A stretch of DNA of 64,000 nucleotides from NCBI RefSeq assembly GCF_021606685.1, contig NZ_WKCB01000020.1, positions 1 through 64,000 of the forward strand. The letters are read 5' to 3'. The position numbers were made by a program, and so were the translations under genes. Numbering within the stretch: position 1 is the first letter of the stretch; each line of letters opens with the position of its first letter. The notes below the pieces were generated by a model that saw nothing but the letters and a program-made list of their open reading frames with translations, searched no databases and had not been told where the DNA came from. This document shows, in pieces, positions 1 through 64,000 of the stretch. The DNA comes from Pseudomonas syringae (GTDB taxonomy: Bacteria > Pseudomonadota > Gammaproteobacteria > Pseudomonadales > Pseudomonadaceae).

Positions 1-25
1 CCCTTCAGGGGCAACCCAATACCCC

Positions 26-425
26 GTGGCGAGCGGGCTTGCCCGCGTTGGGCTGCGCAGCAGCCCCAGTACGTCGCACTGTGTTGTGCCAGGCAGTCCT
101 CGGTTGTGGGTTTCAGGGGGCGCTTCGCGCCCCAACGCGGGCAAGCCCGCTCGCCACATAAGCCCGCTCGCCACATAAGCTGGTTCGTTACAGAAAGCCG
201 GTTCGTGCGCGGGGTGACCTGCAATATTTGCCAGGCTCCAGGCCGCAACCCGATAAACCGTGGCGAGCGGGCTTGCCCGCGTTGGGCTGCGCAGCAGCCC
301 CAGTACGTCGCACTGTGTTGTGCCAGGCAGCCCTCGGTCGCGGGTTTCAGGGGGCGCTGCGCGCCCCAACGCGGGCAAGCCCGCTCGCCACATAAGCCCG
401 CTCGCCACATAAGCTGGTTCGTTGC
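26..425. repeat. Tandemly duplicated REP pair (period 234 bp)
   Basis: Two inverted REP pairs lie at 26-157 and 260-391. Each has a GTGGCGAGCGGGCTTGCC left arm and the reverse complement as right arm, with a G+C-rich spacer. The units start 234 bp apart and are nearly identical, including an extra half-arm (CCGCTCGCCACATAAG) after the right arm, so the second looks like a direct duplication of the first. Bases 426-597 hold no other clear feature and presumably carry the promoter of the following gene. Confidence 0.85.
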
Positions 426-597
426 AGACAGCGGATGCGGATCTTTTCGGTTATCTCAAGGTGCATGCGGGTGGCGTCCATGCGCCAAAAAAAGACATTC
501 AGCGGACCGCTTGGTTGCGACCCACCGGATACCGGCCTACTGTTCCAAGCCATGCTGCGCAATTTGCTGTCCCCCACCCCAGACTTCAGGTGACGAC

Positions 598-1974
598 ATG
601 CCTACGCTTCCCCGTCCCGCCGTACTTGAACTGATCGGCAACACCCCGCTGGTGCGCGTCAGCCGTTTCGATACCGGCCCCTGCACGCTGTTTCTCAAGC
701 TTGAATCCCAGAACCCCGGCGGCTCGATCAAAGACCGCATCGGCCTGGCCATGATCGACGCCGCCGAACGCGACGGGCGCCTGCGCCCCGGCGGCACCAT
801 CATCGAAGCCACCGCCGGCAACACCGGCCTGGGCCTGGCGCTGGTGGGCCGGGCCAAAGGCTACCGGGTAGTGCTGGTGGTGCCCGACAAGATGTCCACG
901 GAAAAAGTGCTGCACCTCAAGGCCATGGGCGCCGAGGTGCATATCACCCGTTCCGACGTCGGCAAGGGCCACCCCGAGTATTACCAGGACGTGGCCGCGC
1001 GGCTGGCCAAGGATATTCCTGGCTCATTTTTTGCCGACCAGTTCAACAACCCGGCCAACCCCCTGGCCCATGAAACCAGCACCGCGCCGGAAATCTGGGC
1101 GCAGACCCAGCACGACCTGGACGCCATTGTGGTGGGCGTCGGCTCGGCAGGCACCCTCACCGGCCTGACGCGTTTCTTCAAGCGCGTACAACCCGAACTG
1201 GAGATGGTACTGGCCGACCCCGTGGGCTCGGTGATGGCCGAATACAGCCGCAGCGGCACACTCGACACCCCCGGTTCCTGGGCCGTTGAAGGCATCGGCG
1301 AAGACTTCATCCCCTCGATTGCCGACCTGTCCAGCGTGCGCCACGCCTATTCCATCAGCGATGAAGAAAGCTTCGACCACGCCCGTCAGTTGCTCAAGGC
1401 CGAGGGCATTCTCGGTGGTTCGTCTACCGGCACCCTGCTTGCCGCTGCGCTGCGCTATTGCCGCGAACAGACCGAGCCCAAGCGCGTGGTGACCTTTGTC
1501 TGCGACACCGGCACGCGTTACCTGTCCAAGGTCTACAACGACCAATGGATGAACGACGCCGGGCTGTTGCAGTACAAACACTACGGCGACCTGCGCGACC
1601 TGATCGCCCGTCGTTTCGAAGACGGCCGCGTGATCAGCGTGAGCCCCGACGACACTCTGCTCACGGCCTTCCAGCGCATGCGCCTGGCGGATGTCTCGCA
1701 GCTGCCGGTGCTGGTCAACGGCCGCGAGCTGGTCGGGGTGATCGATGAATCCGACATCCTGCTGGGCCTGCACCACGACGCCGCGCACTTCACCCTGAAC
1801 GTCGCCGGCGCCATGACCAACACCCTGCAAACCCTGGCCCCCAACGCCAGCCTGGTCGAGCTGCAGGCCGAACTCGACCGTGGCCTGGTCGCCATCATTG
1901 CTGACGCGTCGGGCTTCTACGGCCTGATCACCCGCGTCGACCTGCTCAACCACCTACGGAGATCCCTTGCATGA
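598..1974 (+). CDS. Cystathionine beta-synthase (PLP enzyme with C-terminal CBS domains)
   Basis: 458 aa. The N-terminal two thirds is a fold-type II PLP synthase. NPGGSIKDR carries the probable PLP lysine (Lys45), TAGNTG contacts the cofactor and GGSSTGTLL binds its phosphate. From about residue 340 the protein continues as two CBS domains, as in cystathionine beta-synthases and unlike plain cysteine synthases. It should condense homocysteine with serine (or O-acetylserine) to cystathionine in the cytoplasm. The ATG at 598 is chosen because the family sequence begins there (MPTLPRPAVLELIGNTPL); the upstream extension of the frame runs through REP DNA. The stop overlaps the next start in an ATGA, so the two genes are translationally coupled and form a reverse-transsulfuration operon. 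Confidence 0.9.
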   Translation: MPTLPRPAVLELIGNTPLVRVSRFDTGPCTLFLKLESQNPGGSIKDRIGLAMIDAAERDGRLRPGGTIIEATAGNTGLGLALVGRAKGYRVVLVVPDKMSTEKVLHLKAMGAEVHITRSDVGKGHPEYYQDVAARLAKDIPGSFFADQFNNPANPLAHETSTAPEIWAQTQHDLDAIVVGVGSAGTLTGLTRFFKRVQPELEMVLADPVGSVMAEYSRSGTLDTPGSWAVEGIGEDFIPSIADLSSVRHAYSISDEESFDHARQLLKAEGILGGSSTGTLLAAALRYCREQTEPKRVVTFVCDTGTRYLSKVYNDQWMNDAGLLQYKHYGDLRDLIARRFEDGRVISVSPDDTLLTAFQRMRLADVSQLPVLVNGRELVGVIDESDILLGLHHDAAHFTLNVAGAMTNTLQTLAPNASLVELQAELDRGLVAIIADASGFYGLITRVDLLNHLRRSLA

Positions 1975-3137
1975 GCCAGCCCGATAAAGGCGCGTTTGCC
2001 ACCCGCGTAATCCACGCCGGGCAGTCACCCGACCCGACCACGGGCGCGCTGATGCCGCCGATCTATGCCAACTCCACCTACCTGCAAGACAGCCCCGGCG
2101 TGCACAAGGGCTTCGACTACGGCCGCTCCCACAACCCCACGCGGTTTGCCCTGGAGCGCTGCGTGGCCGACCTCGAGGGCGGCAGCCAGGCGTTTGCCTT
2201 TGCCTCCGGGCTGGCGGCGATTTCCACGGTGTTGGAACTGCTCGATGCCGGCGCGCATATCGTCTCCGGCAACGACTTGTACGGCGGCACCTTCCGCCTG
2301 TTCGACAAAGTGCGCCAACGCAGCGCCGGGCACCGCTTCAGCTTTGTCGACCTGAGTGATGTGTCGGCGTTTGAAGCGTCGCTGCAGGACGACACGCGCA
2401 TGGTCTGGGTCGAAACCCCGAGTAACCCGCTGCTGAGCCTTACCGACCTGAGCGCCATTGCCCGAATCTGCCGTGACCGCGACATTATCTGCGTGGCCGA
2501 CAACACCTTCGCCAGCCCGTGGATCCAGCGCCCGCTGGAGTTGGGGTTTGATGTGGTGGTGCACTCGACCACCAAGTACCTTAACGGCCACTCGGATGTG
2601 ATCGGCGGTATCGCCATTGTCGGCGACAACCCCGCACTGGCTGAACGCCTGGGTTTCCTGCAGAACTCAGTGGGTGCCATCGCCGGCCCCTTCGATGCCT
2701 TCCTGACCCTGCGCGGCGTGAAAACCCTGGCGCTGCGTATGGAGCGCCACTGCAGCAACGCCCTCGACCTGGCGACCTGGCTGGAACAGCAGCCGCAAGT
2801 GGCGCGGGTGTATTACCCGGGGCTCACGTCCCACCCGCAGCACGCACTGGCCCGCACACAGATGCGCGGATTCGGCGGGATGATTTCGGTGGACTTGAAC
2901 AGCGACCTGGCCGGTGCCACGCGCTTCCTGGAAAACGTCAGGATCTTCGCCCTGGCCGAGAGCCTGGGCGGCGTTGAAAGCCTGATCGAACACCCGGCGA
3001 TCATGACCCATGCGAGCATCCCGGCGGCCACGCGGGCGCAGCTGGGGATTGGCGACGGCCTGGTACGGCTATCGGTGGGCGTTGAGGATGTGGAGGACTT
3101 GCGGGCGGATCTGGCGCAAGCGCTGGCAAAAATCTAA
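1971..3137 (+). CDS. Cystathionine gamma-lyase/gamma-synthase family PLP enzyme
   Basis: 388 aa, the normal length for the Cys/Met metabolism PLP family. The motif HSTTKYLNGHSD carries the Schiff-base lysine, DNTFASP is the aspartate-containing cofactor motif, and the N-terminal FDYGRSHNPTR is typical. Four-base overlap with the cystathionine beta-synthase gene makes a gamma-lyase role (cystathionine to cysteine, 2-oxobutyrate and ammonia) the best fit. Sequence alone does not separate gamma-lyase from gamma-synthase or beta-lyase. A REP pair follows 25 bp after the stop. Confidence 0.88.
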   Translation: MSQPDKGAFATRVIHAGQSPDPTTGALMPPIYANSTYLQDSPGVHKGFDYGRSHNPTRFALERCVADLEGGSQAFAFASGLAAISTVLELLDAGAHIVSGNDLYGGTFRLFDKVRQRSAGHRFSFVDLSDVSAFEASLQDDTRMVWVETPSNPLLSLTDLSAIARICRDRDIICVADNTFASPWIQRPLELGFDVVVHSTTKYLNGHSDVIGGIAIVGDNPALAERLGFLQNSVGAIAGPFDAFLTLRGVKTLALRMERHCSNALDLATWLEQQPQVARVYYPGLTSHPQHALARTQMRGFGGMISVDLNSDLAGATRFLENVRIFALAESLGGVESLIEHPAIMTHASIPAATRAQLGIGDGLVRLSVGVEDVEDLRADLAQALAKI

Positions 3138-3162
3138 ATAGCCCACTCAACGAAGACCAAAT

Positions 3163-3250
3163 GTGGGAGGGGGCTTGCTCCCGATGACGGTTGATCAGCC
3201 AATGAATCTGTTGACTGACACTCCGCCATCGGGGGCAAGCCCCCTCCCAC
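3163..3250. repeat. REP pair (inverted, single)
   Basis: Left arm GTGGGAGGGGGCTTGCTCCC at 3163 and its reverse complement ending at 3250, around a spacer of about 45 bp. It lies between the 3' ends of two convergent genes and may act as a bidirectional 3'-end structure. This is a different arm family from the one at 26-391. Confidence 0.85.
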
Positions 3251-3262
3251 ATTGGTTACGCG

Positions 3263-5461
3263 TCAAGCTGAAGTGACGTTGGCCCGCGCGCTATGCAGCT
3301 TCTTGTAGCTGTCGATCAAACGCAAATGCCGGTCCAGACCTTCCAGCTTCATGCTCGTCGGCGTCAGCCCATAGAAGCGCACGCTGCCATTGACCGAGCC
3401 GATCACTGCATCCATCCGCTCATTGCCGAACATGCGCCTGAAGTTTCTCTCGTAGTCCGCCAGTTCAAGGTCATCGTCCAGTTGCATCTCCAGCACCGCA
3501 TTCATTGCCTGGTAGAACAGGCCGCGCTCGGCGGTGTTGTCGTTGTACTGCAGGAACATCTCCACGCACTCCTTGGCCTCTTCATGCTGCTGCAAGGCGA
3601 GGAAGATCAGCAGCTTCAACTCCAGGATGGTCAGTTGGCCCCAGGCGGTGTTGTCGTCGAACTCGATGCCGATCAAGGTGGTGATGTCGGTGTAGTCGTC
3701 CAGCTCGCTTTCAATCAGGCGCTCGACCAACGCGTTCAACTCGGCCTCGTCCAGACGGTGCAGGTTGAGGATGTCTTCGCGGAAAAACAGCGCCTTGTTG
3801 GTGTTGTCCCAGATCAGGTCATCCACCGGGTAGATTTCCGAGTAATCCGGCACCAGGATGCGGCACGCGGTGGCGCCGAGGTGCTCGTACACCGCCATAT
3901 AGGATTCTTTGCCCATGCCTTGCAGAATGCCGAACAGTGTCGCGGCTTCCTGGACGTTGGAGTCTTCGCCTTCGCCGGAGAAGTCCCACTCGACGAATTC
4001 GTAGTCCGACTGCGCACTGAAGAAGCGCCACGAAACCACGCCGCTGGAGTCGATAAAGTGCTCGACGAAGTTGTTCGGCTCCGTCACCGCCTGGCCTTCG
4101 AAGGTCGGCTGCGGCAAGTCGTTCAAGCCTTCGAAACTGCGGCCTTGCAGCAATTCGGTGAGGCTGCGCTCCAGCGCCACTTCCAGGCTTGGGTGTGCAC
4201 CGAACGAGGCGAATACACCGCCGGTGCGCGGGTTCATCAGGGTTACGCACATCACCGGGAATTCACCGCCCAGCGACGCATCCTTGACCAGCACCGGGAA
4301 GCCCTGGGCTTCCAGGCCCTGAATGCCGGCGAGGATGCTAGGGTATTTGGCCAGCACTTCAACCGGCACGTCCGGCAGCGCGAATTCACCTTCGATGATT
4401 TCACGCTTCACGGCCCGCTCGAAAATCTCCGACAGGCACTGCACCTGGGCTTCGGCCAAGGTATTGCCAGCACTCATGCCGTTGCTGAGGTAAAGGTTTT
4501 CGATCAGGTTGGACGGGAAGTACACCACCTCGCCGTCCGACTGGCGTACGAACGGCAGCGAAACAATCCCGCGTTCTTCATTGCCGGAGTTGGTATCGAA
4601 CAGGTGCGAGCCACGCAGCTCACCCTCGCGGTTGTAGACCTTGAGGCAGTAGGCATCGAGGATTTCGCTTGGCAGCGCATCGTCAGGTCCCGGCTGGAAC
4701 CAGCGCTCGTCCGGGTAGTGCACGAACGGCGCGTTGGCCAGCTCTTCACCCCAGAACTGGTCGTTATAGAAGAAGTTGCAATTGAGCCGCTCGATAAACT
4801 CGCCCAACGCCGACGCCAGCGCGCCTTCCTTGGTCGCGCCCTTGCCGTTGGTGAAGCACATTGGCGAGTGCGCATCGCGGATATGCAGCGACCACACATT
4901 GGGCACGATATTGCGCCACGAGGCGATTTCGATCTTCATCCCCAGGCCGGCGAGGATCCCGGACATATTGGCGATGGTCTGTTCCAGCGGCAGGTCTTTA
5001 CCGGCAATGTAGGTACCCGCCTGTGAGGTGCTGTTTGGCATCAACAAGGCCTGGGCATCGGCGTCGAGGTTGTCCACTTCCTCGATCACGAACTCGGGAC
5101 CGGCCTGCACCACTTTCTTCACGGTGCAACGGTCGATGGAACGCAGGATGCCCTGACGGTCCTTGTCGGAGATATCTGCCGGCAGCTCGACCTGGATCTT
5201 GAAGATCTGGTTATAGCGGTTTTCCGGGTCGACGATGTTGTTCTGCGACAGGCGAATATTGTCGGTGGGAATATTGCGTGTCTGGCAGTACAACTTCACG
5301 AAGTACGCCGCACACAACGCCGACGACGCCAGGAAGTAATCGAATGGCCCCGGCGCCGAACCGTCGCCCTTATAGCGGATCGGCTGGTCGGCAATCACCG
5401 TGAAGTCATCGAACTTGGCTTCAAGCCGGAGGTTGTCGAGAAAGTTGACCTTAATTTCCAT
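3263..5461 (-). CDS. OsmC domain/YcaO domain fusion protein
   Basis: 732 aa from the ATG at 5461 (MEIKVNFLDNLRLEAKFDD); an upstream in-frame start at 5518 would add 19 hydrophobic residues not typical of the family. Residues 1-140 are an OsmC-type module retaining both peroxidatic-type cysteines (Cys50 in ASSALC and Cys112 in DRCTVKK). Residues of about 170-560 are a YcaO ATP-binding domain. The C-terminal part is mostly helical. E. coli YcaO, without the OsmC part, is linked to ribosomal S12 beta-methylthiolation with RimO; whether this fusion does the same is inference. No azole-synthesis partner (dehydrogenase, protease or precursor peptide) is nearby, so a RiPP role is not supported. Confidence 0.88.
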   Translation of the reverse strand: MEIKVNFLDNLRLEAKFDDFTVIADQPIRYKGDGSAPGPFDYFLASSALCAAYFVKLYCQTRNIPTDNIRLSQNNIVDPENRYNQIFKIQVELPADISDKDRQGILRSIDRCTVKKVVQAGPEFVIEEVDNLDADAQALLMPNSTSQAGTYIAGKDLPLEQTIANMSGILAGLGMKIEIASWRNIVPNVWSLHIRDAHSPMCFTNGKGATKEGALASALGEFIERLNCNFFYNDQFWGEELANAPFVHYPDERWFQPGPDDALPSEILDAYCLKVYNREGELRGSHLFDTNSGNEERGIVSLPFVRQSDGEVVYFPSNLIENLYLSNGMSAGNTLAEAQVQCLSEIFERAVKREIIEGEFALPDVPVEVLAKYPSILAGIQGLEAQGFPVLVKDASLGGEFPVMCVTLMNPRTGGVFASFGAHPSLEVALERSLTELLQGRSFEGLNDLPQPTFEGQAVTEPNNFVEHFIDSSGVVSWRFFSAQSDYEFVEWDFSGEGEDSNVQEAATLFGILQGMGKESYMAVYEHLGATACRILVPDYSEIYPVDDLIWDNTNKALFFREDILNLHRLDEAELNALVERLIESELDDYTDITTLIGIEFDDNTAWGQLTILELKLLIFLALQQHEEAKECVEMFLQYNDNTAERGLFYQAMNAVLEMQLDDDLELADYERNFRRMFGNERMDAVIGSVNGSVRFYGLTPTSMKLEGLDRHLRLIDSYKKLHSARANVTSA

Positions 5462-5569
5462 GCGGGTACACCAGAATAACGGGCTAAACAAAATGGCCGC
5501 CATTATGAGGTGTTTCATCGGGAAGTTTCAGGCTTTTGACCAATGGCTGGCGAAATAGCCAATGTGCAT

Positions 5570-5596
5570 TAATCTTCTGCGAGTTGGCGCCGATGG
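5570..5596 (+). promoter_or_regulatory. Candidate FliA (sigma-28) promoter for the Aer-like receptor
   Basis: TAAT at 5570-5573, 15 bases, then GCCGATGG at 5589-5596. Consensus is TAAA-N15-GCCGATAA, so three of four -35 bases and six of eight -10 bases match. It lies 27 bp upstream of the receptor start. A similar element precedes the second chemoreceptor in this window. Confidence 0.4.
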
Positions 5597-5623
5597 ACTG
5601 AGTGCAACCAGGGAGTAGTCGGA

Positions 5624-7189
5624 ATGCGCAACAACCAGCCCGTTACACAGCGCGAGATTTCCCTCGCGCCGCAACAAAAACTCATCTCGGCGACGGATGT
5701 TCGAGGTGTGATCACGTATTGCAACGACGCCTTTGTGGATATCAGCGGTTTTGAACGCGCCGACCTGATCGGCGCCCCCCAGAACATCGTGCGTCACCCC
5801 GATGTGCCCCCCGCAGTATTTGCGCATATGTGGAGTGCGCTCAAACAGGGTCAGCCCTGGATGGGCATCGTCAAGAACCGCTCGAAAAACGGCGACCATT
5901 ATTGGGTCAACGCCTACGTCACGCCGATCTTCGAAGGCAACAGCGTGGTGGGTTTCGAGTCGGTGCGGGTCAAGCCCACGGCCGATGAGATTCGGCGCGC
6001 CCAAGCTCTGTACCAGCGCATCAGCCGGGGCAAACCGGCGGTGCCGCACCAGGACAACTGGCTGCCCGCCGCCCTGAGCTGCGTGCCGTACCTGGCCACT
6101 GCGGTCGCCGGTTGCGTCGCCGGGTTGTTTCTCAGCGCACCGCTGGCCGTCGCGGTGGCCGTGGCGGTCGCTGTGCCGGTGGGCGTGCTCTGCTCACGCA
6201 CTCGCCAGGGCAGCACCTTGCGGCTGTTGGCAGGTGTCGAACCTTCGACCTCGGACGCCCTGATCGCGCAGATGTACAGTGACGCACGCGGCCCGCAGGC
6301 ACGCCTGGAAACCGCGTTTCTCAGCCAGACTGCACGCCTGAAAACCTGCCTCACGCGCCTGCAGGACAGTGCCGAGCAACTCAGCGCCCTCGCCGGGCAA
6401 TCCGATCAGTTGGCCACCGCCAGCGCCAAGGGCCTGGACCGCCAGCGCGTGGAAACCGAACAGGTCTCGGCCGCCGTGAATCAGATGGCCGCGACCACCC
6501 AGGAAGTCGCCAGCCACGTGCAACGCACCGCCGATGCCACGCAGCAAGCCAACGCCCTGACCGGGCGTGGCCGCGAAGTGGCGCGCGATACCCGTGAAGC
6601 CATCGAGCGCCTTTCTGCCGTGGTCGGCGAAACCGGCGCCACCGTGGCGCAACTGGCCCGCGACAGCGATGAAATCGGCAGCGTGGTGGATGTGATCAAA
6701 GGCATTGCCGATCAAACCAACCTGCTGGCGCTCAACGCCGCGATTGAAGCGGCACGTGCCGGTGAACAAGGCCGCGGCTTTGCCGTGGTGGCCGACGAAG
6801 TGCGCCAACTGGCCCAGCGCACCTCGCAATCCACCACCCAGATCCACGCCCTGATCACCCAACTGCAAACGTCCTCCAACAACGCCGTGAGCAGCATGCA
6901 GCACGGCCAACGCCAGGCCCAGGAAGGCGTGGCGTGGGTGCTGGAGGCGGACCAGGCGCTGGTGGGCATCAGTGAAGCGGTGTCGCACATCACCGACATG
7001 ACCACCCAGATCGCCGCCGCTACCGAAGAACAAAGCGCGGTCGCCGAGGAGATCAGCCGCAATATCACCACCATCGCTGAACTGGCCGACCAGACCTCGG
7101 TACAAGCCCATCAATCCACGGACCTGAGCAAGGAGCTGACCAACACAGCGTCCACTCAATACGCCTTGGTTGAACGCTTCAACCGCTGA
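5624..7189 (+). CDS. aer: Aer-like redox/energy taxis receptor (PAS + MCP signalling domain)
   Basis: 521 aa. Residues 1-120 form a PAS domain very close to E. coli Aer, including [14 protein letters not shown], the Trp at position 70 and [15 protein letters not shown], so FAD binding is expected. A hydrophobic segment at about 150-190 makes a membrane hairpin; there is no periplasmic sensor domain. The rest is a methyl-accepting signalling domain with the conserved tip [18 protein letters not shown] and [10 protein letters not shown]. It should signal redox or electron-transport state to CheA/CheW. The ATG at 5624 follows a good GGGAG site. The gene is divergent from the OsmC-YcaO gene and ends in a strong hairpin. 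Confidence 0.88.
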
Positions 7190-7198
7190 TCCCCCTAA

Positions 7199-7227
7199 GG
7201 CGCCCGTCCTCAAGCAAGACGGGCGCC
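7199..7227 (+). terminator. Hairpin after the Aer-like gene
   Basis: Perfect 10-bp arms GGCGCCCGTC and GACGGGCGCC around a 9-nt loop, 9 bp after the stop. The downstream T tract is weak (GCAGTTTTAT), so termination is plausible rather than certain. It may serve both convergent genes. Confidence 0.6.
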
Positions 7228-7283
7228 GTCCGCAGTTTTATCCGACGCCTCAGCAACCCACGCTGGCGGTGAGAAGGCACGGC

Positions 7284-8672
7284 TCAAGGCTGCTTGCGAT
7301 ACATCCCTGTCAGGTAATCGGGAAAGTCCGGTGCGGAGTTGTGGTTGATAACCGCAAAATTCTTCACCAACTGAATGTGGTACGGCCCTGCGCGGCGGCC
7401 CACGTCGGGCTCACGCACGATAATCAGGTTATCGGTTTCCATCGGCACAGTGAGGTGGGTGCTCACGATGACTTTGTCGGTGCCGGTGTCTTTGAGCGTG
7501 ATAGTGAACTCCGCGAGTTCCCTGCCCTGGGCGTCGCGCTCCGGGAGGATTTTCAGGTCCAGGTCGCCGTCGCGGTCGAGGAAGTCGTCACGCATCTGGT
7601 AGTGGCCGGCGCGCTGGTCGCGGGCAACATTGTCGATTTTTTCGTAGTCCGGTTCGCGGTATTCATCGCGCAACTGGAAGGCCATTTCGCGGGTAGGTCC
7701 CTTGACGGCGCTGAGCCAGGTGCCAGTGTTGTCCTGCTTAATGTGCCACACGCCGGTTTGATGGCCGTCGTCGCTATATTCGTGCAGGTACAGGAAGGAC
7801 TCGTCAGCGTACTCGCCCCGATTGCCCACCAGCTTGATCGGTTTGCCGCTGCCGCTCTTGGTGTAGCGCAACTCGCCGATCATCACAGCGCCCTGCTGCT
7901 GGTACCAGATTTCCACCGGGATCTTGCCGTTTAGCGTGCCGACCAGCCGCTGCGGGTCTTCATTGACCGGGCCTTCGAGCCTGGGCGTTTCCAGCCATTG
8001 GCCGTCCTTCCACTCGCCGGTGGTGCGCAGCATGTAACCGGCGGGCATGCTGTTGTTGGCGTCGCCATCGGTCGCCGGCACCTGTTCCTGGGTGTATGAA
8101 CTGAGTTGCACCAGTTCGCCGTCGCGTAGTTGCCAGATGCCCGAACGCGTCCAGCAGCAACCCCGGTCAACTTGCGTATGGAGCGTGCCGTCCTTGGGAT
8201 TGACCATGAACATCCCGCCGAAGTTTTCGTTGGCCAGGTCGGTCAGGGGGCGGTTGAGCACCCACTGGGTTTTCTGCGGGTCTTGCAGGTATACGTCGTA
8301 GTTGAACTGGAAGTCCTTGTCGGCGCCGTTGTCGTTGCGAATGGCCAGGTCCTGACGGCCATCGCCATTGATGTCGGCGAAGTACAGCAGGCCGTACTCC
8401 CCCACTAGATGTCCCTCGTCGGTTTTACCGTTGCGATCCAGCGGTACATTGCCCGCCGGCGTCTCCAGTTGCTGAAGGATCTCAAGCGTGTTTTTGTCGC
8501 GCACGGTGATCAGTGCGCGCACCAGTTCGCGCAAGTCCTCGGGCACTTGTGGGAACAGCACCTCAACCAGGTACTTGCCACTGGGGTCGTCGACCGAGAA
8601 CGAACGGGGTTCGGCCATGGCCGGGGCGGCAAGCGCCGTAGAGAGCAGCACAGCGCTGACAAGCGAACGCAT
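7284..8672 (-). CDS. Secreted hypothetical protein with an FG-GAP/VCBS-like motif
   Basis: 462 aa with a clear signal peptide (LVSAVLLSTALAAPAMA, cleavage expected near residue 20). The calcium-type loop DINGDGRQDLAI, followed by a Trp- and Tyr-rich beta sequence and a CCW motif, resembles the XAC2610/FG-GAP-like periplasmic proteins. No catalytic motif was recognised. It is convergent with the Aer-like gene and divergent from the hydrolase-fold gene at 8793, which leaves about 120 bp for two promoters. Function unknown; a periplasmic or cell-surface role is likely. Confidence 0.7.
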   Translation of the reverse strand: MRSLVSAVLLSTALAAPAMAEPRSFSVDDPSGKYLVEVLFPQVPEDLRELVRALITVRDKNTLEILQQLETPAGNVPLDRNGKTDEGHLVGEYGLLYFADINGDGRQDLAIRNDNGADKDFQFNYDVYLQDPQKTQWVLNRPLTDLANENFGGMFMVNPKDGTLHTQVDRGCCWTRSGIWQLRDGELVQLSSYTQEQVPATDGDANNSMPAGYMLRTTGEWKDGQWLETPRLEGPVNEDPQRLVGTLNGKIPVEIWYQQQGAVMIGELRYTKSGSGKPIKLVGNRGEYADESFLYLHEYSDDGHQTGVWHIKQDNTGTWLSAVKGPTREMAFQLRDEYREPDYEKIDNVARDQRAGHYQMRDDFLDRDGDLDLKILPERDAQGRELAEFTITLKDTGTDKVIVSTHLTVPMETDNLIIVREPDVGRRAGPYHIQLVKNFAVINHNSAPDFPDYLTGMYRKQP

Positions 8673-8792
8673 TCAAAGCATCCTTGCTGAAATTCGGGGG
8701 CGGCAGTGTAGCCTGTGTTTTCACACAAATCGCTGTTTGCCGGCACACCTTGGCTGATATGTTGCGTGCCTCAAGCAGCCAAGGGACGAGCC

Positions 8793-9368
8793 ATGGAACC
8801 GCTAGCCAGCAACGCCGCACTGGTGGTCATCGACATGCAACAGGGCATGCACCAGCCAACACTTGGGCGGCGCAACAACCCCGACGCCGAAGTGCATATG
8901 CAGCGCCTGCTGAGCGCCTGGCGGCAAGCCTCGCGGCCTATCGTGCATGTGCGGCATATTTCCCGCACGCCGGGTTCGGTTTTCTGGCCGGGGCAACCCG
9001 GTTGCGAGTTCCAGGCCGCACTGCAACCGCTGCCCCATGAACATGTGGTGGAAAAAAACGTCCCGGATGCCTTCACCCATACCGGGCTGGAGCGCTGGCT
9101 GCACGCCCGCGCGATCCGGCAGGTGGTGATCGTTGGGGTGATCACCAACAACTCGGTCGAGGCCACGGCGCGGTCGGGCGGCAACCTGGGCTTTGAAGTG
9201 ATCGTGGCGGCGGACGCCTGCTACACGTTCGACCAGACCGACCTGTCGGGACGCCTCTGGCCGGCGGAGGATGTGCATGCACTGTCGCTGAGCAACCTGG
9301 CAATGGACTATGCCACGGTAGTGGAAACGGACGAGATCCTCTCCGGCGGCGTCATACCAAAGGCTTGA
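8793..9368 (+). CDS. Isochorismatase/cysteine-hydrolase-fold protein with Ser in place of the catalytic Cys
   Basis: 191 aa, the usual family length. The first motif VVIDMQQG gives Asp14 and EKNVPDAF gives Lys89. The third motif, normally G-V-x-T-x-x-C-V, reads GVITNNSVEATA, so position 121 is Ser. Cysteine hydrolases of this fold (nicotinamidase, carbamoylhydrolase) need that Cys, whereas isochorismatases such as PhzD act without it, so amidase activity is doubtful. The ATG at 8793 follows AAGGGACGAGCC. The 3' end overlaps the convergent NUDIX gene by 17 bp. Confidence 0.8.
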   Translation: MEPLASNAALVVIDMQQGMHQPTLGRRNNPDAEVHMQRLLSAWRQASRPIVHVRHISRTPGSVFWPGQPGCEFQAALQPLPHEHVVEKNVPDAFTHTGLERWLHARAIRQVVIVGVITNNSVEATARSGGNLGFEVIVAADACYTFDQTDLSGRLWPAEDVHALSLSNLAMDYATVVETDEILSGGVIPKA

Positions 9369-9813
9369 ACACGCCGGCTTGCTCCAGCATCGCCACCAGC
9401 GCTTCTGGCCAGACGGTGTCTGGCGTTGCACGCAACTGCTCGGCAGACCACCAATGATGATCCGCCATCACTTGAGTCTCTTCCAACGTCCACTCGGCTC
9501 TGGAAAGCTCAGTGCTGACAGTGTGAACGACAAAGTAGTGCTCGACAGCGAGCACCGTTTCACCGCTGGGCAGCATCAACGCAAACGTGCGCTCGGCGGT
9601 CGGCGCTCCCACCGCCCGCACCTGGATACCGGTTTCCTCGCGCAGCTCACGGATCGCCGCCGCCTCGAAAGTTTCCCCGGCTTCAACACCGCCGCCAGGC
9701 GTCGCCCAGTAGTTTTTCCCGGCTAACGCGCCGTCTTTGTGGACGAACCTGAATAGCAGCACTTCATCGGAGGGGCTGATGACCAGCAGGCGTGAGGCCT
9801 TTCGTTCACGCAT
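9352..9813 (-). CDS. NUDIX hydrolase
   Basis: 153 aa. The NUDIX box is intact (GGGVEAGETFEAAAIRELRE followed by ETGI), with the metal-binding REXXEE core. The early sequence SRLLVISPSDEVLLFRF is the usual strand before it. It probably hydrolyses a nucleoside diphosphate derivative; substrate cannot be read from sequence. It lies 5 bp downstream of the TetR gene on the same strand, so the two are probably cotranscribed. Confidence 0.85.
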   Translation of the reverse strand: MRERKASRLLVISPSDEVLLFRFVHKDGALAGKNYWATPGGGVEAGETFEAAAIRELREETGIQVRAVGAPTAERTFALMLPSGETVLAVEHYFVVHTVSTELSRAEWTLEETQVMADHHWWSAEQLRATPDTVWPEALVAMLEQAGVFKPLV

Positions 9814-9818
9814 GAACT

Positions 9819-10463
9819 CTATTCCTTGCTTGATAAAACGTGTTGATGGGTCTGCAGGTAGGCGGTCAACAACAAGGTGGTCTGTTGTTCCAGACCGGCC
9901 TCGAAGGCGGGCGACGCGTTGCCTTCGAGCAGCGTGCGCACCGGGCCGGCGATCGCGCTGAAGGAAATGGCCGCGGTCAAGTGAGGGTCGTCAAAATGCG
10001 CATCGGCGGCGGTCGCGAGCATTGCTGCGATCACCGCCACCACGCGCGTATTGACCCGGGCGACCAACTCAGCGCCGCCCCGCTCGCCCGCGATGGCATA
10101 TAGAGCTTTGGAAATGCCCTGGTCGCGCAGTTTGGCGGCGACCATCGCCGACACCAACCCGGCCGACATTTCAACCACCGGCATGCCTTGATGGCGGGCA
10201 CACGTTTGCTCCACCGTCTGGGCGAACCGTTCCAGGTGTTTCTCCAATACAGCGGCGAGCAAGGCGTCGCGGTTGGGGTAGTACTGGTAGACACTGCCCA
10301 CCGAAATCCCCGCCCGTTCCGCCACGCGGGTGGTGGTGCAACGCACCAGCCCCTGCTGAATCAGAACCTGAATGGTTGCCTGGTGCAGCGCCTCGACAGT
10401 CACCGCTGAGCGCGCCTGAACCGCCGATTTTCTTGGCTTCAAGGAGGGTTTGGGAAAGCTCAC
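9819..10463 (-). CDS. TetR/AcrR-family transcriptional regulator
   Basis: 214 aa from a GTG start at 10463. The HTH is near residues 45-65 (RVAERAGISVGSVYQYYPNRDALL), the family hallmark; the remaining residues are the helical ligand-binding domain. The gene is divergent from an aldo/keto reductase with 72 bp between starts, and that interval holds a perfect 14-bp palindrome. The likely role is repression of the reductase and of its own operon in response to an unknown, possibly electrophilic, ligand. Confidence 0.87.
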   Translation of the reverse strand: MSFPKPSLKPRKSAVQARSAVTVEALHQATIQVLIQQGLVRCTTTRVAERAGISVGSVYQYYPNRDALLAAVLEKHLERFAQTVEQTCARHQGMPVVEMSAGLVSAMVAAKLRDQGISKALYAIAGERGGAELVARVNTRVVAVIAAMLATAADAHFDDPHLTAAISFSAIAGPVRTLLEGNASPAFEAGLEQQTTLLLTAYLQTHQHVLSSKE

Positions 10464-10483
10464 GGAATGCGAATTCCAATATC

Positions 10484-10497
10484 TGAAGGATCCTTCA
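10484..10497. promoter_or_regulatory. Palindromic operator candidate (TetR / aldo-keto reductase)
   Basis: TGAAGGATCCTTCA is a perfect 14-bp palindrome, with further matching AT/AT pairs beyond one mismatch on each side. It sits between the divergent starts at 10463 and 10536, as expected for the operator of the adjacent TetR regulator. Confidence 0.6.
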
Positions 10498-10535
10498 TAT
10501 TAGAGCCTTACTCAGTTGAAGCAAGGGCGACGCAC

Positions 10536-11402
10536 ATGACACGTTTGGCAACCAGCAACACATTCACCCTCGGCGACCGCCAGGTCAACCGCATCGGCTA
10601 CGGCGCCATGCAGCTGGCAGGCCCCCATGTGTTCGGCCCGCCCAAGGATCGTGACGCGGCGCTGGCCGTACTGCGCGAGGCCGTCGCAGCCGGTGTGAAC
10701 CATATCGACACCAGCGACTTCTACGGGCCCCACGTCACCAACCGGATTATCCGTGAGGCGCTGCACCCTTATCGGGATGATCTCACCCTCGTTACCAAAA
10801 TCGGTGCCCGTCGCGACAATGAGGGCGGATGGCATGCCGCTGCGTCAAAAGAGCAACTGACCCAGGCCGTACACGACAACTTGCGCAACCTTGGGCTGGA
10901 CGTGCTGGATGTGGTCAATTTCCGCTGCGCGTATAACCTGATGGGGCCGGGTGAAGGCTCAATCGAAGCCGCGCTGACCACCCTTGCCGAATTGCAACAC
11001 CAGGGGCTGGTGCGCCACATCGGCATCAGCAACGTCACCCCGACGCAAGTCGCCGAAGCGCGTGCCTTGGTCAAATTCGTCTGCGTACAGAACCTGTACA
11101 ACATCGCCCATCAGCACGATAACGCCTTGATCGACGAACTGGCCAAGGACGGCATTGCCTACGTGCCGTTCTTCCCCTTGGGGGGTTTCAGCCCGGTGCA
11201 GTCGTCTACCTTGTCCAGTATTGCGCAGCAGCTGGAGGTGACGCCCAAACAACTGGCGCTGGCGTGGTTGCTGCACCGTTCACCGAATATCCTGCTGATT
11301 CCCGGCACTTCGTCGGTCGCTCATTTACATGAAAACCTGGCGGTGGGGGAACTGGATTTGTCGGATGACGTGGTGGCGCAGTTGAACGCCATCGCCGGTT
11401 GA
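10536..11402 (+). CDS. Aldo/keto reductase family oxidoreductase
   Basis: 288 aa. It has the N-terminal GYGAMQLAG strand, the VNHIDTSDFYGPH motif with the catalytic Asp and Tyr, and a late IPGTSSVAHLHENLA motif for NADP binding. The ATG at 10536 is preferred over an in-frame start at 10467, because the latter would run through the operator and add residues absent from the family. It probably reduces aldehydes or ketones in the cytoplasm under control of the divergent TetR protein. Confidence 0.85.
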   Translation: MTRLATSNTFTLGDRQVNRIGYGAMQLAGPHVFGPPKDRDAALAVLREAVAAGVNHIDTSDFYGPHVTNRIIREALHPYRDDLTLVTKIGARRDNEGGWHAAASKEQLTQAVHDNLRNLGLDVLDVVNFRCAYNLMGPGEGSIEAALTTLAELQHQGLVRHIGISNVTPTQVAEARALVKFVCVQNLYNIAHQHDNALIDELAKDGIAYVPFFPLGGFSPVQSSTLSSIAQQLEVTPKQLALAWLLHRSPNILLIPGTSSVAHLHENLAVGELDLSDDVVAQLNAIAG

Positions 11403-11406
11403 GGTC

Positions 11407-11835
11407 TCAGCCCAGCAACTGCGCAATCGACTTGCGCAATTGCCCATGCACGTCTTCGGCATACGGCACCGCGTTTTTCCAGTCGTAAAACCAAGCCGGC
11501 ATCCGGCGTTTGTCATCCGGCTCGGAGGCATAACGCGGGAAGATATGGCAATGCAGCTCGGGCTCGGAATTGCCCAGAATCTCGTAGTTCATGCGCACCG
11601 CGCCGGTGGCCTGCAGCACCGCGTCGCCGATGCGTGCCATGTCCAGCAGGTAGACAGCACGGGCCTCGGCATCCAGGTCGTTCAAACTCGCCACCACGGG
11701 GTCGGGCAGCAGCAGGCAGTACCCCGGCAAGAATTGCACGTCCCCCATCACTGCCCAGCCCGAGGGCATGCGGCAGATGACTTTGTCGTTGGCTCCGTTG
11801 CGAGCCAGTGTTACGCGCTCCATGATCAGCGCCAC
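11407..11835 (-). CDS. HIT-like family protein
   Basis: 142 aa from a GTG at 11835, preferred because AAGGA lies 6 nt upstream; an ATG at 11823 would give a slightly shorter product. The motif LHCHIFPRY is a degenerate histidine triad (His-x-His rather than His-x-His-x-His), as in diadenosine-polyphosphate hydrolase relatives. GDVQFLPGYCLLLPDP is typical of this branch. It is convergent with the aldo/keto reductase, 4 bp away. Likely a nucleotide hydrolase or transferase; substrate unknown. Confidence 0.75.
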   Translation of the reverse strand: MALIMERVTLARNGANDKVICRMPSGWAVMGDVQFLPGYCLLLPDPVVASLNDLDAEARAVYLLDMARIGDAVLQATGAVRMNYEILGNSEPELHCHIFPRYASEPDDKRRMPAWFYDWKNAVPYAEDVHGQLRKSIAQLLG

Positions 11836-11912
11836 AGTGAGTCCTTGATTAAGCTAAGTGTGGACGGCATCTTAACGCGCTGCACCCCGATTTCCAGCCC
11901 TGGAACCCACCC

Positions 11913-12587
11913 ATGCGCATTGCCTGCCTGCACACCGCCGCCAGCAACATCAGCGTGTTTGACGCCGCCGCCCAAGCCTTAGGGCTCGGCCCGGAGGTGC
12001 TGTGCCATGAAGTGCGCGCCGACCTCTTGGCCGCAGCCGAACACGCCGGCCAGCTGACGGCCGAGATCGCTGCTGCAACCGCATCGGCGCTGCTCGCACT
12101 GGCGCAGCACGCGGATGCGGTTGTCCTCACCTGCTCGACCCTGGGCCCGGCGGTTGAAGGGATCGGCACCCGCACGCCGATTCTGCGCACCGACGCAGCA
12201 CTCGCCACTTCAGCGGTTCAGGCTGGCGGCAAGGTCGTGGTGCTGTGTGCGGTGCAAACAACCCTGGCGCCCACCTCGCGGCTGTTCCACGCGGCGGCGT
12301 TGCACACCAATGCGCGCGTCGAGGTGCAATGGGTTGCGGGGGCATGGGAGCTGTTTAAGGCGGGCAACCTCGACGGTTACCTGGCGGCTGTCGCCAAGGC
12401 TGCCGATGCCGCCTATCTGGCAGGTGCATCAAGGGTTGCGTTGGCTCAGGCATCAATGGGCGGCGCGGCCGCGTATGTCACGGCAGGCCCACGCCCGCTC
12501 ACCAGTGCCCTGACTGGCCTGGAAGCCGCCGTGCGCTCAGTTCAGAACTCGCGCGAGGTCGGCCTGCAGCAGGCCGATCTGGGCTGA
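11913..12587 (+). CDS. Asp/Glu racemase-superfamily protein, second catalytic Cys missing
   Basis: 224 aa. The N-terminal MRIACLHTAASNISVF and VLTCSTLGP (Cys74) fit the Asp/Glu/hydantoin racemase superfamily. The second half-site, where another cysteine is normal, reads VALAQASMGGAA. With only one catalytic cysteine a two-base racemase mechanism is unlikely. A decarboxylase- or isomerase-like activity, or loss of function, should be considered. The gene stands alone between the HIT gene and the ABC operon. Confidence 0.72.
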   Translation: MRIACLHTAASNISVFDAAAQALGLGPEVLCHEVRADLLAAAEHAGQLTAEIAAATASALLALAQHADAVVLTCSTLGPAVEGIGTRTPILRTDAALATSAVQAGGKVVVLCAVQTTLAPTSRLFHAAALHTNARVEVQWVAGAWELFKAGNLDGYLAAVAKAADAAYLAGASRVALAQASMGGAAAYVTAGPRPLTSALTGLEAAVRSVQNSREVGLQQADLG

Positions 12588-12621
12588 CGGGATGAATACA
12601 TGGATTGCCAGCCCCGCCCTA

Positions 12622-12644
12622 CAACAGTGACTGTTGCAGCAACA
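12622..12644. promoter_or_regulatory. Overlapping palindromes upstream of the ABC operon
   Basis: CAACAGTGACTGTTG (12622-12636) and TGTTGCAGCAACA (12632-12644) are perfect palindromes with odd centres that share TGTTG. CAACAGTG recurs just downstream. This lies about 140 bp before the first gene of the operon and resembles a multi-site operator; the binding protein is unknown. Confidence 0.4.
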
Positions 12645-12782
12645 ACAGTGCCTGGACAGCTTGTGCTGAATCGACACATGCCTTTTCTCCACACAACCGC
12701 CGTATCCCCTTGAAGTAAAAGCCTTTATCCCCCTGGCATGGCCCGTGCAATCGCCTTCGCATACACCCCTAAGGATGCACCC

Positions 12783-13838
12783 ATGCCCCACACTCTGCCC
12801 CAGGCGCTGTTGCACCAAGCCCAAACCCGCGGCACGGCGATTGCGTTGCGTTACAAGCGGCTGGGCATCTGGCACGAGCGACGCTGGAGCGAACTGGCCG
12901 ACGACCTCGGCCAACTTGCTGGCGCCCTGCAACAGCGCGGTTTCACCGGCGACGATGACCTGCTGATCATCAGCCAGGCGCGTCCCGAGGCATTGCTGCT
13001 GGCGCTGGCCGCGCAATGGTTGGGCGCCAGCGTGACCCTGCTCGACCCCGAGCGCGACCACCGAACGCTGCTGGCGGGCTTGCGACCGCGCTTCGTGGTG
13101 GCGCAAGACCATGAAGCGTTGCAGCAAGTCGGTGAAGACACTGTGGTGGTGTACCTCGACGGGCGCGGCCTGAGTCAGCCCCAGCGCAGCGGTTTGATCG
13201 CGTATGCCGAGCTGCGCGCGCAAGCCCCGGCGCCCGCCTGCGCCGCCGAGCCAAGCGCCGTCGCCTTCGTGTTCCACGCCGGCACCAGCGTGCAGCTGAC
13301 CCACGCGCAATTGCTGGCGGGCGCACGCACCCTGATCGCCCGTGAGCAGCTCGACCGCAATGACGAGGCCTTGGCGGCGCGCGTATTTGCCGCCAGCGGG
13401 CAGGCGCGCTACCTGCTCGCGCCCTGGCTGCTGGCCGGGTTTTGCCTGAACTTTCCCGAAGCCCTGAGCACCCGCGACACCGACCGCCGCGAGCTGGGCC
13501 CCACGCTGGTGTTGGGCACCCGCGAATCCTACGCGCGTCTTGAAGCCTGGGCGCGTGAACGCCTGCCGTTGCCCGGTACGCTCAGCCATCGCCTGTACGC
13601 CTGGGCCATGCGGCCTACCGCCTCGCCCGTGCGCCGCTGGCTTGGCCACTGGCTGGTGCGCCGGCCTTTGCTCGATGTGCTGGGCATGAGTCGCCTGCGT
13701 GTGCCATTGCTGGTGGGCCCGGCGCTGGACCCGCAGAGTGCGGCGTTTTTCGGCGCGCTGGGGATTCACCCCGGCAGTTGGCAGGAGCCTTCGAGCCTGC
13801 ACATCCCCCTTGACCACTCACTGCCTCACACTGCCTGA
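12783..13838 (+). CDS. Truncated AMP-binding (acyl-CoA synthetase-like) protein
   Basis: 351 aa, roughly half the length of the adenylate-forming proteins that usually head this type of operon. The N-terminal region is recognisable (LPQALLHQAQTRGTAIALRY, a substrate-entry segment). The ATP P-loop, normally like YTSGTTGxPKG, is reduced to VFHAGTSVQLTH. The C-terminal AMP-binding and lid motifs are absent. Adenylation activity is therefore unlikely. The ATG at 12783 follows AAGGATGCACCC. The frame is intact and the next gene starts 10 bp later, so it is still translated within an operon; a structural role is possible. Confidence 0.7.
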   Translation: MPHTLPQALLHQAQTRGTAIALRYKRLGIWHERRWSELADDLGQLAGALQQRGFTGDDDLLIISQARPEALLLALAAQWLGASVTLLDPERDHRTLLAGLRPRFVVAQDHEALQQVGEDTVVVYLDGRGLSQPQRSGLIAYAELRAQAPAPACAAEPSAVAFVFHAGTSVQLTHAQLLAGARTLIAREQLDRNDEALAARVFAASGQARYLLAPWLLAGFCLNFPEALSTRDTDRRELGPTLVLGTRESYARLEAWARERLPLPGTLSHRLYAWAMRPTASPVRRWLGHWLVRRPLLDVLGMSRLRVPLLVGPALDPQSAAFFGALGIHPGSWQEPSSLHIPLDHSLPHTA

Positions 13839-13848
13839 CGAGCCCTCC

Positions 13849-14625
13849 ATGCGCGCACCCACTGAATCGGTATTACTGCGGCTCGATGACATCTCCCTGT
13901 CGTTCAAGGGCATCAAGGCCATCACCTCGATCAGCTTCGACGTCAAGCTCGGCGACATCTGTGGACTGATCGGCCCCAACGGCGCCGGTAAAAGCTCGCT
14001 GCTCAATGTGATCAACGGCGTTTACCACCCCCAAAGCGGCAGCATCCGCTACGCCGGCCAAACCCGCCGACGCATGCGCGCGCACCAGGCCGCCGAGGGC
14101 GGTATTGCGCGCACCTTCCAGAACATCGCGCTGTTCAAGGGCATGAGCGTGCTCGACAACGTGCTCACCGGGCGCAACCTCAAGCGTCGCAGCAGTTGGG
14201 TCGAGCAAATGCTGCGCCTGGGCCGCGCCCGACGCGAGGACGATGCACACCGCCTGCACGCCGAAAAGGTCATTGCCTTTTTGCAGATTCACCCCTGGCG
14301 CCACGTGTTGGTGGGCACCCTGCCCTACGGCCTGCAAAAGCGGGTGGAGCTGGCCCGCGCCTTGGCGGCAGAGCCGACCTTGTTGCTGCTGGATGAGCCC
14401 ATGGCCGGCATGAACGCCCAGGAGAAGGCGCAGATGAGCCAGTTCATTCGCGACATCAACCGCGAGTACGGCACCACCGTGGTGTTGATCGAGCACGATA
14501 TCGGCGTGGTCATGGGCTTGTGTGACCACGTGGTGGTGCTCGACTACGGCCGCAAGATCGGCGATGGCACACCCGAACAGGTGCGCGCCAACCCGGATGT
14601 CATCGCGGCCTACCTGGGGACTTGA
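13849..14625 (+). CDS. Branched-chain-type ABC transporter ATPase (LivG-like)
   Basis: 258 aa. Walker A is GPNGAGKSS, the signature region is LPYGLQKRVELARALA (first Ser of the usual LSYG replaced by Pro) and Walker B is LLLLDEPMAGMN, followed by the switch His in LIEHDIG. It matches the LivG subclass with its long insert before the signature. The ATG at 13849 is 10 bp after the previous stop. A LivF-like partner ATPase, normally present in this class, is not found in the operon. Confidence 0.87.
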   Translation: MRAPTESVLLRLDDISLSFKGIKAITSISFDVKLGDICGLIGPNGAGKSSLLNVINGVYHPQSGSIRYAGQTRRRMRAHQAAEGGIARTFQNIALFKGMSVLDNVLTGRNLKRRSSWVEQMLRLGRARREDDAHRLHAEKVIAFLQIHPWRHVLVGTLPYGLQKRVELARALAAEPTLLLLDEPMAGMNAQEKAQMSQFIRDINREYGTTVVLIEHDIGVVMGLCDHVVVLDYGRKIGDGTPEQVRANPDVIAAYLGT

Positions 14626-14627
14626 GC

Positions 14628-15509
14628 ATGGAATTTTTCTTCGAAGTGCTGATCGGCGGCCTGCTCGCGGGCGTGATGTATTCCCTGGTGGCGATTGGTT
14701 TTGTGCTGATCTACAAAGCCTCCGGCGTGTTCAACTTTGCCCAGGGCGCCATGGTGCTGTTCGCCGCGCTGACGTTTGTCAGCCTGCTCGAACGCGGCGT
14801 GCCCTTCGCCTGGGCATTCCTTGCCACCCTGGCGAGCATGGTGGTGCTGGCGCTGCTGATCGAAAAAGTGGTGCTGCGCCCGCTGGTCAATCGCCCGCCG
14901 ATCATCCTGTTTATGGCCACCCTCGGGCTGTCGTACCTGATCGAAGGGTTCGCGCAGTTTCTCTGGGGTGCGCAGGTGCACGGCCTGGACCTGGGCATCG
15001 CCGATGAGCCGCTGGAAATCCGCGGCATGCTGCTCTCGCAATTCGACCTGTTTGCTGCCGGCACCGCGGCTGCACTGGTGCTGGCGCTGTCGCTGCTGTT
15101 CAACAAAACCCGCATCGGCCTGTCGTTGCGTGCGGTGGCTGACGACCCGCTGGCGTCCATGGCGGTGGGCATCCGCCTGCCGCGCATCTGGGCGCTGGTA
15201 TGGGCGGTGGCGGGGTTTGTCGGGCTGGTGGCCGGGTTGCTCTGGGGCGCCCGCCTGGGGGTGCAGTTCTCGCTGTCGCTGGTGGTGCTCAAGGCCTTGC
15301 CGGTGTTGATCATCGGCGGTTTTTCGTCGATTGGCGGCGCGATTGTCGGCGGTTTGATCATCGGCGCGGCGGAGAAAATCGCCGAGATCTACCTGGGCCC
15401 GATCATCGGCAGCGGTATTGAAAACTGGGTGCCTTACGTCCTGGCATTGCTGTTTTTGCTGGTGCGACCTGCCGGGTTGTTCGGCGAGCGCGCGATCGAA
15501 CGGGTCTGA
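14628..15509 (+). CDS. ABC transporter permease (LivH-like)
   Basis: 293 aa, strongly hydrophobic with about eight membrane segments. GGLLAGVMYSLVAIGFVLIY and FNFAQGAMVL are LivH hallmarks, and VLIIGGFSSIGGAIVGGLI is the conserved C-terminal loop. The ATG at 14628 is preceded by GGGGACTTGAGC; a TTG six bases upstream overlaps the previous stop but is less likely. It should form the inner-membrane channel with the next gene product. Confidence 0.88.
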   Translation: MEFFFEVLIGGLLAGVMYSLVAIGFVLIYKASGVFNFAQGAMVLFAALTFVSLLERGVPFAWAFLATLASMVVLALLIEKVVLRPLVNRPPIILFMATLGLSYLIEGFAQFLWGAQVHGLDLGIADEPLEIRGMLLSQFDLFAAGTAAALVLALSLLFNKTRIGLSLRAVADDPLASMAVGIRLPRIWALVWAVAGFVGLVAGLLWGARLGVQFSLSLVVLKALPVLIIGGFSSIGGAIVGGLIIGAAEKIAEIYLGPIIGSGIENWVPYVLALLFLLVRPAGLFGERAIERV

Positions 15510-15531
15510 TCGTTTTTAAGGAAATGCCTGC

Positions 15532-16599
15532 ATGCTGTATCAAGAAGTCGGTCAAATCAGCACCTCCTACGCGGCCGAGCGCCGTACCTTCCGCCTGCGC
15601 CAGGACCGCGTCGCGCTGTGGCTGCTGCTGGGCTTTGCCTTTGTGGCCGTACCGTGGCTGGGCAATGACTACTGGTTCAGCGCGATTCTGGTGCCGCTGC
15701 TGGTGCTGTCCCTCGCCGGCCTCGGCCTGAACCTGCTGACCGGCTACGCGGGGCAGCTGTCGTTGGGCTCCGCGGCGTTTATGGCGGTGGGCGCGTTTGC
15801 CGCCTACAACCTGCAACTGCGCGTGCCCGGTTTGCCGCTGCTGGTGAGCTTTGCCCTCGGCGGCGTGATCGCGGCGCTGGTAGCGGTGTTCTTTGGCTTG
15901 CCGAGCCTGCGTATCAAGGGCTTCTACCTGCTGGTGGCGACGCTGGCCGCGCAGTTCGTGGTGGAGTGGGTGCTCACCCGGTTCAGCTGGTTTACCAACG
16001 ACAACGCCTCCGGGGTCATCACCTCGCCGCCGCTGCTGATTGCCGGGCTGGATTTCAGCTCACCCAGGGGCCGGTATCTGCTGACCCTGGCCGTGGTAGT
16101 GGGGTTGTTCTGGCTGGGTAAAAACCTGGTGCGCAGCGAGTTGGGCCGTAACTGGATGGCGGTGCGCGACATGGACACCGCCGCCGCCGTGATCGGCATC
16201 CGCCTGCTCAAGGCCAAGCTGCTGGCGTTTGCCATCAGCGGCTTCTACCTCGGTGTCGCCGGTTCACTGTGGGCATTTGCCTACCTGGGCACGGTGGAGC
16301 CCCACGGCTTTGACCTGAGCCGCTCATTTCAGGTGCTGTTCATCATCATTATCGGCGGCCTCGGCAGTGTGCTCGGCAACGTCCTGGGCGCGGCGTTCAT
16401 CGTGTTGTTCCCGATCCTGCTGGGCAACCTGTTCGCCCTGTTACCTGCGGGGCTGATGGACGCGGGCCAATTGGAAAACATCCAGAAGATGCTGTTCGGC
16501 GCGCTGATCATCACCTTCCTGATCAAAGAACCGGAGGGGCTGGCCCGGCTGTGGCAGCGCTTTCGCCAACGGGCCAGGGTCTGGCCGTTGCGTTATTAA
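15532..16599 (+). CDS. ABC transporter permease (LivM-like)
   Basis: 355 aa, polytopic. LNLLTGYAGQLSLGSAAFMA near residues 65-85 and FIIIIGGLGSVLGNVLGAAF near 265-285 are characteristic of LivM. Good site AAGGAAATGCCTGC before the ATG at 15532. It pairs with the LivH-like permease; the transported substrate is not evident. Confidence 0.88.
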   Translation: MLYQEVGQISTSYAAERRTFRLRQDRVALWLLLGFAFVAVPWLGNDYWFSAILVPLLVLSLAGLGLNLLTGYAGQLSLGSAAFMAVGAFAAYNLQLRVPGLPLLVSFALGGVIAALVAVFFGLPSLRIKGFYLLVATLAAQFVVEWVLTRFSWFTNDNASGVITSPPLLIAGLDFSSPRGRYLLTLAVVVGLFWLGKNLVRSELGRNWMAVRDMDTAAAVIGIRLLKAKLLAFAISGFYLGVAGSLWAFAYLGTVEPHGFDLSRSFQVLFIIIIGGLGSVLGNVLGAAFIVLFPILLGNLFALLPAGLMDAGQLENIQKMLFGALIITFLIKEPEGLARLWQRFRQRARVWPLRY

Positions 16600-16626
16600 A
16601 TTCATCACCCCCCAGGAATACCCTCT

Positions 16627-17958
16627 ATGACACACCGCATATCGCTGCGCCGCCTGGCATTGGGCCTGGCCTTGATCACCGCCGGGCTGACTGGCAGCGT
16701 CCAGGCCGCCAACGAGCAATACTTCCCGTTGCAAAGCTACCGGGTCGGGCCTTACGCCGCCGGCGGTACGGGCTTCTTCGGTGGTTTTATTGACTACCTG
16801 CAATACATCAATGCCAAGGGCGGCGTGAACGGGGTCACCTTGACCTGGAGCGAATGCGAAACCGAATACGTGGTGGAAAAAGGCGTCGAGTGCTACGAGC
16901 GCCTCAAAGGTGGCTTGAACGGCGCACCGGCTGCGGCCACCAACCCGCTGTCGGTGGGCATCGCCTATGCCACGCTGGAACGCTCCACCGCCGACAAGCT
17001 GCCGCTGATCACCATCAACCATGGCCGTACCGACTCCACCGACGGCAGCGTCTTCCCCTACGTGTTCCCACTGCAGTTGAACCCTTACTCGGAAGTGTCG
17101 GCGATCATCAACTACATCGGCCAACGTGAAGGCGGCGCCGACAAGCTCAAGGGCAAGAAAATCGCCGTGCTGTACCACGGCTCGCCCTACGGCAAGGAAA
17201 CCAACGGCGTACTCGAAACCCTGGCGAAAAATGCCGGTTTCGAACTGACCCTGCTGGAAGTGCCGCACCCCGGCAACGAGCAGCAATCACAGTGGCTGAA
17301 CATCCGTCGGCTGAAGCCGAATTGGGTGATCCTGCGCGGCTGGGGCGTGATGAACCCGGTGGCGCTCAAATCCGCGCAAAAGGTCGGCTACCCGGCTGAT
17401 CACATCATCGGCAATATCTGGAGCAACTCGGAAGAAGACGTGGTGCCGGCGGGCAATGCGGCCAAGGGTTTCATTGCCATCACCACGCACCCTTCGGGCA
17501 CCGATTTCCCGGTGCTGCAAGGCATCAAGCAAAGCGTGGTCGACGCCGGCAAGGGCAACCTGGCCGACCCGAAACGCTTCGGCACCGTGTATTACAACCT
17601 GGGCGTGGTCAACGGCATTCTCAACGTCGAAGCCGTGCGCCTGGCCCAGGAAAAGTACGGCCATAAACCCCTCACCGGCGAGCAAGTACGCTGGGGCTTC
17701 GAGCACCTGAACCTCGACGATGCACGCCTGCAAGCGCTGGGCGCCAAAGGCCTGGTGCAACCGCTGAAGCTGTCCTGCGCCGACCACGAAGGCGGCGGCG
17801 CGGTGCGCTTCCAGCAGTGGGATGGCCAACGCTGGAACCTGATCAGCGATTGGGTGCAAGCCGACCGCGCCCTGCTGCGGCCGATCATCGAAGCGTCGGC
17901 CGCGCAGTACGCCAAGGAAAAAGGCATTACGCCGAGGGATTGCAGCAAGGAGCAGTGA
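16627..17958 (+). CDS. ABC transporter periplasmic substrate-binding protein (amino-acid/amide type)
   Basis: 443 aa with signal peptide (LALGLALITAGLTGSVQA, cleavage before ANEQYFP). It belongs to the periplasmic-binding-protein type 1 family used by LivHM-type importers; the opening QSYRVGPYAAGGTGFFGGF replaces the usual leucine-binding start, as in the subgroup found beside AMP-binding genes. Last gene of the operon: a REP pair begins 31 bp after the stop, and no second ATPase gene follows. Confidence 0.87.
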   Translation: MTHRISLRRLALGLALITAGLTGSVQAANEQYFPLQSYRVGPYAAGGTGFFGGFIDYLQYINAKGGVNGVTLTWSECETEYVVEKGVECYERLKGGLNGAPAAATNPLSVGIAYATLERSTADKLPLITINHGRTDSTDGSVFPYVFPLQLNPYSEVSAIINYIGQREGGADKLKGKKIAVLYHGSPYGKETNGVLETLAKNAGFELTLLEVPHPGNEQQSQWLNIRRLKPNWVILRGWGVMNPVALKSAQKVGYPADHIIGNIWSNSEEDVVPAGNAAKGFIAITTHPSGTDFPVLQGIKQSVVDAGKGNLADPKRFGTVYYNLGVVNGILNVEAVRLAQEKYGHKPLTGEQVRWGFEHLNLDDARLQALGAKGLVQPLKLSCADHEGGGAVRFQQWDGQRWNLISDWVQADRALLRPIIEASAAQYAKEKGITPRDCSKEQ

Positions 17959-17988
17959 GGCCTATCAGCTGAAACGCATTACAGAAAT

Positions 17989-18091
17989 GTGGGAGGGGGC
18001 TTGCTCGCGAATGCGGTGGGTCAGTCGCTAAATACAGTGACTGACACTCCCCATTCGCGAGCAAGTCGAATCGTCGCACCGCCCCTCCCAC
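17989..18091. repeat. REP pair with an interrupted right arm
   Basis: Left arm GTGGGAGGGGGCTTGCTCGC at 17989. The right arm begins GCGAGCAAG and ends CCCCTCCCAC at 18091, but about 15 extra bases (TCGAATCGTCGCACC) split it in the middle. It lies between the convergent ABC operon and nirD. Confidence 0.75.
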
Positions 18092-18130
18092 ATTTGGACC
18101 CCGGTGTATCAGCTGAATCCCACTCAGCGC

Positions 18131-18493
18131 TCAGTCCAGGCCGAGTTCCACCACGCCTGCGTTCAGCCGCACCGGCCATACCCGCAACCGCTGGGTTGGC
18201 GCCTCCAGGCACTGGCCATCCTGCAAGCGGTAATGCTGCTTGTAGATCGGCGCGGCCACCACCAGGTCGCCCTTGATACTGCCCACCAAACCACGGCCGA
18301 TCACATTCGCGCCGGATTCCGGGTCATGGTTGTCGATAGCGAACAGCGTCTGCTCCTGCGCACCGGGAAGGTAGAACAGCGCCACTTGCGCGCCGTCCAG
18401 CCACACCACCACCCCGGAGTTGCTTACCAGGTCTTGCTCGCTGCACACGCCTTTCCAACGGGCGAGGTTGGGTTGAAGGTTGGGCTGGCTCAT
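18131..18493 (-). CDS. nirD: Nitrite reductase (NADH) small subunit
   Basis: 120 aa, normal NirD length, Rieske-like beta fold. The usual Rieske cysteine and histidine ligands are absent, as in other NirD proteins (sequence reads DNHDPESGANVIGRGLVG). It starts at the ATG at 18493, which shares one base with the nirB stop, so translation is coupled. It should be the accessory subunit of cytoplasmic assimilatory nitrite reductase. Confidence 0.93.
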   Translation of the reverse strand: MSQPNLQPNLARWKGVCSEQDLVSNSGVVVWLDGAQVALFYLPGAQEQTLFAIDNHDPESGANVIGRGLVGSIKGDLVVAAPIYKQHYRLQDGQCLEAPTQRLRVWPVRLNAGVVELGLD

Positions 18494-21036
18494 CAGGCAA
18501 TCTCCTCGATCACGGGAATCAGGTTGAGTTCGGCGGCCATGATCGGCCGACGCTGGCCGCGCTCCTGGACAAAGTGGATATCCGGGTCCGGGCGTTTGTC
18601 ATTGACGAAGGTGCGGAAGCGCTTGAGTTTTTCCGGGTCCTTGAGGGCGTTGGCCCACTCGCATTCGTAGCGGTCCACCACCAGTTGCATCTGCGCTTCG
18701 AGTTCGGCGCCCAGGCCGAGGCTGTCGTGCAGGATCACGTCCTTGAGGAAATCCAGACCGCCCTCCAGGCTTTCACGCCAGACCGAGGTGCGTTGCAGTT
18801 TGTCGGCGGTGCGGATGTAGAACATCAGGAAGCGGTCGATGTACTGGATCAGCGTGGCGTCATCCAGGTCGGTGGCGAACAGCTCCGCATGGCGAGGGCG
18901 CATGCCGCCGTTGCCGGCGATGTAGAGGTTCCAGCCCTTCTCGGTGGCGATCACGCCGACGTCCTTGCTTTGCGCTTCGGCGCACTCACGGGTGCAGCCG
19001 GACACCGCAAACTTGAGCTTGTGCGGCGAGCGCAGGCCCTTGTAGCGGTCCTCGATCAACAGCGCCATTTTCACGCTGTCCTGCACGCCGTAGCGGCACC
19101 AGGTGCTGCCCACGCAGGACTTCACCGTGCGCGTCGACTTGCCGTAGGCGTGCCCGGTTTCGAAGCCGGCGGCGATCAGCTCGGCCCAGATATCCGGCAG
19201 CTCGTGCAGCTGCGCGCCAAACAGGTCGATGCGCTGGCCGCCGGTGATCTTGGTATAGAGGTCGTATTTCTTCGCCACTTCGCCGATCACAATCAGCTTG
19301 TCGGCGGTGATCTCCCCACCCGGAATGCGCGGTACCACCGAGTAGGTGCCGTTCTTTTGCATATTGGCCATGAACGTATCGTTGGTGTCCTGCAGCGGCA
19401 CCAGGGAGGCGTCCATGATCGGCTGGTTCCAGCACGAGGCCAGGATCGAACCCACTGCCGGCTTGCACACATCGCAACCGGTGTGGCCACGGCCGTGCTT
19501 GGCCAACAGTTCTTCGAAGGTGATCACCCCTTCCACGCGCACCAAGGCATACAGCTCCTGGCGGGTGTAGGCAAAGTGTTCGCACAGGCTCTTGTCGACG
19601 CTGACGCCACGCGCGATCAGCTCATGCTCGAATACCTGCTTGAGCAACCCGGCGCAACCGCCGCAGCCGGTGCAGGCCTTGGTCTGGGATTTGAGCAGGC
19701 CGAGGTCGCTGCAACCCCCGTCGATGGCCGAGCAGATCGCGCCTTTGGTCACGTTATGGCACGAGCACACGGTGGCCGACTCGGGCAGCGCGCCTGGGCC
19801 CAGGGTCGGGGCGCCGGCGGACGACGGCAGGATCAGGCTCGCCGGTTCCGCCGGCAGCGTGATGCTGTTTTGCATGTATTGCAGCAAGGTGTCGTAGTAG
19901 CTGTTGTCGCCGACCAGCACCGCGCCGATCACGTGCTTGCCACTCGCGTCCACCACTAGGCGCCGATAGCTGGCGCTGGCCTCGTCGATGAACTGGTAGC
20001 TGCGCGCGCCAGGCGTGTGGGCGTGGGCATCGCCGATGGAGCCCACGTCCACGCCCAGCAGCTTGAGCTTGGTCGACATGTCGGCGCCGATAAAGGGCTC
20101 GGCGGCCTGTTCGCACAACAGCGCCGCCACGCCCCGGGCCATCTGGTAACCGGGCGCGACCAGGCCGAACAGGCTGCCATTCCACGACGCGCACTCGCCA
20201 ATCGCGTAGATATGCGGGTCGCAGCTCAAGCATTCATCGTTGATCACCACCCCGCCACGCGGGCCGATCTCCAGGCCGGCCTGGCGCGCCAGGGCATCCT
20301 GCGCGCGGATACCGGCGGAGAACACGATCAGGTCGGTTTCAAGGAATTCGTCATTGGCAAAGTTCATCCGATAGCGGTAGTGCTCGCCCGCACTGATCGA
20401 CTGGGTGGCACGCGACAAATGCACGCCGACCCCCAGTCGCTCGATCTGCGCCTTGAGCGCCAGCCCTCCGAAATCATCCAACTGCACCGGCATCAGGCGC
20501 GGTGCAAATTCCACCACATGCGCTTCCAGGCCGAGGCTTTTCAGCGCGTTAGCCGCTTCCAGGCCCAGCAGGCCGCCACCGACGACCACGCCACGGCGGG
20601 CATTGGCGGCCGCCGCGCGGATCGCATCAAGGTCTTGCAAGGTGCGATACACCAACCGCGAATCGCCCGCGGCGCCTTCGATCGGTGGCACGAAAGGGTA
20701 AGACCCCGTGGCCAGTACCAGCGTGTCATACGCCACGCAGCCATTGGCGGTAATCACCTCACGGCGTGCGCGGTCGATCTCCAGCACCGGTACGCCCAGG
20801 TGCAAGGTCACGCCTGGCGTCTGGTACAACGCCGCCTCCGACAACGCCAGCGACTCGGCATCGCGGCCGGTGAAGTACTCGGACAGATGCACGCGGTCAT
20901 AGGCACGCATCGGTTCTTCGCTGAACACATGCAGTTGGTAATGCTGCAGCGCGCCGCGCTCGATCAGTTGCTCTACGCAATGGTGACCGACCATGCCATT
21001 GCCAACGACGATCAGGGTTTTCATCTGTGTATTCAT
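18493..21036 (-). CDS. nirB: Nitrite reductase (NADH) large subunit
   Basis: 847 aa from the ATG at 21036; an upstream GTG (21045) and a downstream ATG (21024) are also in frame. Domain order is FAD/NAD(P)-binding reductase (VVGNGMVGHHC at the start, GVVVGGGLLGLEAAN near 150), BFD-like [2Fe-2S] region (CSCHNVTKGAI and CTGCGGC), then the nitrite/sulfite reductase ferredoxin-like and siroheme-[4Fe-4S] domain (TRTVKSCVGSTWCRYG and KFAVSGCTRECAEA). It reduces nitrite to ammonium with NADH in the cytoplasm. The gene is divergent from the nitrate reductase, and its leader contains a sigma-54-type promoter and an attenuator. Confidence 0.95.
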   Translation of the reverse strand: MNTQMKTLIVVGNGMVGHHCVEQLIERGALQHYQLHVFSEEPMRAYDRVHLSEYFTGRDAESLALSEAALYQTPGVTLHLGVPVLEIDRARREVITANGCVAYDTLVLATGSYPFVPPIEGAAGDSRLVYRTLQDLDAIRAAAANARRGVVVGGGLLGLEAANALKSLGLEAHVVEFAPRLMPVQLDDFGGLALKAQIERLGVGVHLSRATQSISAGEHYRYRMNFANDEFLETDLIVFSAGIRAQDALARQAGLEIGPRGGVVINDECLSCDPHIYAIGECASWNGSLFGLVAPGYQMARGVAALLCEQAAEPFIGADMSTKLKLLGVDVGSIGDAHAHTPGARSYQFIDEASASYRRLVVDASGKHVIGAVLVGDNSYYDTLLQYMQNSITLPAEPASLILPSSAGAPTLGPGALPESATVCSCHNVTKGAICSAIDGGCSDLGLLKSQTKACTGCGGCAGLLKQVFEHELIARGVSVDKSLCEHFAYTRQELYALVRVEGVITFEELLAKHGRGHTGCDVCKPAVGSILASCWNQPIMDASLVPLQDTNDTFMANMQKNGTYSVVPRIPGGEITADKLIVIGEVAKKYDLYTKITGGQRIDLFGAQLHELPDIWAELIAAGFETGHAYGKSTRTVKSCVGSTWCRYGVQDSVKMALLIEDRYKGLRSPHKLKFAVSGCTRECAEAQSKDVGVIATEKGWNLYIAGNGGMRPRHAELFATDLDDATLIQYIDRFLMFYIRTADKLQRTSVWRESLEGGLDFLKDVILHDSLGLGAELEAQMQLVVDRYECEWANALKDPEKLKRFRTFVNDKRPDPDIHFVQERGQRRPIMAAELNLIPVIEEIA

Positions 21037-21075
21037 ATCAATCACCCGACAATGCTTATCACGGTTTTGAAAAGC

Positions 21076-21111
21076 AAAAAAAAACGCCTGAAACCTTGCG
21101 GTTCCAGGCGT
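21076..21111 (-). terminator. Attenuator terminator in the nirBD leader
   Basis: On the minus strand ACGCCTG-G-AACC, loop GCAA, GGTT-T-CAGGCGT, followed by a run of T. It is a strong intrinsic terminator between promoter and nirB start, so it can only serve to stop leader transcription. Its 5' arm overlaps the hexaloop hairpin immediately upstream. Confidence 0.85.
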
Positions 21112-21120
21112 CTTTGCCTG
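21105..21120 (-). promoter_or_regulatory. ANTAR-type antiterminator hairpin (P2) in the nirBD leader
   Basis: Minus strand CAGGC-AAAGAC-GCCTG: five base pairs closing a six-base loop with A at position 1 and G at position 4, the known recognition pattern of ANTAR proteins such as NasR and NasT. The 3' arm GCCTG is also part of the terminator's 5' arm, so the two folds exclude each other. A possible P1 hairpin lies upstream at 21141-21154 (CGGC-GCAGTC-GCCG), with G but not A at the key loop positions. Confidence 0.75.
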
Positions 21121-21214
21121 TTCTTATTGCGGGATCGGTTCGGCGACTGCGCCGGATCTACCGCTATTGCCCCTGGTGTCGATCGTCGTTGACCGAGGTG
21201 GGTTGAAGGTAGAC

Positions 21215-21232
21215 TTGCAGGCGGCGTGCCAA
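21215..21232 (-). promoter_or_regulatory. Sigma-54 promoter for nirBD
   Basis: Minus strand TTGGCACGCCGCCTGCAA. It fits TGGCACG-N4-TTGCA with one mismatch and has the required GG-N10-GC spacing. The predicted start near 21205 gives a leader of about 170 nt that includes the hexaloop hairpin and terminator. This suggests NtrC-dependent nitrogen control; no NtrC site was assigned with confidence. Confidence 0.75.
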
Positions 21233-21331
21233 TCCGTAGGCAGCCCGTAATTGCGGGATCCAGCAGTCTCCAGCCCGCTCAACTGCGCCTCCAACTGGTG
21301 CGCCGCGCCTTATAAAAGTGCACCCCCACCT

Positions 21332-21423
21332 GTGGCGAGCGAGCTTGCTCGCGTTGGAGTGCGCAGCGTTCCCAGGATTGTGCAGCCGCTGCGCAGCCCA
21401 ACGGCAGCAAGCGCCCTCGCCAC
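21332..21423. repeat. Degenerate REP pair
   Basis: Left arm GTGGCGAGCGAGCTTGCTCG at 21332 is well preserved. The right arm ending at 21423 (GCAGCAAGCGCCCTCGCCAC) has several changes. It lies between the two divergent sigma-54 promoters of the nitrate/nitrite genes. Confidence 0.7.
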
Positions 21424-21458
21424 CTCAAGCGCGCCCATCACACAGGCCATGCCAAAGC

Positions 21459-21474
21459 TGGCGCGTGACTTGCT
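21459..21474 (+). promoter_or_regulatory. Sigma-54 promoter for the nitrate reductase gene
   Basis: TGGCGCGTGACTTGCT fits TGGCACG-N4-TTGCW with one mismatch and GG-N10-GC spacing. The predicted start near 21484 gives a leader of about 120 nt containing a hexaloop hairpin and terminator. Confidence 0.75.
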
Positions 21475-21514
21475 AGGAAGACAGCTACCAAGCAGTCAAC
21501 GCTGATTGCCCATT

Positions 21515-21532
21515 CACGACAAAGGCGCCGTG
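21515..21532 (+). promoter_or_regulatory. ANTAR-type antiterminator hairpin (P2) in the nitrate reductase leader
   Basis: CACGAC-AAAGGC-GCCGTG: a six-position stem with one A-C mismatch and a hexaloop AAAGGC that has A1 and G4. The nirBD leader loop is AAAGAC, so the first four bases and the last are shared. The 3' arm overlaps the 5' arm of the terminator that follows. The upstream P1 hairpin is not clear (a GC-rich stem around AGTC near 21491-21503 is possible). Confidence 0.68.
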
Positions 21533-21572
21533 CAGCCCCCGTTTTCAACGGAGGGGTGCAAGGCGCTTTTTT
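21525..21572 (+). terminator. Attenuator terminator in the nitrate reductase leader
   Basis: A long hairpin of stacked segments GCGCC/GGCGC, TGCA/TGCA, CCCC/GGGG and CGTT/AACG around a TTC loop, followed by six Ts at 21567-21572. It lies 31 bp before the start codon, so it acts within the leader. Confidence 0.85.
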
Positions 21573-21603
21573 GTTGGCGGCAAAAAAGATTCGAGGGTTA
21601 CGG

Positions 21604-24600
21604 ATGGCAAACCAAAGCGTACGCAGTGTGTGCCCCTATTGTGGTGTGGGCTGCGGCATCGTCATGCAGGTCGAGAACAACCGCGTGGTCAAGGTGATCG
21701 GCGACAAGGCCCACCCCACCAACTTTGGCCGGCTGTGCACCAAGGGCACCACCTGCGGGCAAGCCATCGCCGAGTCCGGCCGCATGGAAAACGCCTACCT
21801 GCGGGAGAAGCGCGACCACGACCCGGTACGCATCGCCATGGACAAGGCCATCAGCGAAACCGCCACGCGCCTGCGCCACATCCTCGACCGCGATGGCCCC
21901 GACGCGCTGGCATTCTACGTGTCCGGGCAGATGTCGCTGGAAGCCCAATACCTGGTCAACAAGTTGGCCAAGGGCTTTGTGCGCACGCCTAACATCGAAT
22001 CCAACTCGCGCCTGTGCATGGCCAGTGCCGGCAGCGGCTACAAGCTCTCCCTCGGCGCCGACGGCCCGCCCGGGTCCTACGAGGACTTCGACCGCGCCGA
22101 CCTGTTCTTCGTGATCGGCGCCAATATGGCCGACTGTCACCCGATTCTGTTTCTGCGCATGATGGACCGCGTCAAGGCCGGCGCCCGGTTGATCGTGGTC
22201 GACCCACGGCGCAGCGCCACGGCTGATAAGGCCAACCTGTACCTGCCGATCAAACCGGGCACCGACCTCGCGCTGCTCAATGGGCTGCTGCACCTGCTGG
22301 TGAAAAACGGCCACACCGACCCGGCCTTCATTGCCGCATTTACCCAAGGCTGGGAGGCCATGCCGGAGTTTCTTGAAGACTACCCGCCGCACGTCGTCGC
22401 CGAGATCACCGGCCTTGCCCAAGCCGATATAGAGCAAGCCGCCGACTGGATCGGCCAGGCCGCCGAGTGGATGAGCTGCTGGACCATGGGCCTCAACCAG
22501 AGTACCCACGGCACCTGGAACACCAACGCGCTGTGCAACCTGCACCTGGCCACCGGCGCGATCTGCCGCCCCGGCAGCGGGCCGTTTTCCCTGACCGGCC
22601 AGCCCAATGCCATGGGCGGTCGCGAGATGGGCTACATGGGCCCTGGCCTGCCGGGCCAACGCTCGGTACTGGTCGAGGCCGACCGGGCGTTTATCGAAGA
22701 CCTCTGGCACCTCCCCGAGGGCAGCCTGCCGCGCCAGGCCGGCGGCGGCACCGTGGCGATGTTCGAGCAGATGGCCGCCGGGCAGATCAAGGCATGCTGG
22801 ATCATCTGCACCAACCCGGTGGCCAGCGTGCCCAATCGCCAGACCGTACTCGACGGCCTGCAAACCGCCGAGTTGGTGATCACCCAGGACGCCTTCCTCG
22901 ACACCGAAACCAACCGCTACGCCGATATTCTCCTGCCCGGCGCGCTGTGGGCCGAGGCCGAAGGGGTGATGATCAACTCCGAACGCAACCTGACCCTGAT
23001 GCAAAAGGCCGTGCAAGCGCCCGGCGACACCCTGCCTGACTGGCAGATCATCGCCAGGGTCGCCTGCGAAATGGGCTTTGCCGAGGCGTTCACCTATGCC
23101 TGCGCCGCCGAGGTGTTTGAGGAGATCAAACGCGCCTGGAATCCCAAGACCGGCTACGACATGCGGGGCGCCAGCTACGCGCGGCTGCGTGAACAACCAC
23201 TGCAATGGCCCTGCGCATCCAGCACGGCGGCAGACCGCAACCCGATTCGCTACCGCACCGAGGGCACGCTCAGGTTCGCCACCGAAAGCGGCAAAGGCCA
23301 GTTCTTCGCGCGCCCGCACATGCCGCCGGCAGAGCTGCCCGACGACGCCTTCCCCTTCGTGCTCAACACCGGCCGCTTGCAGCACCAGTGGCACACGCTG
23401 ACCAAGACCGGCAAGGTCGCCACCCTGAACAAACTCAACCCCGGCCCCTTTGTGGAGATCCATCCCGAGGATGCCGTGCGCCTGGGCATCAAGGCCAAAG
23501 ACTCGGTGGAAGTGCGCTCCCAGCGTGGCCGCGCGGTGCTGCCTGCCGTGATCACCGACCGGGTGCGGCCGGGCGACTGCTTTGCCCCCTTCCACTGGAA
23601 CGATGTGTTCGGCGAACACCTGGCGATCAACGCCGTGACCAACGATGCCGTCGACCCGATTTCGCTGCAGCCCGAGTTCAAGTTCTGCGCCGTTGCCCTG
23701 GCGCGGGTCGAGCTGATCGACCACGCGTTCCTTTCCCCTTCCACAGAGGAGCCTGCCATGTCGCGCCTCGACGCCTTCGCCGAGATCACCGGCATCCGTA
23801 ACCTGCCGACGCCGCACTTGAGCGACAGTGAACGCACCTACCTCGCGGGCTTCCTCAGCGGCCTGCAATCGACTGCCGGGCGCCAGGCGGGCGGCGTACC
23901 GGTGATGCCGGCGAACGCGCCGCTGGCCAGGGAATCGCGGTTGTGGCTGGACGGTTTGCTCGGCGGGTTGTTCAGCCGCGCAGAAACCACGCCCGTAGCT
24001 GCGCAAATGGCCGCGCCGCCCTCCCCGACAGTCACCCTGTTATGGGCCTCGCAGACCGGTAACGCCGAAACCCTTGCCGAGCGGTTCGCCCAGCGCCTGC
24101 GCGACGCCGGTATCAGCGTAGAGCTAAGCGCCATGGCCGACTTTGCGCCGAGCAAATTGGCGAGCACCCAGAACCTGGCGCTGATCAGCAGCACCTTTGG
24201 CGACGGCGACCCGCCGGACAACGGCGAAAGTTTCTGGCACAGCCTCAGCAGCGCCGAGACGCGCCTGGAATCACTGCGCTTCGCCGTGCTGGCGCTGGGC
24301 GATCCGAATTACGACCAGTTCTGCCACCATGGCAAGCAGCTCGACCAGCGCCTGCTGGAACTGGGCGCCACCCGCCTGCTGGAACGCGTCGACTGCGACA
24401 CCGAATTCGAAGAACGCGCCGACGCCTGGCTGGCAAAGTTTCAACAGACGCTGAACCCGACAAAGCCCGTCACCCTCGCCACCCCCGCCGGCAAAACCAA
24501 GCTGCATGGCTCACGGCTGCTGCTCAATCGGCACCTGAACCCGCACAGCGCGCACAAGGAAACCCGCCAGTTTGCCCTCGACCTGGCCGACTCCGGCCTG

Positions 24601-25590
24601 ACCTATGAAGCCGGCGATGCCCTCGGCGTTCGGCCGCGTAACTGCCCCGAACTGGTGAGCGAACTGCTTGACCTGACCCGCCTGGGCGCCAGCACCTCGG
24701 TGAATATCGACACCTTTGGTGATGTGCCGCTGCAACAGGCACTCACCCAGCACTTCGAAATCGCCCGTCCCAGCAGCGAAACGCTCGCCTTTATCGCCGA
24801 GCGCAGCGCCAACGCTGGGCTTGAGCAACTGCTGAGGCCCGAGCACAAGGCCGAACTCAAAGACTGGCTATGGGGCCGGCAACTGGTGGATGTGCTGCAG
24901 GAATACCCCATCGAGTGCTCGGCGGACGAGCTGCTCGGCACCCTCAAGCGCCTGCAACCGCGCCTGTACTCGATTGCCTCCAGCGCCAAGGCCCATCCGC
25001 AGGAAGTGCACCTGACCGTGGCGGCCGTGCGGTATGGCAAGCGCAAGGGCGTGTCCTCGACCTTCCTGGCCGACCGTGTCGGCGACGGCGAGGTGCCGGT
25101 GTTCGTGCAGCCATCCAAACACTTTCGTACGCCCACCGACGGTAACGTGCCGATGATCATGATCGGCCCCGGCACGGGGGTGGCGCCCTTTCGGGCTTTT
25201 TTGCAAGAGCGCCGGGCCCAGGGGCATCAGGGCAGCAACTGGTTGTTTTTTGGCGAGCAACACGCCGCCAGCGACTTCTATTACCAGGACGAACTGCAAG
25301 GCATGCAACGCGACGGGTTGCTCACCCACCTGAGCCTGGCGTTTTCGCGCGACCAGGCCCAGAAGATCTACGTGCAGGACCGCCTGCGCGAACACGGCGC
25401 CGAGCTGTGGCGCTGGCTGCAGGACGGCGCCAAGCTGTACATCTGCGGGGATGCCAGCCAGATGGCCAAAGACGTCGACCTGGCCTTGCGCGAAGTGGCG
25501 CACACCCATGGCGGACTGGACGTTGAGGGGGCCGTGGACTACTGGCGCCAACTGAGCGAGCAAAAGCGTTATCTGCGTGATGTGTACTGA
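21604..25590 (+). CDS. Assimilatory nitrate reductase fused to a CysJ-like flavoprotein reductase
   Basis: 1328 aa. The N-terminal part is a molybdopterin bis-MGD nitrate reductase (NasA/NasC type): [4Fe-4S] cysteines 10, 13, 17 and 45, probable Mo ligand Cys138 in SRLCMASAG, and an MGD-binding domain near 590-710 (FVLNTGRLQHQWHT). From about residue 809 a flavodoxin domain begins (LLWASQTGNAET). An FAD/NADPH reductase domain follows from about 960, with RLYSIASS (FAD), MIGPGTGVAPFRAFL (NADPH) and the terminal RYLRDVY seen in CysJ. One polypeptide should therefore carry electrons from NADPH to nitrate. The ATG at 21604 has a GAGGG site; the long 5' extension of the frame covers the terminator and is not coding. 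Confidence 0.93.
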   Translation: MANQSVRSVCPYCGVGCGIVMQVENNRVVKVIGDKAHPTNFGRLCTKGTTCGQAIAESGRMENAYLREKRDHDPVRIAMDKAISETATRLRHILDRDGPDALAFYVSGQMSLEAQYLVNKLAKGFVRTPNIESNSRLCMASAGSGYKLSLGADGPPGSYEDFDRADLFFVIGANMADCHPILFLRMMDRVKAGARLIVVDPRRSATADKANLYLPIKPGTDLALLNGLLHLLVKNGHTDPAFIAAFTQGWEAMPEFLEDYPPHVVAEITGLAQADIEQAADWIGQAAEWMSCWTMGLNQSTHGTWNTNALCNLHLATGAICRPGSGPFSLTGQPNAMGGREMGYMGPGLPGQRSVLVEADRAFIEDLWHLPEGSLPRQAGGGTVAMFEQMAAGQIKACWIICTNPVASVPNRQTVLDGLQTAELVITQDAFLDTETNRYADILLPGALWAEAEGVMINSERNLTLMQKAVQAPGDTLPDWQIIARVACEMGFAEAFTYACAAEVFEEIKRAWNPKTGYDMRGASYARLREQPLQWPCASSTAADRNPIRYRTEGTLRFATESGKGQFFARPHMPPAELPDDAFPFVLNTGRLQHQWHTLTKTGKVATLNKLNPGPFVEIHPEDAVRLGIKAKDSVEVRSQRGRAVLPAVITDRVRPGDCFAPFHWNDVFGEHLAINAVTNDAVDPISLQPEFKFCAVALARVELIDHAFLSPSTEEPAMSRLDAFAEITGIRNLPTPHLSDSERTYLAGFLSGLQSTAGRQAGGVPVMPANAPLARESRLWLDGLLGGLFSRAETTPVAAQMAAPPSPTVTLLWASQTGNAETLAERFAQRLRDAGISVELSAMADFAPSKLASTQNLALISSTFGDGDPPDNGESFWHSLSSAETRLESLRFAVLALGDPNYDQFCHHGKQLDQRLLELGATRLLERVDCDTEFEERADAWLAKFQQTLNPTKPVTLATPAGKTKLHGSRLLLNRHLNPHSAHKETRQFALDLADSGLTYEAGDALGVRPRNCPELVSELLDLTRLGASTSVNIDTFGDVPLQQALTQHFEIARPSSETLAFIAERSANAGLEQLLRPEHKAELKDWLWGRQLVDVLQEYPIECSADELLGTLKRLQPRLYSIASSAKAHPQEVHLTVAAVRYGKRKGVSSTFLADRVGDGEVPVFVQPSKHFRTPTDGNVPMIMIGPGTGVAPFRAFLQERRAQGHQGSNWLFFGEQHAASDFYYQDELQGMQRDGLLTHLSLAFSRDQAQKIYVQDRLREHGAELWRWLQDGAKLYICGDASQMAKDVDLALREVAHTHGGLDVEGAVDYWRQLSEQKRYLRDVY

Positions 25591-25624
25591 TTGGATACAG
25601 AACAATCGCCAATTGTATTGTGTA

Positions 25625-25651
25625 CAAAAAACCCTAAAGGTTTGCCGATGC
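25625..25651 (+). promoter_or_regulatory. Candidate FliA (sigma-28) promoter for the dCache chemoreceptor
   Basis: CAAA at 25625-25628, exactly 15 bases, then GCCGATGC at 25644-25651. Three of four and six of eight consensus positions match. It is about 90 bp upstream of the receptor start. Confidence 0.4.
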
Positions 25652-25739
25652 GGGGCCGAAACAGCGGTGATAGCAAATCGCCGCGCCTTTTATCCGAGAC
25701 GCGACGGTTTGGCCGCCCTCCACGCTGATGGTCGTCTCG

Positions 25740-27680
25740 ATGAAAATAAAAAATAAACTTGTTCTGGCTTTTGTCTCTGTCGCGTTTATTCCGGTGAGCC
25801 TGGTGGCCGTGATCTCTGTGATGAATACGCGGACCCAGGCGGTCGACCAGTTTATCGACGGCAGCACCCGCGAAATCCGCCAGATTGATGGCAACATTCG
25901 CCAGTTCTTCGACGGCACCCTGCAGAACGTCGATCAGATGGCCACCGATCCTGTATACACATCGATCAGCACGCTGAAGAACTACCAGCCCGCCGACGCC
26001 GCCAGCCAACCGCTGCCGGCAGAGGCGCAAAGCGTGATCGAGCGCTTCGCGCGGTTTGGCGCTACGCACCCGGCAGCGGCGATCCTGTCCATCGGCCTTG
26101 AAGACGGCACCTACGCCAAATGGCCCGATGACCCACAGCTGTCCAAGTACGACCCGCGCCAGCGGCCCTGGTACAAGGCGGCGATGGCCAGCCCGGGCAA
26201 GACCGTGCGCACCCCGGCTTACTACTATGACAAAGACGACGTAGCGCTTGTGGGCACCGCGCGGGCGTTGCTGGACAACGCCGGTAAAGCCAAGGGCGTG
26301 TTCGTGGTCAGCGTGTCACTCAAGAACCTCACCGAACTGGTCAAGAGCATCAAGCTGGGCGAAAGCGGCTACGTGATGCTGATCGAAGACGGCGTGGTGC
26401 TGGTGGACCCGCGCGACGCCGCCCACAACTTCAAACCGCTCAAGGACCTGGGCGCACCGTACGCGAAGCTGGCCGAAACCACTCAGGGCTCCACCGAGGT
26501 GGAAATCGACGGCGTGCGCTACATGGCCAATATCTGGACCTCGCCCGGCCTGGGCTGGCGCTATGTGGGGCTGATCGAGCACCGCGAAGTGATGGCCGAG
26601 GCCACCCGCATGACCTACCTGACCGCAATTATCGTGGCGGTGTTGGTGCTGATTTTCGGCTTGATCGCGGCGGCGTTTTCCAAGGTCATCGTCAAGCCTA
26701 TCGGCCAGGTCAGCACCGGCTTGCAGTCCATTGCCCAGGGCGAAGGCGATCTGCGTCACGAACTGCAGGTGCAGGGCAAGGATGAAACCGCCGAACTGGC
26801 CGGCTGGTTCAACAAGTTCCTCGCGGCGATCCGCCAACTGATCCAGCATATCGGCGCCGCCTCGACCAACTTGCAGAACGCCTCGAAGGTCAACAGCGAA
26901 GTGGCGCACAACATGAACGAGGCCGCCGGGCGTCAGCGCGAGGCGGTGGAGTTGGTGTCCACTGCCTTCAACGAGATGGTCGCCACTGCCAACGAAGTTG
27001 CACGCTCCTGCAGCGGCGCGGCCGAATCCGCCGAGAACGGCCATCGTCGCGTGGCCGAGGGCAAGCAACAGATCGAAGTGACCACCGATAACGTCAATCG
27101 CCTGGGCCGCCGTTTGAGTGAATCGTCCCAGGCCATGGTCGAGCTGGAAGCCGGTAGCCGCAGCATCAACCAGATCCTTGGCACCATCCGCGCGATTGCC
27201 GAACAAACCAACCTGCTGGCCCTTAACGCGGCTATCGAGGCCGCCCGCGCGGGCGACCAGGGCCGTGGTTTTGCGGTGGTCGCCGACGAGGTACGCGCGC
27301 TGGCCAAGCGCACTTCTGACTCCACCGGCGAGATCGAACAACTGCTCGGCACCCTGGGCAGCAAGACCGAGGAAGTCACGCAGAAAATGAGCAGCTGCCT
27401 GGACCTGTCACGGGCCAGTGTGTCGTCCATCGAAAGCGCACGGGACAGCTTTGAAGGCATCCAGTTGTCGGTCAACGAGATCCGCGACCAGAACCTGCAG
27501 ATCTCCGCCGCCGCCGAGGAACAACACAGCGTGGCCGAAGAGATCAACCGGCACATCCAGCAGATCTACGACGAAGCACGCCTGGTGGAGAGCCTGGCCA
27601 ACTCGGCACAGGACGACTCGGGAAGGCTGTCGAATTTGTCGGATGAGTTGAATGGCTTGGTAGGACGCTTCAAGTCGTGA
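25740..27680 (+). CDS. Methyl-accepting chemotaxis protein with periplasmic dCache domain
   Basis: 646 aa from the ATG at 25740 ([11 protein letters not shown]); an ATG at 25728 is also in frame. TM1 is at about 7-29. A double-Cache ligand domain follows to about 280 ([15 protein letters not shown] and [12 protein letters not shown] are Cache motifs). TM2 is at about 290-315, then HAMP and the signalling hairpin with [18 protein letters not shown]. The usual aspartate after RPWY of the amino-acid-binding dCache motif is not present, so the ligand is open. The gene stands alone after the nitrate reductase gene; a link to nitrogen sources is only positional. Confidence 0.88.
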
Positions 27681-27686
27681 TCTAGG

Positions 27687-28269
27687 GTACTGCTGGGATT
27701 TAGGCTTCAACTGTTGATGCAGTTTCGGCCCTGACCCGAATCACTGTGGGAGCTGTCGAGCCCTAGCGAGGCTGCGAAGGCGGCGGCACTGCCAGTATTT
27801 TTGTCGCCTGACACACCGCTTTCGCAGCCTCGCTAAAGCTCGACAGCTCCCACAGGGAATCTGCGGTGCTGCTGGGATTCAGGCTGTACCTGCTGATGCA
27901 GTTTCGGCCATCACCCGAATCAACTGTGGGAGCTGTCGAGCCCCGGCGAGGCTGCGAAGGCGGCGGCACTGCCGGTATTTTTGTCGCCTGACACACCGCT
28001 TTCGCAGCCTCGCTAAAGCTCGACAGCTCCCACAGGGGATCAGCGGTGCTGGTGGGATTCAGGCTGTACCTGCTGATGCAATTTCGGCCCTGACCCGGAT
28101 CAACTGTGGGAGCTGTCGAGCCCAGGCGAGGCTGCGAAGGCGGCGGCACTGCCGATATTTTTATCGCCTGACACACCGCTTTCGCAGCCTCGCTAAAGCT
28201 CGACAGCTCCCACAGGGGATCTGCGGTGCTGGTGGGATTTAGGCAGTGCCTGCTGATGCAATTTCGGCA
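27687..28269. repeat. 180-bp tandem array of REP-like palindromes (about 3.2 copies)
   Basis: Three full units start near 27687, 27866 and 28046, with a partial fourth ending near 28269; the REP left arms are exactly 180 bp apart (27746, 27926, 28106). Each unit is a large inverted repeat with outer arms GTGGGAGCTGTCGAGC and GCTCGACAGCTCCCAC and inner arms GCGAGGCTGCGAAGG and CTTTCGCAGCCTCGC, plus a unique A+T-richer linker. It fills the gap between the chemoreceptor and the next genes; 28270-28432 shows nothing but a likely promoter. Confidence 0.88.
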
Positions 28270-28432
28270 ACCGGTACCTGTCGGCGGCTGCCGATATTGA
28301 CCTTGGTGACTTGCGAGCCCTTGCTGTCGAAGCATCGCTGTGCATTTTTTGTCAATTTAAGTTGAATTCCTGCTTTTGCAGCAGGGTCACTTATAAGGAC
28401 AACAGCGAGACGACAACGCAATGGAGGTTGTG

Positions 28433-28537
28433 ATGAACCTTGCAATGACACTCTTTAGCCTGTTTGCCGGTTGGATAGCCATAGGGCTTTCAATGATGTG
28501 GGGCCTGCTGCGGGTGCTGCGCTGGCACCATGCTTAG
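28433..28537 (+). CDS. Small membrane protein, 34 aa
   Basis: MNLAMTLFSLFAGWIAIGLS is followed by MMWGLLRVLRWHHA. One hydrophobic helix fills most of the protein and ends in a positively charged tail. The start has a strong GGAGG site 5 nt upstream. Its last eight bases overlap the start of the 104-aa gene in another frame, which suggests translational coupling. No family recognised; it is below the usual gene-calling cutoff. Confidence 0.55.
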   Translation: MNLAMTLFSLFAGWIAIGLSMMWGLLRVLRWHHA

Positions 28538-28844
28538 CACCCCGGATGGGCGCTACTTTGTGGTCAACGGCCAACTTTGGCGGTGCACCAACCCGGCGTT
28601 GGACGAGGCGACCCGGCAGCGCTGGGTCAACGACCTGATGGACGCCCGCCGCGCCGTCAAGGCGGCCAAAGCCGCAAACGATGCGCAACAGCTGAAGGCC
28701 GCCCGCCAACGGGTGCACCACGCCAAGGTGGCATTGGGCGAACGCGGGCCCGTGTGGTGGAGCGATGGCAGCCCGGATTTCAATCGCCGTCAGGTCGCCA
28801 ACACGCCGTATGCGTCATGGTTTGAAACACATCCCGACACGTAA
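28530..28844 (+). CDS. Conserved-looking hypothetical protein, 104 aa
   Basis: The N-terminus reads DGRYFVVNGQLWRCTNPALD, then a charged helical region with Ala/Lys/Gln repeats (DARRAVKAAKAANDAQQLKA) and a Trp-rich end (GPVWWSDGSPDFNRR). It has no signal peptide or membrane segment and is likely cytoplasmic. It overlaps the 34-aa membrane protein gene by eight bases. Function unknown. Confidence 0.65.
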   Translation: MLSTPDGRYFVVNGQLWRCTNPALDEATRQRWVNDLMDARRAVKAAKAANDAQQLKAARQRVHHAKVALGERGPVWWSDGSPDFNRRQVANTPYASWFETHPDT

Positions 28845-28955
28845 CCCAGGTGAACTTTCTGGCAAACGCCGCGTTCCTTTCCTATGCCTAGTACTACGCA
28901 TAGCCACTGTGTTCCTGACGGCAGGAGCGCTGAACGATAAGGAGCCGCCACCCTC

Positions 28956-29381
28956 ATGACTACCCTCCCCACCTACTACGCCACAAGGCCCGGGCCGCTT
29001 CACGCGACCTTGCTGGCCGGCAGCGTCCCGCTGTTTCTCGGCGCGTTGCTCAGTGACATTGCCTACGGCCAGACCTACCAGATCCAATGGGCCAACTTCG
29101 CTTCCTGGCTGATCGCCGGGGCGTTGGTGTTCAGTGGTTTTGCGTTGTTGTTCGCACTGGTCAACCTGCTGCGGGCCGAACACAAGGCTGGGCGTGCGGC
29201 TGCGTACTTCCTGTTGCTGCTGGCAGCCTGGGTGCTGGGGCTGATCAACGCGTTCCAGCATGCCAAGGATGCCTACGCCATGATGCCGACGGGCCTCGTG
29301 CTTTCGGTGATCGTCACCGTACTGGCGCTGGCGGCCACATGGACCGGCCTGACCAACCTGCGCTCGGGAGGTGCACGATGA
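28956..29381 (+). CDS. Four-helix inner-membrane protein (DUF2231-like)
   Basis: 141 aa with four hydrophobic segments (LLAGSVPLFLGALLSDIAYG, FASWLIAGALVFSGFALLFA, YFLLLLAAWVLGLI and VLSVIVTVLALAATW). Its stop overlaps the start of the sorbosone-dehydrogenase-like gene in an ATGA. Membrane proteins of this type commonly sit directly before sorbosone dehydrogenase genes, so a joint function, perhaps in electron transfer, is plausible but not shown. Confidence 0.7.
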   Translation: MTTLPTYYATRPGPLHATLLAGSVPLFLGALLSDIAYGQTYQIQWANFASWLIAGALVFSGFALLFALVNLLRAEHKAGRAAAYFLLLLAAWVLGLINAFQHAKDAYAMMPTGLVLSVIVTVLALAATWTGLTNLRSGGAR

Positions 29382-30670
29382 ACAAACTCCCTACCCTGAC
29401 GTTATTAAGTGCAGCGCTGTTACTCAGCGGCTGTGGCGCCGAAGGCGACAAGACCCAGGCCCGTGGCCCCGACCCTAAATTGCCGGAGCAACAAAGTAGC
29501 CTGTTACCGAGCATGAAGATCGCCGAGCCTACCCCCTGGGGCGCAGAAAAACCCAAGGTTCCTGAAGGTTTCAGCGTCACCGCCATCGCCACCGACCTGG
29601 CCATTCCGCGCCAGACCCTGGTGCTGCCCAACGGTGACATCCTGATCGCCGAAGGCCGGGGTGGCAGCGCCGCCAAGCTCAAGCCCAAGGATGTGATCGC
29701 CAGCGTGATCAAGGCCGAGGGCAACACCAAGGTCAAAGGAGGCAACCGCCTGACCCTGTTGCGCGACGCCGACGGCGACGGCACCTACGAGCTTAAAACC
29801 GTGTTTGCCGATAACCTCAATGCACCGTACGGCCTGGCGTTCGCCAACGGCAAGCTCTACGTGGCCAACCAGGATGCATTGGTGAGCTTCGATTACGCCG
29901 ACGGCCAGACCAAAGCCGGCGGCCCGCCGACCAAGGTCACCGACCTGCCCGCGCAGATCAACCACCACTGGACCAAATCCCTGGCGGTGAGCGCCGACGG
30001 ACGCCAGTTGTATGTGGGCATCGGCTCCAACAGCAACGTCACCGAACGCGGCATGGAAGTGGAGATCGACCGCGCCATGGTCTGGCAGATCGACGCCGCC
30101 ACCGGTGCGCACAAGCCCTATGCAACGGGGCTGCGTAACCCCACGGCGCTGACTATCCAGCCTGACTCCGGGCAGTTGTGGACGGTGGTCAACGAGCGCG
30201 ATGAACTGGGCCCCGACCTGGTGCCGGACTACCTGACCTCGGTGCGTGAAGGCGCCTTCTACGGCTGGCCCTATAGCTATTGGGGCCAGAACGTCGACCC
30301 ACGCGCCCAACCGCAGAACCCGGCCAAGGTTGCCTCGGCCATCAAGCCCGATTACAGCCTCGGCTCCCACGTGGCGGCCCTGGGCGTGGACTTCTCCATC
30401 CCGGCCATGGGCGAGAAGTTCGCCGACGGCGTATTCGTCGGCGAGCACGGCAGCTGGAACCGCGACAATCCGGTGGGCTACAAAGTGATCTTTGTGCCCT
30501 TCAGCAATGGCAAGCCATCCGGCGAGCCGATTGACTTCGCCACCGGCTTTCGCGGTGACGACGGCAAGACGCGCGGGCGCCCGGTGGGCGTGACGGTGGA
30601 CCCGAAAGGCGCACTGATCATTGCCGATGACCTGGCCAATACCGTGTGGCGCGTTACGCGTAACCAATAG
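29378..30670 (+). CDS. Sorbosone dehydrogenase-like lipoprotein (PQQ-type beta-propeller)
   Basis: 430 aa. A lipobox LLLSGC near residue 19 indicates a lipoprotein. The body resembles the L-sorbosone dehydrogenase/GDH-B beta-propeller family: VLPNGDILIAEGRGG, GLAFANGKLYVANQDALV, GLRNPTALTIQPDSGQLW and VFVGEHGSWNRDNPVGY. It probably oxidises a sugar or sugar aldehyde in the periplasm with PQQ; substrate unknown. It is coupled to the upstream membrane protein gene. A strong hairpin follows 6 bp after the stop. Confidence 0.83.
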   Translation: MNKLPTLTLLSAALLLSGCGAEGDKTQARGPDPKLPEQQSSLLPSMKIAEPTPWGAEKPKVPEGFSVTAIATDLAIPRQTLVLPNGDILIAEGRGGSAAKLKPKDVIASVIKAEGNTKVKGGNRLTLLRDADGDGTYELKTVFADNLNAPYGLAFANGKLYVANQDALVSFDYADGQTKAGGPPTKVTDLPAQINHHWTKSLAVSADGRQLYVGIGSNSNVTERGMEVEIDRAMVWQIDAATGAHKPYATGLRNPTALTIQPDSGQLWTVVNERDELGPDLVPDYLTSVREGAFYGWPYSYWGQNVDPRAQPQNPAKVASAIKPDYSLGSHVAALGVDFSIPAMGEKFADGVFVGEHGSWNRDNPVGYKVIFVPFSNGKPSGEPIDFATGFRGDDGKTRGRPVGVTVDPKGALIIADDLANTVWRVTRNQ

Positions 30671-30676
30671 CCGTAC

Positions 30677-30702
30677 ATGACAGGGGCGGTTTCGCCCCTG
30701 TC
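30677..30702. terminator. Bidirectional hairpin after the sorbosone dehydrogenase-like gene
   Basis: Perfect 11-bp arms TGACAGGGGCG and CGCCCCTGTCA around a GTTT loop. There is no long T run on either side. The stop codon of the shortened LysR frame on the other strand lies at its edge. Confidence 0.65.
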
Positions 30703-30979
30703 AGCTTTCAGGTTGCAATTGCGCTTGCAACCAATCCAGCAGCGCCGCGCCGACCACCTGCGCCCACTCGCGCCCTTCTTGCGTGAGATACACCGCACGG
30801 TTACGCCGGCTGAACAGCTTCACACCCAAATCGTCTTCCATCCCTCGAATCTGCCGGCTGATGGCGGCCTGGGTAATGTGCAGCTCATCAGCAGCCTTGG
30901 AAAAACTCCCCAGGCGCGCGGCCGCTTCGAAGGGCAACAGACTGGCAAGCGGCGGTAAGGTTTTGCCGAGCGTATTCAT
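30701..30979 (-). pseudogene. LysR-family regulator remnant (DNA-binding domain only)
   Basis: 92 aa. The N-terminal HTH is complete (FEAAARLGSFSKAADELHIT, AAISRQIRGMEDDLG, LFSRRNRAVYLTQEG), but the frame stops before the effector-binding domain, against about 300 aa for the family. Its stop coincides with the terminator of the neighbouring gene, as if the rest had been deleted. It might still bind DNA and act as a dominant fragment. Confidence 0.75.
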
Positions 30980-31027
30980 AATCAGAGGTTATGCATCCAG
31001 GGCCGAGAACTCGTTTGTAGCACACAG

Positions 31028-31228
31028 GTGCGGCCGATGGTCTTGAGCGGCCAATTGATCGCCCTTGAATCACTCTTCGCCAGCCTGCTCGGCCTGTGGT
31101 TTCACGGGCGCTGGCCAACACTGATGGAAGCCGCTGGCCTTGGTGCGGTGCTGATCGGAGTGGTCATGGCAGTTCGAATCATTCTGGCGGGCACGCGACC
31201 CGCCAGGTCGGCCCTCACAGGTCAGTGA
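31028..31228 (+). pseudogene. EamA/DMT transporter remnant (C-terminal fragment)
   Basis: About 60 codons matching the last two helices of an EamA-type exporter (VLSGQLIALESLFASLLGLW and AAGLGAVLIGVVMAVRIIL). The roughly 230 upstream residues are absent; the fragment begins directly after the LysR remnant's start on the opposite strand. Together the two look like what is left of a divergent LysR/exporter pair. Its end overlaps the stop of the MFS gene. Confidence 0.75.
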
Positions 31229-32618
31229 TTTCCTTGTGGCGCGGCACCAGCGCTTTCATCACGCTCCAGGCCACCAGGTACGCGAGGGCACAGATCGCGA
31301 ACATGATCATGTAGCCGGTATGGATATCGTTGATGGACTTGTAGTAGTCGAACACCCAGCCACCGATCTTGGTCATGACCACGCCGCCGATGCCGCCGGC
31401 CATACCGCCGATGCCGACCACCGAGGCCACGGTTTTCTGCGGGAACATGTCGGACACGGTGGTAAAGATGTTGCACGACCACGCCTGGTGCGCCGAGGCG
31501 CCCACACCGATCAGCAGCACCGGCACCCAGAAGCTGATGTAGCCCAGTGGCTGCGCGAGCAATACCACCAGCGGGAACAGCGCGATCACCAGCATGGCTT
31601 TCATGCGCCCGTCATAGGGGGCATCGCCGCGCGCCATGAAGTAGCTGGGGAACCAGCCGCCGCCGATGCTGCCGACCATGGTCATGCTGTACAGCACGGC
31701 CAGCGGCATGACGATATCCGCGCCTTTCATGCCGTATTGTGCCGACAGGTAGGTGGGCAGCCAGAACAGGAAGAACCACCACACGCCGTCGGTCATGAAC
31801 TTGCCGAAGGCAAAGGCCCAGGTTTGACGGTAGGTCAGCAACTTGAACCACGAGACTTTCTTCTCCGCCACGCCGGCTCCCGCGCGGGCGAACGGCTGTA
31901 CGCTCTGGTCGCTGCGGATATAAGCCAGTTCTTCGGCCGACAGGCGCTTTTGCTGCTCGGGTTTTTCATAGACGGCGGCCCACACCGCCACCCACACGAA
32001 GCCGAGCATGCCGATCACCATAAAGGCCGCTTCCCAGCCCCACAGCCCGGCAATCAATGGCACGCAGATCGGCGCGAGGATCGCGCCCACGTTGGCGCCG
32101 GAGTTGAAAATACCGGTGGCGAAGGAGCGTTCTTTCTTGGGGAAATATTCGGCGGTGGCCTTGATCGCAATCGGGAAGTTACCCGCCTCGCCAATCGCCA
32201 GCACCGCGCGCGACAGCATGAAGCCGGCAATCGACACCGGAATCACCGCCAGCCCGATCGCCCCGCTCACCGCGGCAATGCCCTCGCCCATCGGCACCGA
32301 GAACGCATGCATGATGGCGCCTGTAGACCAGATGCCAATCGCCACGACGTAGGCCGCCTTGGTGCCGATCTTGTCGACAAAGCGCCCGGCGAACAGCATG
32401 GAAATCGCATAGACAAACTGAAACACGGCGGCAATGTTGGCGTAGTCGGTGTTGCTCCAGCCAAATTGCGTCGATAACTGCGGCGCCAGCAGGCTGAGCA
32501 CCTGGCGGTCGAGGTAGTTGACGGTAGTCGCGAAAAACAGCATCGCGCAGATGGTCCAGCGATAATTGCCTACCGCTTGGCCAACGCGCTGGGCGTTGAT
32601 GGGCTCGATCAAGTTCAT
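31215..32618 (-). CDS. MFS transporter, hexuronate (ExuT-like) family
   Basis: 467 aa from the ATG at 32618 (MNLIEPINAQRVGQ). About 12 membrane segments. NYLDRQVLSLLAPQLSTQFG in helix 1 and GEAGNFPIAIKATAEYFPKK are hallmarks of the anion:cation symporter/ExuT branch, which takes up hexuronates, galactonate or glucarate. The promoter region contains a GntR/FadR-type site (32665-32678) that also occurs near the SMP-30 lactonase gene at 47.6 kb. Substrate is therefore probably a sugar acid. Confidence 0.85.
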   Translation of the reverse strand: MNLIEPINAQRVGQAVGNYRWTICAMLFFATTVNYLDRQVLSLLAPQLSTQFGWSNTDYANIAAVFQFVYAISMLFAGRFVDKIGTKAAYVVAIGIWSTGAIMHAFSVPMGEGIAAVSGAIGLAVIPVSIAGFMLSRAVLAIGEAGNFPIAIKATAEYFPKKERSFATGIFNSGANVGAILAPICVPLIAGLWGWEAAFMVIGMLGFVWVAVWAAVYEKPEQQKRLSAEELAYIRSDQSVQPFARAGAGVAEKKVSWFKLLTYRQTWAFAFGKFMTDGVWWFFLFWLPTYLSAQYGMKGADIVMPLAVLYSMTMVGSIGGGWFPSYFMARGDAPYDGRMKAMLVIALFPLVVLLAQPLGYISFWVPVLLIGVGASAHQAWSCNIFTTVSDMFPQKTVASVVGIGGMAGGIGGVVMTKIGGWVFDYYKSINDIHTGYMIMFAICALAYLVAWSVMKALVPRHKEITDL

Positions 32619-32646
32619 GGCATCACTTTTTATTTTTGTTAGATAG

Positions 32647-32678
32647 GACATATGTAACGTCATATGTCGTCGTACAAC
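32647..32678. promoter_or_regulatory. Operator region of the ExuT-like gene (palindrome plus GntR-type site)
   Basis: GACATATG and CATATGTC form an inverted repeat around TAACGT at 32647-32668. Overlapping it, 32665-32678 reads TGTCGTCGTACAAC, the reverse complement of GTTGTACGACGACA; the core TTGTACGACGA fits the FadR-subfamily GntR consensus TNGTNNNACNA. The same 14 bases occur at 47611-47624. Confidence 0.6.
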
Positions 32679-32761
32679 TCGAGCTTTTATAACGAGACGC
32701 CTGCCCGGTGTCAATCGCAAAAATTGCCGTATGTCCAGCTATTGCGTGGTTACGAAAAGTG

Positions 32762-33286
32762 TCAGGAATACTCAGTTGTAGGACGACAAATGCGCAGCAC
32801 AAGGCTCGGTGCTTTGCCAGGCACATCGTCGAGCACGCCGAACGGCTGCATGCCGACCTTCTCCAGCACGCGGATCGACGCGGCGTGGTCCGGTCGCACC
32901 AGACCGAACACCTCGGGCAACCCCAGGGTGTCAAACGCCAGGGCCAAGGCCGCGCGGCTCAGCTCAGTCGCATAGCCCTGCCCCCAGGCTTCCTGCGCAA
33001 AGCGGTAACCCAGGTTGATGCGCCACTGCGTGAGGTAGTTGAGCGGCGCAATGCCGCCGAACCCGATGATGTGCTCCGGCGCCTCAGCGCGGGCAATGGC
33101 CCACCAGCCATAACCGAGGCTGTCCCATTGCCCAAGCCAATGATCGAGCAGGCGTTGGGCGGCGGCCAGACTGGGCATCGGCCCAGCCGGATTGAACAGG
33201 TTGGTCTGTGGGTCGCCGAAGATCGCGAACAATCGCTGCACATCCGTGGGCTGCGGCTTGCGGTAGACCATGCGTGAGGGGGACAT
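32762..33286 (-). CDS. GNAT-family N-acetyltransferase (RimJ/RimL type)
   Basis: 174 aa. The acetyl-CoA-binding region is RFAQEAWGQGYATELSRAAL (motif A, Q/R-x-x-G-x-G/A), and PDHAASIRVLEKVGM is motif B, as in ribosomal-protein and amino-acid acetyltransferases. It lies alone upstream of the ExuT-like gene's promoter on the same strand. Substrate unknown. Confidence 0.85.
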   Translation of the reverse strand: MSPSRMVYRKPQPTDVQRLFAIFGDPQTNLFNPAGPMPSLAAAQRLLDHWLGQWDSLGYGWWAIARAEAPEHIIGFGGIAPLNYLTQWRINLGYRFAQEAWGQGYATELSRAALALAFDTLGLPEVFGLVRPDHAASIRVLEKVGMQPFGVLDDVPGKAPSLVLRICRPTTEYS

Positions 33287-33352
33287 TCGATTGGCTCCTT
33301 TTTTCCGTGCCTATCTTTTTTGTGAAGCGCTTTCAGTGCCGTGCGGGCTCAT

Positions 33353-33482
33353 GTGGCGAGCGGGCTCGCCCGCGTTGGGCTGCGAAGCGGCCCCAGAAAA
33401 AACGCCGCGTGACGTCAGGTTAATCTTCGTGGCAGGGATTGGGGCTGCTGCGCTGCCCAACGCGGGCAAGCCCGCTCGCCAC
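33353..33482. repeat. REP pair (GTGGCGAGCGGGC family)
   Basis: Left arm GTGGCGAGCGGGCTCGCCCG at 33353; right arm CGGGCAAGCCCGCTCGCCAC ends at 33482. It occupies most of the interval between the GNAT gene and proP; the rest (33483-33650) holds the proP promoter region. Confidence 0.82.
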
Positions 33483-33599
33483 ATACAGCGTGTTTATCCA
33501 CCAGAAAAGCCCGCTATGCACAAAAATCCGTTACCCCTGCAAAAAAACACAAATAGCGGTGAATTATTTCGTGTGCAGTTGTATCTGAACTGACAGAGC

Positions 33600-33622
33600 G
33601 GTGCCATCGCAGCGATGGCACC
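33600..33622 (+). other. Perfect hairpin in the proP leader
   Basis: GGTGCCATCGC, one base, GCGATGGCACC: perfect 11-base arms 29 bp before the proP start. It is not followed by a T tract, so it is more likely a leader structure or operator than a terminator. Confidence 0.5.
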
Positions 33623-33650
33623 TCCCCTGTTCAGTTTTAGAGTGGCCCGC

Positions 33651-35153
33651 ATGAAATTACGTAAGAAAAGCGTCAAACCCATCGGTTTGAAAGACATCAC
33701 CATCGTCGACGACGCCAAGATGCGCAAGGCGATCACCGCCGCCGCACTGGGCAACGCCATGGAATGGTTCGACTTTGGCGTTTACGGGTTTGTCGCCTAT
33801 GTGCTCGGCAAAGTGTTCTTCCCCGACGCCTCGCCCAGCGTACAAATGATCGCCGCACTGGCCACCTTCTCCGTACCGTTCCTGATTCGTCCGCTGGGTG
33901 GCCTGTTCTTCGGCGCGCTGGGCGACAAGTACGGGCGACAGAAAGTCCTCGCCGCCACCATCGTGATCATGTCCTTGAGCACCTTTGCCATCGGCCTGAT
34001 TCCCGGGTATGCCTCCATTGGCATCTGGGCACCGATTCTGTTGCTGCTGTGCAAGATGGCCCAGGGCTTCTCGGTCGGTGGTGAATATACCGGGGCTTCG
34101 ATTTTTGTCGCCGAATACGCGCCGGACCGCAAGCGCGGCTTCCTCGGCAGCTGGCTGGACTTCGGCTCCATCGCCGGTTTCGTGCTCGGTGCCGGCGTGG
34201 TGGTATTGATCTCCAGCGTGCTCGGCGAAGCGGAGTTCGAGTCCTGGGGCTGGCGCCTGCCGTTCTTCCTCGCCCTGCCCCTGGGCATCATCGGCTTGTA
34301 CCTGCGCCATGCGCTGGAAGAAACGCCAGCCTTCCAACAGCATGTCGACACGCTTGAAAAGGGTGACCGCGAAGGCCTGACCCACGGCCCCAAAGTGTCG
34401 TTCAAGGAAATCGCCACCAAGCATTGGCGCAGCCTGCTGACCTGCATCGGTATCGTCGCGGCCACCAACGTGACCTACTACATGCTGCTCACGTACATGC
34501 CAAGCTACCTGTCGCACAACCTGCATTATTCTGAAAACAGCGGCGTGCTGATCATCATCGCGATTATGGTCGGCATGCTGTTCGTGCAGCCGTTCATTGG
34601 TTTTGTCAGCGATAAAATCGGCCGCAAGCCTTTCATCATCGCCGGCAGCATCGGCCTGTTGTTCCTGGCCATCCCGGCGTTCATGCTGATTACCAGCGGC
34701 AAAACCGGGCTGATTTTCGCCGGCCTGCTGATCCTCGCCGTAATCCTGAACTTCTTCATCGGCGTGATGGCCTCGACGCTGCCCGCGATGTTCCCCACTC
34801 ATCTGCGCTACAGTGCATTGGCGAGTGCGTTCAACGTCTCGGTATTGATCGCCGGTATCACCCCGACCGCCGTGGCCTGGCTGGTGGAAAGTACCAATGA
34901 CCTGTTCATGCCCGCCTATTACCTGATGGTCTTTGCGGTGATCGGCCTGATCACCGGCCTGACCATGAAGGAAACCGCCAACAAGCCCCTGCGCGGTGCA
35001 GCGCCGGCGGCGTCCGACATGGAAGAGGCCAAGGAATTGCTGCAGGAACACCACGACAATATCGAGCAGAAAATCGAAGACATCGACGCCGAGATTGCAG
35101 CATTGGAGGCCAAGCGCCAGAATCTGGTGCAGCAGCACCCACGGATTAATTAA
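33651..35153 (+). CDS. proP: Osmoprotectant/proton symporter ProP
   Basis: 500 aa, the same length as E. coli ProP. MFS metabolite:H+ symporter signatures are present (NAMEWFDFGVYGFVAYVLG, RPLGGLFFGALGDKYGR). The C-terminal 45 residues form the heptad-rich coiled coil typical of osmosensing ProP (KELLQEHHDNIEQKIEDID, EIAALEAKRQNLVQQ). It should import proline, betaine and ectoine under high osmolality. The ATG at 33651 is preferred; an in-frame start at 33615 would fall inside the leader hairpin. Confidence 0.92.
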   Translation: MKLRKKSVKPIGLKDITIVDDAKMRKAITAAALGNAMEWFDFGVYGFVAYVLGKVFFPDASPSVQMIAALATFSVPFLIRPLGGLFFGALGDKYGRQKVLAATIVIMSLSTFAIGLIPGYASIGIWAPILLLLCKMAQGFSVGGEYTGASIFVAEYAPDRKRGFLGSWLDFGSIAGFVLGAGVVVLISSVLGEAEFESWGWRLPFFLALPLGIIGLYLRHALEETPAFQQHVDTLEKGDREGLTHGPKVSFKEIATKHWRSLLTCIGIVAATNVTYYMLLTYMPSYLSHNLHYSENSGVLIIIAIMVGMLFVQPFIGFVSDKIGRKPFIIAGSIGLLFLAIPAFMLITSGKTGLIFAGLLILAVILNFFIGVMASTLPAMFPTHLRYSALASAFNVSVLIAGITPTAVAWLVESTNDLFMPAYYLMVFAVIGLITGLTMKETANKPLRGAAPAASDMEEAKELLQEHHDNIEQKIEDIDAEIAALEAKRQNLVQQHPRIN

Positions 35154-35163
35154 GACAGACCGC

Positions 35164-35187
35164 GCGTGGTGGCCACGGCCACCACGC
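35164..35187. terminator. Hairpin after proP
   Basis: GCGTGGTGGCC and GGCCACCACGC, perfect 11-base arms with a 2-nt centre, 10 bp after the proP stop. No T run follows, so termination is uncertain. Confidence 0.5.
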
Positions 35188-35203
35188 CATTGGAGTGTTC
35201 CGC

Positions 35204-35710
35204 ATGCTTCCAAGCGTTACCGCCGCCCAATCCCTACTCAGCGCAGACGAACGCGCTGCCATCGCCGAAATCGAAGCCACCACCAGCATCCTGCAACTGG
35301 TCACTCGCCTGACCGGCATGCGCTTTGCCGGCATCGCCAAGTTCGCCGACCTGGAATGGGTCGTCTGCTCGGTGCACGACACCGCCGACATGGGTATTCA
35401 TGTCGATGACGTACTCGAACTCGAAACCACCTTGTGCAGTGAATTCTGCATCAACCCCCAAACCCTGTTCATCCCGCAGGTCAGCCAGAACGGCCGCTTC
35501 GCCACGCGCCCGGTGGTCAAGCAATACGCAATCGAAAGCTACGCCGGTGCGCCGATCTTCCTCCCTGACGGCCGCCTGTTCGGCGCATTGTGTGCGCTGG
35601 ACTCACGCGCCATGCTGTTCGACGACCCCAACCTGGCGGAAACCCTCAGCCTGTTTGCGCGCCTGATCGGGTGCATCTTCTACGCTAATTTAACCGCCGC
35701 GGATCAGTGA
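35204..35710 (+). CDS. GAF-domain protein
   Basis: 168 aa, a single GAF domain: TSILQLVTRLTGMRFAGIAK at the start and SYAGAPIFLPDGRLFGALCA in the core. There is no output domain. Stand-alone GAF proteins of this size often bind small ligands or sense redox; this one has Cys at about positions 66, 80 and 84. The ATG at 35204 follows GGAG. It precedes the GGDEF-EAL gene by about 110 bp and could feed that signalling protein, but this is only positional. Confidence 0.8.
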   Translation: MLPSVTAAQSLLSADERAAIAEIEATTSILQLVTRLTGMRFAGIAKFADLEWVVCSVHDTADMGIHVDDVLELETTLCSEFCINPQTLFIPQVSQNGRFATRPVVKQYAIESYAGAPIFLPDGRLFGALCALDSRAMLFDDPNLAETLSLFARLIGCIFYANLTAADQ

Positions 35711-35822
35711 TCGTTGCTCCACCTGCAGGTCGAGCAACGATGCGGTGCAGCGCTCACTATTTAGCCCGGGCGGCCGATAGCCTGGTACACCCCTGACTTG
35801 CAGCGCCGCCCTGCGGGAAACA

Positions 35823-38393
35823 ATGCCCAAATCCATCGCTCCGATTGTGCGCGAACTGTCCAACCGCACCAGCATGTCGCTCACACGTACGTCGCTGTTC
35901 AATTTCATTGCCTTGCTGGCCCTGGTATTTGCCGCGGCGACGTACTCGCTGGTCTACCTCGCCCACGAGTTGGACCACTCCGAGCAGGACCAAAGCGCGT
36001 TTTATACCCGTAAAGCCGTGCAGTCCCTGGAAAAGTCACTGCGCGTGACCGTCAAGGACTACGCGTTCTGGAGCGACTCCTACAAGCACCTGCACGTAAA
36101 AGTGGACACGGGCTGGGCTTACGAGCGTGGCAATGTCGGCGCCACGCTGTATCAGGATTTCGGCTTTCAGGGCCTGTTCGTGGTCAACGACGACAACCGC
36201 ACGGTGTATTCGGTGATCAAGGGCGAGTTGCAACGCATCGACATCACGCAATGGCTCGACCAACCCCTGACCGAGATCATCGAACAGGCGCGCGCCGGGG
36301 CCGAAGACGAAACACCGGTCACCGCCTTTATCAACGTGCGCGGCAGCCCCGCGCTGGTGGCGGCAGCGGCCATCACCCCGGGCACCGACCCCACGGTCGT
36401 CACGGACGGTCGACAACCCTCAGTGCTGGTGTTCGTCGACATTCTCAACGCACAGAAATTGACGGCCATCGGCGATGATTTCGGCGTCGCAAACCTGCAC
36501 GTCGCCACCGCCGATGACATCGCTACCACCTTGGTTTTGCCCCTGGGCACTGACGGCTCCGCCGGCAGCCTGCATTGGGAGCCGCCGCGCCCCGGCCTGC
36601 GACTGATGGCTGTCGGCCTGCCGCTGCTGGGGTTGGCGGCACTGCTGGTGTGCCTGATGACCTGGGTGATTTTACGCCGCAGCACCGCCGCCGCCCTGGC
36701 ACTGGATGCCAGCCACACCTCACTGCAACACAGCCAGAATGCCCTGGCCACCAGCGAGGCGCGTTTTCGCGACGTGGTGGAAGCGAGTTCCGATTGGGTC
36801 TGGGAGATCGACGCCAGCTGGCACTTCACCTACTTGTCGGAGCGCTTCGAAAGCGTCACCGGCCTGGCGCGCCAGGCCTGGATCGGCGCGGCGATGAGCG
36901 ACTTGCTCAAGACCCAGGCCGACGCCCTTTTGCCATGGATGAGCAGCCCGCAGCGGCGCGCAAACATCAGCGTGCAGTGCCGCTACACCGATGCCCGGGG
37001 GCAGGAGCGAACCACACGCCTGTCCGCGCGGGAAATGCCCTGCGGCGGGTTTCGCGGTACCGCCACCGACGTGACCGAAGAAGTCGAATCACGGCGGCGT
37101 ATCGAATTTCTGTCCCAGCACGACGCCCTGACCGGGCTGCCCAACCGGACGCGCCTGCAAGCGTTTCTGGATGGCAAACTCAAGGCGCTGCCCACCTCGA
37201 CCCACCCCCTTGTGATGCTCAGCCTGGACCTTGACCGCTTCAAACCGGTGAACGACTTGCTCGGCCACGCCGCCGGTGATCGGGTCCTCAATGAAGTCTC
37301 CAGCCGCCTCGCCGACTGCGTGCGCCATGGGGACCTGGTTGCCCGCGTGGGCGGCGATGAATTTGTGCTGATCCTCAACGATGCAGGCACCCAGGACGAA
37401 GTCGAAAGCCTTTGCAAGCGCTTGATCGAGTCCATCGAACACGCGATCAAAATCGACGAACAAGAGGTCTTTATCAGCGCCAGCATCGGCATTGCCATCG
37501 CCCCCAATGACGCCCGCGAAGCCAGCGAATTGCTGCGCTACGCCGATATCGCGTTGTACGAGGCGAAGTCTGCCGGTCGCAATACCTGGCGTTTTTACTC
37601 CGGCGAAATGAACGCGCGCATCATCGAGCGGCGGCGTCTGGAAAGCGACCTGCGGTTTGCGATCAAGCACGGCGAGTTGCGCCTGCACTTCCAGCCACGC
37701 TACCGCATCGCCGACGGGCAGATGGTCGGCGCCGAAGCCCTGGTGCGCTGGCAGCATCCGGTACGCGGGCTGATCGCGCCGGACACCTTCATTGCGATTG
37801 CCGAAGAGTCCGGCTTGATCCTGTCGCTGAGCGACTGGGTGCTCGACACCGCCTGTACGTGCGCGGCCCAGTGGCCGGACGGGCTGTTTGTATCGGTCAA
37901 CCTGTCACCCACCGAATTCAAGCGCGGCAACCTGGTGGCGCGCGTGCGGCACGCCCTGGATACGTCGGGCATCGACCCCGCACGCCTGGAGCTGGAAATC
38001 ACCGAAAGCGTCATGCTCGACGACGCCGCCGTGGCACTTGAGGTGATGCGCACGCTCAAGCAACTGGGGATCCGCATCGCCATGGATGACTTCGGCACGG
38101 GCTACTCGTCCCTGAGCTACCTGCGCGCCTTCCCGTTCGACGGTTTGAAAATAGACCGGAGCTTTCTGAACCGCCTGGAGGAAAGCGCCGACGACAAGGC
38201 CATCATCCAAGCCATCGTGGGGCTTGGCCGCGCCCTGGCGCTCACCGTGACCGCAGAGGGCATCGAAACCGCCGAGCACCTGGCGCTGCTCAAGGCGGTG
38301 GACTGCGATGAGGGCCAGGGCTACTTCCTCAGCCGGCCGCTGGACCTCGGCGCGTTCAACGAGCTGCTTGACGCTTACGCCAGCACTACCTGA
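35823..38393 (+). CDS. Membrane GGDEF-EAL protein with CHASE4 and PAS domains
   Basis: 856 aa. TM1 at about 25-48, a periplasmic CHASE4-type sensor to about 250 (VKDYAFWSDSYKHL), TM2 at about 258-286, PAS to about 420, GGDEF near residue 510 (VARVGGDEFVLIL) and an EAL domain with AEALVRWQHP near 637. The GGDEF motif and the inhibitory I-site (RHGD, five residues before GGDEF) are intact. The EAL metal and catalytic motifs are also recognisable (EITESVMLDD, DDFGTGYSSLSYL). Both c-di-GMP synthesis and hydrolysis are therefore possible. The 3' end overlaps the convergent AraC gene by 8 bp. Confidence 0.9.
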   Translation: MPKSIAPIVRELSNRTSMSLTRTSLFNFIALLALVFAAATYSLVYLAHELDHSEQDQSAFYTRKAVQSLEKSLRVTVKDYAFWSDSYKHLHVKVDTGWAYERGNVGATLYQDFGFQGLFVVNDDNRTVYSVIKGELQRIDITQWLDQPLTEIIEQARAGAEDETPVTAFINVRGSPALVAAAAITPGTDPTVVTDGRQPSVLVFVDILNAQKLTAIGDDFGVANLHVATADDIATTLVLPLGTDGSAGSLHWEPPRPGLRLMAVGLPLLGLAALLVCLMTWVILRRSTAAALALDASHTSLQHSQNALATSEARFRDVVEASSDWVWEIDASWHFTYLSERFESVTGLARQAWIGAAMSDLLKTQADALLPWMSSPQRRANISVQCRYTDARGQERTTRLSAREMPCGGFRGTATDVTEEVESRRRIEFLSQHDALTGLPNRTRLQAFLDGKLKALPTSTHPLVMLSLDLDRFKPVNDLLGHAAGDRVLNEVSSRLADCVRHGDLVARVGGDEFVLILNDAGTQDEVESLCKRLIESIEHAIKIDEQEVFISASIGIAIAPNDAREASELLRYADIALYEAKSAGRNTWRFYSGEMNARIIERRRLESDLRFAIKHGELRLHFQPRYRIADGQMVGAEALVRWQHPVRGLIAPDTFIAIAEESGLILSLSDWVLDTACTCAAQWPDGLFVSVNLSPTEFKRGNLVARVRHALDTSGIDPARLELEITESVMLDDAAVALEVMRTLKQLGIRIAMDDFGTGYSSLSYLRAFPFDGLKIDRSFLNRLEESADDKAIIQAIVGLGRALALTVTAEGIETAEHLALLKAVDCDEGQGYFLSRPLDLGAFNELLDAYASTT

Positions 38394-39159
38394 AAAAATG
38401 ACTCGGCGTCTTGCCAAACTGTTTCTTGAACATGCTGGTAAACGCACTCGGGCTGTCGTAACCCAGCTCCAGGGCCACATCAATAATCTTCTCCCCCACC
38501 GCTATGCGCTCCAGCGCCAGCAGCAACCGTGCCTGCTGACGCCACTGGCCGAAGGTCATGCCGGTTTCCTTGCGGAACAGGCGCTGGATGGTTTTCTGGT
38601 CCAGGGCCAGGCGCTCGCTCCAATCGGCCACGGTGGAGGCATCGCCCGGGTCCTCCTGCAAGGCCTGGCAGATCCGCTGGATGCGCGCGTCGCCCGGCTG
38701 CGGCAGCGACAACGGCAAGGCCGGCAACAGGGCGAGTTCGTCGAGGATCAGGTGCATGATTCGCGCATCGCGCGAATCCTCGGCATACGGCGGCTTCAGG
38801 CTCACCGACGCCTTGATCAGCTCACTCAGCAGCGGCGAGATGCTTACCGCCTTGGTTTCGGTGGGCAGGTTGGGAAAGCTGTCGGGGCGGACAAACACAC
38901 TGCGCATCTTCAGCGGCCCCACGCAACGCAGCGAGTGCACGTGCCCGCAGGGCATCCAGAAGCCGCGATTGGGCGGCACCGTCCATTGCTTCTGCGCAGA
39001 GTGCACCACCATGACGCCCTCGGTGGCGTAGAGTAGTTGGTGCTTTTCGTGGCTATGGTCGGGGATCAGCCAGTTTTCCGGGTAATCGGTGGCTGAACTG
39101 ATGACGGCCCACTCGCCCTCATCGATCTCCTGCAGAAATAAATCCAGTGATTTGACCAT
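38386..39159 (-). CDS. AraC-family transcriptional regulator (cupin + HTH)
   Basis: 257 aa from the ATG at 39159 with an AGGG site. The N-terminal cupin is recognisable (PDHSHEKHQLLYATEGVMVV). The C-terminal AraC HTH pair has DWSERLALDQKTIQRLFRKE and the signature ELGYDSPSAFTSMFKKQFGK. It is divergent from the Fsr-type exporter gene (145 bp between starts) and probably controls it. Confidence 0.87.
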   Translation of the reverse strand: MVKSLDLFLQEIDEGEWAVISSATDYPENWLIPDHSHEKHQLLYATEGVMVVHSAQKQWTVPPNRGFWMPCGHVHSLRCVGPLKMRSVFVRPDSFPNLPTETKAVSISPLLSELIKASVSLKPPYAEDSRDARIMHLILDELALLPALPLSLPQPGDARIQRICQALQEDPGDASTVADWSERLALDQKTIQRLFRKETGMTFGQWRQQARLLLALERIAVGEKIIDVALELGYDSPSAFTSMFKKQFGKTPSHFFR

Positions 39160-39303
39160 TTCGCCCTTTTTGCGATGGTTGCCTCCCGAATTACGCGAGA
39201 CAGGCATTTATGACGAATTTAGCATAACCGTAGAAACAATTTGAAATGGGCAGCGGGCCAAGTACTCGCCGCCCCTGTTCGCTGCCTTGTATGGAATGCC
39301 TGC

Positions 39304-40515
39304 ATGTCGACCCTGACCGCATCACCCGCCGCAACGTCAAGCACCCCTCAAGCCAGTCCGCTGGTGCTGCGCATCCTCGGCGCCTGTGCACTGGCGCACC
39401 TGATCAACGACTTGATCCAGGCCGTGTTGCCATCGATCTACCCGATGCTCAAGGCCAACTACGGGCTGACGTTCACCCAGGTGGGCCTGATTACCCTGAC
39501 CTTCCAGCTGACCGCCTCGCTGCTGCAGCCGTGGATCGGCTACCACACCGACCGCCACCCCAAGCCCTGGCTGCTGCCGGCGGGCATGGTGTGCACCCTG
39601 GTCGGCATCCTGATGCTGGCATTTGTCGGCAGCTTCCCGGCGATTCTGCTGGCGGCAGGCCTGGTCGGCGTGGGCTCGTCGACCTTCCACCCGGAAACCT
39701 CGCGCGTCGCGCGCCTGGCCTCCGGCGGTCGTTACGGCCTGGCGCAATCGACCTTCCAGGTTGGCGGCAATACCGGCAGCGCCCTCGGCCCATTGCTGGC
39801 GGCGGCGATCATCATTCCCTACGGCCAGGGCCATATCGCCTGGTTCGGCCTGTTCGCGGTGTTCGCCATTCTGGTGCTCTACGGGTTGAGCCGCTGGTAC
39901 CGTAACCACCTCAACCTGTTCAAGCTCAAGCAAGGCGGCAAGGCCACCCACGGTTTGTCCAAAGGCCGCGTGACATTCGCCTTGGTGGTGCTGGCGGTGT
40001 TGGTGTTCTCCAAATACTTCTACATGACCAGCCTCACCAGCTACTTCACGTTTTACCTGATTGAAAAATTCCAGCTGTCGGTGGCAAGTTCGCAGATGTA
40101 CCTGTTCCTGTTCCTCGGCGCAGTAGCCGTCGGCACCTTCGCTGGCGGCCCGATCGGCGACAAGATTGGCCGCAAGAAAGTCATCTGGTTCTCGATCCTC
40201 GGCGCCGCGCCCTTCACCCTGGCGTTGCCTTATGTCGACCTGTTCTGGACTGCCGTGCTCAGCGTCGCCATCGGCTTTATCCTGGCCTCGGCCTTCTCGG
40301 CCATCGTGGTATTTGCCCAGGAACTGGTGCCGGGCAACGTGGGCATGATCGCCGGTATCTTCTTCGGCCTGATGTTCGGCTTCAGCGGGATCGGCGCCGC
40401 CTTGCTTGGCTTGCTCGCCGACAGCCACGGCATCGCCTACGTCTATAAGATCTGCTCGTTCCTGCCGCTGGTGGGCATCCTCACGATCCTGCTGCCGTCG
40501 ACCAAAGGCGTCTAG
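39304..40515 (+). CDS. MFS exporter, fosmidomycin-resistance (Fsr) family
   Basis: 403 aa from the ATG at 39304; about 12 membrane helices. HLINDLIQAVLPSIYPMLKA in helix 1 and STFHPETSRVARLASGGRYG are highly characteristic of the Fsr family. It exports drug-like compounds, possibly fosmidomycin, but the natural substrate is unknown. The divergent AraC gene is the likely regulator. Confidence 0.88.
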   Translation: MSTLTASPAATSSTPQASPLVLRILGACALAHLINDLIQAVLPSIYPMLKANYGLTFTQVGLITLTFQLTASLLQPWIGYHTDRHPKPWLLPAGMVCTLVGILMLAFVGSFPAILLAAGLVGVGSSTFHPETSRVARLASGGRYGLAQSTFQVGGNTGSALGPLLAAAIIIPYGQGHIAWFGLFAVFAILVLYGLSRWYRNHLNLFKLKQGGKATHGLSKGRVTFALVVLAVLVFSKYFYMTSLTSYFTFYLIEKFQLSVASSQMYLFLFLGAVAVGTFAGGPIGDKIGRKKVIWFSILGAAPFTLALPYVDLFWTAVLSVAIGFILASAFSAIVVFAQELVPGNVGMIAGIFFGLMFGFSGIGAALLGLLADSHGIAYVYKICSFLPLVGILTILLPSTKGV

Positions 40516-40625
40516 ACTGCCGATCATCGGCTGGCTGTATGCCATTACGATGAATGCTCTGAAAAACCTGCGTGTGCGCTTACAATCCCGGTTTTTAAAC
40601 GCACACCAGGCAGACCCGGCAAGAC

Positions 40626-41792
40626 ATGACGCTCGACCCTCCTACGATTTTGGCACTTACCGTTGCCCTGGCAGCCGCTGCCGCCCTGTACCTTGCCGTG
40701 GAATGGCGTAGCGTGCGCGAACCCTCGCTGCTGTGCTGGAGCGCCGGCTTCGCGACCATCACCGTCGGTTCCACCCTCGCCCTGCTGCGCATCAATGGCT
40801 ATCTGGTGGTCGGCATCTGGTTCGCCAATGGCTTGCTGGTGACCGCGCACTTCCTGTTTTTGCTCGGTGTGGCGCGGTTTACCCAGGCGCGGCTGTCCCT
40901 GCTGTGGCTGCTGATGCTGGCCATCTGGCTCGGCATGTTGATGTTACCCACCGACCTGCCCTGGTCCAAAGCCATGCTGGCGGTGCAGTCGCTGCTGGTG
41001 GCGTTGCCCACCCTGCGCGCGAGTTTCCTGCTGCGGCCCCACGGCAAATCGCTGAGCATCGGCGCGGTGCAGCTGCGGTATGTGCTGCTGGTCCACGGGC
41101 TGTTCTACGTGATCAAGGCGCTGTCGGTGCTGGTGCCGGGCACCCTGATCGACCTCGCCGCGTTCAAGGGCGAGATCATCCAGATCTCCCTGGTCGAAGG
41201 CGCCATGGCGATCATGCTGATTGCCCTGTCCATGACCGGCTCGGAACGCTACCGACGCGAACAGCAGATCGCCCGCCTGGCCGCCCGCGACCCGCTCACC
41301 GCGCTGTACAACCGCCGTGCCCTGGACCTGCGCGCCCCGCGTTTGCTGGCCCAGGTATCAGCGGCGCAACCCGGCGCCCTGCTGCTGATCGATATCGACA
41401 ACTTCAAGGGCGTCAACGACCTCTACGGCCATACCGCCGGGGACCGTTTGCTGATTGCCTTGAGCGAGATGATCCGCAGCGTGGTGCCACGGGGCGCGCT
41501 GGCGGCACGCCTGGGCGGGGATGAGTTTGTGATCCTGCTGAACCCGGCCTCGACGGAACAGATCGTCGAACTGGGCAGCAGCCTGCGCGAGCAGTTCCAG
41601 CAACTCGCCGCGCAGACGTTCGCCACGCCGCAACCGGTGACGCTGAGCATCGGCGCCACCCTGTTCGACCAGCCGCCGGCCAGCCTGGCCGCGCTGATCG
41701 AACAGGGTGACACCACGCTGTATGAATCCAAGCGCGGCGGGCGCGACAGCATTCGCCTGGTGGACCGTACCGGCACCGGGCCCTATAGCTAG
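40626..41792 (+). CDS. Membrane diguanylate cyclase (GGDEF), no I-site
   Basis: 388 aa. The N-terminal 210 residues are hydrophobic with about six or seven helices and no recognised sensor family. The C-terminal GGDEF domain (motif near residue 297, LAARLGGDEFVILL) is intact, with DPLTALYNRRAL upstream. The position of the inhibitory RxxD site reads PRGA, so product inhibition through a canonical I-site is not expected. It stands alone after the fsr-like gene. Confidence 0.87.
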   Translation: MTLDPPTILALTVALAAAAALYLAVEWRSVREPSLLCWSAGFATITVGSTLALLRINGYLVVGIWFANGLLVTAHFLFLLGVARFTQARLSLLWLLMLAIWLGMLMLPTDLPWSKAMLAVQSLLVALPTLRASFLLRPHGKSLSIGAVQLRYVLLVHGLFYVIKALSVLVPGTLIDLAAFKGEIIQISLVEGAMAIMLIALSMTGSERYRREQQIARLAARDPLTALYNRRALDLRAPRLLAQVSAAQPGALLLIDIDNFKGVNDLYGHTAGDRLLIALSEMIRSVVPRGALAARLGGDEFVILLNPASTEQIVELGSSLREQFQQLAAQTFATPQPVTLSIGATLFDQPPASLAALIEQGDTTLYESKRGGRDSIRLVDRTGTGPYS

Positions 41793-41846
41793 AGGTCGTA
41801 ACTGACCGCCACGCTGCGCCCGGTCTGCGTGGCAAAAGTGCTCTAT

Positions 41847-41976
41847 GTGGCGAGCGAGCTTGCTCGCGTTGGGCTGCGTAGCGGCCCCAAACCAGGCGCC
41901 GCGTTCTGGCGGACACACCTCAGCAGCCTTAAGAGGGGCCGCTGCGCACCCCAACGCGAGCAAGCTCGCTCGCCAC
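41847..41976. repeat. REP pair (GTGGCGAGCGAGC family)
   Basis: Left arm GTGGCGAGCGAGCTTGCTCG at 41847; right arm CGAGCAAGCTCGCTCGCCAC ends at 41976. It lies between two convergent genes. Confidence 0.82.
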
Positions 41977-42019
41977 AAAAAGCTCATTCGCCCAGCAAAT
42001 GGGGGGGGGCCGCGCCTCT

Positions 42020-42442
42020 TTATACCAACCTGCAAGCCACCATCCCTCCCAGCCCGAACAGGCATACTATGCCCACTCCATACGCCAGCGTGCGCCAAGG
42101 TTGCCACCTGCCCAGATACATCACCGTGTGCGTAATCCGAGCCAGGGTAAAACCGCCAAACAACCAGACGGTGGCCATGGCGGACGTCTCCAGCACGACG
42201 CACAGCCCGCCCAACACAAAAAACAGCGGTATATTCTCCAGGTCATTGCTCCATGCCTTGGCCGCTCGCTCCACCTGTGGCAACTCGACTGCGTGTGCAG
42301 TGCTATTCAACCAAGCCGCGTCTTCAGGATTGACGAACGCCCGCCCGCGCATACGGAAGAATCCTTGATAGCAGGAAACGCCCAACATCTTCACGCACAG
42401 CACCAGCACGCACAGCGCGTAGACCTGCAATAAATTACTCAT
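42020..42442 (-). CDS. MAPEG-family membrane protein
   Basis: 140 aa from the ATG at 42442. Four membrane helices with MAPEG features (GRAFVNPEDAAWLNSTAHAV, ERAAKAWSNDLENIPLFFVL, ARITHTVMYLGRWQP). Members are glutathione-dependent transferases or related membrane proteins; the activity here is unknown. It overlaps the 3' end of the DUF2834 gene by 8 bp, so the two form an operon. Confidence 0.83.
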   Translation of the reverse strand: MSNLLQVYALCVLVLCVKMLGVSCYQGFFRMRGRAFVNPEDAAWLNSTAHAVELPQVERAAKAWSNDLENIPLFFVLGGLCVVLETSAMATVWLFGGFTLARITHTVMYLGRWQPWRTLAYGVGIVCLFGLGGMVACRLV

Positions 42443-42740
42443 CCCGCCACCCATTCACGACGATGTACAACAACGGCCCCACCGATACGAACACCGCCGT
42501 CAGCAGAAAATACGGCAGCACCGCCACCACCGTGCGCCCACGCCGCCGTGCATCGCGGTACATCCACACGCACGCCAATGCGGCCAGCAAATACAGGTCA
42601 ATCACCACCTGCGCCGTGTCCGGGCGCGACATCAATTCCCGCCCAAAGGCCAGCAGCGACTGCTCGGCCGTGAGCATCGTGAACAGGGTGTACAGCGAAA
42701 AGCCCAACAGCGCGGCCAGGGCCAGAAAGGGTGTGTGCAT
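42435..42740 (-). CDS. DUF2834-like three-helix membrane protein
   Basis: 101 aa from the ATG at 42740; three hydrophobic segments (FLALAALLGFSLYTLFTML, VVIDLYLLAALACVWMYRDA, VVAVLPYFLLTAVFVSVGPL). The longer open frame upstream is a shadow of the divergent regulator gene. It is the first gene of the operon with the MAPEG gene and is divergent from the XRE regulator, 84 bp between starts. Confidence 0.72.
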   Translation of the reverse strand: MHTPFLALAALLGFSLYTLFTMLTAEQSLLAFGRELMSRPDTAQVVIDLYLLAALACVWMYRDARRRGRTVVAVLPYFLLTAVFVSVGPLLYIVVNGWRDE

Positions 42741-42824
42741 GGTGTCATCCTTGAAGTGATTGAGGCCCCACCCTAGTGATAAGGTTGCCGCCCTCGCAAT
42801 GACCTCGGAGGTCATGAACACGTC

Positions 42825-43613
42825 ATGGACAACCCTGCTACCGCCGGCGCACGCCTGCGCCAATTGCGCCGACAGGCCAAGCTGAGCCAGCTCGACCTGG
42901 CCCTGATCACGGGGGTTTCCCAGCGCCACCTCAGCTGCCTGGAAACCGGCCGCGCCCTGCCAAGCCCCGGCACCTTGCATAATCTGCTGACGGCGCTGCA
43001 AGTGCCGCTGGACCAATGCAACCAGGTGTTCCTCGCCGCCGGCTTCGCGCCCCGCTACCCCGCCACCCCGTTCGCCTCGCCGACGATGGCCGCCATTCGC
43101 GAGGCGGTCAGCCATGTGCTGCACGCCAACAACCCGGCCCCGGCGATCCTGCTGGACAGCCAGTGGCAAGTGCTGGCTGCCAATGCCAGCACCGGCGTGT
43201 TGTTTGCGCTGGTGGGCATCCACCCGGATGCCGCCCAAGGCGTGAACCTGCTGACCACCCTGCTGCAACCCGGCGGCCTGGGTGACCACCTGATCAACGC
43301 CGACGAGATCCGCACCCTGGCCTGGCAGCGCGCCACCCGCGAGGCGCTCGACAACCCGCAGCTGGCGACGTTACTGGCGAGCCTGCCAGCACCCAGCAGC
43401 AACGAAATGCCGGAACAGCTGCCGCCCCTGGTGCTGACCCGCATCCGCTCTACCCAGGGCGAGCTGAACTTTCTGTCGACCTTCACCACCTTTGGCATGC
43501 CTCAGGACATCACCCTGGCCTCGCTGCGTATCGAGCATCTGATTCCCGCCGACGACGCCACCTGGCAGGTCATGCGCGGCGCCTATGCCGACCATGCCGC
43601 ACTGGTTTTGTGA
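42825..43613 (+). CDS. XRE-family regulator with MmyB-like ligand domain
   Basis: 262 aa. N-terminal HTH (LRQLRRQAKLSQLDLALITG, VSQRHLSCLETGRALPSPGT). The rest resembles the MmyB-type domain proposed to bind fatty acids or similar ligands (ILLDSQWQVLAANAS, TFTTFGMPQDITLASLRIE). It is divergent from the DUF2834/MAPEG operon, its likely target. Confidence 0.83.
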   Translation: MDNPATAGARLRQLRRQAKLSQLDLALITGVSQRHLSCLETGRALPSPGTLHNLLTALQVPLDQCNQVFLAAGFAPRYPATPFASPTMAAIREAVSHVLHANNPAPAILLDSQWQVLAANASTGVLFALVGIHPDAAQGVNLLTTLLQPGGLGDHLINADEIRTLAWQRATREALDNPQLATLLASLPAPSSNEMPEQLPPLVLTRIRSTQGELNFLSTFTTFGMPQDITLASLRIEHLIPADDATWQVMRGAYADHAALVL

Positions 43614-43670
43614 AATATCTGTACGTAGACTGCCGCCATACCCCCACGTGAAGGCGGCGAAAAAAACGTG

Positions 43671-45353
43671 ATGCAAGTTACCGAAGTCTCCATTGCGCAA
43701 CTGCGCGCTGCGCTTGAAACCGGCCAGACCACTGCCGTAGAACTGGTTCAGGCGTACCTGGCGCGGATCGATGCCTACAACGACGAACTTAACGCCGTGG
43801 TGGTGCGCAACCCCCAGGCCCTTGAAGAAGCCGCCGCGTCCGACGCGCGCCGGGCCAGGGGCGAAACCTTGGGGCCATTGGATGGCATTCCCTATACCGC
43901 CAAAGACAGTTACCTGGTCAAAGGCCTGACCGCCGCCTCCGGCAGCCCTGCCTTCGCCGACCTGATTGCCCATCGCGACGCCTTCACCATCGAGCGCCTG
44001 CGCGCCGGTGGCGCGATCTGCCTGGGCAAGACCAACATGCCGCCGATGGCCAACGGCGGCATGCAGCGCGGCGTGTATGGCCGTGCCGAAAGCCCGTATA
44101 ACGCCGATTACCTGACCGCGCCGTTTGCCTCCGGCTCGTCCAACGGTGCCGGCACTGCGACCGCCGCGAGCTTTGCCGCCTTCGGCCTGGCCGAAGAAAC
44201 CTGGTCCAGCGGGCGCGGCCCGGCGTCCAACAACGGCCTGTGCGCCTACACCCCGTCCCGTGGGGTGATTTCGGTGCGTGGCAACTGGCCGCTGACCCCG
44301 ACCATGGACGTCGTGGTGCCTTATGCCCGCACCATGGCCGACCTGCTCGAAGTGCTCGACGTGGTAGTGGCCGACGACCCGGACACCCGTGGCGACCTGT
44401 GGCGCCTGCAGCCTTGGGTGCCGATCCCGAGCGTCGCCTCGGTGCGCCCCGCGGCCTATGCAGAGCTGGCTGCGACAGCCGAATCACTGGCAGGCAAGCG
44501 CTTTGGCGTGCCGCGCATGTACATCAACGCCGACCCCGAGGCCGGCACCAGCGAGAAACCCGGCATCGGCGGGCCGACCGGGCAGAAAATCAACACCCGC
44601 GCCAGCGTCATCGACCTGTGGCAAGCCGCACGCCAGGCCTTGGAAGCCGCTGGGGCCCAAGTGATAGAAGTGGATTTCCCGCTGGTGTCCAACTGCGAAG
44701 GCGACCGCCCTGGCGCACCCACCGTGTTTACCCGTGGCCTGGTGTCCAAGGAATTTCTCCACGATGAGCTGTGGGAGCTGTCGGCCTGGGCCTTCGATGA
44801 CTTCCTGCGGGCCAACAACGACCCGGCGCTGAACCGCCTGGCAGATGTCGACGGACCCAAGATCTTTCCCCACGACCCCGGCACCCTGCCCAACCGCGAA
44901 GACGACCTGGCCGCCGGCATGGACGAATACGTGCGCATGGCTGAACGCGGCATCACGCCGTGGAATGAGATCGCCAGCCTGCCCGACGGCCTGCGTGGCC
45001 TGGAGCAAACGCGCCGGCTTGACCTGGAAGACTGGATGGATACGCTGGGGCTCGACGCAGTGCTGTTCCCGACCGTGGCGGACGTGGGCCCGGCGGATGC
45101 CGACGTGAACGAAGCCAGCGCCGATATCGCTTGGAGCAATGGCGTCTGGGTGGCCAACGGCAACCTCGCCATCCGCCACCTGGGCGTGCCCACCGTGACC
45201 GTGCCGATGGGCGTGATGGCGGATATCGGCATGCCGGTCGGGCTGACCTTCGCCGGTCGCGCCTATGACGACTCGGCGCTGCTGCGCTTGGCGGCGGCGT
45301 ACGAGGCGACGGGCAGCAAACGCCTGATTCCGCCGCGCACACCCGCGCTGTAA
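43671..45353 (+). CDS. Amidase-signature family enzyme
   Basis: 560 aa. The Ser-cisSer-Lys triad can be placed at Lys78 (GIPYTAKDSY), Ser157 (SGSSNGAG) and Ser180 (TWSSGRGPAS). The usual GGSSGGS and TGGSIR motifs are altered but the catalytic residues remain. It should hydrolyse an amide in the cytoplasm; substrate unknown. The ATG at 43671 directly follows an in-frame GTG. It is convergent with the CPBP gene. Confidence 0.85.
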   Translation: MQVTEVSIAQLRAALETGQTTAVELVQAYLARIDAYNDELNAVVVRNPQALEEAAASDARRARGETLGPLDGIPYTAKDSYLVKGLTAASGSPAFADLIAHRDAFTIERLRAGGAICLGKTNMPPMANGGMQRGVYGRAESPYNADYLTAPFASGSSNGAGTATAASFAAFGLAEETWSSGRGPASNNGLCAYTPSRGVISVRGNWPLTPTMDVVVPYARTMADLLEVLDVVVADDPDTRGDLWRLQPWVPIPSVASVRPAAYAELAATAESLAGKRFGVPRMYINADPEAGTSEKPGIGGPTGQKINTRASVIDLWQAARQALEAAGAQVIEVDFPLVSNCEGDRPGAPTVFTRGLVSKEFLHDELWELSAWAFDDFLRANNDPALNRLADVDGPKIFPHDPGTLPNREDDLAAGMDEYVRMAERGITPWNEIASLPDGLRGLEQTRRLDLEDWMDTLGLDAVLFPTVADVGPADADVNEASADIAWSNGVWVANGNLAIRHLGVPTVTVPMGVMADIGMPVGLTFAGRAYDDSALLRLAAAYEATGSKRLIPPRTPAL

Positions 45354-45354
45354 C

Positions 45355-46068
45355 TCACCCCATCGGCACGGCGATCAACAGGATCGCCGTGCCATGGGTC
45401 AGCGTCGCCGGCCACACGCCGTAACGCATACGCACCAGCGCGCAGGCCAGGCCCTCAATCAGGGTAAACAGCAACACCGGCCAACCCAGGCGGGTCACGC
45501 TCAGTGCCAGGAACGCATGGCAGGCGGCAAACGCCACGCCGCTGAGCACGGCGGCGCGCAACGGCGTCACCTGTTGTTCCAGATACCCTTGTAAAAATCC
45601 GCGAAACAATACTTCTTCCAGCGCATTGGCGCCGTAGGCCAACACCACCATGCCCGGCAGCCATGCCCAATAGCCGGGAATCGCGTGCGTCTCAATCCCT
45701 TGGTAAAGCCGTAGCGGCACGCCGATCAAACACCCCAGCGCAAGCCCGGCCATCAGCCCGACCGCGCGATGCCCTTTGCTCCACACCACCAGTTGCCACA
45801 ACTGCGGCGCCACGCGCGCCAGCAAGGCAATCATCAGCAATGACAGGCCGCCCAACACAGCAAGCACAAACGAATTGGCAGTGAAGGTGATGCTCACCGC
45901 GTCACTCAGCGCCCACAGGCCGAGCGGCGTCATCGCATCGCGCATCAGCACAAACGCCGCCAGCAGGATCAGGATGCGCAGGGCAGTCAGCGCCTTGGGC
46001 GTGAGCGCGAACCACAGGCCGAACAGCAGCAGGCCCGGCGCCAGATAAGTGCCGTACTCGGTCAACAT
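45355..46068 (-). CDS. CPBP-family intramembrane metalloprotease
   Basis: 237 aa from the ATG at 46068, chosen for AGGG seven bases upstream; an ATG at 46089 is also possible. Several membrane helices. The motifs of the CAAX-protease/bacteriocin-processing (Abi) family are present: ALEEVLFRGFL (Glu-Glu and Arg), AACHAFLAL (His) and TLTHGTAI (His). No bacteriocin or immunity genes are nearby; target unknown. Confidence 0.82.
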   Translation of the reverse strand: MLTEYGTYLAPGLLLFGLWFALTPKALTALRILILLAAFVLMRDAMTPLGLWALSDAVSITFTANSFVLAVLGGLSLLMIALLARVAPQLWQLVVWSKGHRAVGLMAGLALGCLIGVPLRLYQGIETHAIPGYWAWLPGMVVLAYGANALEEVLFRGFLQGYLEQQVTPLRAAVLSGVAFAACHAFLALSVTRLGWPVLLFTLIEGLACALVRMRYGVWPATLTHGTAILLIAVPMG

Positions 46069-46096
46069 TGCCACACCCTGGCTGATCATCGCGGGC

Positions 46097-46271
46097 TCAA
46101 GGGTGGGCAACGGCGATCATGTCGATCTCCACCGCCGCCGATTTCGGCAACGGCATCACCCCCCGCCGACGTGTGCGTATGCACGCCGGCGCAGCCTGGA
46201 ATCTCGTGAAGCGCCTCCGACCGGTAGCCGAGGCGCTGTTGGACGAGCTGGTATTTTTCATCCGCAGTCAT
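46097..46271 (-). pseudogene. RidA-like remnant
   Basis: On the minus strand the end of this stretch reads LPKSAAVEIDMIAVAHP then stop, which is the C-terminal strand of RidA/YjgF proteins. Upstream, in another frame, MTADEKYQLVQQRLGY could be a remnant N-terminus. The roughly 80 residues in between are absent, so this is a collapsed gene. The whole interval 46069-46360 holds no intact gene. Confidence 0.5.
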
Positions 46272-46307
46272 GCGGTGCTTCTCTGATACCTCAGGGGCAC
46301 GCAGCAT

Positions 46308-46350
46308 CCACTGTCCGCCCAGGCCAACGGGCGCCGACAGTGGTTTTTTT
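46308..46350 (+). terminator. Hairpin with T tract between the SMP-30 gene and the RidA-like remnant
   Basis: CCACTGTC and GACAGTGG with inner GCCC/GGGC pairs, followed on the plus strand by seven Ts (46344-46350). No plus-strand gene ends here; on the minus strand it lies about 10 bp after the lactonase stop and has an A tract before it, so it may mainly mark that gene's 3' end. Confidence 0.55.
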
Positions 46351-46360
46351 AAGCCGTGTG

Positions 46361-47455
46361 TCAGCCGAAACTGGCGTCTCGGGTATTCACGAACAGCGAA
46401 TAGATTGAATGGCTGCCCGCCATGAACAGGCGGTTGCCTTCCTTGCCGCCAAAACACAGATTGGGGCAGCGTTCCGGCAGCGAAATATGCCCGATCGCCT
46501 TGCCCTGAGGGTTGAATACGCGCACGCCGTCGAGTTTTTCCAGGTCGGCCTTGGGGTCACCATTGCCACCCCAGCCACACCAGAGGTTGCCGCTTTCGTC
46601 GCACTTGATGCCATCCAGCGCGGCGTACTCCAGGCCTTCGATGTGCTTGCGGCGTGCGCCGAGGGTGCCGTCGTCCTTGACGTCGATGGCCCAGATCAGC
46701 CGGTTGGGCTTGGCCCGCCCTTCGACCACGTACAGGGTCTTTTCGTCAGGCGAGAAGCACAGGCCATTGGGCCCGTTGAGGTCATCGATCACCCGTGTGA
46801 CCTTGCCGCTCTCTGCATCGATACGGTAGACACCGTGGGGCTGCGTCGGGGCGACCTTATGGCCCTCGTAATTGTTGCCGGTCTGGAACGGCGGGTCGCT
46901 GAACCACACCGAACCGTCGCGCTTGCACACGATATCGTTGGGTGAATTGAAAGGTTTGCCCTCGAAGCTGTCCGCCAGCACCGTGATGCTGCCGTTGTGC
47001 TCGGTGCGGGTGACGCGCCGACCCTCGCTGGAGGTTGTCGAGCCTTCGCACACCAGCAGGCGGCCCTGACGGTCACGGCACATGCCGTTGGAGAAGTTCG
47101 AGTGCTCCCGGTACACCGACAGGCTATCGGTCACCTCGTCCCAGCGCACGATGCGGTTATTCGGAATATCACTGAGCAGCAGGTAGCGGCCATCGCCGAT
47201 CCACACCGGCCCTTCGGCCCAGCGCAAGCCGGTGGCGAGCCGTTCGACGCTGGCGTTGAACAGGCGCAACTCGAGGAAACTGTCGTCGAGCACCTTGACC
47301 AGAGGGTCTGGGTAGCGCTGGCTCAACGGTTCGGCCGCGGCAGCCAACCGGGGCAGGTTACCCAGCACTGCCACGGAGGCGGAAACCGCCAGCGAGCGCT
47401 TGAGAAAGACGCGACGGCCGTGGTTGGGCGGGGTCGGCAAAGGCGAAGTGTCCAT
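46361..47455 (-). CDS. Tat-exported SMP-30/gluconolactonase-family lactonase
   Basis: 364 aa. A twin-arginine signal (HGRRVFLKRSLAVSASVAV) precedes the mature protein. The beta-propeller motifs are clear: LRWAEGPVWIGDGRYLLLSD (metal-binding Glu), SNGMCRDRQGRLLVCEG, SPNDIVCKRDGSVWFSDP and GPNGLCFSPDEKTLYVVEG. It probably opens a sugar lactone in the periplasm. The promoter region has GntR/FadR-type motifs, one identical to that of the ExuT-like transporter gene. Confidence 0.87.
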   Translation of the reverse strand: MDTSPLPTPPNHGRRVFLKRSLAVSASVAVLGNLPRLAAAAEPLSQRYPDPLVKVLDDSFLELRLFNASVERLATGLRWAEGPVWIGDGRYLLLSDIPNNRIVRWDEVTDSLSVYREHSNFSNGMCRDRQGRLLVCEGSTTSSEGRRVTRTEHNGSITVLADSFEGKPFNSPNDIVCKRDGSVWFSDPPFQTGNNYEGHKVAPTQPHGVYRIDAESGKVTRVIDDLNGPNGLCFSPDEKTLYVVEGRAKPNRLIWAIDVKDDGTLGARRKHIEGLEYAALDGIKCDESGNLWCGWGGNGDPKADLEKLDGVRVFNPQGKAIGHISLPERCPNLCFGGKEGNRLFMAGSHSIYSLFVNTRDASFG

Positions 47456-47513
47456 GGTGTGTCTCCGTTATTTTATTGTTAGACGGGAGCGCATTTTTAA
47501 CCTGTGATGGGAC

Positions 47514-47525
47514 ATCGTACAAGAT
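47514..47525. promoter_or_regulatory. Possible GntR-type half-match before the SMP-30 gene
   Basis: ATCGTACAAGAT shares TCGTACAA with the 14-bp site and is flanked by CATC/GATG arms. It lies about 60 bp upstream of the lactonase start. Confidence 0.35.
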
Positions 47526-47610
47526 GGAATCATCCACAAAGCCCAGCAGATGAGCGATCACAGACAGATACTGGAAAATTAACTTCCCAAACACCCGTGA
47601 AATATTGCAT

Positions 47611-47624
47611 GTTGTACGACGACA
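47611..47624. promoter_or_regulatory. GntR/FadR-type operator candidate
   Basis: GTTGTACGACGACA. The core TTGTACGACGA matches TNGTNNNACNA at every fixed position. Exactly the same 14 bases, in the other orientation, lie in the promoter region of the ExuT-like gene (32665-32678). It is between the SMP-30 gene and the NTF2-like gene and could serve either. Confidence 0.6.
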
Positions 47625-47672
47625 CAATCGGTAACGTGTTGCGTAGCCCCCCACAACAATAAGGAAACACCC

Positions 47673-48104
47673 ATGCAAAAAATCAAACTCCTGATCGGTT
47701 TTCTGTGCCTGTTCACTGGCTATGTCGCAGCGGCGCCCGCCCCTGCTGAAAAGGACGTGGCCCAGGCCGTCGACCAACTGACCCAAGCCATGCTGCACCT
47801 GGACCTCAAACAGCTTCACGCGTTGACCAGCGACAAACTCACCTACGGCCACTCCAGCGGCAAGGTGCAGGACAAGGCGCAATTCATCGCCGACCTGGAA
47901 ACCCGCAAAAGCGCGTTCAAGACCCTCGAAATGCAAAACCAGACCATCACCCTGCAAGGCGATACCGCCCTGGTGCGCAACCACTTCCACGCGCTGGCCG
48001 TGAACAGTGGCGTCGAAGTGCCGACCGATATCGACAACTTCCAGGTCTGGCAGAAACAGCAAGGCAAGTGGTTGCTGATCGGCCGTCAGGCTTACAAATA
48101 CTGA
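47673..48104 (+). CDS. Secreted NTF2-like (SnoaL/DUF4440) protein
   Basis: 143 aa with a signal peptide (LLIGFLCLFTGYVAAAP). The mature part is a cone-shaped NTF2-like fold: LDLKQLHALTSDKLTYGHSS, a central VRNHFHALAV and the terminal QVWQKQQGKWLLIGRQAYK. No catalytic residues can be assigned. It is divergent from the SMP-30 lactonase gene and may share its GntR-type operator, so a role in sugar-acid use is possible. Confidence 0.8.
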   Translation: MQKIKLLIGFLCLFTGYVAAAPAPAEKDVAQAVDQLTQAMLHLDLKQLHALTSDKLTYGHSSGKVQDKAQFIADLETRKSAFKTLEMQNQTITLQGDTALVRNHFHALAVNSGVEVPTDIDNFQVWQKQQGKWLLIGRQAYKY

Positions 48105-48114
48105 TCCGCAGCGC

Positions 48115-49440
48115 TTACCACGCCACCGCCCTGCGCACCTTGAGCAACGCCTCGCGCAGGGCGTCCATCGCCACCGAGCCCAAGGCCAGCCGTAACGCGT
48201 GCGGCACATGGGCCGAGACGGCAAACGGCTCGGCGGTGGACACCGAAATGCCTTCGCGCTGCAAGGCCATCGCAACTTGATCTGCCCTTACGTCTTCGGC
48301 CAGGGGCAACCACAGAAAGTACGACGAAGGATGGCTGATCACCGCCAGCCCGTGCAGCACCTGCGCCGCCAGTGCCTGTCTGGCCTGCGCATCCGCACGC
48401 TTTTGTGCCTCCAGTTGCGCCACCGTACCGTCTTCGATCCACGCGACCGCCATTGCACTCATCACCCCTGGCACGCTCCAGGTGGTGGCCATGATGCTGC
48501 GCTCCAGCGCCTTCACCCACGCCAACGGCGCGGCGATAAATCCCACGCGCAAACCGGTGGCCACGCTTTTGGAAAGCCCACCGACATACACCGTGCGTTC
48601 CGGCGCCATTGTCGCGACGGGCGGTGGCGCGTCTTCGGCCAGAAACGCGTAGGCCGCGTCCTCAATGATCATCAGGTTGTGGTGCCGGGCGATGGCCACC
48701 AGCTGCTCACGCTGCGCCCTGCCCATCACCCAGCCCAGCGGGTTATGCAGGGTCGGCATGCAGTACACCGCGCGCACCGGGCGCTTGCCGCACAGGCTGC
48801 GTAGCGCCTCCAGGTCGGGGCCGTCCGGGGTCACGGGTATCGCGAGCATTTCCAGGTGCAACGTGTCGGCCACTACTTTGAAGCCTGAATAGGTCAGCGC
48901 GTCCACGGCGATCACATCCCCGGGTTTGAGCAGCGCCATCAGGGTTACCGCCAACCCATGCTGGGCGCCGCTGACCAGCAGCACCTGCTCGGCTGCGACC
49001 GTCAGCCCGCGGCTCAGCAGGTGCCGCGCCATGACCGCACGCTCGTGGGCACGGCCGGCATGCGGCTGGTAACGCAGCAAGGCTTCCAGGTCGCCGGATA
49101 ACGCCAACTGGCGTAGCGCGGTGCGCAGCAGGTCCGCCTGGCCGGGCAATGAGGGGTAATTGAAATTCAGGTCGCGCATGCCCGCCGCCACGTTCATCTG
49201 CCCACTGCCCTGCCCCGGCGGCAGCGAGATTTCACGCACGAAGGTGCCACGGCCGGTCTCCCCGCTGACCAGGCCCATGGCCTCCAACTCGCTGTACACC
49301 CGACTGGCGGTGACCAGCGCCAGCCCATGCTCGGCGGCCAATTGCCGATGAGTCGGCAGGCGCGTACCGGGCGCCAGGCGGCCCGAGCGGATAGCCTCAG
49401 CGAAGTGATCAACCCATGATTTATAGCGAGCGCGCGCCAT
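48115..49440 (-). CDS. MocR-type GntR/aminotransferase regulator
   Basis: 441 aa from the ATG at 49440. N-terminal winged HTH (IRSGRLAPGTRLPTHRQLAA, VTASRVYSELEAMGLV) joined to a fold-type I aminotransferase domain with the PLP lysine in GGLSKSVATGLRVGF. Such proteins sense PLP-linked ligands. It is divergent from an EamA exporter gene, 89 bp between starts, which is its likely target. Confidence 0.88.
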   Translation of the reverse strand: MARARYKSWVDHFAEAIRSGRLAPGTRLPTHRQLAAEHGLALVTASRVYSELEAMGLVSGETGRGTFVREISLPPGQGSGQMNVAAGMRDLNFNYPSLPGQADLLRTALRQLALSGDLEALLRYQPHAGRAHERAVMARHLLSRGLTVAAEQVLLVSGAQHGLAVTLMALLKPGDVIAVDALTYSGFKVVADTLHLEMLAIPVTPDGPDLEALRSLCGKRPVRAVYCMPTLHNPLGWVMGRAQREQLVAIARHHNLMIIEDAAYAFLAEDAPPPVATMAPERTVYVGGLSKSVATGLRVGFIAAPLAWVKALERSIMATTWSVPGVMSAMAVAWIEDGTVAQLEAQKRADAQARQALAAQVLHGLAVISHPSSYFLWLPLAEDVRADQVAMALQREGISVSTAEPFAVSAHVPHALRLALGSVAMDALREALLKVRRAVAW

Positions 49441-49529
49441 CAAGATGTATCCATGACAATTTTTTGATTGTCTTAATGCTCACGCCTAGGATGGCTCGCT
49501 CGCAACCCCTTCTTTTCGAGCACGCCACC

Positions 49530-50420
49530 ATGCAACGGACAGCCTCCCTCAACACGCCGGCCAACACCACCCAAGGCTGGATCAATGGCTTTATCGGCGT
49601 GGTGATTTTCAGCGGTTCGTTGCCGGCTACACGCTTGGCAGTGATGGAGTTCGACCCGGTGTTCCTGACCGTGCTTCGCGCGACCATCGCTGCCGTGCTG
49701 GCGGTGTTGCTGTTGTGGCTGCTCAAGCAACAACGCCCCGCGCGCAACCAATGGTTCCCCTTGGCGATCGTCGCGTTGGGCGTGGTGATCGGCTTTCCGC
49801 TGCTCACCGCGCTGGCTTTGCAATACGTGACGTCTGCGCACTCCATCGTGTTCATCGGCCTGCTGCCATTGGCCACGGCGGTGTTCGGCGTATGGCGGGG
49901 CGGCGAGCGCCCGCGTCGGGTGTTCTGGCTGTTTTCGATTTTGGGCAGCGCGCTGGTGATGGGCTATGCCCTCGCCCAGGGTTTGAGCGCCGCTCCGGCC
50001 GGCGACCTGCTGATGCTGCTGGCGGTGCTGGTGTGCGGCCTGGGTTATGCCGAGGGCGCCACGCTGTCGCGCAGCCTTGGCGGCTGGCAGGTGATCTGCT
50101 GGGCGCTGGTGATCGCGTTGCCGGTGGTGGCGCCGCTGAGCCTGCTGCTGGCGCCAGCAAGCTTGAGCGGCATCAGCCTGCCGGCCTGGTTGAGCCTGGG
50201 TTATGTGGCGCTGTTCAGCATGTTGATTGGTTTTGTGTTCTGGTACCGCGGGTTGGCCCAGGGCGGCATCGCTGCGGTCGGCCAGTTGCAGTTGCTGCAA
50301 CCGTTTTTCGGCCTGGCGCTGGCCGCAGGCCTGCTGCATGAACAGGTCAGCCTGGGCATGCTGCTGGTGACGGTCGCGGTGATCGGCTGCGTGGCCGGCG
50401 CGAAGCAATGTGCTCGCTAG
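49530..50420 (+). CDS. EamA/DMT-family transporter
   Basis: 296 aa from the ATG at 49530, about ten membrane helices in two EamA repeats (FIGVVIFSGSLPATRLAVME at the start, VGQLQLLQPFFGLALAAGLL near the end). Probably a metabolite or amino-acid exporter controlled by the divergent MocR protein. The last four bases overlap the convergent YceI gene. Confidence 0.85.
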   Translation: MQRTASLNTPANTTQGWINGFIGVVIFSGSLPATRLAVMEFDPVFLTVLRATIAAVLAVLLLWLLKQQRPARNQWFPLAIVALGVVIGFPLLTALALQYVTSAHSIVFIGLLPLATAVFGVWRGGERPRRVFWLFSILGSALVMGYALAQGLSAAPAGDLLMLLAVLVCGLGYAEGATLSRSLGGWQVICWALVIALPVVAPLSLLLAPASLSGISLPAWLSLGYVALFSMLIGFVFWYRGLAQGGIAAVGQLQLLQPFFGLALAAGLLHEQVSLGMLLVTVAVIGCVAGAKQCAR

Positions 50421-50971
50421 CGCTGTGGCGCGACCATCTTGAACTTGATGTTGATGTCATTGGACACCACGCTGTTGCCGGCCCACTCGCCCTCGCCAAT
50501 CTTGAAGTCGCCGCGTTTGAGGATGAACTCACCGTCGAACACGCCGATGCCGCCTTGCTCCTTGAGCAGCACGTCGACCGCCACGGGGCGCGTGGTGCCC
50601 TTGATCGTCAGGTGGCCGCTGATCCTGTAGCGGTTATCGCCCAGGGCCGTGACGCCGGTGGACTCATACACCCCCACCGGATAGGTCGCCGTATCGAACC
50701 AGGAAGCGCGTTGCAGTTCGTCGTTTGCATCCGGGCTGCCGGCATCGATGCTCGCCAGCCGGATCGTCAGCAACGCATGCCCGGCCTCGGGTTTTTGCGT
50801 GTCAAACCTCAGGCTGCCCTCGAAATCACTGAAGGTGCCGTACACGCGCTGGCCCAACTGTGTGTAGGTAAAGCTGATGTGGCTGGCTGTACGGTTGACG
50901 TCGCTGTACTCCGCCGCCTGGGCGAAGCTGCAAAAACCCAGAAGGACCGCCAGGTAAATAAGAGGATTCAT
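50417..50971 (-). CDS. YceI-family periplasmic lipid-binding protein
   Basis: 184 aa from the ATG at 50971, signal peptide LIYLAVLLGFCSFAQAA. The mature sequence follows the YceI lipocalin-like pattern: VNRTASHISFTYTQLG, VYGTFSDFEGSLRFD, DTATYPVGVYESTGV and GEFILKRGDFKIGEGEWAG. Family members bind isoprenoid chains; the role here is unknown. Confidence 0.87.
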   Translation of the reverse strand: MNPLIYLAVLLGFCSFAQAAEYSDVNRTASHISFTYTQLGQRVYGTFSDFEGSLRFDTQKPEAGHALLTIRLASIDAGSPDANDELQRASWFDTATYPVGVYESTGVTALGDNRYRISGHLTIKGTTRPVAVDVLLKEQGGIGVFDGEFILKRGDFKIGEGEWAGNSVVSNDINIKFKMVAPQR

Positions 50972-51092
50972 GCAACGCTCCAAAAGAGGACAGGGCCCAC
51001 GCACCCAACTGACGTTACCTACCACGGATGTATTTGCATCCGGCGCACGCCCTGCTACATAGAGTAGTCGCCCAGACCAATAAGGACGCTCC

Positions 51093-51587
51093 ATGGATTC
51101 CCCGTCACTGCAGGACAGCACCGCGCCGGAAGGCATCTGCTATGGCTGCGGCAGCAGCAACCCCCACGGCCTGCATATCAAGAGCCGTTGGCACGCAGAC
51201 GGCGTGCACGTGGTCGCCGAGCACGTGCCCGACGCCCAGTACAGCGGCTGGCCCGACCTGGTCTATGGTGGCCTGATCGCCATGCTGGTGGACTGCCACT
51301 CCAACTGGACCGCCATGGCCTACCACTACCGCGCCGAACAGCGCGCCCCCGGCAGCCTGCCGCGCATCGACTGCGTGACCGGCAAACTCGGCATCTCCTT
51401 CATCAAGCCCACTCCCATGGGCGTGCCGCTGACCTTGCGCGCTCGGGTCGAAGGCGAGGTGGCACGCAAAAGCCGTGTGGTCTGCGAGGTGTACGCCGGT
51501 GATGTGCTCACGGCAATCGGCGATTCGGTGTTCGTGCGCGTGGATACCGGCCAATTGGCCGCCGCCGCCCATGGCCGTAAAGGTTGA
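51093..51587 (+). CDS. PaaI-like hotdog thioesterase
   Basis: 164 aa. CYGCGSSNPHGLHIKS at the start and YSGWPDLVYGGLIAMLVDCH in the hotdog helix resemble PaaI/4HBT thioesterases, the latter holding the active-site Asp. Probably hydrolyses acyl-CoA esters in the cytoplasm. The next gene starts 44 bp later on the same strand, so cotranscription is likely. Confidence 0.82.
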   Translation: MDSPSLQDSTAPEGICYGCGSSNPHGLHIKSRWHADGVHVVAEHVPDAQYSGWPDLVYGGLIAMLVDCHSNWTAMAYHYRAEQRAPGSLPRIDCVTGKLGISFIKPTPMGVPLTLRARVEGEVARKSRVVCEVYAGDVLTAIGDSVFVRVDTGQLAAAAHGRKG

Positions 51588-51631
51588 ACCTGGTCTACAT
51601 TGTCTGCCACCGCTAATCGAGGATTGCACCG

Positions 51632-52519
51632 ATGACTCGTCTGACCGCGAAAGACTTCGCCCCCGAACTGCTGGAACTCTACGACGGCTACGCCCACGGC
51701 AAGATCAACCGCCGCGAATTCCTCGACCGCGCCGCGTTGTTCACCTTTGGCGGCCTTACCGCGTCTGCCCTGTTGGCAGCCCTGAGCCCCAACTACGCGC
51801 TGGCCGAACAGGTGAAATTCACCGACCCGGACATCCTCGCCGACTACATCACCTACCCCTCGCCCAAGGGCAACGGCACGGTGCGCGGCTACCTGGTGCG
51901 CCCGGCCAAGGCCGCAGGCAAGTTGCCGGCCGTGGTGGTGGTGCACGAAAACCGTGGCCTCAACCCCTACATCGAAGACGTCGCTCGGCGCCTGGCCAAG
52001 GCCGGTTTCATCGCCCTGGCGCCGGACGGCCTCACGTCGGTCGGGGGCTACCCCGGCAATGACGAAAAAGGCGTGGCGCTGCAACAGACCGTCGACCCGA
52101 CGAAGCTGATGAATGACTTCTTTGCCGCCATCGAATGGCTGATGCACCACGACAGCAGCACCGGCAAGGTCGGCATTACCGGCTTCTGCTATGGCGGCGG
52201 CGTCACCAATGCGGCGGCGGTGGCCTACCCGGAACTCGGCGCGGCGGTGTCCTTCTACGGGCGCCAGCCGGAGGCCAAGGACGTGCCGCGCATCAAGGCG
52301 CCGATCATGCTGCATTTCGGCGAGCTGGACACGCGGATCAACGAGGGTTGGCCAGCCTATGAGACGGCATTGAAGGCAGCCGGCACGACCTATGAAGCGT
52401 TTATCTACAAGGGCGCCAACCACGGCTTCCACAATGACTCGACGCCACGTTACGACGAAGCGGCGGCGAATCTGGCGTGGGAAAGAACGCTGGGCTGGTT
52501 TCGCAAATACCTGGCCTGA
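51632..52519 (+). CDS. Dienelactone hydrolase-family enzyme with Tat-like leader
   Basis: 295 aa. A twin-arginine-like segment with a hydrophobic stretch (INRREFLDRAALFTFGG) lies near residues 26-45. The Cys-His-Asp triad is visible: GFCYGGGVTNAAA (Cys), LHFGELDTRI (Asp) and GANHGFHND (His). It resembles YghX-type dienelactone hydrolases. Export is likely but not certain because the leader starts after 25 residues. A REP array begins 13 bp after the stop. Confidence 0.83.
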   Translation: MTRLTAKDFAPELLELYDGYAHGKINRREFLDRAALFTFGGLTASALLAALSPNYALAEQVKFTDPDILADYITYPSPKGNGTVRGYLVRPAKAAGKLPAVVVVHENRGLNPYIEDVARRLAKAGFIALAPDGLTSVGGYPGNDEKGVALQQTVDPTKLMNDFFAAIEWLMHHDSSTGKVGITGFCYGGGVTNAAAVAYPELGAAVSFYGRQPEAKDVPRIKAPIMLHFGELDTRINEGWPAYETALKAAGTTYEAFIYKGANHGFHNDSTPRYDEAAANLAWERTLGWFRKYLA

Positions 52520-52532
52520 TGGTGTTCTGAAT

Positions 52533-53078
52533 GTGGGAGCGGGCTTGCTCGCGAATGCGCTGGGTCAGCTGGCATTTTCGTCAACTGATCCGCCGCATTC
52601 GCGAGCAAGCCCGCTCCCACAGGGTTGACCGCGTGCGGCAAGTACACGTTTGGGGCGTGAGCAAGGTCACGATCAAAAGATCGCTGACTTCGTCAGCGGT
52701 GAGGATGTAAGAGCCAGGTCAAAAGCAGACTGGTGTGCCCCTGATGGATGGAGATCCAAATGTGGGAGCGGGCTTGCTCGCGAATGCGGTGGGTCAGCTA
52801 GCATTTTCGTCAACTGATCCGCCCCATTCGCGAGCAAGCCCGCTCCCACAGGGTTGACCGCGTGCGGCAAATACACGTTTGGGGCGTGAGCAAGGTCACG
52901 ATCAAAAGATCGCTGACTTCGTCAGCGGTGAGGATGTAAGGGCCAGATCAACAGCAGGTTGGTGTGCCCCTGATGGATGGAGATCCAAATGTGGGAGCGG
53001 GCTTGCTCGCGAATGCGGTGGGTCAGCTAGCATTTTCATCAACTGACATACCGCATTCGCGAGCAAGCCCGCTCCCAC
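52533..53078. repeat. 229-bp tandem array with REP pairs (2.4 copies)
   Basis: REP left arms GTGGGAGCGGGCTTGCTCGC begin at 52533, 52762 and 52991, exactly 229 bp apart. Each REP pair is followed by an identical linker containing a 15-base palindrome-like stretch (ATCGCTGACTTCGTCAGCG). The third unit ends after its REP pair at 53078. It fills the gap between the hydrolase gene and ampR. Confidence 0.88.
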
Positions 53079-53090
53079 AGGGGAACGTCG

Positions 53091-53969
53091 CTATTTTTCA
53101 GGTCGGTTTTCCAGTAACCAGCCCTTGAACGCCTGCATCGCCGAGGTTTCGGCCCGTGACTGCAAACGCGTCAACCAGTAACTGCCGGTGGTAATGCCGA
53201 CATCGAACGGTTGTCGGATCACGTCACTCTCCAATTGGCGCGCAAACATCATCGCCGGCGCCAGCGCCACGCCGATGCCTTGCTGCGCGGCCTCCATCAT
53301 CGCCAGCGAAGAGTCGAACACGATGCTGCGCGGCACCAGGGTGTCGGCAGGCAGCCCGGCCGCCTGAAACCACAGGCTCCACTCATCGGCGCGGTAGGAA
53401 CGCAGCAGGGTGTGCTTCAACAGGTCGGCCGGCGCATGCAATTGCTCGGCAAGCTGAGGAACGCACATGACCGTGAGCGGGGCTTCGAGGATTTCACAGG
53501 CCTGCGTGCCGTGCCAGGCGCCGGCGCCAAAACGTATCGCGTAATCCAGGCCCTCGGCGGCCACGTCGACGCGGTTGTTGTGGGTGGACAGGCGCAAGTC
53601 GATAAACGGATAGCGGCTTTGAAAATTCGCCAGGCGCGGCAGAAGCCAGCCCACGGCAAAAGTGCCGACCGCGCCCACCGTCAGCACCTCGCGGTAATGC
53701 CCACCCTCGAACTGGCCTAAGGTATGGGCGATGCGGTCAAAGGATTCGCGTACCACCGGCAACAGCGTTTCACCTTCTCGGGTGAGCATCAGGCCGCGTG
53801 GCAGGCGCTTGAACAACGCGATACTGAGCTGCGCTTCCAGGCTTTTCACTTGATGGCTGACCGCTGCCTGGGTCACGCATAATTCAATGGCGGCGCGGGT
53901 AAAGCTCAAATGCCTGGCAGACGCCTCGAATGCGCGCAGGGCATTGAGCGGCAGATGGGAACGCAGCAA
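53091..53969 (-). CDS. ampR: LysR-family beta-lactamase regulator
   Basis: 292 aa from a TTG start at 53969. The N-terminus HLPLNALRAFEASARHLSFT is diagnostic of AmpR, and the HTH continues AAVSHQVKSLEAQL. It should bind cell-wall muropeptides and switch ampC. It is divergent from ampC with 119 bp between, which contains an AmpR-type binding site. Confidence 0.9.
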   Translation of the reverse strand: MLRSHLPLNALRAFEASARHLSFTRAAIELCVTQAAVSHQVKSLEAQLSIALFKRLPRGLMLTREGETLLPVVRESFDRIAHTLGQFEGGHYREVLTVGAVGTFAVGWLLPRLANFQSRYPFIDLRLSTHNNRVDVAAEGLDYAIRFGAGAWHGTQACEILEAPLTVMCVPQLAEQLHAPADLLKHTLLRSYRADEWSLWFQAAGLPADTLVPRSIVFDSSLAMMEAAQQGIGVALAPAMMFARQLESDVIRQPFDVGITTGSYWLTRLQSRAETSAMQAFKGWLLENRPEK

Positions 53970-53971
53970 GG

Positions 53972-53985
53972 TCTACCCCAAATTT
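53972..53985. promoter_or_regulatory. AmpR binding-site candidate
   Basis: TCTACCCCAAATTT closely resembles known AmpR sites of the form TCTGCTNNNAAATTT. It touches the ampR start and is about 105 bp before ampC. Confidence 0.6.
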
Positions 53986-54088
53986 TCTAATGGCTGGTGC
54001 GAGATATCATCGTTTGTCGAATGATCAAAATCTACCTAGATTTGCGCCGCCTGCGCAGGCCATCACTTTAATAGGGAAGCGATACACC

Positions 54089-55231
54089 ATGAATCACACA
54101 TTACACAAAATGCTGATTTGCGCTGCATTCCTGGGGGCCGGCACCTGCATGGCGGCCACTGACCTGCGCAAGGTCGTGGACGCCAGCGTAGCGCCACTGA
54201 TCCAGCAGCAAGACATCCCCGGTCTGGCAATCGCGGTGGTGAACAAGGGCAAAGTGCAATACTTTAACTACGGTGTTGCGTCCATTGAAACCCAACAGCC
54301 GGTGACTCAAGACACGCTGTTTGAAATAGGCTCGGTCAGTAAAACCTTTACCGCCACGCTCGGCGGCTACGCCCAGGCCACTGGCAAGCTCAAACTCTCG
54401 GACCCGGCCAGCCAGCACCTATCTGCCCTGGCCGGCAGCGCCTTTGACCACATCAGCCTACTGCAACTGGCGACCTACACCGCGGGCGGCCTGCCCCTGC
54501 AGTTTCCGCCTGCCGCCGACACTGCTGACGGCATGCTCGGCTATTTCCAGCACTGGAAACCCACCTACGCACCGGGTGAACAGCGCCTGTATTCCAACCC
54601 CAGCATCGGCTTGTTCGGCTACCTCGCAGCGCAAAGCCTGGGCCAGCCGTTCGACGTCGCACTGCAGAGAACCCTGCTTCCCAAACTCGGCCTGACCAAT
54701 ACCCACCTCAGCGTGCCCGCGGACAAATCCAGCCAGTACGCCCAAGGTTACGATAAGCAGCAAAAGCCGGTACGCGTCAGCCCCGGCGCACTGGACAGCG
54801 AAGCCTACGGCATCAAGACCAGCACTCAGGACCTGGCTCGCTACGTGATTGCAAACATGCACCCGCAAAGCCTGGAACAGCCGCTGCAACAGGCTATCGC
54901 TGCCACCCACGCCGGCTACTACAGCGTAAACGCAATGACCCAGGGCCTGGGCTGGGAGCGCTACCCCTACCCGATCAAGCTGCAGACGCTGATTGACGGC
55001 AACTCCACACCGATGGCGATGCAACCCCACACAGTCCATTGGCTGGCTGCAGCGCAGCCGCAACCGGCCAACGTGCTGTACAACAAAACCGGCTCAACCG
55101 GCGGCTTTGGTGCCTACGTGGTCTACGTACCGAGCAAGGATATGGGTGTGGTGATCTTGGCCAACAAAAACTATCCGAATGCCGAACGCGTCAAGTTAGC
55201 TCATACGATTTTCAGTTTTCTGAACCCGTAA
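54089..55231 (+). CDS. ampC: Class C beta-lactamase
   Basis: 380 aa with signal peptide (MLICAAFLGAGTCMAA). The three class C motifs are intact: SVSK with catalytic Ser (GSVSKTFTATLGG), YSN (RLYSNPSIG) and KTG (YNKTGSTGGFG). It hydrolyses cephalosporins in the periplasm. Start ATG at 54089 with GGGAAG upstream. The last 20 bp overlap the convergent polyprenyl synthase gene. Confidence 0.95.
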   Translation: MNHTLHKMLICAAFLGAGTCMAATDLRKVVDASVAPLIQQQDIPGLAIAVVNKGKVQYFNYGVASIETQQPVTQDTLFEIGSVSKTFTATLGGYAQATGKLKLSDPASQHLSALAGSAFDHISLLQLATYTAGGLPLQFPPAADTADGMLGYFQHWKPTYAPGEQRLYSNPSIGLFGYLAAQSLGQPFDVALQRTLLPKLGLTNTHLSVPADKSSQYAQGYDKQQKPVRVSPGALDSEAYGIKTSTQDLARYVIANMHPQSLEQPLQQAIAATHAGYYSVNAMTQGLGWERYPYPIKLQTLIDGNSTPMAMQPHTVHWLAAAQPQPANVLYNKTGSTGGFGAYVVYVPSKDMGVVILANKNYPNAERVKLAHTIFSFLNP

Positions 55232-56204
55232 TAGGTTGATCGCCGGGGCAGTACGTTGCCATGTGTAACGGACGCCCCACTGCAAGGCACTGCTGATAGT
55301 AGTTATCGGCAGCGCCCGGCTGAAATCGGATGTCACTCAACACCCCGGCCAAAGGGTGAATGTTGTGCTCCGGGTGTTTATATCTGATCGCCTCCAAGTG
55401 CCCCTCGATTGTCGCGTAAGTAGCCTCGATCATTGCCAACGCGGTATCCAACACGCCTGCGCGACCGTAGGCTTTGATTATCTTTTTTTTCTGGGCGTTG
55501 GTTCTTTTGGCTTTTACCAAAGGCTGACCTGCAAGGATCATCAACAATGACTTTGGACCGCCTTCAAGGTCCGGAGCAAAGCCTTTCTTTTCGAAATGCG
55601 GAATATGGTTAACATCGCAATAATCATTCACATAACGGTAATAGACGCCCAACTCGAGAAGCAGGCTTTTGAGTGCCAGATAAGTCTCTTCGTCTACCGG
55701 GCTCAAGCACTGACACATCTCCAACAAGCAGATAAAAAAACAACTCGTATTGGCCTGCGCGATTAATTCATATTCCGTCAGCGTGGGCAGCGTATTGCCA
55801 TTGCTGAATGCCAGGTCCAGGTGTTGCCCGACATGCAGGTACTCAAGACAGGTCAGTCCGGCCTGCAGAATGCCGAGATTTGAAAACCCGGCGAGACGCT
55901 GCAAACCTGCGATATAGCCGTACATCCCGGAATTCAGCGCAACACCGACACCGTATTTAACCCACACCGAAGGCTGGCCGCGACGCATAGCGTCACCGTC
56001 GAGGATATCGTCATGTATCAAGGACGATGTATGCATCAACTCTATGGGTTCGCAGAGCTGCCGGGTCCAATCGGCGGGCAACTTATAGATCGCTGACAGT
56101 GCCCCGGCAATCGCCGTGCGCACATTCTTGCCGCCCGCGTTTTGCTGATAATCAAATGGCGCACGCCATTCGCTGGCACCGAATGGCATAGTGGTAGTGG
56201 TCAT
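55212..56204 (-). CDS. Polyprenyl diphosphate synthase-like protein (GGPP-synthase type)
   Basis: 330 aa from the ATG at 56204 (AGGG site). Early motifs are complete: GGKNVRTAI, the first Asp-rich motif HDDILDGDAMRRGQP (Asp65, Asp66, Asp69) and GQHLDLAF. Small residues (Ser-Ser) at -4 and -5 before the motif argue against FPP and for C20 or longer. Later motifs are altered: the Lys of the KT pair is Asn152 (AQANTS), the Gln-Asp of the second motif reads R-Y-V-N-D-Y-C-D (Asn193). The overall pattern recalls eukaryotic-type GGPP synthases. It is divergent from a terpene synthase gene and both are A+T-richer than their neighbours, suggesting acquisition. Activity needs testing. Confidence 0.8.
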   Translation of the reverse strand: MTTTTMPFGASEWRAPFDYQQNAGGKNVRTAIAGALSAIYKLPADWTRQLCEPIELMHTSSLIHDDILDGDAMRRGQPSVWVKYGVGVALNSGMYGYIAGLQRLAGFSNLGILQAGLTCLEYLHVGQHLDLAFSNGNTLPTLTEYELIAQANTSCFFICLLEMCQCLSPVDEETYLALKSLLLELGVYYRYVNDYCDVNHIPHFEKKGFAPDLEGGPKSLLMILAGQPLVKAKRTNAQKKKIIKAYGRAGVLDTALAMIEATYATIEGHLEAIRYKHPEHNIHPLAGVLSDIRFQPGAADNYYQQCLAVGRPLHMATYCPGDQPITGSEN

Positions 56205-56526
56205 TGTTGTGCCCTGCGAACAAGCAAGCGAACCGGGCTGGCGGGCGGGTTTTACCTGCCGTGGCAGCACCTGGATTAACGAGCAGTAAAAGGCCGAAAA
56301 CTGCAACGGACACTGCGTGATCTGACTGCCTTCCTTAACCTTAGCCAACGTGTAAAAAACACCTGATCGGTTTTTATACTTTTTGATTTAAAGCTCAATC
56401 GCAAAACAGTATGACTGCCATCAATTTACGCCATGCCGATCCAACTAAGCTCCCATCGTTAACGCGTCATCAATCCTTTGAAATGGACCGCTTTACCGTC
56501 CGAAATAACAGCTCAGGAATGCGGTT
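56205..56526. promoter_or_regulatory. A+T-rich divergent promoter region of the terpene genes
   Basis: 322 bp between the two start codons. The centre (about 56350-56405) is strongly A+T-rich; TATACT at 56375 could be a -10 for the terpene synthase and TATAAA on the other strand for the polyprenyl synthase. No clear operator was found. A 62-codon open frame at 56411 is not supported as a gene. Confidence 0.4.
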
Positions 56527-57495
56527 ATGGAAGACTTTGACCTTCCTCCCAGGCTGGCGCAAGCGGACTACCCGCTCAGCCCTTTCGCTGCAGAGGTGAA
56601 CCAGCACACACGCCAGTGGCTAAAGCGTATGGGGCTGGAAACCACCTCACGCCACACTCACCAGCGGGATATTTACAACCCCGGCTTGTATGCCGCCTAC
56701 ATGTGGGCCGATGCCCCGCTGGACAAACTTTCGATTCTGTCAAATCTGCTCGGATGGTTTAGCTGCATCGATGACCAGGCGGACGAAGACTGTCAGAGCC
56801 CGCAAGCATTGGAGCAATTGCTTCGCGAGGTCTTCATGCGTGCATTTACCTGTGCCAATACCCCCCACGGACCGCTTGCTTCAGGGCTCAACGATATTGT
56901 TCAGCATGCTGCACCCCTGGCGTCGCCATTCTGGCTGGAACGGACGGGCGATCAATATGCAAGTTATATCGCCCCCTGTGTCACGGCATTAATGCACCGA
57001 ACCCATCACACACAACCCGGCATAGAAGGCTTCGATAACCTTTGGCGTAACGCAGGTGGGTTTCAGGTGTGTCTGGAATTCACCTATTGGGCACAGGATA
57101 TCTACCTGCCACCCGCCCTCTATTACAGCAAGCCTTGGCTTGAGCTATGCCAGTTGGCGCTCAACTTGTTGAAGGCGGTAAATGACTTACTGTCGTTTCG
57201 GATTTTGCAAAACCCGGACGAGGACATCTATAACCTCTTAACCCATTTGCGACACACTCAGGGTTATTCCGCGCATCGCGCTGCTCGGGAGGTGTCACAC
57301 CGCATTGATCAATGGGCCGACACCTTCGTGAAGGCTCAAGCACGCTTACCCGAACGCCTGGCAAGGTATGGCTATGATGAGCGTTCGGTGCAACAGGCGA
57401 TGATCTGTGCGCAGGCCCTGCACAACCAATGGCGCGGTAATATCGCGTGGCACCTGGCAGTGCCACGCTATCGGGAAATTCGCTTCAAGGGCTAA
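56527..57495 (+). CDS. Class I terpene synthase-like protein with altered NSE motif
   Basis: 322 aa, the length of bacterial single-domain terpene cyclases. First metal motif IDDQADED (Asp82, Asp83, Asp86) is intact. The diphosphate-sensor Arg is Arg174 (LWRNAGG), 45 residues before the second motif, and the C-terminal Arg-Tyr pair is Arg314-Tyr315 (VPRYREI). The NSE triad (Asn-Asp...Ser...Glu) is present as Asn219 and Ser223, but the Glu position is Leu227 (NDLLSFRILQ). The Glu normally holds a Mg ion, so catalysis may be changed. It is divergent from the polyprenyl synthase and 45 bp upstream of an MFS exporter gene. Confidence 0.82.
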   Translation: MEDFDLPPRLAQADYPLSPFAAEVNQHTRQWLKRMGLETTSRHTHQRDIYNPGLYAAYMWADAPLDKLSILSNLLGWFSCIDDQADEDCQSPQALEQLLREVFMRAFTCANTPHGPLASGLNDIVQHAAPLASPFWLERTGDQYASYIAPCVTALMHRTHHTQPGIEGFDNLWRNAGGFQVCLEFTYWAQDIYLPPALYYSKPWLELCQLALNLLKAVNDLLSFRILQNPDEDIYNLLTHLRHTQGYSAHRAAREVSHRIDQWADTFVKAQARLPERLARYGYDERSVQQAMICAQALHNQWRGNIAWHLAVPRYREIRFKG

Positions 57496-57540
57496 GGCAG
57501 TAATAAGCTGCTCGTTTTAACTCAGTTCACAGGGAGCGGT

Positions 57541-58740
57541 ATGCGCAAGGATTACCTGGCATTTTTTGTTTCGCTGTTCCTGTCACGGCTGGCGGACCAG
57601 ATTCTGTTGTTTATCGTGCCGTTGGTGGTGTTCCAGACCACCCAAAGCGTGGCATGGGCGGGGCTGGCATTTTTTGTCGAGTCGCTGCCACGCTACCTGG
57701 CGTTCCCGGTGTGCGGCGCCTTGTGCGACAAATTCTCGCCGGTGCGCATCCTGCACATCAGCCAGGTGTACCGGGCGTTGGCCTGCGTCGTGGCGGTGGC
57801 GTTGTATGGGGTGTTCGACGGCATTCACTGGCTGGTGATCCTGTCGGCGCTGTGCGGGGTGCTGACCACCCAGGGCATCATGGCCCGCGAAGTGCTCATG
57901 CCGCATGTGTTCGAGCAATACACCTATGCCAGAACGCTCTCCTATTCACAGATCGCCGACCAGAGCGGCCTGGTGCTCGGGCCGCTGGTGGCAGCCTTGT
58001 TGCTGGAGGTGTGGACCTGGCCCTGGGTGGTGCTGGGCGTTGCCGGGCTGTTTGCGCTGGCCGACCTGAGCATGCGGGCCTGGCAGCGGGCCACCAACGC
58101 CCACCTGCACACCCACGCGCAGCCTCGCGATATCTGGCTGCAACCGCTGCGCATCGCGTTCGGGCATATCTTCAGCCTGGTGGAGTTGAAGCGGATTATC
58201 ACGCTGGCAGTCGGCGTGAACCTGATTGTCGGCGTGACGCTGGCCACCTCTGCCGCACTGGTTACCGGCCAGTTTGCGGCGGGCCAGCAGGCATACGCCC
58301 TGCTGCAAGCCGCAGGCGCGGTGGTCACCATCGGGATTCTGTTTTACCTGGCGCGCGCCGCCTTACCCTTGAAAGTGCTGGGCGGGCTGTCGTATTCGAT
58401 GATTGCCGTGGGCGCGCTGATCATGGCGATCGGCCCCAGCCTGTGGGTCTATACCGTTGGCTTCCTGCTAGTCACCGGTTTCGACAAGATGTTCAACGTG
58501 TACCTGCGCAGCACCCGCCAACGGGTGATCCCCGTGCAGGATTTCGGCAAGACCGTCGGCGTGATCACATTACTCAACAACTTGTCACAACCCGTGGCAG
58601 GCCTGCTGATTGCGCTTTTGGCCGCGCCGCTGGGGGTGCAAACGGTGATTCTGCTAGTGGCCGCAATCACCGTGCTGATTGGCGCAGCGGTGGCCTCAGG
58701 CTGGCACGCCACTGTGAAAGCGGAACTCGATATCGGGTGA
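57541..58740 (+). CDS. MFS transporter (TMS/EntS-like exporter)
   Basis: 399 aa with 10-12 membrane helices (FVSLFLSRLADQILLFIVPL at the start, ALPRYLAFPVCGALCDKFS-type helix 2 loop). The sequence fits the MFS_3 drug/siderophore exporter group. It starts 45 bp after the terpene synthase with AGGGAG before the ATG, but its G+C content is high like the host, so it may be an older resident gene. Its 3' end overlaps the convergent miaE by 45 bp. Confidence 0.82.
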   Translation: MRKDYLAFFVSLFLSRLADQILLFIVPLVVFQTTQSVAWAGLAFFVESLPRYLAFPVCGALCDKFSPVRILHISQVYRALACVVAVALYGVFDGIHWLVILSALCGVLTTQGIMAREVLMPHVFEQYTYARTLSYSQIADQSGLVLGPLVAALLLEVWTWPWVVLGVAGLFALADLSMRAWQRATNAHLHTHAQPRDIWLQPLRIAFGHIFSLVELKRIITLAVGVNLIVGVTLATSAALVTGQFAAGQQAYALLQAAGAVVTIGILFYLARAALPLKVLGGLSYSMIAVGALIMAIGPSLWVYTVGFLLVTGFDKMFNVYLRSTRQRVIPVQDFGKTVGVITLLNNLSQPVAGLLIALLAAPLGVQTVILLVAAITVLIGAAVASGWHATVKAELDIG

Positions 58741-59298
58741 TTCGATCAGCTCCTGCTCGGCTGCCCTCACCCGCTCGATTACCTGGGCGATGTCCTTGGC
58801 ATCGCCGTACTGGTAGGCCAGCTTCAAGTAACCTTGAAAGTGCCGCGCCTCGCTTTTCAGCAGGCCGAAATAGAACTTGCCGAGTTCTTCGTCCAAATGC
58901 GGCACCAGCGCCTCGAATCGCTCACAACTGCGCGCTTCGATAAAGGCACCGACCACCAGGGTGTCCACCAGCTTGACCGGCTCATGGCTGCGCACCACCT
59001 TGCGCAAACCCGAGGCGTAGCGCCCGGCGTGCAGTTGACGCAGTTCGACCTTGCGCTTTTTTATCAGGCGCATGACTTGTTCGTGGTGCACCAGTTCTTC
59101 ACGGGCCAGCCGCGACATCATGTTGATCAGGTCCACGTGGCCGTGGTACTTGGCGATCAGGCTCAGGGCGGTGCTGGCGGCCTTGAATTCGCAGTTCTTG
59201 TGGTCGATCAACAGGGTGTCCTGATCGGCCAGCGCAGCCTGGACCCAGGCGTCAGGGGTGCGGCAGCCGAGGAATTCGTGGATTTCGGGCAGGTTCAT
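58696..59298 (-). CDS. miaE: tRNA-(ms2io6A37) hydroxylase
   Basis: 200 aa from the ATG at 59298. The non-haem di-iron ligands are visible as repeated EXXH helices (AREELVHHEQVM; LLKSEARHFQGYL) plus CEFKAAS and FIEARSCERFE. It hydroxylates ms2i6A37 of tRNA with oxygen. Overlaps the MFS gene's end. Confidence 0.92.
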   Translation of the reverse strand: MNLPEIHEFLGCRTPDAWVQAALADQDTLLIDHKNCEFKAASTALSLIAKYHGHVDLINMMSRLAREELVHHEQVMRLIKKRKVELRQLHAGRYASGLRKVVRSHEPVKLVDTLVVGAFIEARSCERFEALVPHLDEELGKFYFGLLKSEARHFQGYLKLAYQYGDAKDIAQVIERVRAAEQELIESPDIEFRFHSGVPA

Positions 59299-59372
59299 CG
59301 GGCTCACGGGCAAAAGGATCACAAAAGGCCGGCGATTATACCGACCGCGCGGCAGACCACCAGCCACCGGCC

Positions 59373-59415
59373 TTGATGTGCATCAAGATGACGGCTGCCT
59401 GGCAGCAACTATAGT
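59373..59415 (+). promoter_or_regulatory. ANR/FNR class II promoter of the universal stress gene
   Basis: TTGATGTGCATCAA at 59373-59386 is a perfect FNR/ANR box. TATAGT at 59410-59415 is a good -10. The box centre falls about 42 bases before the predicted start, the class II activation position, so induction under low oxygen is expected. Confidence 0.82.
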
Positions 59416-59448
59416 GACTTAACGCCCACCCTATTGGAGATCCCGACC

Positions 59449-60312
59449 ATGCAAGCCATCCGCAGCATTCTCGTGGTGATCGAGCCCGAACATTCGGAGA
59501 GCCTGGCGCTCAAGCGCGCCAAACTGATCGCCGGGGTTACCGGCGCGCACCTGCACTTGCTGGTGTGCGACAAGAAGCACGAGCATTCGGCGCTGCTCAG
59601 CCTGCTCAAGTCGGGCCTGCAGGAGGATGGCTACAGCGTTACCACCGAGCAGGCGTGGAATGACAGCCTGCATGAAACCATCATCGACGTGCAGCAGGCC
59701 GAAGGCTGTGGGCTGGTGATCAAGCAGCACTTGCCTGACAGCCCACTGAAAAAAGCCCTGCTGACCCCGGCCGACTGGAAATTGCTGCGCTACTGCCCGA
59801 CGGCGGTGCTGCTGGTCAAGACGGCCACACCGTGGACCGGCGGGGTCATTCTGGCGGCCATCGATGTGGGCAATACCGACAGCGAGCATCGCTCGCTGCA
59901 CAATTCGATCATCGACCATGGCTTCGACATCGCCAGCCTGGCCAAGGCGCAGTTGCATGTGATCAGCGCCCACCCGTCGCCGATGCTGTCGGCGGCAGAC
60001 CCGACGTTCCAGCTCAAGGAAACCATCGAGGCGCGCTATCGCGAGCAGTGCAAGGCGTTCCAGGCCGAGTTCGATGTGGACGATGCACACCTGCATATCG
60101 AGGAAGGCCCGGCGGACGTGTTGATCCCCCACCTTGTTCACACACTGCACGCGTCGGTAACGATCATCGGCACCGTGGCGCGCACCGGGATCTCCGGGGC
60201 ACTGATCGGCAATACGGCAGAGGTGATACTCGACGCCGTGGAGGGTGATGTGCTGGTGCTCAAGCCCGACAGCCTGATGGATCAGCTGGAAGAACTCGCC
60301 AGCAAGCCCTGA
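59449..60312 (+). CDS. Tandem universal stress protein (UspE-like)
   Basis: 287 aa from the ATG at 59449 with two Usp folds: the first MQAIRSILVVIEPEHSESLA, the second starting near residue 130 (GGVILAAIDVGNTDSEHRSL) and ending with IIGTVARTGISGALIGNTAE and VLVLKPDSL. The G-x2-G-x9-G nucleotide motif is in the second half. The perfect ANR box upstream points to anaerobic or microaerobic survival. Confidence 0.88.
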   Translation: MQAIRSILVVIEPEHSESLALKRAKLIAGVTGAHLHLLVCDKKHEHSALLSLLKSGLQEDGYSVTTEQAWNDSLHETIIDVQQAEGCGLVIKQHLPDSPLKKALLTPADWKLLRYCPTAVLLVKTATPWTGGVILAAIDVGNTDSEHRSLHNSIIDHGFDIASLAKAQLHVISAHPSPMLSAADPTFQLKETIEARYREQCKAFQAEFDVDDAHLHIEEGPADVLIPHLVHTLHASVTIIGTVARTGISGALIGNTAEVILDAVEGDVLVLKPDSLMDQLEELASKP

Positions 60313-60342
60313 TCCAACCCTATGAACGATGGAGATCAAAAT

Positions 60343-60429
60343 GTGGGAGGGGGCTTGCTCCCGATGAGGGCGTGTCAGTTGATAAATCCTCGGCTGACAC
60401 GCCGCCATCGGGGGCAAGCCCCCTCCAAC
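60343..60429. repeat. REP pair (GTGGGAGGGGGC family)
   Basis: Left arm GTGGGAGGGGGCTTGCTCCC at 60343; right arm ends CCCCCTCCAAC at 60429 with one change. Same family as the pair at 3163-3250; between convergent genes. Confidence 0.8.
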
Positions 60430-60444
60430 AGGGGTTATCCGTTG

Positions 60445-60915
60445 TCAGTTGGAAAACACATCGCGCAGGAACCCCGGCGCGATATAGCGCTGGTAGTGCG
60501 CCTCGGACAGGATAAAGAACTCCCGATCAATGGCATCGCGTAATTCCGGCAAGGCCCAGTCACGAAATTCGGGCAAGAGCACCATGCCGTAGGCCTCCAG
60601 GTTATTGATCACCCGCGCCCCACGCGCGATCAATTGATAGGCCCAGCAGTACTCGGACTGGTGCGGCACGAAGCGGATCTTGCGCTGTTCCAACTGGCTG
60701 CGCAGGGTCTTGGGGTCGAAAACTTCCAGTTTGCCAGCCATCACCTGCACCAGCAGTTGCTCCAAGCGCAGCCAGACCGCGCGTTTTTCTTCCTCGTTGT
60801 AGCCATTCCACTGAATCACTTCATGGTGGAACCGCTTGCAGCCACGGCACACGAGATCGCCGTAAACCGTTGAGCACAGGCCGACGCAGGGGGTCTTGAT
60901 GGTTTGGTTGGACAT
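60445..60915 (-). CDS. DUF1289-family protein
   Basis: 156 aa from the ATG at 60915. Four cysteines near the start (TPCVGLCSTVYGDLVCRGCK) form the zinc- or cluster-type DUF1289 motif; the helical remainder ends with the REFFILSEAHYQRYI segment. Function unknown. The region between it and acnB (60916-61313) carries the acnB promoter and leader. Confidence 0.85.
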   Translation of the reverse strand: MSNQTIKTPCVGLCSTVYGDLVCRGCKRFHHEVIQWNGYNEEEKRAVWLRLEQLLVQVMAGKLEVFDPKTLRSQLEQRKIRFVPHQSEYCWAYQLIARGARVINNLEAYGMVLLPEFRDWALPELRDAIDREFFILSEAHYQRYIAPGFLRDVFSN

Positions 60916-61063
60916 GGGCAACAACACGCAAATCAGCGAAACAGTGCGCCATGTTAGCCCTTTGTCTAAGGTTGATCACCCAGCAAACTTGGCGAGGCAA
61001 CTTACCTTTAGTTTTTTTTTGCCGTAGAATCACCCGGCCTTGTAAGGCGCCAATAATCCGCTG

Positions 61064-61202
61064 GAAGCTGTTTTCAAAGCGTCACGAGCACAGTCGTTCC
61101 TTCAGAACGGTGTTGGCGATGGTTAATGACCCGGTAGGTCAGTAGCCAGCGCCAACCCTCATCAGCTCCGTTCTGCAGGCGTAAAACTTTGAAAGCAGCT
61201 TC
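61064..61202 (+). ncRNA. Four-tier structured leader element upstream of acnB
   Basis: Nested complementary segments close on a small loop: outer 61064-61079 with 61187-61202 (16 bp, one G-U), then CAGAACGG (61103) with CCGTTCTG (61168), GTTGGCG (61112) with CGCCAAC (61150), and TGACC (61127) with GGTCA (61137). A possible -10 TAGAAT at 61025 would put the element in the 5' leader. The orientation is inferred; the fold is self-complementary and might alternatively be a mobile palindrome. Confidence 0.6.
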
Positions 61203-61313
61203 TGTGAGGAATGCCGGCAGCGCTGGCTTTGCGGCCCAAAAAGCCCCCGAGCGCATGCGTGCCGTTCATTTCTGGATGAGCGTCCCGTGGGACCACTGAT
61301 GAGGGTAATAACT

Positions 61314-63923
61314 GTGCTTGAAGCCTACCGCAAACATATCGAAGAGCGTGCAGCCCTGGGTATTGTTCCCCAGCCGCTTAACGCCGAACAAACCGCAGGC
61401 CTGGTCGAGCTGCTGAAAAATCCTCCGGCTGGCGAAGAAGAATTCCTCGTTGACCTGATCACCAACCGCATTCCACCAGGCGTTGACGAAGCTGCCTACG
61501 TCAAGGCCGGTTTCCTGTCTGCCCTGGCCAAGGGCGAAGCCACTTCCCCCCTGATCGACAAGAAACGCGCTGTTGAACTGCTTGGCACCATGCAAGGCGG
61601 CTACAACATCGTGACGTTGGTCGAGCTGCTGGACGACGCCGAGCTGGCGCCCGTCGCGGCCGCCCAACTCAAGCACACCCTGCTGATGTTCGACGCGTTC
61701 CACGACGTCGCTGAAAAAGCCAAGAACGGCAACGACCACGCCAAGGCCGTGATCCAGTCCTGGGCCGACGGCGAGTGGTTCAAGAACCGCCCGACCCTGG
61801 CCGACAAGATCAGCCTGCGCGTGTTCAAGGTCACTGGCGAAACCAACACCGACGACCTGTCCCCTGCCCCGGACGCCTGGTCGCGCCCTGACATCCCGCT
61901 GCACGCCCTGGCGATGCTGAAGATGGCCCGTGAAGGCATCGTGCCGGACGAGCAAGGCAAGACCGGCCCGATGAAGCAGATCGAAGAAATGCGCGGCCAA
62001 GGCTTCCCGATTGCCTACGTCGGTGACGTGGTCGGTACCGGTTCCTCGCGTAAATCCGCGACCAACTCGGTCCTGTGGTTCTTCGGCGACGACGTACCGT
62101 ACGTGCCGAACAAGCGCGCTGGCGGCTTCTGCTTCGGCAGCAAGATCGCTCCAATCTTCTACAACACCATGGAAGATGCTGGCGCACTGCCAATTGAATT
62201 CGACGTTACCAACATGAACATGGGCGACGTGATCGACCTGTACCCACATGCTGGCAAAGTCTGCAAACACGGCACCGATGAAGTCCTGACCACCTTCGAA
62301 ATGAAGACCCCGGTCCTGTTGGACGAAGTCCGCGCCGGCGGCCGTATCCCGTTGATCATCGGCCGTGGCCTGACCGACAAGGCGCGCGCCGAACTGGGCC
62401 TGGGCCCTACCGACCTGTTCAAGCTGCCTGAAGCGCCTGTCGACACCGGCAAAGGCTTCACCCTGGCACAGAAAATGGTCGGCAAGGCCTGCGGTCTGCC
62501 GGAAGGCAAAGGCGTTCGCCCTGGTACCTACTGCGAACCCAAGATGACCACCGTAGGCTCCCAGGACACCACCGGTCCGATGACCCGTGATGAACTGAAA
62601 GACCTAGCGTGCCTGGGCTTCTCGACCGATCTGGTGATGCAGTCGTTCTGCCACACCGCGGCCTATCCAAAGCCGATCGACGTGACCACCCACCACACCC
62701 TGCCTGACTTCATCATGACCCGTGGCGGTGTATCGCTGCGTCCAGGCGACGGCATCATCCACAGCTGGCTGAACCGTATGCTGCTGCCGGATACCGTCGG
62801 TACCGGTGGTGACTCCCACACCCGTTTCCCGATGGGCATCTCGTTCCCGGCCGGTTCTGGTCTGGTCGCGTTCGCCGCAGCCACTGGCGTAATGCCACTG
62901 GACATGCCGGAATCGATCCTGGTGCGCTTCAAAGGCAAAATGAAACCTGGTATCACCCTGCGTGACCTGGTTCATGCCATTCCTTACTACGCGATCCAAT
63001 CGGGTCTGCTGACCGTAGAGAAAAAAGGCAAGAAGAACGCGTTCTCCGGCCGCATCCTGGAAATCGAAGGCCTGAACGACCTGACGCTGGAACAGGCGTT
63101 CGAGCTGTCCGACGCCTCCGCTGAACGCTCGGCTGCCGGCTGCACCATCAAGCTGTCCAAAGACTCGGTTACCGAGTACCTGAACTCGAACATCACCCTG
63201 CTGCGCTGGATGATCGGCGAAGGCTACGGCGATGCACGTACCCTGGAACGTCGCGCCCAAGCGATGGAAGCCTGGGTTGCCAACCCGGAGCTGATGGAAG
63301 CCGATGCCGACGCGGAATACGCCGAAATCATCGAGATCGACCTGTCGGAAATCAACGAGCCGATCCTCTGCGCACCGAACGACCCGGACGATGCTCGTCT
63401 GTTGTCCAGCGTTGCCGGTGAGAAGATCGACGAAGTGTTCATCGGTTCGTGCATGACCAACATCGGTCACTTCCGCGCTGCCGGTAAGCTGCTGGAGCAG
63501 GTCAAGGGCCAGCTGCCTACGCGTCTGTGGCTGTCGCCGCCGACCAAAATGGACGCTCACCAGTTGACCGAAGAAGGCTACTACGGCATCTACGGCAAGG
63601 CTGGCGCGCGCATGGAAATGCCGGGCTGCTCGCTGTGCATGGGTAACCAGGCACGTGTAGAACCGAACTCGACCGTGGTATCGACGTCGACCCGTAACTT
63701 CCCGAACCGTCTGGGTGACGGCGCGAACGTCTACCTGGCCTCGGCCGAGTTGGCAGCCGTGGCCTCTACCCTGGGTCGCCTGCCAACCGTCGAAGAGTAC
63801 ATGGGTTACGCAGCGAAACTGGACACCATGGCCAGCGACGTTTACCGCTACCTGAACTTCGACCAGATCGCCGAGTTCCGCAAGATCGCAGCAAGCGCCA
63901 ACATTCCGGTGATTCAAGCCTAA
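61314..63923 (+). CDS. acnB: Aconitate hydratase B
   Basis: 869 aa from a GTG at 61314 with GAGGG upstream; the start [13 protein letters not shown] matches AcnB. The family fold is complete, with N-terminal HEAT-like region, swivel domain early (CGRF order of AcnB) and the [4Fe-4S] cysteines in [16 protein letters not shown] and [12 protein letters not shown]. It isomerises citrate to isocitrate; in other bacteria the apo-form binds mRNA. It ends in a strong terminator. Confidence 0.96.
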
Positions 63924-63941
63924 AGTGTTGATGTGAGGAAG

Positions 63942-63974
63942 CGCCGCGTATCGTGAGATACGCGGCGTTTTTTT
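63942..63974 (+). terminator. Intrinsic terminator of acnB
   Basis: CGCCGCGTATC, loop GTGA, GATACGCGGCG, then seven Ts (63968-63974), 19 bp after the stop. Confidence 0.93.
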
Positions 63975-64000
63975 ATGCCTGGAATACGCTATCAGCAACA

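Follow-up and report, generated by a model that had tools for sequence, protein, structure and literature searches.

The window analysed here, 64,000 nucleotides of a Pseudomonas syringae contig (NZ_WKCB01000020.1), carries nirB and nasA on opposite strands, and the region between them raises the question of what decides whether nirBD is transcribed. An initial annotation had proposed a gate ahead of nirB, made of a sigma-54 site (GG-N10-GC) for initiation under nitrogen limitation, and an ANTAR-type hexaloop hairpin overlapping a terminator for read-through in nitrate. These parts are indeed present on the minus strand (Table 1): the promoter site, the AAAGAC hairpin with A1 and G4, and a terminator whose stem begins in the loop of that hairpin and uses its 3′ arm. 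However, while the AAAGAC hairpin (P2) is real, it is only half of an ANTAR site. A first hexaloop hairpin, P1, with the loop AACGAC, had been overlooked, an omission of consequence, since recognition by ANTAR proteins involves a pair of hexaloop hairpins (PMC3369931, PMC3369936, in the portions of these papers available). Also unmentioned were a hairpin in the linker between P1 and P2 (21164-21129) and a plus-strand counterpart before nasA (21459-21572). The window therefore holds what is expected of an ANTAR target, namely two A1/G4 hexaloop hairpins, the second of which overlaps and excludes an intrinsic terminator. As far as its sequence can tell, the segment is very probably a leader that controls nirBD by transcription attenuation, equivalent to NalA of P. 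aeruginosa and P. putida, and through it NasT and nitrogen supply would jointly gate the operon.

Table 1. Features of the nirB and nasA leaders and the genes that follow them, in window coordinates.
Feature	Position	Strand	Basis
nirD, downstream of nirB	18131-18493	-	named by position only
nirB, nitrite reductase large subunit, ATG at 21036	18493..21036	-	ORF; Pfam NIR_SIR, NIR_SIR_ferr, Fer2_BFD, Pyr_redox_2
Intrinsic terminator of nirB leader, 16 pairs (21115-21080), T run 21084-21076	21076..21115	-	5′ arm shares bases with the loop and 3′ arm of P2
P2, second hexaloop hairpin CAGGC-AAAGAC-GCCTG, A1 and G4, antiterminator	21105..21120	-	sequence, folding
Extra hairpin within the 58-nt P1-P2 linker (21178-21121)	21129..21164	-	folding, conservation
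P1, first hexaloop hairpin TCGGTC-AACGAC-GATCGA, A1 and G4	21179..21196	-	folding, conservation
Predicted start of nirB transcription, 12 nt downstream of the -12 C	21205	-	inferred from promoter geometry
nirB sigma-54 (-24/-12) promoter TTGGCACGCCGCCTGCAA	21215..21232	-	1 mismatch to TGGCACGNNNNTTGCW; conserved across the 81 nirB loci
Candidate upstream activator element GCACCAGTTGGAGGCG	21286..21301	-	possible NtrC-type site
nasA sigma-54 promoter	21459..21474	+	1 mismatch
RF03032 (narK RNA) match: promoter, P1 and P2 of nasA leader	21460..21531	+	53.0 bits (gathering 43.2)
nasA P1 hexaloop hairpin GCAGTC-AACGCT-GATTGC	21492..21509	+	script call, sequence
nasA P2 ACGAC-AAAGGC-GCCGT, one A.C stem mismatch	21516..21531	+	sequence
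nasA terminator and T run	21521..21572	+	fold, sequence
nasA-type assimilatory nitrate reductase	21604..25590	+	ORF; Pfam molybdopterin and flavodoxin/FAD/NAD reductase domains

Elsewhere, the window contains tandem arrays with units of 180 bp (3.3 copies, 27679-28268), 229 bp (2.4 copies, 52530-53082) and 234 bp (1.8 copies, 11-432). Thirteen 15-mers of the GGGAGCGGGCTTGCT type occur in the window where 0.3 are expected, and the array at 52530 holds pairs of them in inverted orientation, which we take to be REP-like.

The full nirB leader folds into the terminator (z = -5.1, none of 200 shuffles as stable). When the leader is cut after P2, it folds into both hexaloop hairpins instead (z = -2.9, 3/200 shuffles as stable); P2 and the terminator are thus mutually exclusive, both by their shared bases and by folding. 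The main evidence for this anatomy is conservation. In a comparison set made up of the window and the best 80 loci of 195 relatives, all Pseudomonas, the promoter, P1, P2 and the terminator were found together in 81/81 nirB leaders. Both hexaloops carried A1 and G4 in every leader; the extraction patterns demanded these bases, and no locus failed. Within the alignment of these leaders (A2), 99.1% of cells in P1 were paired and two of its six pairs had changed on both sides. The equivalent figures for the terminator were 99.9% and 2/16 pairs. P2 was 100% paired and invariant, and because it never varies the nirB leaders give no covariation evidence for it. Over the whole of A2 the excess of covariation was small (score 0.107 vs 0.090 in shuffles).

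The P1-P2 linker of the window, at 58 nt, is far from the short linkers of eut leaders (5-12 nt). We take this as variation rather than exclusion, since the published ANTAR search model, as described in the text available, allowed a variable linker. Linkers of 46-71 nt were found throughout the 81 nirB leaders, bridged by the additional hairpin, the two helices of which were paired in 85.8% and 86.6% of cells with 6/13 pairs changed on both sides. Among the 78 distinct sequences, two of its pairs are broken in 32 and 38, respectively; with helices that pair so incompletely, the hairpin is real as a position but not as a strict structure. In some other members of Pseudomonas (L175-L179, L191) the linker, by reading, is only ~20-25 nt long, and the insert is therefore lineage-specific. 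Perhaps it keeps P1 and P2 close in the nirB leaders of this clade.

Similarity to the sigma-54 consensus proves nothing on its own, as matches to TGGCACGNNNNTTGCW with up to two mismatches do not exceed expectation in the window (17 found, 19.7 expected). Only two sites in the 64 kb have a single mismatch, and these are the nirB promoter and the divergent nasA promoter. The nirB site is near-consensus, with GG at -24 and GC at -12 in the N10 spacing. Across the comparison set, a GG-N10-GC site scoring at least 10/12 was found in 80/81 nirB upstream regions, compared with 70 of 1620 dinucleotide shuffles (the loci scored 11 in 13 cases, 10 in 67 and 9 in one). An element GCACCAGTNNGARGCG, with no more than one mismatch, was present in 48/81 nirB upstream regions (e.g. 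L009, L192) and in none of 810 mononucleotide shuffles, the pattern having been drawn from the same nirB sequences in which it was counted. This element is a candidate activator site.

RF03032, the Rfam family of the narK RNA, was found at three places in the genome of the window, upstream of nasA, of nasS and of a narK-type MFS gene. The narK-type gene sits after nasT and its leader matches at 80.8 bits, while the nasS leader (L006:5274-5402, contig C92) reaches 38.1 bits, below gathering. Both of these leaders combine a sigma-54 site with a P1-like hairpin, a P2 hairpin and a terminator. All three are compact versions of the nirB layout, with a short linker between P1 and P2. Some of the hairpins are imperfect. 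P2 of nasA was not scored as a hairpin by the script and RNAfold leaves the region open; its GCCG arm recurs in the nasA leaders L139 and L140. P1 of nasS has only the two pairs beside the loop and went unscored by the script, and RNAfold draws a longer, interrupted stem. Read from their sequences, nirBD, nasA, narK and nasST are wired alike in this genome. The nirB leader itself did not match RF03032, nor did any Rfam family reach its gathering score there. Weak matches to Spot_42, STnc310, Thr_leader, ctRNA_p42d, mir-87 and mir-725, all below gathering, were rejected as terminator look-alikes.

A closer inspection of the family model bears on what it describes. The RF03032 consensus starts with GGCaCA-gcuc-UUGCU, a -24/-12 element, followed by P1 with the loop AACGGC and then by an unpaired ACGACAAAGACGUCGC, which is P2. 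In its alignment the model pairs P1 only and covers the -24/-12 promoter as if it were RNA. The narK RNA, going by this consensus, is a sigma-54 promoter plus an ANTAR leader, with the promoter modelled as RNA. Among the 60 top-scoring RF03032 loci, which match the model by construction, the script called a site of at least 10/12 in 57, P1 in 56 and P2 in 55, its misses including P2 of nasA in the window and P1 of nasS in the same genome. At L136, a distant locus, both hairpins occur but the promoter is not matched (6/12), and L128 and L131 score 9. The hairpins P1 and P2 of the 60 loci were paired in 96.4% of cells, with 6/9 pairs changed on both sides; none of 500 shuffles scored as high, and slid controls reached at most 66.9% pairing. 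Searched with five query proteins, the genes that follow the 60 loci were NarK-like in 45 cases, NasS-like in 10, NasA in three, NirB in one and none of these in one; three of the ten NasS-like proteins, at 35-56% identity, may be transporter-binding proteins.

Because these loci match a model that contains the promoter, the sigma-54 sites found in them cannot count as independent evidence. A promoter-free P1-P2 model (R1) was therefore built, from 41 of the 60 loci. Searched against the 80 nirB loci, it gave 46 matches up to E = 1, of which 29 divergent leaders with scores from 31 bits upward were kept, the window's own match and weaker ones being set aside. Each of the 29 precedes nasA and has, beginning 25-28 nt upstream, a GG-N10-GC site that scores 10/12 or better, as against 117/5800 random positions in the same loci, true sites included. 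In the genome of the window the three best R1 matches belong to its training set. Further matches there, scoring 24.5 and 22.8 bits, were rejected because they fall within open reading frames, as judged for the latter from its position in L006.

A second family, RF00625 or "sRNA P11", has a comparable layout. Its consensus reads UUGGCACA-agca-CUGCA, then cuuC-AACGau-GaagG (CAACGAUG loop), then GGAC-AAAGGC-GUCC and a terminator. With E of at most 0.01, end-to-end matches to nirB-type leaders came from 8 of the 20 sources searched, the best scoring 42.1 bits against a gathering score of 70, and two of the eight matches precede formate/nitrite transporter genes. On the nirB leader of the window it scored 17.9 bits (gathering 70), no better than unrelated families. 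RF00625 is, on its consensus, probably the same sigma-54 and ANTAR cassette, again with the promoter modelled as RNA, and we infer that P11 is the nirB leader of P. aeruginosa. The narK RNA motif was reportedly defined by Weinberg in 2017. In the literature searched, no paper was found that names RF03032 or ties the narK RNA to ANTAR proteins; the paper defining the motif was outside that search, and the link may be in print.

The genome of the window encodes the proteins that such a gate would need. NasT, with receiver and ANTAR domains (Pfam), lies on L006 with NasS (NMT1_2) adjacent, and there is a single RpoN (Sigma54_DBD, E 1.2e-69). The proposal of a sigma-54 promoter feeding an ANTAR attenuator thus fits the sequence, the 81 nirB leaders and the presence of NasT, NasS and RpoN. 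Two ANTAR proteins are encoded, NasT and an AmiR-type protein (AmiR_N and ANTAR, L002:1054-1683). The latter lies beside an AmiC-like ORF, named by reading, and this neighbourhood is presumably an amide system.

Of 149 Pseudomonas genomes sampled, 129 contained RF03032 and 127 NasT. Both were present in 126, RF03032 alone in three (G043, G068, G086), NasT alone in one (G041) and neither in 19, a strong co-occurrence (Fisher p = 6e-20, uncorrected for relatedness); two of the NasT-negative genomes were taken to be G146 and G147, being absent from the positive list. Across the phylum, 398 genomes yielded RF03032 in 21 and NasT in 117. NasT was encoded by 20 of the 21, including all 16 in which RF03032 exceeded its cut-off; counted by genus, the comparison was 8/9 vs 71/212 (p = 8e-4). 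Three of the four genomes with RF03032 and no NasT (G043, G068 and G352) have NIT-ANTAR proteins of the NasR type (L157, L158, L159), and in G352 the RF03032 leader lies directly after the NasR gene. No ANTAR match was found in the fourth, G086. RF03032 thus goes with ANTAR proteins that sense nitrate, whichever of the two builds they have.

A model of the nirB leader (R2), run on the 149 Pseudomonas genomes at E 1e-6, matched 88 of them. NasT was found in 85 of these compared with 42 of the 61 without a match (p = 6e-6); the 42 are those of 127 NasT-positive genomes in which R2 found no leader at this threshold, a point against the proposed gate. Two of the three R2-positive genomes without NasT have NasR, and the third is G018. 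Moreover, 14 extra R2 copies were found in 13 genomes, all with a sigma-54 site of at least 10/12. With downstream genes assigned by reading, these copies precede a methyl-accepting chemotaxis protein in seven of the 149 genomes (G002, G006, G044, G079, G114, G115, G141; L181, L188, L194, L199, L200, L205, L206), a formate/nitrite transporter in five (G013, G041, G042, G054, G148; L184, L186, L189, L196, L198), a CBS-domain protein in one (G002; L182 / L210:3081-3521) and a second nirB in G094. The leader of this second nirB lacks A1, as its P1 loop reads GACGTG.

The chemoreceptors have MCPsignal and 4HB_MCP_1 domains in 6/7 cases, and the seventh, cut by the end of the fetched stretch, has 4HB_MCP_1. 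Orthologues occur in 31 of the 149 genomes, that of the window included. At 30 of these 31 loci the upstream region was examined: the cassette was present at seven (74.5 to 136.5 bits) and no attenuator match was found at 23. A sigma-54-like site of at least 10/12 lies within 450 nt at 22 of these 23, and the remaining one scores 9. Loci with and without the cassette thus offer a natural test of its modularity. In the parts of the studies available, NtrC of P. stutzeri affects chemoreceptor genes and two chemotaxis genes of P. putida are raised under nitrogen limitation (PMC7801951), which would fit sigma-54 control of this receptor by analogy. The protein is a candidate nitrate-related receptor. 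It differs from McpN, the known nitrate chemoreceptor, which has a PilJ domain and the transcript of which is lowered by nitrate (PMC6381276, in the text available). An attenuated chemoreceptor was not described in the accessible portions of two of the papers found on NasT, chemotaxis and antitermination.

Taken together, these data make it likely that RF03032 and RF00625, rather than being free-standing structured RNAs, are one transferable cassette, a sigma-54 promoter with a dual-hexaloop ANTAR attenuator, read by NasT (a two-protein sensor) or NasR (a one-protein sensor) and placed also before genes outside nitrate assimilation proper, the 4HB chemoreceptor and the formate/nitrite transporter. 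If so, production of the chemoreceptor and transporter would require both a shortage of nitrogen and the presence of nitrate or nitrite, and a wider NasT regulon that includes the chemoreceptor is predicted for Pseudomonas. RF03032, so far described by gene name only, would gain a function and a corrected anatomy, and the promoter DNA within its model matters to anyone annotating RNA with such families. The nirB gate itself is already published, and the window adds a further species that has it; the parts worth passing on are the Rfam identity of the cassette and its spread to the chemoreceptor.

The gate in the window would operate as follows. When nitrogen is limiting, an NtrC-type activator would switch on the sigma-54 promoter. 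As long as nitrate and nitrite are absent, NasS would hold NasT, as is known in other bacteria, the terminator would form and the RNA would end near 21076. With nitrate present, free NasT would bind the P1 and P2 hexaloops. Since P2 takes the sequence of the terminator's 5′ arm, the terminator cannot form once P2 has formed, and nirB would be read. The same gate would stand before nasA, narK and nasST, and as the cassette also precedes nasST, NasT would control its own operon and is predicted to raise its own production in a positive feedback loop. Two published observations, in the excerpts available, are points against this scheme. In EutV-controlled leaders a linker lengthened to 14 nt reduced induction (PMC3369931), and the linker of the window is 58 nt. 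In Bradyrhizobium, a NasT hairpin is predicted for narK, yet the gene is up in a nasT mutant.

The long linker also invites the reading that the hairpin within it is itself the ANTAR site, either pairing up with P2 or forming a three-hexaloop target in which P1 is auxiliary. Its loop has A1/G4 in 39 of the 81 leaders, and in some, such as L022, it lies 8 nt from P2, much as in the linkers of compact leaders. However, in 37/81, the window included, the loop has G1 and G4 with C6 and would close to a tetraloop, and in the remaining five it is of another kind or missing (this part of the leader is missing in 4/81). P1, on the other hand, has A1/G4 in all 81, and the P. putida-like leaders with ~20-25 nt linkers (by reading) have P1 and P2 only. 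This reading is unlikely, and P1 with P2 remains the preferred target. Somewhat less credence still is given to the view that another promoter, for instance of the sigma-70 type, mainly starts the leader, with sigma-54 minor and the nitrogen input weak. In P. putida transcriptomes, as far as the available text reports, a strain labelled rpoN still induced nirB 5.2-fold on nitrogen limitation (13.4-fold in the wild type) and a nitrate transporter gene 12.4-fold (PMC7801951), which by analogy argues against sigma-54 as the only promoter of nirB. The window also contains no excess of the textbook NtrC palindrome TGCACC-N5-GGTGCA (54 matches, 63.5 expected). Set against this, no sigma-70-like promoter was found in 20900-21700, GG-N10-GC is kept in 81/81 nirB leaders and at 29/29 divergent leaders found by the promoter-free model, and a review gives sigma-54 and NtrC for nalA (PMC12830290, in the part available). 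A sigma-54 start is thus the preferred reading.

It is very improbable that AmiR, the other ANTAR protein of the genome, acts on the nirB leader in place of NasT. ANTAR targets do look alike and AmiR is encoded, but it adjoins its AmiC-like ORF, and RF03032 leaders track NasT or NasR. Hardly any weight can be given to a plain terminator between divergent genes, with hexaloops that are by-products of its sequence. P2 does belong to the terminator sequence and is invariant in nirB leaders, but P1 lies outside the terminator and covaries, both its A1 and G4 are kept in 81/81, and the NasT dependence of the orthologous leader is published (PMC12830290, as far as the accessible text goes). An attenuator read by NasT is therefore retained.

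Several known systems, compared from the portions of the papers available, resemble the nirB leader of the window. The dual-hexaloop antiterminator is common to the EutV and AmiR leaders (PMC3369931), which differ in their signals and, for the natural eut leaders, in their linkers of 5-12 nt. The nasF leader of Klebsiella, read by NasR, likewise has two A1/G4 hexaloops, a P2 overlapping the terminator, nitrate read-through and Ntr-controlled expression (PMC3369936, PMC5424462). There, however, NasR carries its own NIT sensor, whereas the sensor of the window's system is a separate NasS. In Paracoccus, NasS-NasT sensing and the binding of NasT to the nasA leader were shown (PMC3795266), and nasT is under NtrC and induced by nitrate (PMC5424462). 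In the NalA leader of nirBD a review describes an NtrC-dependent sigma-54 start and NasT read-through, citing Romeo 2012 for P. aeruginosa and Nie 2024 for P. putida, and reports that c-di-GMP reduces NasT binding to it (PMC12830290). The likeness to the window, drawn from this description, lies in the same gene, the sigma-54/NtrC start and the NasT antitermination; the window may depart from NalA in its 58 nt linker with an inserted hairpin, and shares with it the position before nirBD, with a sigma-54 promoter and a terminator.

Follow-up and report, generated by a model that had tools for sequence, protein, structure and literature searches.

A divergent polyprenyl synthase and terpene synthase gene pair beside ampC

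We identified two adjoining isoprenoid genes in the window, the 64,000-nucleotide stretch of a Pseudomonas syringae contig that was analysed. The gene order at the locus is ampR (minus strand), ampC (plus), PPS (minus), TS (plus), an MFS gene (plus) and miaE (minus). PPS (55212–56204, minus strand) encodes a trans-polyprenyl (isoprenyl diphosphate) synthase of 330 amino acids, recognized by motifs, by a PDB profile search and by a match to PF00348 (140.6 bits against a gathering threshold of 27; 6.5e-41). TS (56527–57495, plus strand) encodes a class I terpene synthase of 322 amino acids with the motifs DDxxDE (residues 82–87) and ND..S (residues 219–223), recognized by an AlphaFold model and by a match to PF19086 (74.5 bits against 23.7; 1.2e-20). 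The Pfam profiles thus confirm both families of what a first-pass annotation had described as a compact divergent terpene locus. No significant relation between PPS and TS was found when their profiles were compared with each other.

The 3′ ends of PPS and ampC converge and overlap by 20 bp (55212–55231 in the ORF list), as had been annotated. The overlap is peculiar to the window because PPS runs here 22 residues past the usual C-terminus of its relatives and reaches into ampC. This extension (55215–55280, minus strand) is missing from the other 13 rows of a 14-row PPS alignment, some of which have one or two extra residues. Where PPS runs in (55215–55231), the last residues of AmpC are IFSFLNP in the window and ILSAMDH-like in relatives. 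At the other end of PPS, the ATG at 56204 is more likely the start codon than the TTG at 56348, since the relatives begin at about the equivalent place. PPS and TS are separated by an A+T-rich intergenic region of 322 bp (56205–56526; G+C about 0.49), in which a consensus scan found no sigma-70-type promoter, a negative scan being no proof of absence.

The drop in G+C content that had been counted by eye is exact (25/60 at 57181–57240 and 44/60 at 58021–58080). The 1-kb G+C content of the window reaches its minimum, about 0.51–0.54 against 0.622 overall, at 55.1–56.5 kb, across PPS and the intergenic gap. Codon-level composition agrees, with a GC3 of 0.605 for PPS and 0.625 for TS against 0.72–0.82 in five neighbouring genes. 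The G+C content of PPS is, however, low (0.47–0.57) in all 24 carriers of the pair described below. Low G+C is a trait of the family and therefore says little about when PPS arrived here, and a recent acquisition argued from G+C alone was rejected.

The gene pair is a patchily distributed Pseudomonas cassette

TS is present as a single copy in its genome. In a scan of 399 Pseudomonas genomes (one genome per species), 12 others contain a TS with 52–66% identity, and a few contain distant homologues with 22–26% identity. One of the latter genomes (G037) carries tandem distant terpene synthase homologues (6889–7863 and about 7975–8910 of locus L031; about 22–23% identity to the window TS), and one match of the genome scan has an internal TGA. 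A scan of named records gave no match with the single TS protein as query and 16 TS loci with an alignment as query, all in Pseudomonas and partly from the same genomes. Pooling both scans resulted in 24 distinct loci, the window included. A divergent PPS accompanies TS in all 23 other loci, in an arrangement identical to that of the window. This constant pairing shows that the genes are more than chance neighbours.

No TS relatives were found in 368 other genomes of the class (cut-off 1e-25), and no PPS relatives among 397 other genomes sampled across the phylum (cut-off 1e-35). PLSDB contained no close match either, the best being 29% identical and from an actinobacterium. Within the genomes scanned, the pair is a compact cassette found only in Pseudomonas, and patchy in that genus. 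The PPS and TS trees share the deep split and agree in the groups that are well supported, and in both trees the window groups with Pseudomonas kitaguniensis at 100% bootstrap. An interrupted TS, PPS or IDI (see below) frame was observed in one member each of the P. iridis (L062), P. sputi (L057) and P. kitaguniensis (L047) loci, where assembly error and real decay are indistinguishable.

Insertion site and flanking genes

The pair lies directly 3′ of ampC in 11 of the 24 loci, and of the 29 other genomes that come closest in ampC, 4 have PPS adjoining it. The same site without the pair was found in five genomes (G306, G352, G350, G360 and G004), supporting the earlier proposal that the pair was inserted beside ampC. 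The two genomes whose ampC is most similar (about 92%; G306 and G352) have the order ampR, ampC, two-component system, MFS gene and miaE, with the pair absent, and in G305 the pair is located between ampC and the two-component system. A second type of flank, in which ampC is directly followed by a TRAP transporter gene, occurs without the pair in G350 and G360; in G119, G374 and strain EK007-RG4 the pair sits between these two genes. To the left of the pair, G374 (L019) carries a stretch of about 22 bp (ttacatccccagccagtgcggc) that also occurs at the 3′ end of the intact TRAP gene on the right, a direct repeat which fits an insertion event. Insertion is therefore supported, and the pair is patchy in the genus (12/399); its low G+C content is no sign of a recent arrival. 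The two-component system of G306, G352, G305 and G004 is missing in the window between TS (ending at 57495) and the MFS gene (starting at 57541); its response regulator has no better match elsewhere in the window's genome than one of 52%.

The MFS gene, which had been annotated as an exporter belonging to the locus, stays beside miaE in genomes that lack the pair. It is a resident gene, and its role as the cluster's exporter was rejected. Tailoring genes were also considered among the other genes 3′ of TS and rejected: a TRAP transporter, a two-component system and a beta-lactamase-like protein vary by locus. Since the genes downstream of TS vary and occupy the same place without the pair, they were taken as host genes.

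TS is fused to an isopentenyl-diphosphate isomerase in relatives

Eight of the 24 loci encode TS as an in-frame fusion with a type I isopentenyl-diphosphate isomerase (IDI) at its N-terminus; here the open TS frame extends upstream by about 190–200 codons, which encode the isomerase. The fused IDI scored above the NCBIfam equivalog cut-offs in the genomes and proteins scanned (two named fused proteins and one more). When modelled, the P. trivialis fusion resolves into two well-predicted domains joined by a low-confidence linker, and it matches both Escherichia coli IDI and class I terpene synthases. IDI is a separate adjoining frame in strain PS918 and in P. syringae PA-6-8C, is present with a frameshift in P. 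kitaguniensis, and is present beside a broken TS frame in P. iridis. It is absent from 12 of the 24 loci, the window among them. Both deep clades include fusions, and the well-supported branches require the "absent" state to have changed at least three times. The IDI-less proteins begin differently, with a linker-like stretch in EK007-RG4, MTGLLSGGT in P. lactucae and MSYSLPP in PS655, which fits separate losses. Most likely, the TS of the common ancestor carried an IDI at its N-terminus.

The ancestral IDI domain and its deletion in the window strain had been overlooked in the first-pass annotation. In an alignment of the intergenic gaps, the upstream DNA is common to the window and P. kitaguniensis through ATGGAAGAC (56527–56535, plus strand), the first three IDI codons (Met-Glu-Asp) and now the start of TS. 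P. kitaguniensis continues with 557 bp of frameshifted IDI, between GAC and TTTGACCT, followed by TTTGACCTGCCAGGCAGGCTG, whereas the window continues directly and in frame with TTTGACCTTCCTCCCAGGCTG. The junction, between 56535 and 56536, joins the old IDI start MED to the TS sequence FDLPPRL. To judge from this alignment, the window strain has undergone a clean in-frame deletion of about 190 codons comprising the IDI domain. Because the upstream DNA and ATGGAAGAC are shared, TS of the window begins at the IDI start codon, and it presumably uses the ribosome-binding site of IDI.

Elsewhere in the genome of the window, neither a type I nor a type II IDI scored above cut-off. The MEP pathway delivers both IPP and DMAPP, as IspH makes both, and the loss of IDI therefore need not stop the pathway. 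Between the window and P. kitaguniensis, dN/dS was about 0.18–0.28 for TS and about 0.10–0.16 for PPS, varying by method, indicating that both genes are under purifying selection.

Active-site motifs and predicted chain length

The Asp-rich motifs of PPS are DDILD and NDYCD, the first Asp of the second motif being replaced by Asn, and are invariant in 14 rows. In the PDB profile search a fungal sesterterpene synthase, through its prenyltransferase domain, and human GGPP synthase came nearest to PPS among solved structures, and bacterial enzymes ranked behind them. No NCBIfam GGPP synthase model reached its cut-off with PPS (e.g., 66.7 of 500), and PPS is therefore called GGPP-synthase-like and not an equivalog member. 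Its similarities favour a predicted product of C20 or longer.

The AlphaFold model of TS (pLDDT 88.5) has the class I alpha-helical fold and comes closest in the PDB to 1,8-cineole and T-muurolol synthases; the matches also include a bacterial diterpene synthase (9m25). The nearest NCBIfam models, isoafricanol and delta-cadinene synthases, scored far under their cut-offs. TS is predicted to cyclise a prenyl diphosphate. In its aspartate motif (D82-D83-x-x-D86-E87), D82, D86 and E87 are conserved in 23 of 23 rows. N219, D220 and S223 of the NSE motif are invariant, with one residue inserted relative to the solved enzymes. The position of the NSE glutamate (228) is occupied by Glu in 14 of the 23 rows, by Gln in the window and by Ala, Ser, Ile or Lys in eight. 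E232 and D233, nearly or fully invariant, might replace the missing glutamate as a ligand. R174, which we take to be the pyrophosphate sensor arginine because it lies 45 residues ahead of N219, is replaced by Gln in eight rows, although the surrounding WxNAGGFQ stretch is conserved. The chemistry of TS may be unusual or weak, because the NSE glutamate is Gln and the likely sensor arginine varies in relatives.

Proposed pathway and alternative explanations

The reading we favour, and consider reasonably probable, is that PPS and TS form a cassette whose ancestral IDI domain was deleted in the window strain, PPS making a linear diphosphate (likely C20) that is cyclised by TS. In the full form of the cassette, IDI would convert IPP to DMAPP, PPS would condense DMAPP with IPP to a linear allylic diphosphate, for which C20 GGPP is the most likely candidate, and TS would ionise and cyclise this product to a terpene, either a hydrocarbon or an alcohol. 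In the window, the in-frame deletion, with start codon and upstream region kept, would have left a stand-alone TS, and the DMAPP starter would be supplied by the MEP pathway. We put forward more tentatively a wider proposal, namely a family of IDI-TS fusions with a GGPP-synthase-like partner, repeated IDI loss and a new terpene, cyclised without a fixed NSE glutamate or sensor arginine.

The chain length is predicted from similarity alone, and against C20 stands the fact that TS is structurally nearest to mono- and sesquiterpene synthases. TS could accordingly act on GPP or FPP, with PPS as a short-chain (C10/C15) synthase, as the 1,8-cineole and T-muurolol synthase structures and the isoafricanol and delta-cadinene models, the latter far below cut-off, would suggest. 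We consider this unlikely, though deserving of serious attention, since PPS looks like a eukaryotic GGPP or fungal C25 synthase and not like an FPP synthase, the cell already makes FPP, so that a dedicated extra enzyme for it would be hard to account for, and diterpene synthase 9m25 is among the TS matches.

Repeated IDI loss and the few frameshifted members show that parts of the cassette decay. The cassette might be decaying in the window strain as well, with no terpene being made: IDI is gone, the ends of ampC and PPS have merged in a run-on PPS C-terminus, a TS metal ligand is lost through the change of the NSE glutamate to Gln, and members in other loci are frameshifted. We regard such decay as improbable, because both frames are full length with dN/dS well below 1, the IDI deletion is in frame with its start retained, and replacement of E228 is shared with the PS655, pharyngis/sputi and PfAR1 lineages, in which the TS frames are open. 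That IDI was never part of the window's cassette and was gained by some relatives would agree with the 12 of 24 carriers that lack it. This is very hard to reconcile with the frameshifted IDI at the same place in the sister P. kitaguniensis, with the upstream DNA and first nine IDI coding bases shared by the window, and with fused IDI in both deep clades, and we give it hardly any weight.

Under the favoured reading of a PPS/TS cassette that lost its IDI domain, the fusion in relatives would combine the DMAPP-supplying and cyclising steps in one polypeptide, a layout that pathway engineers can test. The repeated natural loss of the isomerase provides pairs with and without it for judging what the fusion might be worth.

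Comparison with known systems

The cassette is built from known enzyme classes. The IDI-TS fusion is apparently undescribed, as no description of it was found in the literature searched (open-access full text). The first-pass annotation had suggested an undescribed product. No characterised product was found in that literature, yet the family itself has already been listed: a pan-genome paper (eLife 2021;10:e71900, PMC8719888) records under the name "Unknown terpene 1" a terpene synthase of Ps655 that lies next to a polyprenyl synthetase, without a product. P. fluorescens PS655 (L054) carries a member of the cassette family with a TS 52% identical to that of the window; the link between the two entries is made through the strain name. 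The PS655 locus also lacks IDI and, unlike the window, is not beside ampC.

Noncanonical C16/C17 terpene clusters of Pseudomonas (pgr and chlororaphen; JACS 2026, PMC13022886) include some with an IDI gene. These have IDI and DXS as separate genes and require methyltransferases, whereas the PPS/TS pair has no methyltransferase beside it and most loci that have an IDI encode it as a fusion with TS. The best solved match to TS in both fold and sequence is bCinS, the 1,8-cineole synthase of Streptomyces clavuligerus (5nx6/5nx7; TM about 0.83–0.88), which shares about 23% identity and differs in its NSE motif and genomic setting. In fungal chimeric prenyltransferase-terpene synthases such as PbSS (9wyx), a prenyltransferase of the GGPP/GFPP type is linked to a class I terpene synthase, and PPS of the window is most similar to the prenyltransferase domain of PbSS. 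In contrast to PbSS, PPS is here encoded apart from TS by a divergent gene, and where TS is fused in relatives its partner is an N-terminal IDI.
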